From IMG/VR virus record IMGVR_UViG_3300021963_000407, positions 1 to 33,116 of that record: a stretch of 33,116 nucleotides of DNA. One strand, given 5' to 3'. Under the pieces are notes generated by a model. The model was not told the origin of the DNA. It did not search any database and saw only the letters and a program-made list of their open reading frames with translations. The DNA is from a virus. Both the position numbers and the translations under genes were made by a program. Of this stretch, positions 1 to 33,116 are shown piece after piece. Numbering within the stretch: the first letter of the stretch is position 1; every line of letters starts with the position of its first letter.

Positions 1-45
1 CTCAAAAATTTCCCCATTGAATCTCCAAGGGTTTTCATAGCTCAT
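1..45 (-). CDS. 5' end of a truncated gene, possibly a phage endonuclease
   Basis: An open frame starts with ATG at 45 and runs off the left edge after 15 codons (MSYENPWRFNGEIFE). A late-promoter match (GATAAATA) lies 23 bases upstream, the spacing seen at the other late genes here, which supports it as a real start. From memory, an N-terminus with ENPW followed by (F/Y)NG occurs in a family of T4-like phage proteins annotated as putative endonucleases, but 15 residues cannot prove that. A second ATG at 38 in another frame (MKTLGDSMGKFL) is the alternative. No Shine-Dalgarno sequence is visible, which is common for genes in this window. Confidence 0.5.
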   Translation of the reverse strand, partial: MSYENPWRFNGEIFE

Positions 46-67
46 ACTAAAGAACTTTATGAGCTAT

Positions 68-75
68 TATTTATC
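68..75 (-). promoter_or_regulatory. Late promoter, GATAAATA
   Basis: On the minus strand this reads GATAAATA, one mismatch from the T4 late promoter TATAAATA. It lies 23 bases before the ATG at 45, within the 23 to 33 base spacing of the other late promoters in the window. Confidence 0.55.
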
Positions 76-102
76 TTCAACCCTAGCAAAGCGATTCTAG
101 CA

Positions 103-132
103 ATAAAAAAGCACCTCTGTCAAGAGGTGCTT
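103..132 (-). terminator. Intrinsic terminator after the basic virion-type gene
   Basis: Read on the minus strand, a perfect 9-bp stem (AAGCACCTC with GAGGTGCTT, 6-base loop) is followed by a T-run (TTTTTTATT). It lies 22 bases past the stop codon of the 155..1276 gene. The plus-strand direction lacks a good T-run. Confidence 0.9.
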
Positions 133-154
133 AAATTATGTTAGGATAACGTTA

Positions 155-1276
155 TCAAGCAGGAGAAAGTTTTACTGGATTTGGTCCAGTCATGCGATCA
201 TAAACTTTTTGTGCTCTTGGATCTTTTAATCTTTGTCCTTGATCCCAAGTTGCTTTTTTTGTTGGAGTGACTGGAACTTGTTGCTCAACAATTGATTGAA
301 TCATTTGAAGATCCATTTGAGACATAATATATTGTGCCTCAGAAATTGTTTCTGCCTGACCTGTTTGCAACAGATATTCCATTACCAGGTCATAGATATC
401 TTCTGGTTCGTAGGAGTTTGCAAGTGGAAGAGTAACACCAGATCCACCTAATCTCTTAACAGCAGCTCCTGCTGCTGAAGATTCAGCACCCTTTGTTGCT
501 TGTTGGAGATTAGTTGCTTTCTGAATCTTTTGCTGTTGTCTGTGAGCAGCAGGATCAATATCAAAACTTGCTTCTTTTACTGTTCCACCTTTCTTTAAAC
601 CCATTCCTGGCTTAAGACGAACAGCACCAACTCTACCTGCTCCTTGATTAGGAACAAGTTGACCCATATGAGAATCGAACTTTACGGGTGTACTTGGACC
701 TGCATTTTGCTCACCAACAACCTCCTCACCAAGTCTTGAAGCAGCACCTGCTGCCTTCTGAGCGACCTTTCCAACCGCTCCTGCTGCCTTACGAAGACCC
801 TTTCCAATCAGACTCTTAACACCACTCTTGACTTGCTCCTTCTTCTTCTGGGCTCCGTAGGAAACCTTATGAACAGCAGTTCTTGCTGCTCTTCTAGCAG
901 TGTCCTTGGCGACTGAAGCAGCAATACTAGCACCAGCAGCGGCACCAACTGCCTTTGCCTTAGCACGCCCTACAGCGGTCTTTACTGCTGCCTTACGTGC
1001 TGCTGCTTTCTTTTCACCAACTTTTGCCTTAGCACGCTCACGACGCTGCTCTGGGCTTTCGGTGTCACTACCATAGGTGACCTTTGCTTCATCAATATAA
1101 AGAATTGCTGCATTTGCCACAGCAGTAGTCGCTTCATCAATAGTGTATCCAAACTCTACACATTCTTCAACGAGTTCTTCTACGATATCTTCAATCATTT
1201 CACAGGAGATTCCATCCCCCTCTTCATACATATCTTGATAAGAATCGTATAGTGCTTTTAGATCAGACCCTAACAT
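155..1276 (-). CDS. Histone-like Ala/Lys-rich protein, putative virion protein
   Basis: The product has 373 residues. Residues 1-75 are acidic and look helical. Residues about 76-185 are rich in Ala, Lys and Arg and resemble a histone H1 tail, which would suit binding DNA or lining the capsid interior. The C-terminal half is less biased and contains NSYEPED (around residue 287), a motif that recurs as SYEPEGE in the 597-residue protein at 7753..9546. Similar proteins are annotated as structural in T4-like cyanophages, as far as I recall. The start has a perfect TATAAATA late promoter 28 bases upstream, and an intrinsic terminator follows, so this is a single-gene late unit. The function is inferred from composition and promoter; no enzymatic motif is visible. 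Confidence 0.8.
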   Translation of the reverse strand: MLGSDLKALYDSYQDMYEEGDGISCEMIEDIVEELVEECVEFGYTIDEATTAVANAAILYIDEAKVTYGSDTESPEQRRERAKAKVGEKKAAARKAAVKTAVGRAKAKAVGAAAGASIAASVAKDTARRAARTAVHKVSYGAQKKKEQVKSGVKSLIGKGLRKAAGAVGKVAQKAAGAASRLGEEVVGEQNAGPSTPVKFDSHMGQLVPNQGAGRVGAVRLKPGMGLKKGGTVKEASFDIDPAAHRQQQKIQKATNLQQATKGAESSAAGAAVKRLGGSGVTLPLANSYEPEDIYDLVMEYLLQTGQAETISEAQYIMSQMDLQMIQSIVEQQVPVTPTKKATWDQGQRLKDPRAQKVYDRMTGPNPVKLSPA

Positions 1277-1303
1277 TTTTATACTTACAGGAATTCCTGT
1301 GAG

Positions 1304-1311
1304 TATTTATA
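1304..1311 (-). promoter_or_regulatory. Late promoter, perfect TATAAATA
   Basis: The minus strand reads TATAAATA, the exact T4 late consensus, 28 bases before the ATG at 1276. Its first T is the last base of the T-run of the terminator that ends the nrd operon. Confidence 0.85.
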
Positions 1312-1334
1312 AAAAAAGAGGGTCAAAGATCCTC
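1311..1334 (-). terminator. Intrinsic terminator of the 61-nrdA-nrdB operon
   Basis: On the minus strand GAGGATC and GACCCTC pair around a 3-base loop with one mismatch, followed by seven Ts. The stem overlaps the stop codon of the 53-residue ORF. The T-run continues directly into the late promoter at 1304..1311. Confidence 0.75.
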
Positions 1335-1494
1335 ATTTTACATCATCATGACATTTACCTAGCCATTCTTCAGAGTAGTTGTAGTCCCCAAATAGAAACT
1401 CATCACACTCTGCTGCTTCCTGGTATGCGTTCAGGATTGCCTGTTCGCACCATTCATCATAGTTGGAATCCTGAGAAAGTATCTTTGGTAACAT
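1333..1494 (-). CDS. Small conserved-type protein downstream of nrdB, unknown function
   Basis: This 53-residue acidic ORF (MLPKILSQDSN... ending CHDDVK) overlaps the 3' end of nrdB by 38 bases. I chose the ATG at 1494 because GGAGG stands 10 bases before it, one of the clearest ribosome-binding sites in the window; a longer in-frame reading to 1617 runs inside nrdB without such a signal. The protein has several Glu/Asp and Tyr/Trp residues (YDEWCEQ, YNYSEEW) and no motif I recognise. It is the last gene before the terminator at 1311..1334, so it should be made together with ribonucleotide reductase. Confidence 0.65.
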   Translation of the reverse strand: MLPKILSQDSNYDEWCEQAILNAYQEAAECDEFLFGDYNYSEEWLGKCHDDVK

Positions 1495-2641
1495 CCTGTT
1501 TGATTCCTCCAACGATGTACGATTCAACTTCGGTTTCTTGTGGGGCAACTTGAAGACCCTTTGAAGAAATCCAATGCTCAGTCCAAGGAAGAGGATTATT
1601 CTTTGCAGGAATATCATAAAGTGGTTTCAGTCCAATTGCCTTCATTCTACGATTTGCAATCCACTCAACATACTGCTGTAACAGTTTGTCATTTAGACCG
1701 ATCATTGATCCATCTTTAAACAGATATTCTGCCCAGAGTTTTTCCTGGTCTACAGCATTCTCAAATGCTTTATAAAACCATTGCTCTTCTTCTTTGGCAA
1801 TTTGTGCCATCTCTGGGTCATCACCTTCTTTCCACTTGTTCAGAATGTTCTGAGTGATAACCAGATGCTGGTTCTCATCACGGGCAATCAGTGAGATGAT
1901 TTTTGCACTTCCTTCCATAAGCTTGAGCTCGCCAAACGCAAAACTACAAGCGAAGCTGACGTAAAAGCGAATACCTTCAAGAATATTAACGTTTGCAACT
2001 GCTCTGAAAAGTTTTCTTTTGAGTTCATACCTTGCTTCTTTCGCGTAGGGTACTTGTTCCAAAGCGTGGACCCACTCATTTGAATTATCATAATGATGAG
2101 CATTATTGATAAAGTCATTGTATGCCTGAGTTACACTCACGGCACGTTCCATAATGCGATCTTCTTTTAAGATTGTATCAAAAACTTCAGATGGATCTGA
2201 GTAAACATTCTTGATGATATAAGTGTATGAACGGGAATGGATCATTTCCATAAACTCCCATACTTTCATACACGCTTCCAGTTCAGGCAATGAACAGTAT
2301 GGAGCAAACGCCATACCAGGACCACGACCCTGAACTGAGTCCAGCATTACCTGATATTTCAGGTTGCTGGTAAAGATGTGTTTTTGTTCTGGGCGTAGCA
2401 TATGATAGTCGCTACGATCTTTTTGAAGAGATACCTCTTCGGGTCTCCAGAAATAACCCAATTGCTGTGTTGTTAATTTATCAAAAATTGGATACTTGTA
2501 AGAATCATATCTTTGAATTCCCAATGGTTGACCAAAAAACATTGGTTGCTTTTTGGTGTCTACTTCGTTGGGGTTAAAAACAGTCATTGACTCAACCACT
2601 GATTTACCCTCTAAACCTGTTTTAAATCTTACAAGACTCAC
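1457..2641 (-). CDS. nrdB: Ribonucleotide reductase class Ia, beta subunit
   Basis: This is the radical-bearing small subunit of aerobic ribonucleotide reductase, which supplies dNTPs for phage replication. The E. coli NrdB signature is intact: PMFFG, FFWRPEEV-like YFWRPEEV, the iron ligands and radical Tyr in EMIHSRSY, the FACSFAFGE ligand helix, ARDENQH, and the QVAPQE(T)EVESY C-terminal stretch. The C-terminal FQL matches the tail that docks on NrdA. The start is uncertain. GTG at 2641 has an excellent AGGAGG 6 bases upstream but adds 18 residues to the family N-terminus. ATG at 2587 (MTVFNPNEVD) aligns with T4 NrdB but has only a weak ribosome site. With GTG it overlaps nrdA by 20 bases. 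Confidence 0.95.
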   Translation of the reverse strand: MSLVRFKTGLEGKSVVESMTVFNPNEVDTKKQPMFFGQPLGIQRYDSYKYPIFDKLTTQQLGYFWRPEEVSLQKDRSDYHMLRPEQKHIFTSNLKYQVMLDSVQGRGPGMAFAPYCSLPELEACMKVWEFMEMIHSRSYTYIIKNVYSDPSEVFDTILKEDRIMERAVSVTQAYNDFINNAHHYDNSNEWVHALEQVPYAKEARYELKRKLFRAVANVNILEGIRFYVSFACSFAFGELKLMEGSAKIISLIARDENQHLVITQNILNKWKEGDDPEMAQIAKEEEQWFYKAFENAVDQEKLWAEYLFKDGSMIGLNDKLLQQYVEWIANRRMKAIGLKPLYDIPAKNNPLPWTEHWISSKGLQVAPQETEVESYIVGGIKQDVTKDTFSGFQL

Positions 2642-4919
2642 AATCTTCCTCCTCTGAATCTAGAATATCGGAAATTAAATTCTCAAGAGACTGACGGGTT
2701 TCTTCAACCTCATCATTCTTCATGTCGTGTGTATTTTGATAGTAGCTGGTTTTCCAGCCGTACTTATATGTAGTCAAAAGGTCCTGTGCCATTACTGAAG
2801 TAGGAACTTCATTATCTGGGTAATTTTCTGGATTATAGGACCAGTTTCCAGAAATCGCTTGATCAAAGAACTTTTGCATAACAGCAACAATATGAATGTA
2901 CCCGCGATTGCTAGGCATATCCCACAGCAGCGTATAGTTGTTCTTAAGAGTTTGATATTGGGGAACAATCTGCTTGAGTGGACCCTTCTTCGACTTCTTA
3001 ATGGACAAGTATCCGCGAGGTGGTTCGATTCCATTGGTTGCGTTTGACACAACGGAACTGCTCTCCGATGGCATCTGTGCGGACAATGTTGAGTTCCGTA
3101 CCCCGTATTGTAGAACCTGTGCTCTAAGAGACTCCCAATCATACTTCAATTCGTTTGGAACGATTTCATCCACATCCTTCTTGTATGTATCAATCGGAAG
3201 AATTCCTTGACCATATTTGGTGCGATGCGAATATTCACAAGCACCTTTTTCTTTTGCAAGATCAACAGTCGCCTGAATGAGATAGTACTGGAATGCCTCA
3301 GTCAGATCATGTACCAGTTTCCAGGCACCAGGATCGTCATAGTGCTCGCCATGCTTGGCGAGATAATGGGCAAGACCAATAAACCCTACCCCAAGTGACC
3401 GACGTGCTCTGGTGGCGATTTCTGCCGCTCTGACGGGGTATCCCTGAAAATCAATGAGTTCATCAAGAGACCTAACAGCAAGATCGCAAAGAACTTGAAG
3501 ATCCTCAAGATCCCTGATTTTGCCAACATTGATAGCAGAAAGAATGCAAAGAGCAATTTCACCATCAGTATCATCAATATGTTGAAGAGGTTTGGTGGGC
3601 AGAGTGATTTCCTGGCAGAGGTTACTCATCTCAACTTTATCCAAGAAAGATGAGTGAGAGTTACAATGGTCAATATTCATAATGTAAATACGACCAGTTT
3701 CGGCACGTTCTTTCAGGAGTGAAAGAAATAGTTCTTGACCGCCAATAGTTTTTCTTGGAACAGACTCATTTCGTTCATAAGATACATATAACTCGTCAAA
3801 TCCATCAGTGCCAAAAGCATCATACAAACCAGGAACATCGTGCGGAGAGAAGAGAGAGATGTCTTCGTTGCGGATGAATCGTTCATAGAAGAGTTTAGAG
3901 ATTTGGATACTATAGTCTAACTTACGAACACGATTATCCTCGGTTCCTTTGTTATTCTTTAATACTAGGATATCTTGGATTTCTTGATGCCAGATAGGAA
4001 AGTGGACTGTAGCTGAACCACCTCGGATCCCGTTTTGAGTGCAGCATCGTACAGTTGCTTCAAACTTTTTAAGGAAGGGGACAACGCCTGTGTGTTGTAC
4101 TTCTCCGCCACGGATTTTGCTGTTGATGCCACGGATGCGACCTGCATTGATACCGATTCCCGCCCTTTGTGCAACATATCTGCCAATAGACATATCGCTA
4201 GTAAAGATACTATCGAGGGTGTCATCAACATCAACAAGGACACAGCTAGCGTATTGTCTAAGTGGCGTTCGCACTCCTGCCATGATGGGGGTTGGAATGT
4301 TGATTTTGTGCTTTGAGATTGCATCGTAGTACTTCCTAACGTAATCTAAACGTGTTTCCTTAGGATACTTGGAGAAGATAGTTGCCGCAATCAAAAGGTA
4401 CATAAATTGTGGCGTTTCATAAAGTGCCCCAGTGCTTCTGTCCTGCACGAGGTACTTATCAACGACCTGACGTAAACCTGCGTAAGTGAACAGATAGTCA
4501 CGGCTATGATCAATGAACGACTGAAGTTTTTCAAACTCTTCATCGGTATATAGCGATAGAATCTCAGGGTCATACACACCTCTACCAACACAACGCTCTA
4601 CATGCTGCTTCACGGTAGGACACTCGTGCATACGACCAAACAACTGCTTGCGAAGGGCAAACAGCAACAGACGGGCAGCAACGAACTGATAATTGGGGTG
4701 GTCCAAGTCAATCAGGTCAGAAGCAGAACGAATCAGAATCTCCTGAATCTCTGCGGTGGTAATACCATCATAAAATTGGATACCAGACTGCATCTCAACC
4801 TGTGATGCAGATACGTTTGCTAGATCTTTACACGCCTCTTCCACCATAACGTGGAGTTTATTTAAATCAAGGGGTTCAGTTTTACCATTTCTCTTAACGA
4901 CTTTCGTTCCGTTGCTCAT
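2622..4919 (-). CDS. nrdA: Ribonucleotide reductase class Ia, alpha subunit
   Basis: This large catalytic subunit (765 residues, close to the 761 of E. coli) reduces ribonucleoside diphosphates together with NrdB. Visible features are an N-terminal ATP-cone-like region (VVKRNGKTEPLDLNKL), the active-site region SCVLVDVDD, the catalytic NLCQE near residue 435 (Asn, Cys and Glu of the radical mechanism), the paired Cys in ALCILSAINVG, the late GTTKQS-type region, and the shuttle cysteines of the C-terminal tail CESCKI. It overlaps primase 61 by 4 bases (ATGA) and is followed at once by nrdB. In T4 these genes also belong to nucleotide metabolism made early or in the middle period; no promoter is visible directly upstream. 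Confidence 0.97.
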   Translation of the reverse strand: MSNGTKVVKRNGKTEPLDLNKLHVMVEEACKDLANVSASQVEMQSGIQFYDGITTAEIQEILIRSASDLIDLDHPNYQFVAARLLLFALRKQLFGRMHECPTVKQHVERCVGRGVYDPEILSLYTDEEFEKLQSFIDHSRDYLFTYAGLRQVVDKYLVQDRSTGALYETPQFMYLLIAATIFSKYPKETRLDYVRKYYDAISKHKINIPTPIMAGVRTPLRQYASCVLVDVDDTLDSIFTSDMSIGRYVAQRAGIGINAGRIRGINSKIRGGEVQHTGVVPFLKKFEATVRCCTQNGIRGGSATVHFPIWHQEIQDILVLKNNKGTEDNRVRKLDYSIQISKLFYERFIRNEDISLFSPHDVPGLYDAFGTDGFDELYVSYERNESVPRKTIGGQELFLSLLKERAETGRIYIMNIDHCNSHSSFLDKVEMSNLCQEITLPTKPLQHIDDTDGEIALCILSAINVGKIRDLEDLQVLCDLAVRSLDELIDFQGYPVRAAEIATRARRSLGVGFIGLAHYLAKHGEHYDDPGAWKLVHDLTEAFQYYLIQATVDLAKEKGACEYSHRTKYGQGILPIDTYKKDVDEIVPNELKYDWESLRAQVLQYGVRNSTLSAQMPSESSSVVSNATNGIEPPRGYLSIKKSKKGPLKQIVPQYQTLKNNYTLLWDMPSNRGYIHIVAVMQKFFDQAISGNWSYNPENYPDNEVPTSVMAQDLLTTYKYGWKTSYYQNTHDMKNDEVEETRQSLENLISDILDSEEEDCESCKI

Positions 4920-5887
4920 ATTTTTTTCCAGTTGTTAAACTTAATTTTTGCTTCTAAACCTGAGTAGGTATTTGATTTTAACACATCCATAACGTTAAGT
5001 CCAGTGAGCACCATATCATTGATATCTTTTTGCTCAATGGATGTTGGCCAGATAATCACCTTTTCGCCTCTGTTGATTGTTTTTGATATTCGGTTGACGA
5101 TTTCTCGATTGCGAGGTTCGTTATCAAAAACGTAAATATAATTGCCCCAACCAAACGACCCAATATCAACGTCGGACCCACACATAGCAACAGCATTTTG
5201 TACAAACGTGGAGTCGAAGGGTCCTTCAACGATGTAAATGGGTTTCGAAGAATCCACTTGGTCAAGACCATAAATCTTCGGGGCATCATCAGAAAGCATC
5301 ACAGTGATATATTTAACAGGGTTAGGACCCAATGCTCTTCCCTGAAAACCAATGAGATTACTTTCAGTATCATACATTGGTATAATAATGCGACTCTCAT
5401 CCCTACCAATAGTGTCGAACGTAACTTTTTGAGCGTTTGTCCACTCTTTAAATTTGTTAGCAAAATAAAACTTTTCGGGATCAAGTCGCCTTTTTTCTAG
5501 ATATTCTCTGGCGATTTGTACTTCTGATGCTTTAGGTAAATCCAGTTTCTTTTTAAAGACTGGTTTAGTGAACTCAAACTTTGGTTCTTCTACAACGAAG
5601 TTCTTTCCAGTATGTCCTTCCTTGAACTTCTCCATCGTGTATTGCTTATACAGCGTTGAATCAATCTCTTTGAGAAAGTTATTGAAAGACATACTAGCAC
5701 CACAATTGTGGCACTTGAAGTTGGTATTGTTCTTTACGGGATATAGATATCCCCTCGTCTTGTTCTTGTTCTTCTGGGAGTCTCCACAGATAGGGCAGCG
5801 GAAATTGTAGAGATCCGACTTGACCCTCTTAAATTTTTGCAAACGTGATGAAACGAGTCCAATATACTTGGAGTCAACAAAATCCAT
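4916..5887 (-). CDS. 61: DNA primase (T4 gp61-like)
   Basis: The primase makes RNA primers for lagging-strand synthesis on gp41 helicase. Its 323 residues (T4 gp61 has 342) show an N-terminal zinc ribbon (CPIC near residue 31 and CHNC near 59) with T4-like flanks (CGDSQKNKNKTRG). A TOPRIM-type region has YIVEGPFDS and, further on, VFDNEPRN. The C-terminus (AKIKFNNWKKI) resembles that of gp61. The start ATG at 5887 lies 13 bases after the previous stop and has no clear Shine-Dalgarno. The gene lies far from helicase 41 here and sits directly before nrdA with an ATGA overlap, which couples priming to dNTP supply. Confidence 0.93.
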   Translation of the reverse strand: MDFVDSKYIGLVSSRLQKFKRVKSDLYNFRCPICGDSQKNKNKTRGYLYPVKNNTNFKCHNCGASMSFNNFLKEIDSTLYKQYTMEKFKEGHTGKNFVVEEPKFEFTKPVFKKKLDLPKASEVQIAREYLEKRRLDPEKFYFANKFKEWTNAQKVTFDTIGRDESRIIIPMYDTESNLIGFQGRALGPNPVKYITVMLSDDAPKIYGLDQVDSSKPIYIVEGPFDSTFVQNAVAMCGSDVDIGSFGWGNYIYVFDNEPRNREIVNRISKTINRGEKVIIWPTSIEQKDINDMVLTGLNVMDVLKSNTYSGLEAKIKFNNWKKI

Positions 5888-5900
5888 TATGAAGGGAGTA

Positions 5901-6311
5901 TTACTTCGTTCTCTCTATTGTAATCTGAGATGGGCGAGAAGTCAAGACAGTTGGTAACCAAGAACTTGCGACTGTAATTACAATGACTAAGACTGCAAGT
6001 ACACCACCCACTTGCCATCTAAATTTTAAAAGATTATCAATATTTTCTTCTATTTTATTAAATCTTTCTGCCATTTCATTATGTTCAACTTCATTATCTT
6101 TTTTGATTTCATCAATCATTCGAATAAGAAGTTCATCAGTTTTAATATTTTGCTCAATTCTTTCATCGTGCTTTGCAAGAATTGTGGCGATACGAGCATT
6201 ACCTTCAGAGATCTTATCAACAGCTGCCTCTAACTTTGCCAGCATTTCTCGGGATAGATCTTCATAAATGCCAAGTTTAGATTCAAGAACTGCTAATTTT
6301 GATCCTGACAT
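5901..6311 (-). CDS. Coiled-coil protein with a C-terminal membrane segment (XhlA-like)
   Basis: The product has 136 residues: a long heptad-patterned helix (about residues 10-95, rich in Glu, Lys, Ile and Leu) followed by one hydrophobic segment (about 98-120, WQVGGVLAVLVIVITVA) and a short polar tail. This layout resembles the haemolysin XhlA family, small phage proteins thought to work with holins at the membrane; the match is by layout only. I used the ATG at 6311 because AGGA lies 5 bases before it; the adjacent ATG at 6314 is the alternative. The longer in-frame reading to 6446 overlaps the upstream gene and is less likely. A role in lysis or as a membrane anchor is a guess. Confidence 0.7.
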   Translation of the reverse strand: MSGSKLAVLESKLGIYEDLSREMLAKLEAAVDKISEGNARIATILAKHDERIEQNIKTDELLIRMIDEIKKDNEVEHNEMAERFNKIEENIDNLLKFRWQVGGVLAVLVIVITVASSWLPTVLTSRPSQITIERTK

Positions 6312-6318
6312 CATTGTC

Positions 6319-6510
6319 CTACTGAGGTGGAGTTCTTCTTTGTAACCAGTTTTTACGAAATCCTTTACCGTAGATATACTTTTTACTTTTACGAACTGGT
6401 GGATCGTCACCAGCTTCTTTAGTACCAGCAATTTGACCAGCGCCAAGATTCATGGTTGGTGCTTCTTCTTTTAAAGATCGAATAATGCCGATAATTCTGT
6501 CGATATCCAT
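6319..6510 (-). CDS. Small conserved phage protein with basic C-terminus
   Basis: A 63-residue protein (MDIDRIIGIIRSLKE... ending QRRTPPQ) with a short amphipathic helix, a Gly-rich middle (LGAGQIAGTKEAGDDPP) and a basic aromatic tail (KSKKYIYGKGFRKNW). I recall homologues of this pattern in T4-like cyanophages, with no assigned function. The ATG overlaps the previous stop (TAATG at 6508..6512), so translation is coupled. The longer in-frame reading to 6537 is unlikely because of that coupling. Confidence 0.72.
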   Translation of the reverse strand: MDIDRIIGIIRSLKEEAPTMNLGAGQIAGTKEAGDDPPVRKSKKYIYGKGFRKNWLQRRTPPQ

Positions 6511-6881
6511 TAGATTGAATTTAATTCGTTTACACAATACTGATCTTCAGGTATTCCATGAATTTCAGTTTTTGGATATTCTGGAATTCTATTTAAGAAC
6601 AATAGAAAACTTTTTATAGGTGGCCACAGATTTTGCTCCAAATTGTAAAAGAGCAAAGGAATTGCAGCATCATCAAAAACATTAAAAAGAACTGTGAGAT
6701 GATTTAGAATCAAATGAGTCTTCAAGACACCAGTGTTTTTATATCTTTTTAATAATCTCTTAATGTACTTGATTCTTTTCAAATCGTCCTCAAAATCTTC
6801 CATAGTCAGAGCATGAGGATTATTATAAAATTTTATAGCGAAGAGCAAATAATTGCTCTCATTCAATTCATCAAATCTCAT
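6510..6881 (-). CDS. Conserved phage protein, DUF7207-like, unknown function
   Basis: The 123-residue product (MRFDELNESNYLLFAIKFYNN...) is mostly alpha-helical by pattern, with the segments FYNNPHALTMEDFEDDLKRI, KRLLKRY and LILNHLTVLFNVFDDAAIPLL. This arrangement is widespread in tailed phages, where it often sits among structural or accessory late genes; its role is unknown to me. It follows the structural gene at 6890 by 8 bases and overlaps the next gene by one base, so all are probably expressed from the late promoter at 7485..7492. Confidence 0.75.
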   Translation of the reverse strand: MRFDELNESNYLLFAIKFYNNPHALTMEDFEDDLKRIKYIKRLLKRYKNTGVLKTHLILNHLTVLFNVFDDAAIPLLFYNLEQNLWPPIKSFLLFLNRIPEYPKTEIHGIPEDQYCVNELNSI

Positions 6882-6889
6882 ACATGTTA

Positions 6890-7453
6890 TCAGCTATCTG
6901 GGAATCTTGCGTCGTCGCCAGCGTCTCCTGTACCAGTGGTAATTCCACTAAATGCCACTAAAGTCTCAGACTTAACTCTGAAGTTTCCATGGTTGTCAAC
7001 ATAAGTTGTTACGCCAACCCAACCAGCATGGGTAACTCCATACGCACCAACTTTAGAACCAACTGTAGTTGTACGTGCAATACCAGTCTCAATAGTATCT
7101 ACACCAAAGACTGCAGAGAATCTATTTGCCTTAGCATCAGGTGCGTTATACTGATGATCCTCAAGAGTGTATTTTGGTTTTTGAGTTACAGTGTATGCAG
7201 CACCCACAATAGCACCATTCAATGGAATCAAGAATTGTGTTGAACCGATTGAAAGTAAAGTTGCTGATGTTACTCCAGTTACAACTGCTTGACCATAAGT
7301 GGCCCCAGTTCCAACAACCAGAATATCTCCAGTAGAGATTCCAGCAGCTACGAAAGTTGTGCCACTTCCAGTTACTGTTTTAGCAGAAAGATTAATTGTT
7401 ATAGTTCCAGTAAGACCCGTGCTTAAAGAATCTTTATTGCCCCAAAGAGCCAT
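6890..7453 (-). CDS. Putative virion structural protein
   Basis: A 187-residue protein rich in Thr, Gly, Val and Ala with the beta-strand alternation usual for phage surface or decoration proteins. It begins MALWGNKDS, contains GVTHAGWVGVTTY and ends with a motif VKSETLVAFSGI and DDARFPDS. I recall this N- and C-terminal pattern in proteins labelled virion structural protein in T4-like cyanophages. There is no signal peptide or enzymatic motif. A perfect late promoter (TATAAATA) lies 32 bases upstream, and a terminator isolates it from the gene before. The structural role is well supported by class and promoter; the exact position in the virion is unknown. Confidence 0.82.
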   Translation of the reverse strand: MALWGNKDSLSTGLTGTITINLSAKTVTGSGTTFVAAGISTGDILVVGTGATYGQAVVTGVTSATLLSIGSTQFLIPLNGAIVGAAYTVTQKPKYTLEDHQYNAPDAKANRFSAVFGVDTIETGIARTTTVGSKVGAYGVTHAGWVGVTTYVDNHGNFRVKSETLVAFSGITTGTGDAGDDARFPDS

Positions 7454-7484
7454 GTTTCCCTACCTATAATTCTTTGTATACAGA

Positions 7485-7492
7485 TATTTATA
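7485..7492 (-). promoter_or_regulatory. Late promoter, perfect TATAAATA
   Basis: The minus strand reads TATAAATA 32 bases before the ATG at 7453. As at 1304, the promoter begins inside the T-run of a terminator. Confidence 0.85.
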
Positions 7493-7522
7493 AAAAAAGG
7501 AGACCTTATGTTTGGTCTCCTT
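7491..7522 (-). terminator. Intrinsic terminator upstream of the structural gene
   Basis: On the minus strand AAGGAGACC pairs perfectly with GGTCTCCTT (9 bp, 8-base loop), followed by a T-run that shades into the late promoter. It ends the small membrane protein gene at 7528..7713. Confidence 0.9.
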
Positions 7523-7527
7523 GTAAT

Positions 7528-7713
7528 TCATTCCCCAGGAGTTAAATCTTTTGCTCCCTTTTCCTTCAGAACTTTTTGTGCCTGAAGAAGAACAAGTGAG
7601 AGAATACCATTTGATTTAACTTTTGGGTTTGCTCCCAATGCTTCCGAAAGTGCAAGTGCAAGAGTTAGAAGCAGAGTTTGGTTAGCAAGACACCATGCGA
7701 TTACTGCGGACAT
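7528..7713 (-). CDS. Small hydrophobic protein, holin-like or membrane protein
   Basis: Its 61 residues contain one strongly hydrophobic N-terminal segment (about residues 2-27, AVIAWCLANQTLLLTLALAL) and a second weaker one (NGILSLVLLQAQ), ending with a charged tail. Small proteins of this shape, starting MS-VIA-x2-LANQ, are common among late genes of marine T4-like phages. A holin role would fit size and layout but is unproven. It stands alone between a late-promoter match (TCTAAATA, 31 bases upstream) and a strong terminator, which suggests an independently expressed late gene. Confidence 0.72.
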   Translation of the reverse strand: MSAVIAWCLANQTLLLTLALALSEALGANPKVKSNGILSLVLLQAQKVLKEKGAKDLTPGE

Positions 7714-7743
7714 AATAACCTCCGTGTGAAGAGTATCCTGTCT

Positions 7744-7751
7744 TATTTAGA
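7744..7751 (-). promoter_or_regulatory. Late promoter, TCTAAATA
   Basis: The minus strand has TCTAAATA, one mismatch from the T4 late consensus, 31 bases before the ATG at 7713 and just past the end of the 597-residue gene. Confidence 0.6.
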
Positions 7752-7752
7752 A

Positions 7753-9546
7753 TCAGTCAAACCTAGAACTCATATTATCCTGTGCTCTTTTTCTAGCAGC
7801 ACGAATCTTTTCTACTTTTTGTGCAGGTGATGTAGGAGCACCATACTCACCAGCAGCAGGTGGTTTTTTACCAGGAACTTTTTTCTGACCTCTTGGTTTA
7901 ACACCCATTCTACCAGTTCCCATTGATTTTGCAACCAATTCAAATGCTGGATTGCGTGGTTTTCTTGGAGTTCCTGCTACCTTGTCTTCCTTTCTTCTTT
8001 CATCAATCACTTCACCTTCTGGTTCATAAGAATTTTTTAAACCAAGATATTTCTGTGATGCTGCGCTTGGTCCCTTATTAAAATAAGTAACATTTTTAGG
8101 CATCGATGCACTACCAGGAAGAACTGCATTTACAGCGTCAACTTTTTTTTGACTTGCTCTATTAGTTGCATCAACTACATCTTTTGTAAGACGAATTGGA
8201 TTTGGAATTGGTGTTGGCCCAAGATATCCATCACCAGGTTTTTCTTGAAGTTGCTCACCTTCTGGTTCATAGGACATTTTAAGTCCCATCGCTCTTAACT
8301 TATTCTTTGCCAGATTAAGTTTAGTTGGGATTTCTCTAGGATCCTCAACACCACCTTCACTCTTCTTGAGTTTTGGTTCTTTTTTATCTTCACAACCACA
8401 TGCTTCTTCCTTCACCGCTTTATTTTTTGCCTTCCAAGCAGTAGCATAAGCAATCGATCTTTCTTTTTTAGTTAACCCTCCATCTGCATATCCTGCTTTA
8501 ATATGCTTAACCATACGCTCATACTTAGCACCTGGAGGTGCCTTTTCAATTAACTCCTCACCATCAGTTTCAACTTCTTCTTGGGAAAGGGGAATACCCT
8601 TTTGAAGTTGCTGAAGTTTTGCCATCAAAGTCTTCTTCTGAAGGGCAACAGTTTGCTTATCCTGAGCAGCATCCTTTTTTTCAGCATCTGCTTTTTTATC
8701 TTCTTTCTTTTCCTCTTCTTTTCCTTCTTTAATACCTCTATCAGAATCTGGGAAAACTTTAATAAGATTGGAATTATTTACACCTTCTCCCGTCAACTTT
8801 TTTTCACTCTTTTCCTCTTTCTTTTTTTCAATCAACTCGGCAAATCCATTTTGCCAATTGTAATCTTCTTTACGAGTAGCAATTGCTTTACCAACTGCCT
8901 TACGACGCTTCATCAGATACTTATCAGACTTATCATGATCACCATCATTATCAACATCTTTATCTTCCTGCCCAACAGGATCTAATCCCTTACCTGCTTT
9001 TGCCTTTGCAGTTGAAGATCCTTTTGCTTTCTCAGACTTTGTTGGTTCACCATATCCAGTCATTTCTACAGAAGAAATATTTGGATTAGCGCGAAGTTCA
9101 GAGATTTTGGCACGAGTCGCCATTCTGACATATGAATTGCCAGTCTTCTTGTCAGTAACTCTTACTTTATATTTTGTATCCTCAGACTCTTCAAGTTGAA
9201 GTAAATAAGCATCTTCTACTTCTTCTACTACTTTTTGCTCAACTTCCCCAGTTACGAATACATTGTATAATGCAGATACAACCGACTCTGTTGCAAGTCT
9301 CTTTGTATCTACAAGATCCTCACCAAGAAGCATTTGCTTTGCTCTTGCCTTTACTGCTGGAGCAGCAGATGACTTAGCAAGTTGTGCAGCATATGCTTTT
9401 TTTACGGTAACAGGATCGGACTTTCCACCCGCCTTAGCAGACATGGCCTGCTTTACCTTATAACGGGTATCATAAGCCAGCTGTCTTGCTTGCTTTTCAA
9501 TTTTTTCCTTTGCTCCACCGGCAGGAGCTGCTGTAGGTTTATCCAT
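7753..9546 (-). CDS. Large Lys/Glu-rich repeat-bearing protein, putative internal virion protein
   Basis: This 597-residue protein is strongly biased to Lys, Glu and Ala. Residues 10-75 form a basic helical region; 126-172 hold a compact segment (YKVRVTDKKTG...SSVEMTGYGEP) that I recall from other marine T4-like virion proteins. Residues 197-208 (DVDNDGDHDKSD) have the Asp spacing of an EF-hand calcium loop. Around 420 and 501 lie two copies of GLK-x-SYEPEGE followed by LQE or IDE. The (L/I)-x-E sites (LQE, IDE, LIE) match the cleavage preference of the T4 prohead protease gp21, so it may be cut during head maturation; that is inference. Late-promoter match CATAAATA lies 33 bases upstream. 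No good ribosome site is visible. Confidence 0.78.
   Translation of the reverse strand: MDKPTAAPAGGAKEKIEKQARQLAYDTRYKVKQAMSAKAGGKSDPVTVKKAYAAQLAKSSAAPAVKARAKQMLLGEDLVDTKRLATESVVSALYNVFVTGEVEQKVVEEVEDAYLLQLEESEDTKYKVRVTDKKTGNSYVRMATRAKISELRANPNISSVEMTGYGEPTKSEKAKGSSTAKAKAGKGLDPVGQEDKDVDNDGDHDKSDKYLMKRRKAVGKAIATRKEDYNWQNGFAELIEKKKEEKSEKKLTGEGVNNSNLIKVFPDSDRGIKEGKEEEKKEDKKADAEKKDAAQDKQTVALQKKTLMAKLQQLQKGIPLSQEEVETDGEELIEKAPPGAKYERMVKHIKAGYADGGLTKKERSIAYATAWKAKNKAVKEEACGCEDKKEPKLKKSEGGVEDPREIPTKLNLAKNKLRAMGLKMSYEPEGEQLQEKPGDGYLGPTPIPNPIRLTKDVVDATNRASQKKVDAVNAVLPGSASMPKNVTYFNKGPSAASQKYLGLKNSYEPEGEVIDERRKEDKVAGTPRKPRNPAFELVAKSMGTGRMGVKPRGQKKVPGKKPPAAGEYGAPTSPAQKVEKIRAARKRAQDNMSSRFD
8002..8042 (-). 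repeat. SYEPEGE repeat, copy 2
   Basis: Encodes LGLKNSYEPEGEVIDE, matching copy 1 at 8241..8286 in LGLK-type start, SYEPEGE and the (L/I)-x-E end. A shorter relative (NSYEPED) is encoded near 398..421. Confidence 0.75.
8241..8286 (-). repeat. SYEPEGE repeat, copy 1
   Basis: Encodes MGLKMSYEPEGEQLQE. Similar to copy 2 at 8002..8042; both contain a potential prohead-protease site directly after the repeat. Confidence 0.75.
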
Positions 9547-9558
9547 TAGGAGATTTAA

Positions 9559-10824
9559 TTACTTATTCTTTCTATACTTATTTATGAAATTCAATCCAAA
9601 ATTGATTTGACCATATGCAAGATTCTCTTTTCCAAGTTCAGATCCTTTGGTTTGCTGCTCCACATACTTCGTATAACCAGAAGTCCCAGAAAGAGTATTA
9701 GGTTTTCCAGGAAGTCTCATCTTGCGATCCATTCTTTTTTCTTGATATGCTTCAGTCACATCTTTAATCCAAGACTTAAACATAATATGATCTTCGGTTA
9801 CACAAATCAGATAATTGGTTCCACGACGAATAATGCGACCAACTAAACCAGTATTCAGATTTTCTACAAGTTGTCCAACCTGATAAATCTTCTCTTGAAT
9901 ATAATTTTCACGAAGATTTACCCAATCAAATTTAGGTGCAATTTCCCATAGACTCCAACCCTCTTTAATTTGCATCGCAGAACGAAGAGTATTATAAAGT
10001 TCTCTTGCCTGCTTTTCATTCATCGATGCAGGTACACCCTTACGGAATGTTTTATAATCACCCTCTGCTGCTGCCTTTCTCTGCTTTGATGCAGACATTC
10101 CAGTTACATCATCATCAGAATCTGGATCTCTTTCTCCAGCAGAACGAACTTCTACATTATCGAACTGATAAAGTTTTCCATTATAACTACCAGTCAATTT
10201 CTCAAATTCCTTGACTCGATCTGCGCCACCAATAATTCTTACATTTGTATAACCATCCATATGTGCTTTCTTGAGCACATCAAAGATGGTGCGATTTGCA
10301 GTATCATTGACGATCCTCTCACTATGCTGAGGAAACATTTGCCTCATCACAGAAACTTTGGTGTCAGGATCTAATGGATTTTTTTTCTTATCCTGACTTC
10401 TTGAAGGTACAATAACATAGTCTCCATCATCAGAAGACTTTGCCACAGTATCTAAAAGTTTTTCATGCCCAGTCGTTGGTGGATTGAAACGACCAAAAGC
10501 AATTGTAAGAGTTCCTTTAGTTTTTTCTACTTCTGGTGGAACCATTTCAACAGGTTGTTGTGCCTGTGGTTCCTGCTGTGGTGCAGGTTCTTGCGTTGGT
10601 TGAGATAAGTTCTTTTCCTGATCAGTCTGTACTGGATCTTTAGCACCAACCTTTTGACGCTTATTATAAAACTTCAGTTGACCTTTTTCCGTCTTCGCAA
10701 CAAACTCACCAGTTTTTTTATCATACCAACCACCATGCCCATCACCAACCAATCCCATACGCTGAGCTTGCTGAACAGCGGTTGATGCTGCTGCTTCGGA
10801 CAAAAATTGGAAAAGGTTTTTCAT
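9559..10824 (-). CDS. Nucleotidyltransferase with a capsid-targeting leader
   Basis: Residues 1-11 (MKNLFQFLSEA) match the leader of T4 internal proteins (MKTYQEFIAEA) and carry the gp21-type cleavage site LSE|A. After a small aromatic segment (GGWYDKKTGEFVA) and a Gln/Pro-rich linker (61-95) comes a cytidylyltransferase-like nucleotidyltransferase fold: TLTIAFGRFNPPTTGH (105-120, HxGH-type nucleotide site) and SASKQRKAA (244-252, counterpart of the ISSTxxR motif). The C-terminal part has a KOW/SH3-like strand region (VGQLVENLNTGLVGRIIRRG, about 316-335). Such folds include NMN and pantetheine-phosphate adenylyltransferases, but the substrate cannot be read here. It ends 12 bases before the next gene and overlaps the upstream one by one base. 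Confidence 0.85.
   Translation of the reverse strand: MKNLFQFLSEAAASTAVQQAQRMGLVGDGHGGWYDKKTGEFVAKTEKGQLKFYNKRQKVGAKDPVQTDQEKNLSQPTQEPAPQQEPQAQQPVEMVPPEVEKTKGTLTIAFGRFNPPTTGHEKLLDTVAKSSDDGDYVIVPSRSQDKKKNPLDPDTKVSVMRQMFPQHSERIVNDTANRTIFDVLKKAHMDGYTNVRIIGGADRVKEFEKLTGSYNGKLYQFDNVEVRSAGERDPDSDDDVTGMSASKQRKAAAEGDYKTFRKGVPASMNEKQARELYNTLRSAMQIKEGWSLWEIAPKFDWVNLRENYIQEKIYQVGQLVENLNTGLVGRIIRRGTNYLICVTEDHIMFKSWIKDVTEAYQEKRMDRKMRLPGKPNTLSGTSGYTKYVEQQTKGSELGKENLAYGQINFGLNFINKYRKNK
9579..9586 (-). promoter_or_regulatory. Late promoter, CATAAATA
   Basis: One mismatch from TATAAATA, located inside the 3' end of the nucleotidyltransferase gene and 33 bases before the ATG at 9546. Confidence 0.55.
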
Positions 10825-11048
10825 TACTTACAGATTTCAGTAGTTATTGCTCGTTCGTTTGCAACAATGTATCTGAGGACACTATTCCTCATTTTCTTAT
10901 ATTTATTCATTTCTCTATCCGACTTACATAAAGAAATCTTTTTATCAAAAGTCATGTAGACATGTGCTAAGAGATCATTGTACCTTGCACCTCTAGTCTT
11001 AGATGGTGATTCAAATGATTTAATGATATCTTGTATTTGAGAATTCAT
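10824..11048 (-). CDS. Small conserved helical protein, unknown function
   Basis: A 74-residue basic protein with two predicted helices (SQIQDIIKSFESP and RYNDLLAHVYMTFDKKI) and a third near the end (MRNSVLRYIVANERA). I recall short proteins of this pattern (RY-x-D-x-L-x-H and KMRNSVL) in marine T4-like phages, without an assigned role. It overlaps its upstream neighbour by 4 bases (ATGA) and the next gene by one base (TAATG), so it is made in fixed ratio with the putative nuclease and the nucleotidyltransferase. Confidence 0.75.
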   Translation of the reverse strand: MNSQIQDIIKSFESPSKTRGARYNDLLAHVYMTFDKKISLCKSDREMNKYKKMRNSVLRYIVANERAITTEICK

Positions 11049-12328
11049 TTTTTCTTCACTTTATTAAATTTAACTGCAAGATTTGAGAATTGTCCTAATT
11101 TATGAGTAGCGCCAACTTTATTTGTTCTAGTTGTAAAATCCAATTCTAATCTAGATCCATCGGTTAATGTAATATTCCAAGATTGTTTGGAGGATCCTGT
11201 TGCAGGGGCTGCTACAATTCCCCTTACAGATGCTAAAGCTTCAACTAATAAGTCACTGGATTTATCACGTCTTGCAGTCGATTGTGTTGTTTTAACAACC
11301 ACCAATGGAACATCTTGCTGCTGTTGAGCTACTTTCTCCAATAGCCACTTTCTAGTTTTTGCAAAATCACTATTCAATAGATTAATCAACTCTTGTTTTA
11401 TTATAGCAAGATTTTTATCATAAAGAGCATCATAACCCTGAGGATTCATCTTTTCATATTCATATGTTTTTAGTGCGAGAGTATTTTTACCCCAATTTTT
11501 CTTATCATCCTCAGTAATTCCAGGAATCTGAAGATATTGAGGCCAGAGTTTATCTTTTAATTTTTCATACTCAGACACTTTTCCATAAAATTCAAAAATT
11601 GGTTTTACATAAGTATTAAGTTTTGGTTCATCAGTTGTTTCACCACCTGCCTTTAAACTTACACCTAATATTTTGCCGTTTGCAAATTGAAGAAAAATAT
11701 CACCAGGATGATTTGCCATAACTCCTTTAGGTTTGGCACGATAACCCCAATAAACTCTAGAAATTGGATGTGCTCGATTAACACCTTCAATCCATCTTAA
11801 CACATTAATTGCATTTCTAACTTTCTCTTCAAACTTACCAGTTTCTGCTTTATCAATAAACTCCTTACCGGAAGCAGCATCTCTTGGATTTAGATAACAA
11901 GGTAAATTTGGTTTATTATTCTGTATAATCCTATTGTAAAAATCTTTTGTATTTTTTATGGTTTTAGATGAGATGCCAGTCGTAAATGCTATACACGGAA
12001 ATAATTCTGTAATAGAAGCATTTAACGTCGTCTGGGACATTCCCCCACGTTTAGGTTTGTATATGAAGGTATGCGTAACTTGATCAATTTGGCATTGTGT
12101 AACTGCCATAGATGATTCACCACTTTGTTTCCTGGTTACAGGACCAACTTGAGCGGATTTTAATTTTTGCTCTACAATATTTCTTGTAGATTCTCTATCA
12201 TCAGATTTAATAACATATTTGACTGCTCTGGCACTAGCAGTTTTAACCGTAATATCAATACCTTTAATACTTTCCTTTACACTTTGAAGTGCAGAGTTAA
12301 GTTGAAGTAACTTATTACCTGTTACCAT
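11045..12328 (-). CDS. Phage protein with a possible PD-(D/E)XK nuclease site
   Basis: This 427-residue protein is not one I can name. Residues 83-110 (THTFIYKPKRGGMSQTTLNA then ITELFP) and the middle (HPGDIFLQFANGKILGVSLK, residues 207-226) look well conserved. In the latter, Asp210 followed by a strand and S-L-K (224-226) fits the D...(E/Q/S)-x-K pattern of PD-(D/E)XK nucleases, with KLNTYVKP next. The C-terminal third has a Gln-rich linker and a basic end (KFNKVKKK). It is the first gene after the tRNAs and heads the cluster leading into putative virion proteins. The nuclease assignment is inference; a structural or packaging accessory role is equally possible. Confidence 0.72.
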   Translation of the reverse strand: MVTGNKLLQLNSALQSVKESIKGIDITVKTASARAVKYVIKSDDRESTRNIVEQKLKSAQVGPVTRKQSGESSMAVTQCQIDQVTHTFIYKPKRGGMSQTTLNASITELFPCIAFTTGISSKTIKNTKDFYNRIIQNNKPNLPCYLNPRDAASGKEFIDKAETGKFEEKVRNAINVLRWIEGVNRAHPISRVYWGYRAKPKGVMANHPGDIFLQFANGKILGVSLKAGGETTDEPKLNTYVKPIFEFYGKVSEYEKLKDKLWPQYLQIPGITEDDKKNWGKNTLALKTYEYEKMNPQGYDALYDKNLAIIKQELINLLNSDFAKTRKWLLEKVAQQQQDVPLVVVKTTQSTARRDKSSDLLVEALASVRGIVAAPATGSSKQSWNITLTDGSRLELDFTTRTNKVGATHKLGQFSNLAVKFNKVKKK

Positions 12329-12337
12329 TTTTATTTT

Positions 12338-12345
12338 TATTTAGA
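12338..12345 (-). promoter_or_regulatory. Possible late promoter, TCTAAATA, abutting tRNA-Leu
   Basis: TCTAAATA on the minus strand starts at the first base past the tRNA-Leu discriminator. It is only 10 bases before the ATG at 12328, so a transcript from it would be nearly leaderless; the short spacing makes this weaker than the other matches. Confidence 0.3.
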
Positions 12346-12425
12346 TGCCCAAGAGAGGACTCGAACCTCCACGCCGAAGCACATGATCCTAAGTCATGCG
12401 TGTATACCAATTTCACCACTTGGGC
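12346..12425 (-). tRNA. tRNA-Leu (anticodon UAG)
   Basis: Read on the minus strand, a 7-bp acceptor stem (GCCCAAG with CTTGGGC), D-arm with TTGGTA, anticodon stem CATGA/TCATG around CTTAGGA (anticodon TAG), a short variable arm with a TTCG loop, and a T-arm with GGTTCGAGTCC fold into a class II tRNA of 80 bases. The discriminator is A, as expected for leucine. The CCA end is not encoded. It reads CUA codons and would help translation of an AT-rich phage genome. Confidence 0.95.
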
Positions 12426-12428
12426 ATT

Positions 12429-12445
12429 ATTCGCTATTTGCGAAT
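12429..12445 (-). other. Perfect 6-bp hairpin between the two tRNA genes
   Basis: ATTCGC and GCGAAT pair around a 5-base loop, filling the spacer between the tRNAs and ending on the discriminator base of tRNA-Ala. It could mark an RNase cut site for maturing the tRNA pair; this is inference. Confidence 0.6.
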
Positions 12446-12517
12446 GGAGAATAGGGGACTCGAACCCCTCACCCCTGCCGTGCAAAGGCAGTGCTCTACC
12501 AAATGAGCTAATTCCCC
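12445..12517 (-). tRNA. tRNA-Ala (anticodon UGC)
   Basis: A 73-base cloverleaf: acceptor GGGGAAT with ATTCTCC, in which the third pair is the G3:U70 wobble that marks tRNA-Ala; D-arm with TTTGGTAGAGC; anticodon stem CTGCC/GGCAG around TTTGCAC (anticodon TGC); T-arm GGGGTTCGAGTCCCC; discriminator A. The CCA end is not encoded. It lies 19 bases upstream of tRNA-Leu on the same transcript. Confidence 0.96.
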
Positions 12518-12520
12518 ATG

Positions 12521-12534
12521 AAGCCCGAAGGCTT
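12521..12534 (-). other. UUCG-capped hairpin before tRNA-Ala
   Basis: AAGCC, TTCG, GGCTT form a perfect 5-bp stem with a C(UUCG)G tetraloop. It overlaps the stop codon of the 55-residue ORF and ends 3 bases before the tRNA. No T-run follows, so it is more likely a stability or processing hairpin than a terminator. Confidence 0.6.
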
Positions 12535-12700
12535 ATTGTACTACAGCACTAATGGCATTGTCAATATCTTGAATGACTGAACGGATATCAACAATACGCT
12601 CAGGGGTATGATCAAGACCATATCCCCTTTGTTCTTCAAACAGAACTTGACGAACTGCTGCAGCAGAACGAACATCAAGTTTAATAGTTACTTTTTTCAT
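12533..12700 (-). CDS. Small conserved protein after mazG, unknown function
   Basis: A 55-residue ORF (MKKVTIKLDVRSAAAV... ending NAISAVVQ) whose ATG overlaps the mazG stop as ATGA (12697..12700). The motif KLDVRSAAAVRQVLFEEQ followed by PERIVDIRSVIQDID is one I recall in short T4-like phage proteins with no assigned function. It looks like a strand followed by two helices. The tight coupling and the recognisable pattern argue that it is a real gene. It is the last coding gene of the long replication cluster before the tRNAs. Confidence 0.75.
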   Translation of the reverse strand: MKKVTIKLDVRSAAAVRQVLFEEQRGYGLDHTPERIVDIRSVIQDIDNAISAVVQ

Positions 12701-13113
12701 CGGTCATCAGCGGCGCGATTTTCAGAGAAATAAACATCAAACGCACCTTCAGGATAACGCTTGAGAAGTTTTTGAACATTACGAGCAACCACTTCGTCGA
12801 GAGTTACTTCAAGTGCCATACAAGCCTGAGCAACATACCACATGATATCACCCAATTCAATAATCATATGCTCACGATTATCTTCATTAAATGGTTTGCC
12901 TTGGAAGATCATTTTCTTCACAATCTCCATAAACTCACCACCTTCGGCATTGATACCAACGGCAGCAGTCAGAAGACGTTCAATATTAGCACCTTTCTCA
13001 TCCAGTGCGACAAGACGATCTGAAAGAGAGAGAAAGTCTTTAGATGCATCTGAAGTTACAGCATCCACAAACTCTGCATACTTATCAAAATTAACGTGTC
13101 TAGCAGTTTCCAT
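12697..13113 (-). CDS. mazG: MazG-like nucleotide pyrophosphohydrolase
   Basis: The 138-residue helical protein shows the all-alpha NTP pyrophosphatase motifs: GGEFMEIVKKMIFQGK (E-x2-E with the following Lys) and, about 25 residues on, MIIELGDIMWYVAQACMAL (E-x2-D). Family members hydrolyse (d)NTPs, and phage versions are thought to remove dUTP/dGTP-type nucleotides or tune (p)ppGpp-like signals; which one applies here cannot be seen. It is a single-domain form, shorter than bacterial MazG. The start overlaps the helicase 41 stop (TAATG), placing it with the replication genes. Confidence 0.88.
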   Translation of the reverse strand: METARHVNFDKYAEFVDAVTSDASKDFLSLSDRLVALDEKGANIERLLTAAVGINAEGGEFMEIVKKMIFQGKPFNEDNREHMIIELGDIMWYVAQACMALEVTLDEVVARNVQKLLKRYPEGAFDVYFSENRAADDR

Positions 13114-14489
13114 TAAAATTTAAATCCTTCAAACGACTTTTTAGGTTTCTTGTCCTCATCATTATACTCGTCATCCTGTCCAGAGTCAAGTATGTCTTTT
13201 TGAGCAGACTGTTCACAATCATACAATCTCATCTTTGCTCTGTCAATGCCCACAATAAAACGCTTGTAGATAGTGGGGTCATTATATCGATTCTTAAGTT
13301 GTTTCACCATAATCTGTCCCAACTGCTCAAGCTCTTCAGTGCTAATAAGGGCAAACATAAGATCAGCAGTAGCAGGCAAACCAAAGGACTCAGAAGTATC
13401 AGTAAGTTCAACATCACTACTACCAAAACCTGAACGGGTGGTCTGAGTAGCGGAGACAATTGGGACATTAAACTCCACTGCGAGTCCTCTAAGTTCCTCA
13501 GCAATAGCCTTGATATACGAATATGAATTAACAGAAAGGTTTGACTTATACCTGCTGGAAGCACATATATTAAGGTAATCAATGAAAATAATATCAGGTC
13601 TAAATGACTTCTTAAGTGCCAACTCATTAAGCAATGCCTTAAAGTGTCCACTATGAGCAGAGGCAGTTGGATACTCCTTAATTATAAGAGTTCCCTGCGT
13701 CTTCTTAGATAAGTTTGTAACCTTATTTTCAAACATCTGGCGCGGGAGATCAACCAGTTGCTGAATCGGTACATTGAGAAGGTTTGCATCAATTCTTTCT
13801 GCAATTCGCTCTTCCGCCATTTCAAGAGTGATATAGAGAACGTTCCTGCCTTGCAATAAGACGGAACTAGCCACATGACACATGAATAGCGATTTCCCAA
13901 CGCCCGTCCCAGCGAGAGCGATATTGAGAGTCTTATTAGGGAGACCACCCTTTGTGATTTTGTTGAAATATTCCAGATCAAATTCGATCTTATCTTCCTG
14001 ACGGTGGTAAAACTCATATCGCTCCTCATAGTTTTGAAGATAATCGTGTCCGATATTGTTATCAAAACTTACAGCAAGAGCATCCGATAGAATGCTTGGA
14101 ATTGCATCACGATTCTTATCTTTGTTGTTTCCATCAGCAATATGAATAGACTCCATTAGTGCCAAGTAAATAGCACGATCACGGCACCACTTCTCAGTTG
14201 TATCAAGCAACCACTGCTTATCTACAGGAGAATCATTAAGAGAAGTATTAATTTCTCTAATTTCTTTAATCTGATCTTCTGTTAAATCGGTGCGATTCTC
14301 TACCTCAATATTAAGTGCTTCGATTGTAATTGCCGAACCATATTTAACAATAAATTGGACAATCTCTTCAAAAATAACCTTTTCGGACTTTTGCTCAAAA
14401 TAATTTGGTTGTATGAAAGGTATGACCTTGCGTGAATAGTCTTCATTAAATACTAAGTTTCTGAGAATAGTTGCCTCAATTCGTTCCAT
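13113..14489 (-). CDS. 41: Replicative DNA helicase (T4 gp41-like)
   Basis: This DnaB-type hexameric helicase unwinds the fork and works with primase 61. From the ATG at 14489 it has 458 residues. An N-terminal helical domain has ILRNLVFNEDYSRKVIPFI and SFDNNIGHDYLQNYEERYEF as in T4 gp41. The RecA-fold core has Walker A GTGVGKS (about 194-200), YITLEMAEE, Walker B-like DIIFIDYLNI, and SATQTTRSGFG with DTSESFGLPATADLMF. The C-terminus is acidic, ending FEGFKF. The frame stays open to a TTG at 14519, but MERIEATILRNL aligns with the T4 start. It overlaps uvsX by 14 bases and mazG by one. Confidence 0.95.
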   Translation of the reverse strand: MERIEATILRNLVFNEDYSRKVIPFIQPNYFEQKSEKVIFEEIVQFIVKYGSAITIEALNIEVENRTDLTEDQIKEIREINTSLNDSPVDKQWLLDTTEKWCRDRAIYLALMESIHIADGNNKDKNRDAIPSILSDALAVSFDNNIGHDYLQNYEERYEFYHRQEDKIEFDLEYFNKITKGGLPNKTLNIALAGTGVGKSLFMCHVASSVLLQGRNVLYITLEMAEERIAERIDANLLNVPIQQLVDLPRQMFENKVTNLSKKTQGTLIIKEYPTASAHSGHFKALLNELALKKSFRPDIIFIDYLNICASSRYKSNLSVNSYSYIKAIAEELRGLAVEFNVPIVSATQTTRSGFGSSDVELTDTSESFGLPATADLMFALISTEELEQLGQIMVKQLKNRYNDPTIYKRFIVGIDRAKMRLYDCEQSAQKDILDSGQDDEYNDEDKKPKKSFEGFKF

Positions 14490-15483
14490 AAGAGAATTCT
14501 TTTTTCGCGGCAGCATCAAGTTGCTGCATTACTTCTTCGGTAAAATATTGATCTGGGTTTTTTAAGATCTCTTTCGCATAAAGTTTTTTACCATTGATCT
14601 CATAACGCCCCGCAGTATTTTTCCAGAGTCCAGCGAGTTCCCCGAGTTCCAGAAGACCATAATAGCGATCAAGACCGCGCTCATCATAAAATAGACGGAT
14701 TTCAACTTGTTGGTTCTCCTTACTCAAACGCGACTTAGCAGTCTTTGCTTTGATAATGTTTCCAATGACTTCTTTTCCATCTTTCTCTTTCGATTTGCTG
14801 AGATAGATAATAGTAGAAGCGGCATACTTAAGACCACTACCACCACCCATTTCTTTTGTAGGAACGTAAGCGCCAATAACATCGTAGGTGTGGTTAGTTA
14901 CAATCATAGGGATGTTTGCCTGCCCCAACTTGAGAGTGAGCATACGGAATGCACCTTTGACCAGTTGGGATTTGGTCATGTCACGAACTTGTTTATCGTT
15001 GAGTGCGTCAGTAATCTCTTTCTCAGTGGAAAGCATACCTAGAGAGTCTAGCACAAACATACATGGTTTGCGTTCCTCTACAGGTTTTTTTAAGTAAATA
15101 TCTACTGCCTTGAGTGCTTTTCCACGAAACTCTTCTATGGTGACAACATTAACCACGACAAGGCGTGATGTGTCAATGCCGCGTGACTCCAAGAGTGATT
15201 TTGTAATGGCAGCCTCAGTATCAAAGTAGAGACAATAACCATCGGGGTTAGTATCAAGAAAATTCTTAACCACAGCGAGAGAAAAGAAAGTCTTTCCAGT
15301 AGAAGACTCTCCAGCAATAGCAGTAATCTTATTGCCAGATACACCACCAAATATGCTACCTGAAACCAGTGCATTAAAAATATACGAACCTGTGTCAACA
15401 TAAGTTTCGGTCTCATCAATATCTGATGCGAGTTTGGTATACTCACCACCAACTTCTTTTACAATTTCTTTAAGAAAGTCCAT
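14476..15483 (-). CDS. uvsX: RecA-like strand-exchange protein UvsX
   Basis: UvsX coats single-stranded DNA and catalyses homologous pairing for recombination-dependent replication and repair. The 335-residue product has Walker A GESSTGKT (58-65), YFDTEAAITKS, Walker B CMFVLDSLGML, VTNHTYDVIGAYVPTKEMGGG (loop L2 region) and IIYLSKSKEKDG. Length and order match T4 UvsX (about 390) with a shorter C-terminus. The start at 15483 is supported by AAGGAG 7 bases before the ATG. The upstream tiny gene ends 14 bases inside it, and helicase 41 starts before its stop. Confidence 0.96.
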   Translation of the reverse strand: MDFLKEIVKEVGGEYTKLASDIDETETYVDTGSYIFNALVSGSIFGGVSGNKITAIAGESSTGKTFFSLAVVKNFLDTNPDGYCLYFDTEAAITKSLLESRGIDTSRLVVVNVVTIEEFRGKALKAVDIYLKKPVEERKPCMFVLDSLGMLSTEKEITDALNDKQVRDMTKSQLVKGAFRMLTLKLGQANIPMIVTNHTYDVIGAYVPTKEMGGGSGLKYAASTIIYLSKSKEKDGKEVIGNIIKAKTAKSRLSKENQQVEIRLFYDERGLDRYYGLLELGELAGLWKNTAGRYEINGKKLYAKEILKNPDQYFTEEVMQQLDAAAKKEFSYGTN

Positions 15484-15610
15484 CTTTTTTCTCCTTATTC
15501 AAATCATTCACTTTATATGTCCAAAGTTTAGCATAAAGAGATGGATGAGATCCTTTTAGAGTAATGATAATAGTTTCCAACTCTTTTTCTGTAATAGGAA
15601 GTGGAATCAT
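15470..15610 (-). CDS. Tiny protein, LPI-EL-TII family, copy B
   Basis: A 46-residue ORF (MIPLPITEKELETIIITL...) whose ATG overlaps the stop of copy A by 4 bases (15607..15610) and whose stop falls 14 bases inside uvsX. Its first 30 residues align with copy A: LPI-x3-EL-x-TII, then a small loop and L-x-KL. The pair look like a tandem duplication of a very small helical protein. Short proteins with a (T/N)-x2-EL-x2-I pattern are frequent in marine T4-like phages, with no known role. Its end carries the AAGGAG that serves as the uvsX ribosome site. Confidence 0.68.
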   Translation of the reverse strand: MIPLPITEKELETIIITLKGSHPSLYAKLWTYKVNDLNKEKKDGLS

Positions 15611-15771
15611 GCTACCATCCCATATTGTTCACGAAGTACCTTTTTATAAGGTAAACCCTGTTCTCGGAGTTCTTTTACCAGTTTAAGTTTTTGAAACAAT
15701 GCTGTGTCTCCACCAAGAGTCATAGCATTAATAATAGTATTCAGTTCTTGATCGTTAATAGGTAGATCCAT
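15607..15771 (-). CDS. Tiny protein, LPI-EL-TII family, copy A
   Basis: A 54-residue ORF (MDLPINDQELNTIINAM... ending EQYGMVA) between polymerase 43 and copy B. The ATG overlaps the polymerase stop by one base (TAATG at 15769..15773) and the stop overlaps copy B by 4 bases, a pattern that marks real coupled genes. It shares LPI-x3-EL-x-TII and a following L-x-KLK segment with copy B, and has an added basic tail (VKELREQGLPYKKVLREQYG). No function is known to me. Confidence 0.7.
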   Translation of the reverse strand: MDLPINDQELNTIINAMTLGGDTALFQKLKLVKELREQGLPYKKVLREQYGMVA

Positions 15772-18272
15772 TAGGCAAAGAATAGTTCAAGGTTTACAGT
15801 TTTTTCTATATTCCACCCAATCGTATCAAGAATAGATTTGAGCGGATCCACAAAACTCTTTTCAAATTGTAGTTCATAGTCAATGTATTTGTCAAGACCA
15901 AGTTCTTTTGGAAAATCTTGAATGAAAGAAATTACATTTTCCTGGATTATATTTGGTTTTTTAAGAAAGATATACTTAACTTTCTCACCATTAGAAATAA
16001 GAGAGTACTTATTAGTAAGTTTTTTGTCCTTTACATAATAATTAAAAAGAAGTGCTCCACGAATATGAATAGGGGTTTTTGGTGCATAAATGCTAGATGA
16101 TGAATGATACTTACGAACATCGGATGCTGTGCGAGGAAATGCAATCTGTTCGGGAGGTAAAGACTTAAACTCTTCACGGCACTTATCAATAAAGTTGATT
16201 ACATCTTCCTCCGTTCCACTCATCATCAGTTTGAGTCCATCTTTAATCATCTTACGACAAGGAGCAGGAGTAGAAGATTTAATTGCCTCGATACCCATAA
16301 TCTTGAGTTTGGGTTCTTCATAACGAACACCTTCACTATCCCACACATTCAGAATGTAACGCTTCTTGGCAGTCCAGATTCCACGCTCGGCAATATTCTC
16401 CCGCTTCATCTGCATCTTCTGATCATATGCATTTACATACGTCGCCAGTTCTTCGTAGCAACCTTCAATATATTTTTCAAGTTCCACTCGACACACCTTA
16501 TCAAGGAAAGAGACAATGTTCGTAGTAGTTGTCTCTCTCCCCTTGTATACACTTTGTACCAAAGGACCCATATTAAGATAAATGGAGTCAGTATCAGAAG
16601 CAATGACATAATCAACCTCTTTTGTTTTAAGAATCTTGTTTAGATAGGCATTCATCTTGTTCTCAATCCAACGGATTGATACTTGTCCTGACAAGGTGAT
16701 TGCCTCGGCATTTGCCAGTTTGTAATAACGAAAATACTGATTACCGATAGCACCATAAGCAGAGTTCAGTTGGATCTTACGCGCCATCTGAATGTTATTG
16801 CACCTAGCAATCTCTTTTACCAATTCTTTGTTCTTGGTTTTTTCATATTCTTGCTTTGCAGCAAGCATTTTCTTTTTATAGATGGTGCGATCCTGATAGA
16901 TTTTCTCCATCAGTTCAGGAAGAAATCCACGCACATCCTTACGGAACATTGCTCCGTTAGCACATACTGCCTTGTCTTTATATAACTCAAAAGTAAGTTC
17001 CTGATTCAGGATCTTATCAACGGTTACACTCGGATGTTTTTCATCCAAAAGAGTTTCTGGCGATATGTTGTACTGCATAATGAGGTGAGGGTATAGCGAG
17101 TTGAGGTCAAAAGACACAACCCAGTCATACTTTCCAGGAATAGGTTCTTTAACATAAGCACCAGCATACTTAGAATCTTTATCAGAACGTTCTTTGGGAG
17201 GAATTACAATGTTCCTCTTTTTCAGATAGTTGTAGATAATCGTATCCCACATTCTCACTTGATAAAATACATCTTCAAAGTTTACCTTTGCGTCATATGC
17301 CATAGTGAGAGCGAGTTCAATCAGTTTCATCTTGTCTTCTAATCGGTCAACAAGTTCCACGTCCTTAATGTTGTACTCTACAAATTTTTGCCACCCATTT
17401 GTATAGAAGTCCTTAAAGGTATCAAACTCAGAGTGGTCAAGTTTCTTCTGTCCAAGTTCAACATTGGCAATATGATCAAGACGATATGACTCTTGGTTTG
17501 TATAAGTAAACTTCTTATACAGATCAAGATAATCTAACTGGGAGATTCCACCAATGTCATAAGACAAATATTTACGACCAGAAATATAAGTTTCCTCTTC
17601 GGTAACAAGACCCCAGGGAGACATACGTTTCATTAATTTTTCACCTAGAACACGATCAAGGCGGCGAACGATATAAGGAATATCGTAAAGTTTACTGTTC
17701 CAACCAGTGATAACTTCAGGAGTATTCTCTTCAATCATCCACCAGTTGATGAAATCATTTAAAAGATCATATTCATTATTAAACCTTTTGTAATAGACAT
17801 TACCTTGGTTTAGTTTAAATGGTCCTTGTCCCCAAGTAATAATTTCCTTTGTTGAATAATCTTGAAGTGTAATCAATAAAATTTCTTCTGCTGCAGATTC
17901 TACATCTGGAAATCCATTCTCAGAAGCAACCTCAATATCAAGAGTAGTAAGTTTAATCTTGTTGATATCAAACTTTAGTTCTTCTTCGGGATATGTTTCA
18001 GAAATATATTGATAGATAAATCTTTCATTCCCATAAATTTTAAATCCCTCCACACCATCATATTTTTTAATAAAATCTCTGGATTCGCGCACAGAACCAG
18101 GTTGAACTGCTTCTACATACTCACCATTTAAAGTTTGATACCTAGTTTGTTTTTTAGCAGGGACAAAAAGAGTTGGAGAAAATTTCTCTCGTGTCATGAA
18201 ATGTTTTCCATTTTCATATCCACGGACCAAGAAATGATCCCCAACCATCTGGACGTTTGTGTAAAATCGCAT
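15771..18272 (-). CDS. 43: DNA polymerase, family B (T4 gp43-like)
   Basis: The replicative polymerase has 833 residues (T4 gp43 has 898). The 3'-5' exonuclease is intact: TLDIEVASENGFPD (Asp112, Glu114), TGWNSKLYDIPYI, and YNIKDVELVDRLE. The polymerase motifs follow in order: SFDLNSLYPHLI (motif A, near 386), NSAYGAIGNQYFRYY (motif B), and IASDTDSIYLNMG (motif C, near 557) with both metal-binding Asp. The C-terminus ends LELFFA, the kind of short hydrophobic tail that binds the sliding clamp gp45. The T4 translational-repressor domain at the N-terminus seems present in outline. It overlaps neighbours on both sides by one base. Confidence 0.97.
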   Translation of the reverse strand: MRFYTNVQMVGDHFLVRGYENGKHFMTREKFSPTLFVPAKKQTRYQTLNGEYVEAVQPGSVRESRDFIKKYDGVEGFKIYGNERFIYQYISETYPEEELKFDINKIKLTTLDIEVASENGFPDVESAAEEILLITLQDYSTKEIITWGQGPFKLNQGNVYYKRFNNEYDLLNDFINWWMIEENTPEVITGWNSKLYDIPYIVRRLDRVLGEKLMKRMSPWGLVTEEETYISGRKYLSYDIGGISQLDYLDLYKKFTYTNQESYRLDHIANVELGQKKLDHSEFDTFKDFYTNGWQKFVEYNIKDVELVDRLEDKMKLIELALTMAYDAKVNFEDVFYQVRMWDTIIYNYLKKRNIVIPPKERSDKDSKYAGAYVKEPIPGKYDWVVSFDLNSLYPHLIMQYNISPETLLDEKHPSVTVDKILNQELTFELYKDKAVCANGAMFRKDVRGFLPELMEKIYQDRTIYKKKMLAAKQEYEKTKNKELVKEIARCNNIQMARKIQLNSAYGAIGNQYFRYYKLANAEAITLSGQVSIRWIENKMNAYLNKILKTKEVDYVIASDTDSIYLNMGPLVQSVYKGRETTTTNIVSFLDKVCRVELEKYIEGCYEELATYVNAYDQKMQMKRENIAERGIWTAKKRYILNVWDSEGVRYEEPKLKIMGIEAIKSSTPAPCRKMIKDGLKLMMSGTEEDVINFIDKCREEFKSLPPEQIAFPRTASDVRKYHSSSSIYAPKTPIHIRGALLFNYYVKDKKLTNKYSLISNGEKVKYIFLKKPNIIQENVISFIQDFPKELGLDKYIDYELQFEKSFVDPLKSILDTIGWNIEKTVNLELFFA

Positions 18273-18535
18273 TATGTAGTTAATTCAAAATATTTGGAAA
18301 GTAGATCTTCAGTTGGATCTACAATTGTCAGTATACTATCAGAATGAATCATAAATTCAGTTTGTAAACTGAAAGTAATCCAAGGTTCTAATATAAAAGA
18401 ATTAGAGTGCTCTACAAGTTTAAATGGTTTAACTAGTTTACAATCTGGTTCACCTAATTCAGAACCAACTTCAATAACTTCAGTAATTAAAACTAAATCA
18501 TTCTTCAGTAGAAGACACTTTATCGTTTGTTCCAT
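18272..18535 (-). CDS. Sm-like small protein, copy 2
   Basis: An 87-residue beta-rich protein from ATG 18535 (MEQTIKCLLLKNDLVLITEV). It aligns with copies at 18498..18989 and 31898..32332: a strand pair at the start (LLLKNDLVLITEV), then K-x-VKPF, EPWITF, and LTIVDPTEDLLSKYFE. The layout of an opening two-strand hairpin with a (S/N)-G/D-(E/L) turn, a basic middle and a closing strand resembles an Sm/Lsm barrel; that is inference from pattern. The TTG at 18547 is an alternative start. It overlaps copy 1 by 38 bases and polymerase 43 by one base. Confidence 0.7.
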   Translation of the reverse strand: MEQTIKCLLLKNDLVLITEVIEVGSELGEPDCKLVKPFKLVEHSNSFILEPWITFSLQTEFMIHSDSILTIVDPTEDLLSKYFELTT

Positions 18536-18989
18536 CGGTACTACCAAGATACATTTCTTTTAAAGACTCCAGTTCTTCTGGAGAATATATTTGCGTAAGT
18601 TTTTCAAGATCTAAATTATTCAAATCAAGCTGCTCACGCAATTTTTGCATTTGATCATCACTTAAATTTGGAAGACCATTAGATTTGGGGGGATTAGTTT
18701 TCTCCAAATACATTGCTTCTAAACTTTCAATAGGATCCACAATAGTTATGACATAACTTGTTGGGACCGCGATCTCATCGTTTGGAGTCAAAAGAATCCA
18801 AGGACCTAGAGTAATTTGAACTTTATCATCAGTTTCTGAACTATCATCAGAAACTAAAAATGGTTTATTAATTGTGACTTTATGCGGTTTTTTAAACAGA
18901 TAAGCTATTGTCTTTTCTTCCGCAATTATTTCTCTAGCATCGGTAACAATTTGTTCACCAGATTGCAATAAAACTAATTTGACTGTCAT
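18498..18989 (-). CDS. Sm-like small protein with acidic C-terminal tail, copy 1
   Basis: A 163-residue protein from ATG 18989 (MTVKLVLLQSGEQIVTDA). The first 90 residues hold the Sm-like pattern: LVLLQSGEQIV, KKPHKV, LGPWILLTPNDEIAVP, VITIVDP. The rest (IESLEAMYLEK..., NLSDDQMQKLREQL..., SPEELESLKEMYLG) is a charged helical extension not found in copy 2, with an internal echo: SLEAMYLEKTN and SLKEMYLGSTD. The in-frame reading to 19040 crosses the terminator at 19024..19063 and is rejected. As a small Sm-like protein in the replication cluster it might act on RNA beside RegA, but this is a guess. Confidence 0.72.
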   Translation of the reverse strand: MTVKLVLLQSGEQIVTDAREIIAEEKTIAYLFKKPHKVTINKPFLVSDDSSETDDKVQITLGPWILLTPNDEIAVPTSYVITIVDPIESLEAMYLEKTNPPKSNGLPNLSDDQMQKLREQLDLNNLDLEKLTQIYSPEELESLKEMYLGSTDGTNDKVSSTEE

Positions 18990-19023
18990 TTTTAAGGTTC
19001 TTCCTTCATCCACTATAGCAAGA

Positions 19024-19063
19024 AAAATGGGAGGTGTCAACTGGATTTTGCCAGTTACCTCCC
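19024..19063 (-). terminator. Strong intrinsic terminator after hsp20
   Basis: On the minus strand a 7-bp stem (GGGAGGT with ACCTCCC) stacks on a 6-bp stem (AACTGG with CCAGTT) with a 3-base bulge and a 6-base loop, followed by ATTTTTCT. This is the largest hairpin in the window. It separates hsp20 from the genes leading into polymerase 43. Confidence 0.88.
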
Positions 19064-19109
19064 GTGCGCCGACGATATTTAAATATATTTAGACTTAAAA
19101 AATCGATAA

Positions 19110-19544
19110 TTAAAGATAGTCTTTTCTCTTGTGATGATCTGGTACAATTCTACCAAGAGTGATGCTCAAAAGCCCATCCTCAAAATCAACTGATCGTACT
19201 TCCGTATCATCAGAGAGTGTCCACGCTCTCTTAAAACTCCGTTGAGCCAAACCTTTGTGGATATAGTTGGACTCCGTTTCTTTATCTTCTTTTTGACCCT
19301 CCACAAAGAGTTTGCCATCTTGCGTGTAGACATAAACCTCCTTATTTTTAAATCCAGCGAGAGCAAGTTCAAGTCGTGATTCTACATTACTGACTTGAAC
19401 TAGATTATATGGTGGATAATTGGAAGTTGTTTCGTGAAGATGAAAAAGACGATCAAAGTATTCATCCATTCCAATACTATATTTATTGATCTTTTCCATC
19501 AGTGCAGGAAGATCCGCAGCAGTATACCTTGTAAGGTTAGTCAT
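19110..19544 (-). CDS. hsp20: Small heat-shock protein (Hsp20/IbpA family)
   Basis: The 144-residue protein has the alpha-crystallin domain: YPPYNLVQVSNVESRLELALAGF, VYTQDGKLFVEGQ, the strand LAQRSFKRAWTLSDDTEVRSVDFEDGLLSITL, and a C-terminal extension with RIVP (I-x-V/I type motif used in oligomers). The N-terminus holds FDRLFHLHE, as in IbpA. Family members bind unfolding proteins and hold them for refolding. hsp20 is a signature gene of T4-like cyanophages. Here it is flanked by terminators (19024..19063 and 19622..19646), has AAAGGGG before the ATG and a promoter-like region upstream, so it seems to be a single-gene unit that can be set apart from replication genes. Confidence 0.95.
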   Translation of the reverse strand: MTNLTRYTAADLPALMEKINKYSIGMDEYFDRLFHLHETTSNYPPYNLVQVSNVESRLELALAGFKNKEVYVYTQDGKLFVEGQKEDKETESNYIHKGLAQRSFKRAWTLSDDTEVRSVDFEDGLLSITLGRIVPDHHKRKDYL

Positions 19545-19602
19545 TATTGTAGCCCCTTTGTAAGCGAGTTTGTGTTGTGTGGACCCCGAAGGCGTCCTTA
19601 AT

Positions 19603-19616
19603 ATTATATATTCATA
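19603..19616 (-). promoter_or_regulatory. Promoter region of hsp20
   Basis: Minus-strand TATGAATA (one mismatch from the late consensus, 19609..19616) is followed at once by TATAAT (19603..19608), a perfect sigma70 -10 box. No convincing -35 box is seen. It lies about 60 bases before the ATG, between a terminator and a leader that contains a small GGAC...GTCC hairpin (19580..19596). Confidence 0.45.
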
Positions 19617-19621
19617 AACAA

Positions 19622-19646
19622 TAAAAAGAGGAGTGTTGAACTCCCC
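19622..19646 (-). terminator. Intrinsic terminator after regA
   Basis: GGGGAGT and ACTCCTC pair (7 bp with one wobble, 5-base loop) on the minus strand, followed by TTTTTATTG. It lies just past the regA stop at 19653. Confidence 0.85.
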
Positions 19647-19652
19647 ACTTTA

Positions 19653-20093
19653 TCACTCGGTATCCTCTACCTTTTTCTTTTTAGAACCAATATTGTACTT
19701 GGTTTCCAGAATCCAATCTCCTTTGTCCTTATAGGAAAGGACTTTGATTTGGTTGAGGGGAGCAATATCTTGAATCTTTGTAACATCTACAATCTCAATC
19801 AGACCCCAATCAGCAAGAAGTTGGGCAATACGATTACGACGCTGAACATCATTCACAGTAAGATTAGCGTGTTTGCCATCCAGAGCAAACAATTCTTTAA
19901 AGTGAACGAGATAATATCTACCTTGCTTGTGCAGAATATGGCAAGACTGATAGATTTTCTTTTCTTTTCTTGAAGCTACTCCGATACGGGTCAAAGTCTC
20001 ACGAACCTTCAAAAAGTCATCGGGTTCGTTAAGAATCACTTCCACCATTTGATCGGGCGTCCACTTCACTTCAGGTTCTTGAACGACACTCAT
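19653..20093 (-). CDS. regA: RegA translational repressor
   Basis: RegA binds mRNA near start codons of early genes and blocks translation. The core is close to T4 RegA: NEPDDFLKVRETLTRIG, KIYQSCHILHKQGRYYLVHFKELFALDG, RRNRIAQLLADWGLIEIVD and a final KYNIGS. At 146 residues it is longer than T4 RegA (122), with about 15 extra residues at the N-terminus (MSVVQEPEVKWTPDQ) and a basic C-terminal tail. The start at 20093 is backed by GGAGG 7 bases upstream, and the ATG overlaps the gp62 stop (ATGA). As in T4 it follows 62 directly, with a terminator behind it. Confidence 0.96.
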   Translation of the reverse strand: MSVVQEPEVKWTPDQMVEVILNEPDDFLKVRETLTRIGVASRKEKKIYQSCHILHKQGRYYLVHFKELFALDGKHANLTVNDVQRRNRIAQLLADWGLIEIVDVTKIQDIAPLNQIKVLSYKDKGDWILETKYNIGSKKKKVEDTE

Positions 20094-20473
20094 TTTGATC
20101 CTCCAGTTTCAAATTTCGATTTTATAAAAGTAAGTTGTTCTTTAGTAAGAATCCTCAAAGCTTGTTTTGCCTTCTCATTACTATATCCATAGTAACGTTT
20201 AACATAATCAAGGTCTTTGATTTTATCTTGTCGGAGCCAGGGAGAAAATCTCTTCTTTTTCCTCAGACTATTTATAAAAAAGTCATATTGAAGTTTCTTT
20301 GGAAGGAAATGATAGCGATTCATTTCATTCGCAAACATAATGCAATCAATATGACCTGATAGACAACGATTGATAATATAAGGAGCATATTCTTTCTCAA
20401 CTGAGGAATCTTCGTCAATCAGATGGTTCTTCGTTTGATTGATCGAGTTTAACCAATCTTTAAGTTCAATCAT
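20090..20473 (-). CDS. 62: Clamp loader small subunit (T4 gp62-like)
   Basis: gp62 joins gp44 in the complex that opens and loads the gp45 clamp. The 127-residue protein (T4 gp62 has 187) begins MIELKDWLNSINQTK, contains YAPYIINRCLSGHIDCIMFANEMNRY and YDFFINSLRKKKRFSPWLR, a pattern well known from gp62, and ends with a helix (NEKAKQALRILTKEQL). Its place before regA matches T4. The 8-base overlap with dam and 4-base overlap with regA show coupling. It differs from T4 in not being next to 44, because the methylase and two small genes lie between. Confidence 0.94.
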   Translation of the reverse strand: MIELKDWLNSINQTKNHLIDEDSSVEKEYAPYIINRCLSGHIDCIMFANEMNRYHFLPKKLQYDFFINSLRKKKRFSPWLRQDKIKDLDYVKRYYGYSNEKAKQALRILTKEQLTFIKSKFETGGSK

Positions 20474-21368
20474 CTAGAAGTCCTTCAGTTTTCAATCTAT
20501 TATAGTTATAACAACCATCAAAATTCAATTTAATTTTAGGTTCTTTAGTATAATTAAACAACAACAATTCCTTTCTACCTTTTTGCTCACGCATATATTC
20601 ACCAACCGAACGCATCGTATAAGTCAAATCAAACTCAGCAGCGTTCCAGTTCTTGAAGCGATCTTTTACAAGTTGATCAGAATTATAACTTACCAACTGG
20701 TCCATATCATTAGTGTCGCAGTCAGCAGCAAACTTATCGTGATCAAATCCTTTGTGCATTGATCCCTTACGCCCATAGAGATTATCCTTAATATCATAAG
20801 GAGGATCGAGATACATAAAAGCACCCTTGTTTCCATCCATCAGATAGTCGTATGAGTAATTAGTTATACGCCAATGTTCAATCAATTTAGAATACGCAGG
20901 CAATTTTTCAATCCCACGCATTGAGAAGTTGGAGTTGGAGGCTTGTTCTGAAAATGATGAGCTCTCTGTGAGACCACTGAAAGAACACTTATTAACAACA
21001 TAGAAAGCCACAGCACGATCAAGACTGGGCAAACTTTGGTCATTAATCTTCTCCTTACTTGCGAGGAATAGTTCTTTTGCGGATGCTGGATTGTTATGTA
21101 TTGATTTAAGATCTACCAGTTTATCCTTAAGATCAGAACCAAATATCTGGAGTTGTTGCCAGAAATTTACAAGAGGTTCATACAGATCATTCACCCAAAT
21201 ATCTAGGCTGGGATATTTCTTGGTGATGTGAATCGCAACACTTCCACCACCAAGAAATGGTTCGCGGAACTCATCATAGTTGCGTAGATCTGGAAAGTAA
21301 GGTCCCATCTTTTCACAAGCACGGGATTTTCCACCAGGGTATCTAAGGGGTGTCTTGAGGGATTTCAT
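20466..21368 (-). CDS. dam: DNA adenine N6-methyltransferase, Dam/D12 class
   Basis: This 300-residue enzyme transfers a methyl group from S-adenosylmethionine to adenine in DNA. The class marks are clear: TPLRYPGGKSRA (6-17), the AdoMet motif EPFLGGGSVAIH (36-47), VNDLYEPLVNFW, the catalytic DPPY (188-191) in MYLDPPYD, and the late region NWNAAEFDLTYTMRS. The target site, often GATC for this class, cannot be read from the sequence. It lies between clamp loader genes 62 and 44 with overlaps of 8 and 26 bases, which is an unusual place; T4 keeps 44, 62 and regA together. It may protect phage DNA from host nucleases or mark new strands. Confidence 0.93.
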   Translation of the reverse strand: MKSLKTPLRYPGGKSRACEKMGPYFPDLRNYDEFREPFLGGGSVAIHITKKYPSLDIWVNDLYEPLVNFWQQLQIFGSDLKDKLVDLKSIHNNPASAKELFLASKEKINDQSLPSLDRAVAFYVVNKCSFSGLTESSSFSEQASNSNFSMRGIEKLPAYSKLIEHWRITNYSYDYLMDGNKGAFMYLDPPYDIKDNLYGRKGSMHKGFDHDKFAADCDTNDMDQLVSYNSDQLVKDRFKNWNAAEFDLTYTMRSVGEYMREQKGRKELLLFNYTKEPKIKLNFDGCYNYNRLKTEGLLDD

Positions 21369-21564
21369 AATCTTGCGGATGATACTTCAAATATTCTCTA
21401 AAAGTGAGTTTCATTTCTTTCTGCGTCATACCACAATGCTTTGCGGCAGCAGGAACAGTCATTTTAGCACGAAACAAACCTTCATTTGCTTCTCTTACAT
21501 TTTCAGGAGTTGTCTTTACAGGAACCTCATAAAGAGATGCCCTATCAATTTTCAGCAGACCCAT
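21343..21564 (-). CDS. Small protein with a possible helix-turn-helix
   Basis: The 73-residue protein begins MGLLKIDRASLYEVPV and has a helical core (VREANEGLFRAKM) followed by TVPAAAKHCGMTQKEMKLTF, which has the spacing of a helix-turn-helix (AAAKHCGMTQKEMK). A DNA-binding role is therefore possible. It ends with a proline-rich tail (YHPQDYEIPQDTP). It overlaps dam by 26 bases and the membrane ORF upstream by 20, a compact arrangement. I recall similar small proteins near clamp loader genes of marine T4-like phages, with no named function. Confidence 0.72.
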   Translation of the reverse strand: MGLLKIDRASLYEVPVKTTPENVREANEGLFRAKMTVPAAAKHCGMTQKEMKLTFREYLKYHPQDYEIPQDTP

Positions 21565-21712
21565 TTACACACCTCACAACAATTTGAGTATTTTTAGTTG
21601 CTTCTGCCATCTCACGATAACCAGTTCCAACATAAATCTGTCCACCAACTACGGCAACGGCACAAGCACCCCAGAAAATGTAATACCATTTAGATTTTAC
21701 TTGATGTCTCAT
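21545..21712 (-). CDS. Small single-pass membrane protein
   Basis: A 55-residue ORF (MRHQVKSKWYYIF...) with a basic N-terminus, one hydrophobic segment (about residues 10-29, YYIFWGACAVAVVGGQIYVG) and a polar C-terminus. The charge pattern predicts the N-terminus inside. The ATG overlaps the gp44 stop by 4 bases (21709..21712). The pattern KWYYIFWG followed by GQIYVGTGYR is one I recall in small T4-like cyanophage proteins. Its role beside clamp loader genes is unknown. Confidence 0.75.
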   Translation of the reverse strand: MRHQVKSKWYYIFWGACAVAVVGGQIYVGTGYREMAEATKNTQIVVRCVNGSAEN

Positions 21713-22653
21713 TTGAATTCACACTCCACCATAATCTCAGTTAAGCAAGCAAGCATATTGATTTCTTGGTCTGCTACAAACGCACTCTGATACTGATACT
21801 TAGCAAGCACAAGCACAGCAGCAGGAATGCTATTGTTTTCAAGGGCGCTATAAAGAGCATCGTAAATACGGCGCAACAATAGAGTAGTATCATTGTCCAT
21901 ATTAGATACCACCCACTTCCGAACTTCAGGGAAGTTCTTTTCTTTAAGGTTTTGAAGAAGGTCATTTACAGCAACATCGGAAAAAGCAGCGAGAATTCCA
22001 GAATCAATTTGACCACCTACTGAGTATCTTTGACATTCGTTGAGGACTCGTCGCCAGTCTGGGAAGTGCTTATTGATAAGCTCTGCAAGTACTCTTTGAT
22101 CGAATTCGACGCCTTCCGCATCCAAGATGTTTTGTAAACGCTTGAAGAAGGATCCTGCCAGTGCGGTTTTCTCTTTCCCTTTGATTGAGAAGTCGATGAC
22201 TGCACATCGGGAGTGGAGGGGTTCGATGATTTTGTTTTTGTAGTTACAGGTGAAGATGAATCTGCAATTTCCAGCAAATTCCTCAATAAACGCCCGTAGG
22301 AGGAGTTGTACGTCGTTTCCTGTATTATCTGCTTCGTCAATGATGACGACTTTGTGTTTAGCATCTGACGAAAGCGAAACGGTCGAAGCGAAGTTCTTCG
22401 CATTGTTTCGGACAGTATCGAGGAATCTACCCTCGTCGGATCCATTGATGACATAAACATCTACCCCCAATTCATTGCAGAGTGCTTTTGCAACTGTGGT
22501 CTTACCAATGCCAGGAGGACCAGCAAGAAGCATATTTGGAATTTCACCCTTATTTAGAAACTCCCGAAACATAGTCTTGGTAGACTCTGGGAGAATACAA
22601 TCTTCAATTGTTTTAGGTCGGTACTTTTCAACCCAAATAAAATCACTGTTCAT
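21709..22653 (-). CDS. 44: Clamp loader large subunit (T4 gp44-like)
   Basis: gp44 is the AAA+ ATPase of the clamp loader. From the ATG at 22653 it has 314 residues (T4 gp44 has 319): WVEKYRPKTIEDCILP as in T4, Walker A AGPPGIGKTT (about 44-53), Walker B VVIIDEADN, sensor-1 RFIFTCNYKNKI, and the SRC motif (HSRCAVIDF) that marks sliding-clamp loaders and contacts neighbouring ATP. The frame stays open to a TTG at 22665, but the ATG aligns with the family and lies 2 bases after the previous stop. It shares an 11-base start region with gp45, possibly a RegA target. Confidence 0.96.
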   Translation of the reverse strand: MNSDFIWVEKYRPKTIEDCILPESTKTMFREFLNKGEIPNMLLAGPPGIGKTTVAKALCNELGVDVYVINGSDEGRFLDTVRNNAKNFASTVSLSSDAKHKVVIIDEADNTGNDVQLLLRAFIEEFAGNCRFIFTCNYKNKIIEPLHSRCAVIDFSIKGKEKTALAGSFFKRLQNILDAEGVEFDQRVLAELINKHFPDWRRVLNECQRYSVGGQIDSGILAAFSDVAVNDLLQNLKEKNFPEVRKWVVSNMDNDTTLLLRRIYDALYSALENNSIPAAVLVLAKYQYQSAFVADQEINMLACLTEIMVECEFK

Positions 22654-22659
22654 AATCAA
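22649..22659 (-). promoter_or_regulatory. Shared start-region 11-mer at gene 44
   Basis: TTGATTATGAA covers the previous stop (TGA), two bases and the ATG of gene 44. The identical 11-mer covers the ATG at gene 45 (23847..23857). T4 RegA is known to act on initiation regions of 44 and 45, so this is a candidate operator; inference. Confidence 0.4.
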
Positions 22660-23168
22660 ATCCAATCAGGTTTACGCTCAGGCATACGAAGGTAGTTATC
22701 CTTTACCCAAGGTTTTGAAGCAATATACATTTTGTATGCAGTAAATGTATCAATGCTGTCATCAAATTTCCATTCTTCAGGCATTGCCCTGGCAAATGGA
22801 GTCACTTCAGTTATCTTTCCTTTGGGAAAAAGATAATAGGCATCTACAAGAGTCTTGTAGCAGGAGTGAGTTTTATTATAGCGCAAGGCATACTCATCAC
22901 ACAAGTTCATCCCCCACTTAATCAACCAATAGGCATTGTGGATACTATCCATTGCCCATTTGGTACAGGGATGATTACGAAACGCACCCTTTTCAGTTTT
23001 ATAGGGAGTGCCATCAGTCTTAGGAAGAGTGCCGTAGTTATGACCCCATTTTTCAGATGCCACAATGGAAAGCATTTGACAGCATTCCAAAGGCATCTTG
23101 ACGATGTGCTTATCGGGAAGACAAATAGCACTCTCCGCAGGAAATGGCGATGTGGCAAAAATATTCAT
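22656..23168 (-). CDS. Conserved phage protein, possibly related to pyrimidine-dimer glycosylase-like proteins
   Basis: A 170-residue protein (MNIFATSPFPAESAICL...). The spaced residues S-A-x2-L-x2-K near the start, K-x3-E-x2-Q-x-L (KMPLECCQML) and NHPC-x3-W further on resemble a layout I know from a group of proteins annotated as pyrimidine-dimer DNA glycosylase-like; no catalytic proof is visible and I would not assign the activity. It has many Trp, Tyr and Cys and looks like a compact helical enzyme. It overlaps gp45 upstream by 4 bases, and ends 2 bases before gp44, inside the clamp/clamp-loader operon, which fits a role in DNA repair or replication. Confidence 0.75.
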   Translation of the reverse strand: MNIFATSPFPAESAICLPDKHIVKMPLECCQMLSIVASEKWGHNYGTLPKTDGTPYKTEKGAFRNHPCTKWAMDSIHNAYWLIKWGMNLCDEYALRYNKTHSCYKTLVDAYYLFPKGKITEVTPFARAMPEEWKFDDSIDTFTAYKMYIASKPWVKDNYLRMPERKPDWI

Positions 23169-23851
23169 CCAAAAGTGGAATCAGGTTCCAACGCGATGTA
23201 GTATTTAAGGTTGTACTTGGTGTTCGTGAATTGTGACAGAAGTTTAGAAGACACAACCACATCATAGGCACCAGGAATAATCTTGATATTCTCTACCTTG
23301 AAGTTGAAAGTGAATTCAGCATCGGTCTCACCAACCACGATAGCGTATTCGTTAGAAGTATCATTCTTCTTATCACGAACCACCAGTTTGATTACACCAT
23401 TCTCACCAACCGCAGACAAGTCGGGCAGTTGATACACTGCTGCTGCCTTTACCAGTTTCTCCAAAGAAGTGCTGTCTAGTTGGAAACACACATCCTCAGA
23501 GGGCAGTTGGATTGCCTTGTCGGGAGGAGAGATAATCACATTAGGGTCAGCATAGAAATACTTCACCCGACGCTTGCCTTCTTTGATGCTGAGATAAGAC
23601 TCTTCAGTAAAGTCCAGATCAGGATCCTGGTGAAGTCCCAGACCATTCAGAAACTGGTTCAGGTCATAGATAGCAAAGTCGCGGGGAAACTCTTCAGTAA
23701 TATCTGCCTCAGCAAGAATGTTCTTCGCCACAGAAATGGTACGAAGTTGAGTACCTTGCTTTACAAGAATAGAGTTATTAATTCCTGCAAAGTTCTTAAG
23801 AAGAGCAAGAGTGTTGTCAGAGAGTTTCATAGTTTTGTTTTGGAGTTTCAT
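23165..23851 (-). CDS. 45: Sliding clamp (T4 gp45-like)
   Basis: gp45 forms the ring that tethers polymerase 43 to DNA and, in T4, also activates late transcription by gp55-RNA polymerase. The product has 228 residues, as in T4. It shows LSDNTLALLKNFAGIN, FAIYDLNQFLNGL, YADPNVIISPPDKAIQLP, VKAAAVYQLPDL and, at the end, YYIALEPDSTFG (T4 has VALEADST). I took the ATG at 23851 (2 bases after the previous stop); the ATG at 23830 (MKLSDNT) matches the T4 N-terminus better and is a real alternative. No Shine-Dalgarno is visible at either. It overlaps the next gene by 4 bases. Confidence 0.96.
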   Translation of the reverse strand: MKLQNKTMKLSDNTLALLKNFAGINNSILVKQGTQLRTISVAKNILAEADITEEFPRDFAIYDLNQFLNGLGLHQDPDLDFTEESYLSIKEGKRRVKYFYADPNVIISPPDKAIQLPSEDVCFQLDSTSLEKLVKAAAVYQLPDLSAVGENGVIKLVVRDKKNDTSNEYAIVVGETDAEFTFNFKVENIKIIPGAYDVVVSSKLLSQFTNTKYNLKYYIALEPDSTFG

Positions 23852-23857
23852 AATCAA
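23847..23857 (-). promoter_or_regulatory. Shared start-region 11-mer at gene 45
   Basis: TTGATTATGAA, identical to the 11-mer at gene 44 (22649..22659), with the same arrangement of stop codon, two bases and ATG. Candidate RegA binding site by analogy with T4; inference. Confidence 0.4.
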
Positions 23858-24267
23858 CGGAATTCAGTAAGACCATTATCTTTACGGGAATAGTGCCCAT
23901 CAAAGTGGAGCAGAAGCATAGCATAGTGAATGACTTTGAGGAGGTCACGCTTATTGCGTCCATCTTTATCACCATAGCGGCTTCCATACTTCAGGATATT
24001 TGCCTGACAGAAATGTGCTGCCAAGTCTTTTGCTGCCATCAGGTCAATCGTTTGCGTGTCTTTATACGCTTGATTGTGTCCACAATAGTGACTGTTATAA
24101 GTGCTGGTCACATAGTCTTGGATATCTTTAAGAATCTTGTCTTCGTTATATTTCCAAAGGTGATTTGTAGTTTCGCTCATAGTAACAGGAGTTTTTTCAA
24201 GGTTAAGTGTGCCATCACTATTATCACTCATAGTGAATTGATACTCGGAATAAGGATACTCGTCCAT
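23854..24267 (-). CDS. DUF3310-like conserved phage protein
   Basis: The 137-residue product from ATG 24267 has a variable N-terminus and a conserved C-terminal half: HYCGHNQAYKDTQTIDLM, AHFCQANILKYGSRYG and KRDLLKVIHYAMLLLHFDG. The pattern of an N-x-LKY-x-RYG helix followed by D-L-x-K-x2-HYA-x2-L matches the DUF3310 family (small helical proteins common in phages and of unknown function, sometimes listed as nucleotide kinase-like). Other ATGs at 24231 and 24180 are possible starts; none has a clear ribosome site. The reading to 24300 goes through a terminator hairpin and is unlikely. Confidence 0.78.
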   Translation of the reverse strand: MDEYPYSEYQFTMSDNSDGTLNLEKTPVTMSETTNHLWKYNEDKILKDIQDYVTSTYNSHYCGHNQAYKDTQTIDLMAAKDLAAHFCQANILKYGSRYGDKDGRNKRDLLKVIHYAMLLLHFDGHYSRKDNGLTEFR

Positions 24268-24268
24268 A

Positions 24269-24297
24269 ATAAAGGGAAGGCGGATTTTTACCTTCCC
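24269..24297 (-). terminator. Intrinsic terminator after the cobS-like gene
   Basis: GGGAAGG and CCTTCCC form a perfect 7-bp stem (10-base loop) on the minus strand, followed by TTTATT. The stem begins 8 bases past the stop of the AAA+ gene, and the DUF3310 ATG follows directly after the T-run. Confidence 0.75.
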
Positions 24298-24305
24298 CAA
24301 TTATA

Positions 24306-25394
24306 TCAGAAAGGTGCTTCGTGGTCAACGGGCATTTGGAAATCAGCATCCACCTTGTCATAAAGTTCAAGGAAGGCTTGCTTGGTTTCGTCATCAAATC
24401 GGTTCACACACACTTGGATTGCCTTTGCCTTGTCTTGGAAGATGCTATAGGCACGGATGATGTGAACCAGGCGGCGAGTGCTGATGATCTCCTCAATACC
24501 ACCATCGTAGAAGGTCTTACGGATGATGTCTGCCCAGTCCACCAGGCGCTTACAGAACTGACGATCTTCCATACCCAGATCCAAAGAGATACCTTCCAGG
24601 ATCTTCTGTTCGGTAGCAGGGGCAGGATAGGACTGCTCAAAGGTCACAGGGAAACGCTCAAGGAATGCTTCGTTGAGGACATTGGTGCCGATGAAGCGAC
24701 CATCATCAGAACCCTTACCTTTGGTGTTAGCAGTAGCGATCACATTGAAACCAGCGGCAGGTTTGACCCAGCGACCAATCTTTTTAAGGAACACACCCTT
24801 ACCTTCAAGGATAGATTGGAGACACAGAATCTTATTGGAAGCAAGGTCAATCTCATCCAACAGCAGAATAGCACCACGCTCAAGTGCTTCGATGACGGGA
24901 CCATTGTGCCAGGCAGTGTTACCATCCACAAGACGGAAACCGCCAATCAGGTCATCTTCATCAGTCTCAATAGTAATGTTTACACGAATCAATTCACGCT
25001 TCAGTTGGGCACAAGCTTGCTCAACAGAGAAAGTTTTGCCGTTACCAGAAAGTCCCGTAATGAAAGTAGGATAGAAAAGACGGGACTCAATAATCTTGCG
25101 AATATCACCAAAGTTACCAAACTTGACGAAGGTATCATCTTTTTCGGGGATAAGGTTTTGCTCAACAGCAGGAATAGCAGCAGGTGCTTTTACAACCTGC
25201 TCAAACTGCTCTCGTGCCTCTTGGATAGTCAGATTCCACTTACCACGACCCGTCTTGTATTGGTCAAGTTTTTTCGTAACAGTTTGATAGTTAGCACCAT
25301 TCATAGCACACCATCCACGAACATCAGCAGCAGTAACGGACTCACCGTAAACTGCCTGAAGAGAAGTGATGATGTAGTCAGCGGAAATGGTCAT
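24306..25394 (-). CDS. cobS: CobS-like AAA+ ATPase (MoxR class)
   Basis: The 362-residue protein has an N-terminal helical part (1-60, SADYIITSLQAVYGESV) and an AAA+ core: Walker A GLSGNGKT (114-121), IETDEDDLIGGFRL, Walker B AILLLDEIDLAS, sensor-1 FNVIATANTKGKG and an arginine-finger region NEAFLERFPV. This is the CobS/MoxR type; T4-like cyanophages carry it under the name cobS. CobS works with a VWA partner, CobT, in cobalt insertion, but no CobN is seen here. A VWA/zincin protein lies three genes upstream, so a phage-specific AAA+/VWA machine is a likelier role. Terminators flank it on both sides. Confidence 0.9.
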   Translation of the reverse strand: MTISADYIITSLQAVYGESVTAADVRGWCAMNGANYQTVTKKLDQYKTGRGKWNLTIQEAREQFEQVVKAPAAIPAVEQNLIPEKDDTFVKFGNFGDIRKIIESRLFYPTFITGLSGNGKTFSVEQACAQLKRELIRVNITIETDEDDLIGGFRLVDGNTAWHNGPVIEALERGAILLLDEIDLASNKILCLQSILEGKGVFLKKIGRWVKPAAGFNVIATANTKGKGSDDGRFIGTNVLNEAFLERFPVTFEQSYPAPATEQKILEGISLDLGMEDRQFCKRLVDWADIIRKTFYDGGIEEIISTRRLVHIIRAYSIFQDKAKAIQVCVNRFDDETKQAFLELYDKVDADFQMPVDHEAPF

Positions 25395-25419
25395 TGAGTG
25401 GTTTTGTTTAACTGAAGTT

Positions 25420-25425
25420 ATTATA
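25420..25425 (-). promoter_or_regulatory. Possible -10 box before cobS-like gene
   Basis: TATAAT on the minus strand, 26 bases before the ATG at 25394 and just past a terminator, so a promoter is needed here. The only -35-like hexamer (TTGTGA) is 14 bases away, too close for a good sigma70 site. Confidence 0.35.
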
Positions 25426-25430
25426 TACGG

Positions 25431-25453
25431 AAAAGGGGGTCACAAGGACCCCC
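25431..25453 (-). terminator. Intrinsic terminator after the capsid-targeted small protein
   Basis: GGGGGTC and GACCCCC pair perfectly (7 bp, 5-base loop) on the minus strand, followed by TTTT. It lies 24 bases past the stop of the 109-residue gene. Confidence 0.88.
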
Positions 25454-25477
25454 AGTGGACAGTTTGGAAAGTGGTCT

Positions 25478-25807
25478 TCAACCTTTATCAAGTTCACCCA
25501 TAGCTTTCTGCTTACGAAGTTTCTTAGGATTCTTCGTCTTGTCTGCAGAGTAGTTACTATCATCACCCTCAGGGTCTATAGAACTACGTTGTCTTGTGCT
25601 TCTTTCTGCATCAGTCAGTTTTGAACGCATTCTCTTTGCTTCATCAGGAGAATAGGTATTACCACTGTTGTACCATTCTTTACCTACATGACCTCTCTTC
25701 TTAGCATCAGCAGAAGCTTCTCTACGCTTGAGTTTTCTACGGTTTGCTTTGAAGTCTTTCATGGTCATGCCTTCGGCAAGAATCATAAACTCTTTAAAAG
25801 TTTTCAT
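25478..25807 (-). CDS. Small basic protein with a capsid-targeting leader
   Basis: The 109-residue, highly basic protein starts MKTFKEFMILAEG, close to the T4 internal-protein leader MKTYQEFIAEA, and has LAE|G where the prohead protease gp21 would cut. After the leader it is rich in Lys, Arg, Ser and Asp (KANRRKLKRREAS, DEAKRMRSKLTDAERSTRQR) with no known domain, which suits a DNA-associated protein packed into the head and possibly injected. It is the second gene of a two-gene late unit: the upstream ORF ends one base before its ATG, a late-promoter match lies at 25977..25984, and a terminator follows. Confidence 0.75.
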   Translation of the reverse strand: MKTFKEFMILAEGMTMKDFKANRRKLKRREASADAKKRGHVGKEWYNSGNTYSPDEAKRMRSKLTDAERSTRQRSSIDPEGDDSNYSADKTKNPKKLRKQKAMGELDKG

Positions 25808-25808
25808 T

Positions 25809-25952
25809 TCAGTCTAGAGTGAATTTTTTCTTCTTTGAAGCCTTGGTAATAGGAACTACCTTATCTTCAACAACTTCCTTTACGGGTTCTGGTGCTGGTG
25901 CTGGTTCGGCAACTGGTTGTGGTTGCTCAAACAAGTCGGTAAATCTACTCAT
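25809..25952 (-). CDS. Small Pro/Val/Lys-rich protein
   Basis: A 47-residue ORF (MSRFTDLFEQPQPVA... ending KKKKFTLD) with a short N-terminal helix, a Pro-Ala-Glu-rich middle and a basic tail. I recall similar short proteins (MSRFTDLF start, KKK-FSLD-type end) in T4-like cyanophages, with no known role. It stands 25 bases after a late-promoter match and directly before the capsid-targeted gene (one base between stop and ATG). The shared unit suggests a virion-related role. Confidence 0.7.
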   Translation of the reverse strand: MSRFTDLFEQPQPVAEPAPAPEPVKEVVEDKVVPITKASKKKKFTLD

Positions 25953-25976
25953 TAGACTTATTAGAATTCTTTCAAA

Positions 25977-25984
25977 TATTTATC
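25977..25984 (-). promoter_or_regulatory. Late promoter, GATAAATA
   Basis: One mismatch from TATAAATA on the minus strand, overlapping the stop codon of the VWA gene and 25 bases before the ATG at 25952. Confidence 0.6.
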
Positions 25985-28121
25985 AGGCAACGAGTTCCAC
26001 AAACTCACCAAGAATTTTTTTGTTCATTTTTTTAGACTTCAAACTCTTGACAAAAGCTGATTTGATTTGAGATTTAGTTGCACACTCAGCAACATCAAAC
26101 TCAGTATCCTGAGCAAGAGCATTGGCAGAAAGACCGAAGTAAGAGTGATATCCAGATTTCTTGATAGAAAATGCTTTTTCCTTTTTCCAAGCAGACATTA
26201 CTTTCTCATAATCAGGACCATAATATCCACAATAGCGACGAATAAAGTTACCAGCATCACGACCTTCAAGAACACGAATACCGATAAAATTAATATCAGT
26301 AAACCTATCACGAAGATTGCGAAGGAGAACATCAGTGAATTGATGCCACTCTACGTCACAAGAATAGGTGTTCCCAGTCTTGCGATCACGGAGGAAAGCA
26401 TTAGGACCAATATGGGCAGTTCCCATAAAAGGTTCTTGCTCCCAGTGACGCTGAACTTCACGATGATACTTGACCATGCAAGCCTCACCATCAGTCAGAA
26501 CAACACACTGAACTTTCTGAAGTTTGTTTTCTTTCTGGAACTTGGGTAGAATCTGATGAAGAGAGATGAGTGCCTCATTCAGAGGAGTTCCAGACAAACT
26601 CAGTCCAGTGGGAATATTGTAAGAAGATTGAGTCCAGCGACCGAAAGAAGTAGCAAGACGAAAAATGTTTTTCATCTGCTCATCCAGAGTTTTACCATTC
26701 ACTTTACTGGTGAGCAGATTCATCATTGAAAACCATTCACCAACCTGAACAAGACCATCTTTCTTTTTATATGCAAGTTCACGCAGATTTGCCTTACCAT
26801 TCTCATCATAAGTCACCAGAGGATAATCTGAAGTGAAAGCATAAACTTCGAAAGGAATCGCAACTTTCTTGCAGAACCACACAAGGTTGAAGAGTTGCTT
26901 AACTGTATCCAACATGACATCACACATAGAACCAGACCAGTCCAGAATAAACACCAGTCCATGATTCTTACCATCAGCAAGAGTCGTTACCTTGCGGAAC
27001 AAGTCTTCGTTGTACTTATAAGTGTGAAGTTTAGTGCAGTCCAGAACTCCAGTGCGAGCAGTAGAAGCACGGGAGTAAGAGTCCGCTGCCTTACGACACT
27101 CAAACTCTTTCACCAGATAGTTGACTTCTTTCTGTGCAGAACGCTTGAACTGGTTGAACTCCAAGTCAACTTTACCAAAGATAAACTCTTCGGTATAGTC
27201 ACGACATTCCAACCAATCGCACCACTCATCCTGACAACGATTGTGAATCTCGGAGTTAGGGACAATGATTTTTTTCAGGTCAACTTGAGGAAGTTCCAGA
27301 TACACATTCTCATAACCATCACGATTCACCAGTTCTTTGAGTGCCTCTTCCAGATTGTCCATCGTTTTGACTTCTGGTTCTTCGTTCTTCTCACCACCAA
27401 CAGAAGAGTTAGGTTGTTGTTGCTCAGCAGTTCCACCATAAGAATCGGTCTCACCAGGTTGGTCCTGGTCATTTTCACCCTCTTGCTGATCAGAGAAGTC
27501 AGAAGCAGGTTGATTAGAACCACTCTGCTGAGATTCCAGATTATCCAATTGAATCTTAGTCTCTTCCTGTTGCTTCTGCTTACAATACTTATAAAGTGCC
27601 TCAGCAGCAGTCAAAACGTCGGAGAAAGTTTCAGTCTCTGCAATCTGATTGATAATCTCAGTCTCTTCACCACGCTCAATCAGAATATCGGTGAAGTTAC
27701 CAATCTTGAACCACAGGTTTACACGGTCGGCAAGATTCATCTCATCAATCTTCTCATCGGCAATCTGAAAGAAATCATCCTCAGCAAGTTCCTTGTAACC
27801 GCTGAAGAAAGTCTTAGCAAGACCAGGATACCGACGCTTCATTAGTTTCTCAATGCGAGCATCTTCTACAATATTCACAAATTGAGGAGGAATCTTGTGC
27901 TCCTTCAACCAATCTTCATCAGGAGTATAAAGTGCGTGTCCAACCTCGTGCCCCACCAGCAGATCGTACACAGTGTTACTTGCCTTTTCCCACATCGGCA
28001 GGGTGAGTACACGGGTATGAACATTGAACTGGGCAGTCTCTACCTTCTTGTGCTCAACCACAAGATCTTCGGTAGCAAGAAGTTTAGCAAGTTGAGACTT
28101 GATTTCGTGGCGAACGGTCAT
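25983..28121 (-). CDS. Zincin/VWA protein (CobT-like)
   Basis: This 712-residue protein joins two parts. The N-terminal part has LLVGHEVGHALYTP with the zinc-protease motif HEVGH (58-62), then FVNIVEDARIEKLM, whose Glu and Asp could be the third ligand. A Gln/Glu-rich acidic linker (about 195-250) leads to a von Willebrand A domain near residue 392: FILDWSGSM (the D-x-S-x-S metal site) and VVLTDGEA further on. CobT-type partners of CobS/MoxR ATPases have this acidic linker and VWA layout; the protease motif at the front fits annotations of cyanophage peptidases. The AAA+ partner is encoded three genes downstream. Substrate and role in infection are unknown. Confidence 0.85.
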   Translation of the reverse strand: MTVRHEIKSQLAKLLATEDLVVEHKKVETAQFNVHTRVLTLPMWEKASNTVYDLLVGHEVGHALYTPDEDWLKEHKIPPQFVNIVEDARIEKLMKRRYPGLAKTFFSGYKELAEDDFFQIADEKIDEMNLADRVNLWFKIGNFTDILIERGEETEIINQIAETETFSDVLTAAEALYKYCKQKQQEETKIQLDNLESQQSGSNQPASDFSDQQEGENDQDQPGETDSYGGTAEQQQPNSSVGGEKNEEPEVKTMDNLEEALKELVNRDGYENVYLELPQVDLKKIIVPNSEIHNRCQDEWCDWLECRDYTEEFIFGKVDLEFNQFKRSAQKEVNYLVKEFECRKAADSYSRASTARTGVLDCTKLHTYKYNEDLFRKVTTLADGKNHGLVFILDWSGSMCDVMLDTVKQLFNLVWFCKKVAIPFEVYAFTSDYPLVTYDENGKANLRELAYKKKDGLVQVGEWFSMMNLLTSKVNGKTLDEQMKNIFRLATSFGRWTQSSYNIPTGLSLSGTPLNEALISLHQILPKFQKENKLQKVQCVVLTDGEACMVKYHREVQRHWEQEPFMGTAHIGPNAFLRDRKTGNTYSCDVEWHQFTDVLLRNLRDRFTDINFIGIRVLEGRDAGNFIRRYCGYYGPDYEKVMSAWKKEKAFSIKKSGYHSYFGLSANALAQDTEFDVAECATKSQIKSAFVKSLKSKKMNKKILGEFVELVA

Positions 28122-28291
28122 TTGACTTGAATCGTATGAACGTATAATACAAGAGAACCTCCCCTTTTGGGGGAGGTCATGTGCCGCTTTTTAAAGTGGC
28201 TCAGTCGTGCTTTTGCCTGGCGAAGTGCTTGCGGTTTCAATTTTCGCTTTTGCTCCTTCTTTGAATGGTGCTGCCAGTTTGGGGTGTTCAT
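28118..28291 (-). CDS. Small basic protein between gene 46 and the VWA gene
   Basis: A 57-residue basic ORF (MNTPNWQHHSKKEQKRK...) overlaps gene 46 by 4 bases (ATGA, 28288..28291) and the VWA gene by 4 bases (28118..28121). I recall an MN-x-PNW start and a KARL-rich helix in short marine T4-like phage proteins. Its last 20 codons cross a hairpin (28158..28176), so that part is less certain as coding sequence; the N-terminal part (to about residue 37) looks most protein-like. Function unknown. Confidence 0.6.
   Translation of the reverse strand: MNTPNWQHHSKKEQKRKLKPQALRQAKARLSHFKKRHMTSPKRGGSLVLYVHTIQVK
28158..28176 (-). other. Strong hairpin inside the 57-residue ORF, possible weak terminator
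   Basis: CCTCCCC and GGGGAGG pair perfectly (7 bp, 5-base loop). The minus-strand sequence after it is TTCTCTTGTATTATAC, only partly T-rich, so termination would be weak; attenuation ahead of the VWA gene is possible. Confidence 0.5.
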
Positions 28292-30018
28292 TTTCCTAGT
28301 GATTCTCTGGACATCATACGTGAAAAACCTTTAACTTTCTCAAACCTTATGACACTTTCAAATTTGTCATGTAAGTCTGCCTTATGAGAAATCACAAAGA
28401 TATTAGCATCCTTAATGACATAACGGATAATCTTCAGGAACTCGTCGGTGCCGAAACCATCAAGTGAGGAATCAAATACCTCATCCATAATCAGCAGATT
28501 GGTATTAACGGAGTTTTTGACTCGGGCAACTTCTCTCCAAGTGAAGAGAAGGGCAAGGTCGATTCTCATTTTCTCACCCTCACTGAAGGAACTATAAGAA
28601 AAGTCTTCGTGAATGGGTGATTTTACCGTTTCGTTAAACTCTTCATCAAGATGGAAATTAATATAAAAATCCATCATCTGAAGATAACGATTCACCTGCT
28701 GATTTATGAACGGAAGATACTTCTTGATGATCTTCGTCTTTACGCCATCGTCCCTAAGTAAGGAATAGGCAAAATCGTAATAAACGATTTCTTCTTTTTT
28801 TGTCGAGAGGTCTTCGAATGTTTTTTGGAGATTAGTTTGAAATTCTTCTAGCTTCTCATGCTCAGTATTTCGGTTTGCAAGGTTTTGGGTAATAGTTTGA
28901 ATTTCAGATTCAAGGTCTCTGATTTGTCTCTGATTGAGGCTAATCCGAGTATTGTTTTGAGAAATCTCATGATTGAGTTTCGTAATCTCCTTAGAAAGTG
29001 CAATAAATTGACGCTCTCTCTCCTGTTCTAATTTTATAGTCTCTTCCAGGTCTTGATAACCTTTCTGGAGCTCCTTTGCTTTATTTTGAGCGTCTGTAAT
29101 TCTATTTAACCGGAAAGATTCTTCAATCGTCTGAGTACAGGTAGGGCATACCGAATTTTCGGTAAAAAACTTATGCTCTTTGGTAATTGCAGATACTTTC
29201 TGAGAAATTTTACCCTTGAGATTGTTAAGCTTTACTAACTTATCACCAGCACCAAGAACTTCTTCCTGCTCTTTCGTAAACTTAAAAACATCTTCCTCAA
29301 TCTTGGCAATCTCAGTCATGTAAACGCCAACTTCAGTGTCCAACTTGGCAATCTTTTCTTTGTTGGCATTTATATTGGCATTACCACGATTTTCAAGTTC
29401 TTCAATAAAATCCTTCTGCATCTGCTCCTTTTCTTTAAGAGTTTGCTTCTTCAACTCCAAAGACTTAATCTGTTCTTTTTGAATTCTAATTTTATCTTTG
29501 ATAATACTGTTCATCGCTGAGAAAATACGAATATCCAAAAGATCTTCAATAACCTCACGACGATTTGCAGTTGTCAGTTGCATGAAAGGCACAAAGGTAC
29601 TACTACCCAATATCACAATCTGAGTAAAAGACTTGTAATTTACCTTGAGAATATTTTCTTCTAGAATTTTTTGATTAGCACGATCATCTGCTTCTTTATG
29701 GAGAGGATTGCCATTTACTTCAATATCAAAAACGTTGGGTTTAATGCCACGTCGCACAAAATAATCACGATTATTTACAGAGAACTCAATCTCAACCAAA
29801 CAATCTTTCTCATTCACAGTGTTCAAAAGTTGTGGTTTATTGATTCTGCGAAATGGTTTGTTAAACAAAACAAATGTCAGAGCATCCAAAATGGTTGACT
29901 TACCAGCACCATTTGTTCCGATGATAAGGTTTGTGTGATGTTGTTGGAAATCAACTTCGGTAAATTGATTGCCTGTGCTCAGGAAATTTTTCCAACGAAT
30001 TTTTTTAAAGGTGATCAT
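28288..30018 (-). CDS. 46: Recombination nuclease subunit (T4 gp46, Rad50/SbcC-like)
   Basis: gp46 is the ATPase of the 46/47 complex that resects DNA ends for recombination-dependent replication. The 576-residue protein (T4 gp46 has 560) has Walker A GTNGAGKST (34-42), a long coiled coil, the zinc hook CPTC near residue 290, a second coiled coil, the ABC signature FSEGEKMRIDLA, Walker B with D-loop LIMDEVFDSSLD and the final switch FVISHK. Its ATG overlaps the DUF3110 stop (ATGA), and its stop overlaps the next ATG. Confidence 0.96.
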   Translation of the reverse strand: MITFKKIRWKNFLSTGNQFTEVDFQQHHTNLIIGTNGAGKSTILDALTFVLFNKPFRRINKPQLLNTVNEKDCLVEIEFSVNNRDYFVRRGIKPNVFDIEVNGNPLHKEADDRANQKILEENILKVNYKSFTQIVILGSSTFVPFMQLTTANRREVIEDLLDIRIFSAMNSIIKDKIRIQKEQIKSLELKKQTLKEKEQMQKDFIEELENRGNANINANKEKIAKLDTEVGVYMTEIAKIEEDVFKFTKEQEEVLGAGDKLVKLNNLKGKISQKVSAITKEHKFFTENSVCPTCTQTIEESFRLNRITDAQNKAKELQKGYQDLEETIKLEQERERQFIALSKEITKLNHEISQNNTRISLNQRQIRDLESEIQTITQNLANRNTEHEKLEEFQTNLQKTFEDLSTKKEEIVYYDFAYSLLRDDGVKTKIIKKYLPFINQQVNRYLQMMDFYINFHLDEEFNETVKSPIHEDFSYSSFSEGEKMRIDLALLFTWREVARVKNSVNTNLLIMDEVFDSSLDGFGTDEFLKIIRYVIKDANIFVISHKADLHDKFESVIRFEKVKGFSRMMSRESLGK

Positions 30019-30278
30019 GATTTAGGAGGAATAACAATATCATTAGGAGTAATTACTGCATACTTGTAATTATGTGCTTTACAAGTTTTAATTGCAAGTT
30101 CATCGTCAACTTCTACAACTTCCATTTCAGTTTCATATTCTGGATGATCTTCTAACATTAAAGCATAACGTATTGCATCATCCTCTTCCTCAAACATAAA
30201 CAAAACTTTTTCACCATGTTCATCATGTACTGCATAAGCACCTTCATCTTTTTTACCTTTGAGTGTTAGGAGGTACAT
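30015..30278 (-). CDS. DUF3110 protein between genes 47 and 46
   Basis: An 87-residue acidic protein from ATG 30278 (MYLLTLKGKKDEGAYAV). It shows GEKVLFMFEEEDDAIRYALMLE, MEVVEVDDELAIKTC and a closing VITPNDIVIPP. That is the pattern of DUF3110, small ferredoxin-like proteins of unknown function found mainly in cyanobacteria and their phages, so it supports a cyanobacterial host. The ATG overlaps the stop of 47 (TAATG); the reading to 30293 is unlikely. Lying between the two subunits of the resection nuclease, it is made in step with them. Confidence 0.82.
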   Translation of the reverse strand: MYLLTLKGKKDEGAYAVHDEHGEKVLFMFEEEDDAIRYALMLEDHPEYETEMEVVEVDDELAIKTCKAHNYKYAVITPNDIVIPPKS

Positions 30279-31315
30279 TACTCTACTTCGCAAGCTTCTC
30301 TGTAAATATCTTGAAATATACCCTTCACAATATTTTTATCGATGTTGATTTCAGATTCTTCAATGTATCTGTTCAATATTGTTAAAGTATTTTCGTCTTC
30401 TGAAATTTCAAAATCTTCACTTTCTTGAATCTCAAAGTTTTCAATAATTTTAAGATCTTGAATACCAGCAGTATAAAGTTTGTCAATAAACTTTTCAAAG
30501 TCTTTTGGTTTTGTCTTTTTACGAACAATTACTTTAACAACTTTGTTTGTATACTCCGTGGCATCAAACATTTGATGGGGAGTATCCTCATAATAAATGT
30601 TATAGAACAATTTATAAGGATTATTGATCGGAGTATGGGTGAGGGTTTCCGTATCAAAAATATGGAATCCACGATTATCATTCACATCTGTCCAGAACAT
30701 CTCATAAGGATTTCCGAGATAGAAAACTTTCCCATTATCGGAACGAGTATGATAGTGTCCAGAAAATACTTTTGAGAACTTATCAAAAATATCTGGTTTG
30801 AGACCATGATCTTCCATAATCAGATTTCGATTCACACGAAATCCCTGAAGTTCAAGATGACCCATAGCAATCTTTGCCTTGGACTTTTTAATTTCTTTCA
30901 AAGTCTCATCATAGTTTTCACTACAGATCCAGGGAAGAACCATAATATCCAGTCCACCAACTTTAATGGTTTGTGGAGAACTATAGGTTTTAATGTTGGA
31001 ATAAGTCTGGAGAAGAAGACTTGGAGAGTTTACATTATTCGTGTTCTTATAATAGCAATCATGATTTCCAACAATCATGTGAACATCATACTTTCGCAGA
31101 TGTTCAAATACAACTCTCTTCGCCCACTCCAAACTCTGATAGTCAATCGACTTACGACTATCAAAAGCATCACCCATATGAATGACTGCTTCTACCCCGT
31201 GTTCTTCAAGAGCAGGGAAGAATACGTTCTGATAGAAAAGTTCAAAATAGTCATGCAGGAACTTGGATCCTTTCCTTGCTCCGTAATGAGTGTCTGTAAT
31301 GATCGCAATCTTCAT
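30278..31315 (-). CDS. 47: Recombination nuclease subunit (T4 gp47, Mre11/SbcD-like)
   Basis: gp47 is the metallo-phosphoesterase nuclease partner of gp46. All metal motifs are present in order: ITDTHYGARKG (D-x-H), HMGDAFDSRKS (GD-x2-D), IVGNHDCYYKN (GNHD), AMGHLELQG (GH) and FSGHYHTRS (GHxH). The length of 345 residues matches T4 gp47 (339). The C-terminal part is acidic (FEIQESEDFEISEDE) with a final helix that probably binds gp46. It overlaps gp55 by 4 bases and DUF3110 by one. Confidence 0.96.
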   Translation of the reverse strand: MKIAIITDTHYGARKGSKFLHDYFELFYQNVFFPALEEHGVEAVIHMGDAFDSRKSIDYQSLEWAKRVVFEHLRKYDVHMIVGNHDCYYKNTNNVNSPSLLLQTYSNIKTYSSPQTIKVGGLDIMVLPWICSENYDETLKEIKKSKAKIAMGHLELQGFRVNRNLIMEDHGLKPDIFDKFSKVFSGHYHTRSDNGKVFYLGNPYEMFWTDVNDNRGFHIFDTETLTHTPINNPYKLFYNIYYEDTPHQMFDATEYTNKVVKVIVRKKTKPKDFEKFIDKLYTAGIQDLKIIENFEIQESEDFEISEDENTLTILNRYIEESEINIDKNIVKGIFQDIYREACEVE

Positions 31316-31788
31316 CGATTGGTTTTGTATGTGATGTTATCTTTAATCGTATTATAGTCTGAACTGCTGCCAGAAAGCAAGCTATCGTCAACCATCATAA
31401 CCTCGTCAAAACCTGTGCGTTCGATGATCTTGGTTTTGATATCTAATTGTTTTTTCTCTTTTTGAATTCTTCTCAAAAATGCATAATGAATAATTTGAGT
31501 AAAATATGCAAATGGATTAGATGATTTTTCTGGATCAAAATTATGAATGTACTGAACACAATTTTCAACACCATCAGATATCATATCATCCCGAAACATG
31601 TAGTTCACAAAGTTTGGTTTGTATGAAAGGTGTGTAGCAATTTTTAAGAAGCAATCTCCAAGATAATTCGTAATTCTTGGTTTTGGTTTTCCTTCTTCCT
31701 TTGCCCTAAAACAAGATTGTCTATAAATGACAAGAGCTTCTAGAAATTCTTTGTTATTAACATAATGTTCTGACTTTTTCTTTGGCAT
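31312..31788 (-). CDS. 55: Late sigma factor (T4 gp55-like)
   Basis: gp55 directs host RNA polymerase to TATAAATA late promoters. The 158-residue product from ATG 31788 shows HYVNNKEFLEALVIYR (T4: YNYVNNKELLQAI), YMFRDDMISDGVENCVQYIHNFDPEKSSNPFAYFTQ split over two helices, and FLRRIQKEKKQ, the sigma-region-2-like core. The C-terminus (about 110-158) differs from T4, and T4 is somewhat longer. A GTG at 31803 is a possible longer start, but the ATG aligns with T4. A sigma70-type promoter lies upstream. The late promoters in this window fit its known specificity. Confidence 0.94.
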   Translation of the reverse strand: MPKKKSEHYVNNKEFLEALVIYRQSCFRAKEEGKPKPRITNYLGDCFLKIATHLSYKPNFVNYMFRDDMISDGVENCVQYIHNFDPEKSSNPFAYFTQIIHYAFLRRIQKEKKQLDIKTKIIERTGFDEVMMVDDSLLSGSSSDYNTIKDNITYKTNR

Positions 31789-31820
31789 GACATTGGTATC
31801 CACTATTATAAGATATGTTT

Positions 31821-31848
31821 ATTATAACACAGTTACAGCACTTGACAA
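31821..31848 (-). promoter_or_regulatory. Sigma70-type promoter for the 55-47-46 operon
   Basis: On the minus strand TTGTCA (31843..31848; one mismatch from TTGACA), 16 bases, then TATAAT (31821..31826; perfect) with an extended TGT before it. It lies 33 bases before the ATG of gene 55 and is the best host-type promoter I see, so the operon can be read early by host polymerase. Confidence 0.75.
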
Positions 31849-31897
31849 GATCTAAAAATGTGTGTAGACTACCTTTGTCCTGGTTGAAAGATAGGGT

Positions 31898-32332
31898 TTA
31901 GCTTTCTTTATTATCTTTAAGATCCGACTTAAAAATATTTTCCAAATAACTTCTAGCATCTTCTACTGAAGAAATATATCCCATTTTATTGGATACCTTT
32001 ACTTCTCCAGTAGATTTTTTCATTTGAAGAAATTGATTATTATCGTCAACAGAGTCATTTATGTATTGATGATAAATTTTAATTAAATTTTTGTTTTTAG
32101 TTTCCGTTATTGTAAGCATTTTATCAAGTTTGATAATAAAGATATCTTCATCAGGAAGTTCCATCCATGGTTTAACTTTTAAATAAGTAGCATGGCCATT
32201 GGAAATTTGTTTAATTATAATTGGATTTTGCAATAAAACTACAGGATCTCCATCATTCTCATCAACAGAAACCAATGAGAATATTTCTTCACCTGATACT
32301 AATTTAATGATTGCGTAAAACTCTTCTCCCAT
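31898..32332 (-). CDS. Sm-like small protein, copy 3
   Basis: The 144-residue protein has an opening strand pair (YAIIKLVSGEEIFSLVSV), NPIIIK, VKPWMELPDEDIFIIK and MLTITETKNKNLIKIYHQY, aligning with the two copies beside polymerase 43. A polar C-terminal half (SVEDARSYLENIFKS and a charged end) follows. As there, an Sm/Lsm-like barrel is suggested by pattern. The ATG overlaps the uvsW stop by one base (TAATG). The region between its stop and gene 55 holds the sigma70-type promoter. Function unknown; RNA binding is the natural guess. Confidence 0.72.
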   Translation of the reverse strand: MGEEFYAIIKLVSGEEIFSLVSVDENDGDPVVLLQNPIIIKQISNGHATYLKVKPWMELPDEDIFIIKLDKMLTITETKNKNLIKIYHQYINDSVDDNNQFLQMKKSTGEVKVSNKMGYISSVEDARSYLENIFKSDLKDNKES

Positions 32333-33116
32333 TAGTTCTTTAGCGGTATGTTTACAATATCATAATTAAAGTTTTCTTCATTATAGACTTTGATTCTTTC
32401 GATTAAATGATTGAGTGTATAATTTTTTCTTGACTTATAACTGATATCATCGGCAATGTCATATAAAGTTGCTTTTGTTTTGTTATCGCTTTTTCTTAAG
32501 ACTCTACCGATTGATTGAAGATTTCTGATTCTTGACTTTGATGGTGATGCAAAAATGACATTGTGTAGATTTTTAATATTAATACCAGTAGAAAAAGTTC
32601 CATAAGATGCAACGATGATTGCATTATTTTCCTTTTCAGTAATTTCCCTGACTTTTTCTCGGTCTTCTGTATCTACACCACCATGAACAAAGAAGACATG
32701 ACGATCTTCACTGACATTTTTATTTATCAGTTCATATAAAGGTTGTCCGTGACCTTCGACTCTGGAAAAAAGAATTAGAGTATTACCTTTGAGATCAAGG
32801 GCAAGATTACGGATGAACTTATTACGTTTTTCGTGATTAATAATATACTGAACCTCATCTTCAAAGGTCTCAAACTTATTCGGTGGGTGTTTCAATAGCA
32901 GTATATTGATATCCAGTTTAGCAACATGACCTTTTTGCATCAGTTCTTCTGTTCTGATGATTTTATATGAAGGACCAAATAAACCTTCTAGAACCCACTT
33001 GTGTGTCTGGGTTCCATCTAGGGTTCCTGTAAAACCGTAACGAAATTTAGCATCAGAAAGTTTTGTCATTATAGATACTAATGACTTTGATTTAAACTGG
33101 TGTGCTTCATCTCCAA
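32332..33116 (-). CDS. uvsW: Recombination DNA/RNA helicase UvsW, 3' part
   Basis: UvsW unwinds branched DNA and R-loops and drives the switch from origin-dependent to recombination-dependent replication. The frame stays open to the right edge, so the 5' part of the gene is missing. Visible are the DEAH box (in GDEAHQF near the edge), the FRYGFTGTLDGTQ motif III region, and the second RecA domain: TLILFSRVEGHG, VFFVHGGVDTEDREKV, ASYGTFSTGINIKNLHNVIFASPS and the final RNLQSIGRVLRK, with its Q-x2-GR-x2-R arginine motif. The internal ATG at 33069 is not the start. It overlaps the next gene by one base. Confidence 0.94.
   Translation of the reverse strand, partial: GDEAHQFKSKSLVSIMTKLSDAKFRYGFTGTLDGTQTHKWVLEGLFGPSYKIIRTEELMQKGHVAKLDINILLLKHPPNKFETFEDEVQYIINHEKRNKFIRNLALDLKGNTLILFSRVEGHGQPLYELINKNVSEDRHVFFVHGGVDTEDREKVREITEKENNAIIVASYGTFSTGINIKNLHNVIFASPSKSRIRNLQSIGRVLRKSDNKTKATLYDIADDISYKSRKNYTLNHLIERIKVYNEENFNYDIVNIPLKN

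Follow-up and report, generated by a model that had tools for sequence, protein, structure and literature searches.

A cyanomyovirus nucleotidyltransferase with a T4-type capsid-targeting leader, a candidate enzyme cargo of the phage head

The window, a stretch of 33,116 nucleotides of DNA from a marine T4-like phage, carries on its minus strand a nucleotidyltransferase gene with an ORF of 421 amino acids, read from 10824 to 9559. The first-pass annotation had the position right (9559-10824) but did not give the orientation; the plus-strand translation is interrupted. The protein begins with a leader, MKNLFQFLSE (residues 1-10, 10795-10824; all features of this gene are on the minus strand), that resembles those of the T4 internal proteins IPII and IPIII and is conserved in 44 homologs. 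It is followed by a "DGHG" module (residues 12-60, 10645-10791) that in other cyanophages is also found in virion kinases and in Cas9-like proteins, a variable linker (residues 61-104, 10513-10644, conservation 0.71, low pLDDT), an alpha/beta nucleotidyltransferase domain (residues 105-290, 9955-10512) and, as judged from a structural model, a small beta domain (residues 316-357, 9754-9879) with a variable tail behind it. Conservation among homologs marks the (T/H)xGH catalytic motif in GRFNPPTTGH (residues 111-120, 10465-10494) and the SxSxxR nucleotide-binding motif in SASKQR (residues 244-249, 10078-10095).

The neighboring genes are on the same strand. Downstream are a 597-aa gene (7753-9546), whose product is a homolog of S-SCSM1 ORF92, an annotated virion protein (phmmer E 1e-12), and a homolog of S-SCSM1 ORF95, annotated as a tail fiber/virion protein (6890-7453, phmmer E 7e-30). 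The upstream gene (11045-12328) has a PHROG match to phrog_2496, a family of unassigned function. Synteny pairs the genes at 9559, 7753 and 6890 with S-SCSM1 ORFs 91, 92 and 95, all of which are virion-annotated. The 33-kb record further encodes nrdA/B, primase, helicase, uvsX, polymerase, clamp-loader and recombination genes in cyanomyovirus order, with some names read from translations; gp21 and gp23 lie outside this fragment. Exact T4-type late promoters, TATAAATA, are found at 7485-7492 and 1304-1311 (both minus strand), each about 30 bases ahead of an ORF (6890-7453 and 155-1276, respectively), and promoter scans around the nucleotidyltransferase gene gave counts near shuffle expectation.

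Its sequence places the window protein in the cyanomyovirus core family T4-GC190/phrog_395, with a strong full-length match to phrog_395 (E 7e-105) and a match at E 1.7e-159 to P-SSM2_194, which is annotated as GC190. A scan of IMG/VR for relatives of the S-CREM2 member, gp154, returned one locus only. The cytidylyltransferase-type domain that had been read from the letters is confirmed: PF01467 (CTP_transf_like) matches residues 108-209 above its cut-off (31.8 versus 21 bits), both motifs are intact, and G111, R112, G119, H120, S244 and R249 do not vary across 42 homologs. The fold is intact as well. In an AlphaFold2 model with a mean pLDDT of 67, the nucleotidyltransferase domain mostly scores 70-90, with most of the domain above 80, and in a fold search of the PDB this model matched structures of NadD, of PPAT and of NMNAT (best E 7.6e-5, probability 1.0). 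Structure prediction had been proposed at first pass as a check, and a grossly broken site was not seen. Sequence searches of the PDB gave no match with the window protein alone, and only four weak, unrelated matches with a 42-sequence profile.

A profile of the DGHG module, run against 3,790 ORFs of phage regions, found nothing but nucleotidyltransferases, kinases, Cas9-like proteins and S-CRM01 gp128, and in S-CREM2 both proteins with the module are virion-detected; tblastn with a hand-made leader-plus-module consensus added no relatives to those of the earlier module search. At the other end of the protein, the tail had been called KOW-like. The model does contain a small all-beta domain there, with strands within residues 319-352, but no KOW family model matched, and the name is best kept as descriptive. 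This beta domain is found in, or starting, the next ORF near leaderless stand-alone enzymes of S-RSM4, P-HM1 and S-MbCM7, and as a separate ORF near the S-PM2 form of the enzyme too. Small beta-domain ORFs (L092:6534-6788, L095:6591-6803, L119:18559-18834) are publicly annotated as "ribonucleotide reductase alpha subunit" or NrdB, which looks like a propagated error because the true nrdA/nrdB genes are nearby. In many cyanophages the gene directly upstream of the nucleotidyltransferase encodes DUF6267 (L092:4781-5983, L091:5088-6014, L101:31478-32671); in S-PM2 the two are fused (S-PM2p142, L119:15633-16805), and phrog_455 covers both. The invariant KWDGAP and EGxV (EGYV) motifs of DUF6267 recall ligase-type nucleotidyltransferases, but this likeness stays an impression since a DUF6267 profile found no useful match in the PDB.

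The N-terminus of the window protein, MKNLFQFLSEAAAS, is predicted to be cut by a prohead protease between E10 and A11 (MKNLFQFLSE|A). It aligns without gaps to MKTYQEFIAE|A of T4 IPII/IPIII, the leaders being of equal length. In T4, leader positions 4 and 7 serve targeting and positions 8 and 10 serve processing (PMC9026906); the window leader fits these key positions with L4, F7, L8 and E10, that is, hydrophobic residues at 4, 7 and 8 and a glutamate at 10. Conservation was assessed in a non-redundant set of 44 IMG/VR homologs, the window copy among them, with 69-89% identity to that copy. K2 and F7 do not vary, and 44/44 keep the glutamate (43 at position 10, and one, which has a deletion, at position 9). 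The residue that follows it is S in 22, A in 18, T in 2 and N in 2. Third codon positions of the leader differ at 0.445, compared with 0.14 and 0.125 for first and second positions; because third positions vary about 3.5 times as often, the leader peptide is under selection. Indels occur directly after the leader, as would be expected because the propeptide boundary would lie there, and in the AlphaFold2 model the leader is of low confidence and outside the folded domains. The T4-type leader claimed at first pass is thus real, gapless to IPII/IPIII and kept across the homolog set.

The match is not a chance one. When every in-frame Met near ORF starts (4,445 in 90 sequences) was scanned for the leader pattern, matches were confined to the nucleotidyltransferase family, in nearly all 80 IMG/VR relatives, and two unrelated ORFs; L067, a relative missing the pattern, has a one-residue deletion with the motif kept. 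One unrelated 401-aa protein in a relative of the window phage (L056:1296-2501) has the leader MKSFTEFIIEG and no Pfam match above cut-off. In S-8S55 (L098:3959-4004), the annotated start of the nucleotidyltransferase is a Met just past the leader position; read from an in-frame GTG further upstream, the protein would begin MSFFKRVRTILES, an alternative leader or a degraded one. Similar candidate cut sites are found in the major capsid proteins of three relatives used for comparison, the window fragment having no such gene: SGSFLAE|A in S-SCSM1, GTGLLTE|A in S-CREM2 and RGILTE|A in S-SZBM1. These sites, inferred from T4, sit at the T4 gp23 cut position (FGSFLTE|A), and all three phages encode gp21 homologs.

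Members of the family have been found in purified virions by mass spectrometry. A "Putative citidylyltransferase (T4-GC190)" was detected in S-SM1 virions in 2010 (PMC3037559), followed by relatives in S-SCSM1 (PMC9602691), S-SZBM1 (2 peptides, PMC9146016) and S-CREM2 (3 peptides, PMC10665884). The packaging that the first-pass annotation proposed is thus supported through published data on four relatives, the window copy itself being known from its sequence. All four virion-detected members have the leader (S-SM1 MKKFSAFLNEA, S-SCSM1 MKSFLQFLKEA, S-SZBM1 MRFRQFIIEA, S-CREM2 MKNFSSFLTEA), and the start of the catalytic motif varies from residue 28 to 123 among the leader-bearing members compared. 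The S-CBWM1 virion is also reported to carry an NMNAT; this protein is a distant relative and was left out of the virion-detected count. The S-PM2 member, in contrast, is encoded but was undetected in the S-PM2 virion (PMC3037559), a comparison that draws on one older data set, and S-PM2p142 is leaderless and fused to the C-terminal half of DUF6267. Since several lineages (S-RSM4, P-HM1, S-MbCM7) carry leaderless members, the enzyme is also useful inside the cell.

The leader pattern is not restricted to this family. In S-CREM2, a pattern built from T4 positions 4, 7, 8 and 10 was applied to 217 of the 219 proteins (the first two genes were left out). It matched 5/52 virion-detected proteins and 1/165 undetected ones, with a mean of 0.47 for shuffled N-termini (Fisher p=0.0033; four pattern versions gave p from 0.012 to 0.0009, uncorrected, and the residue classes were partly picked after the family had been seen). 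The matches are gp6, a SAM lyase (PF23780), gp13, the gp14 kinase, gp136 and gp154. The virion protein gp12 has a close variant, RFASFMAE|A, at residues 18-25; it is annotated as Cas9-like, a submitters' name, and a search for a Cas9 Pfam domain in it found none. Virion-detected gp15 starts MNFSEFNES, and the S-CRM01 kinase gp130, of a type reported from S-CRM01 virions, starts MISFDQFLSEK. Leader-like starts together with DGHG modules are seen on kinases, which have the module twice, and on Cas9-like proteins, at loci in S-CREM2 (gp12-gp15, L110:5205-10832), S-N03 (L112:2576-7799) and ACG-2014f (gp187, L111:4880-7765).

Further leader-like sequences were noticed. A small basic 109-aa ORF of the window (25478-25807, minus strand) starts MKTFKEFMILAEGM, leader-like with a two-residue insertion; it has no PHROG match, and its product is a possible second head-cargo protein. 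Proteins of phrog_1742, of about 106 aa, namely S-SCSM1 ORF30 (L083:44215-44535) and an S-SZBM1 relative in L100, have the leaders MKTFKQFMSES and MKSFKSFLSES; their genes lie among virion genes, and the proteins themselves are not reported in virions. The S-SCSM1 virion protein ORF93 (L082:22808-23017) ends in RTFKEFLEYIE, which is leader-like but at the C-terminal end; T4 Alt is processed at its C-terminus too (PMC9026906). On balance, we lean towards the notion that cyanomyoviruses have a general, portable leader, often joined to a DGHG module, that loads unrelated enzymes into the head, the payloads being the nucleotidyltransferase, an APH-like kinase, a SAM lyase and a Cas9-like protein.

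For the window protein, the leader, its conservation, the intact site and fold, and the synteny are observed, virion presence comes from published work on relatives, and we infer docking, cleavage, ejection and the substrate. Taken together, it is quite probable that the protein is a head-packaged enzyme that is docked by its leader, probably cut, ejected with the DNA, and active in modifying a small molecule. During prohead assembly the first ten residues would dock the enzyme in the scaffold core, as does the capsid-targeting sequence of T4 internal proteins. The prohead protease, a gp21 homolog, would then probably cut after LSE; the enzyme would stay in the head and later be ejected into the cell along with the DNA. 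There, the adenylyl/cytidylyltransferase domain would act on a small molecule, most plausibly a precursor of a cofactor, either of the NMN/NaMN type or of the pantetheine-phosphate type, with NMN/NaMN as the leading guess.

Within this head-cargo reading, a narrower proposal would have the injected enzyme restore host NAD, specifically as an NMN adenylyltransferase, for instance in the face of an NAD-depleting defence; this we regard as possible yet rather doubtful. Among the NCBIfam models, the NadR NMN-adenylyltransferase domain matches best (E 6e-5), the top PDB folds include NadD and NMNAT, the S-SCSM1 authors named their family member NMNAT (PMC9602691), and action on host NAD has been proposed in the virion papers that appeared after 2010 (PMC9602691, PMC9146016, PMC10665884). 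The NMNAT equivalogs, however, score far below their curated cut-offs (22.5 versus 341, 21.1 versus 112 and 12.3 versus 127 for the NadR/NadD/NadM set), CoaD structures match equally well, and a NAMPT/NAPRTase partner was found in 0/10 related phage genomes, the window phage being represented by a fragment only. The PPAT (CoaD) equivalog also stays below its cut-off (21.1 versus 103), and all NCBIfam subfamily models do so by far, so that they point to no particular substrate. The NAD-type cofactor target suggested at first pass is a lead from sequence matches, kept for the NadR match and the folds and weakened by the equivalog scores and the missing partner. A phage NAD salvage operon (NAMPT + NMNAT) is not supported, there being no partner in the 10 related phages; the Namat route (NARP1) is rejected, as the Namat core is NAMPT-like and of a different enzyme class (PMC12774641), and PADLOC gave no match for the nucleotidyltransferase.

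It is unlikely that the protein is packaged by its leader mainly as a structural or scaffold-linked component, with an activity that serves virion assembly and not the new host. The gene does lie within a cluster of virion-protein genes, but the catalytic motifs are invariant, which a purely structural protein would not require, and the emPAI is low, 0.26 in S-SZBM1 versus 27.64 for the capsid protein (PMC9146016). About as improbable is that an abundant late cytoplasmic protein co-purifies with virions, its N-terminal peptide simply belonging to the fold or making contact with another protein. Co-purification of abundant proteins was raised by the authors on S-SCSM1 and S-CREM2 (PMC9602691, PMC10665884), peptides are few in S-SZBM1 and S-CREM2, and leaderless forms occur, yet the enzyme was present in four separate virion preparations, the T4 targeting motif recurs on other virion-detected enzymes without a common catalytic domain, and the leader lies outside the folded domains, at low confidence and with indels just after it.

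The head-cargo reading builds on established ground. Injection of head-packaged enzymes is familiar from T4 (Alt, internal proteins), and the T4-GC190 family, its presence in virions (2010) and the NAD idea are already published. In the open-access papers covered by the search (subscription papers were outside it), nothing was found that connects the enzymes of cyanophage virions with a targeting leader of the T4 type; what appears to be new, on the sequence evidence, is this leader as an explanation for the virion enzyme, and a different set of payloads for head cargo targeted in the T4 manner. The "metabolic" enzymes published from cyanophage virions have so far been left open as possible contaminants, and a conserved targeting leader provides a testable reason to treat them as true cargo. 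It also yields a rule by which cargo can be predicted from the sequences of hundreds of marine phage genomes, and would move the gene from auxiliary metabolic gene to injected effector, acting before phage gene expression. If the portable address is true, virion cargo would be predictable from sequence, and at the time of entry these enzymes together may target cofactors and defences of the host.

Compared with known systems, close counterparts include S-SM1 gp190, S-SCSM1 ORF91 "NMNAT", S-SZBM1 gp140 and S-CREM2 gp154, which are homologous to the window copy over nearly the full length and share its leader; the window copy is a further member, read from DNA, of the T4-GC190/phrog_395 family already detected in virions. 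S-PM2p142 has the same nucleotidyltransferase domain and gene position but, unlike the window protein, is a leaderless DUF6267 fusion that is virion-undetected. With NMNAT, NadD and PPAT, the window protein has the alpha/beta fold, (T/H)xGH and SxSxxR in common, but it falls under every subfamily cut-off. T4 IPII/IPIII and Alt have a short capsid-targeting sequence that is cut by gp21, and the window protein is like IPII/IPIII in leader length, key positions and a Glu|small-residue site, and its relatives are virion proteins. Its cleavage is a prediction, and its cargo differs: where T4 packs a small basic protein or an ADP-ribosyltransferase, the window gene would supply a nucleotidyltransferase that comes with a conserved DGHG module and with a beta tail.
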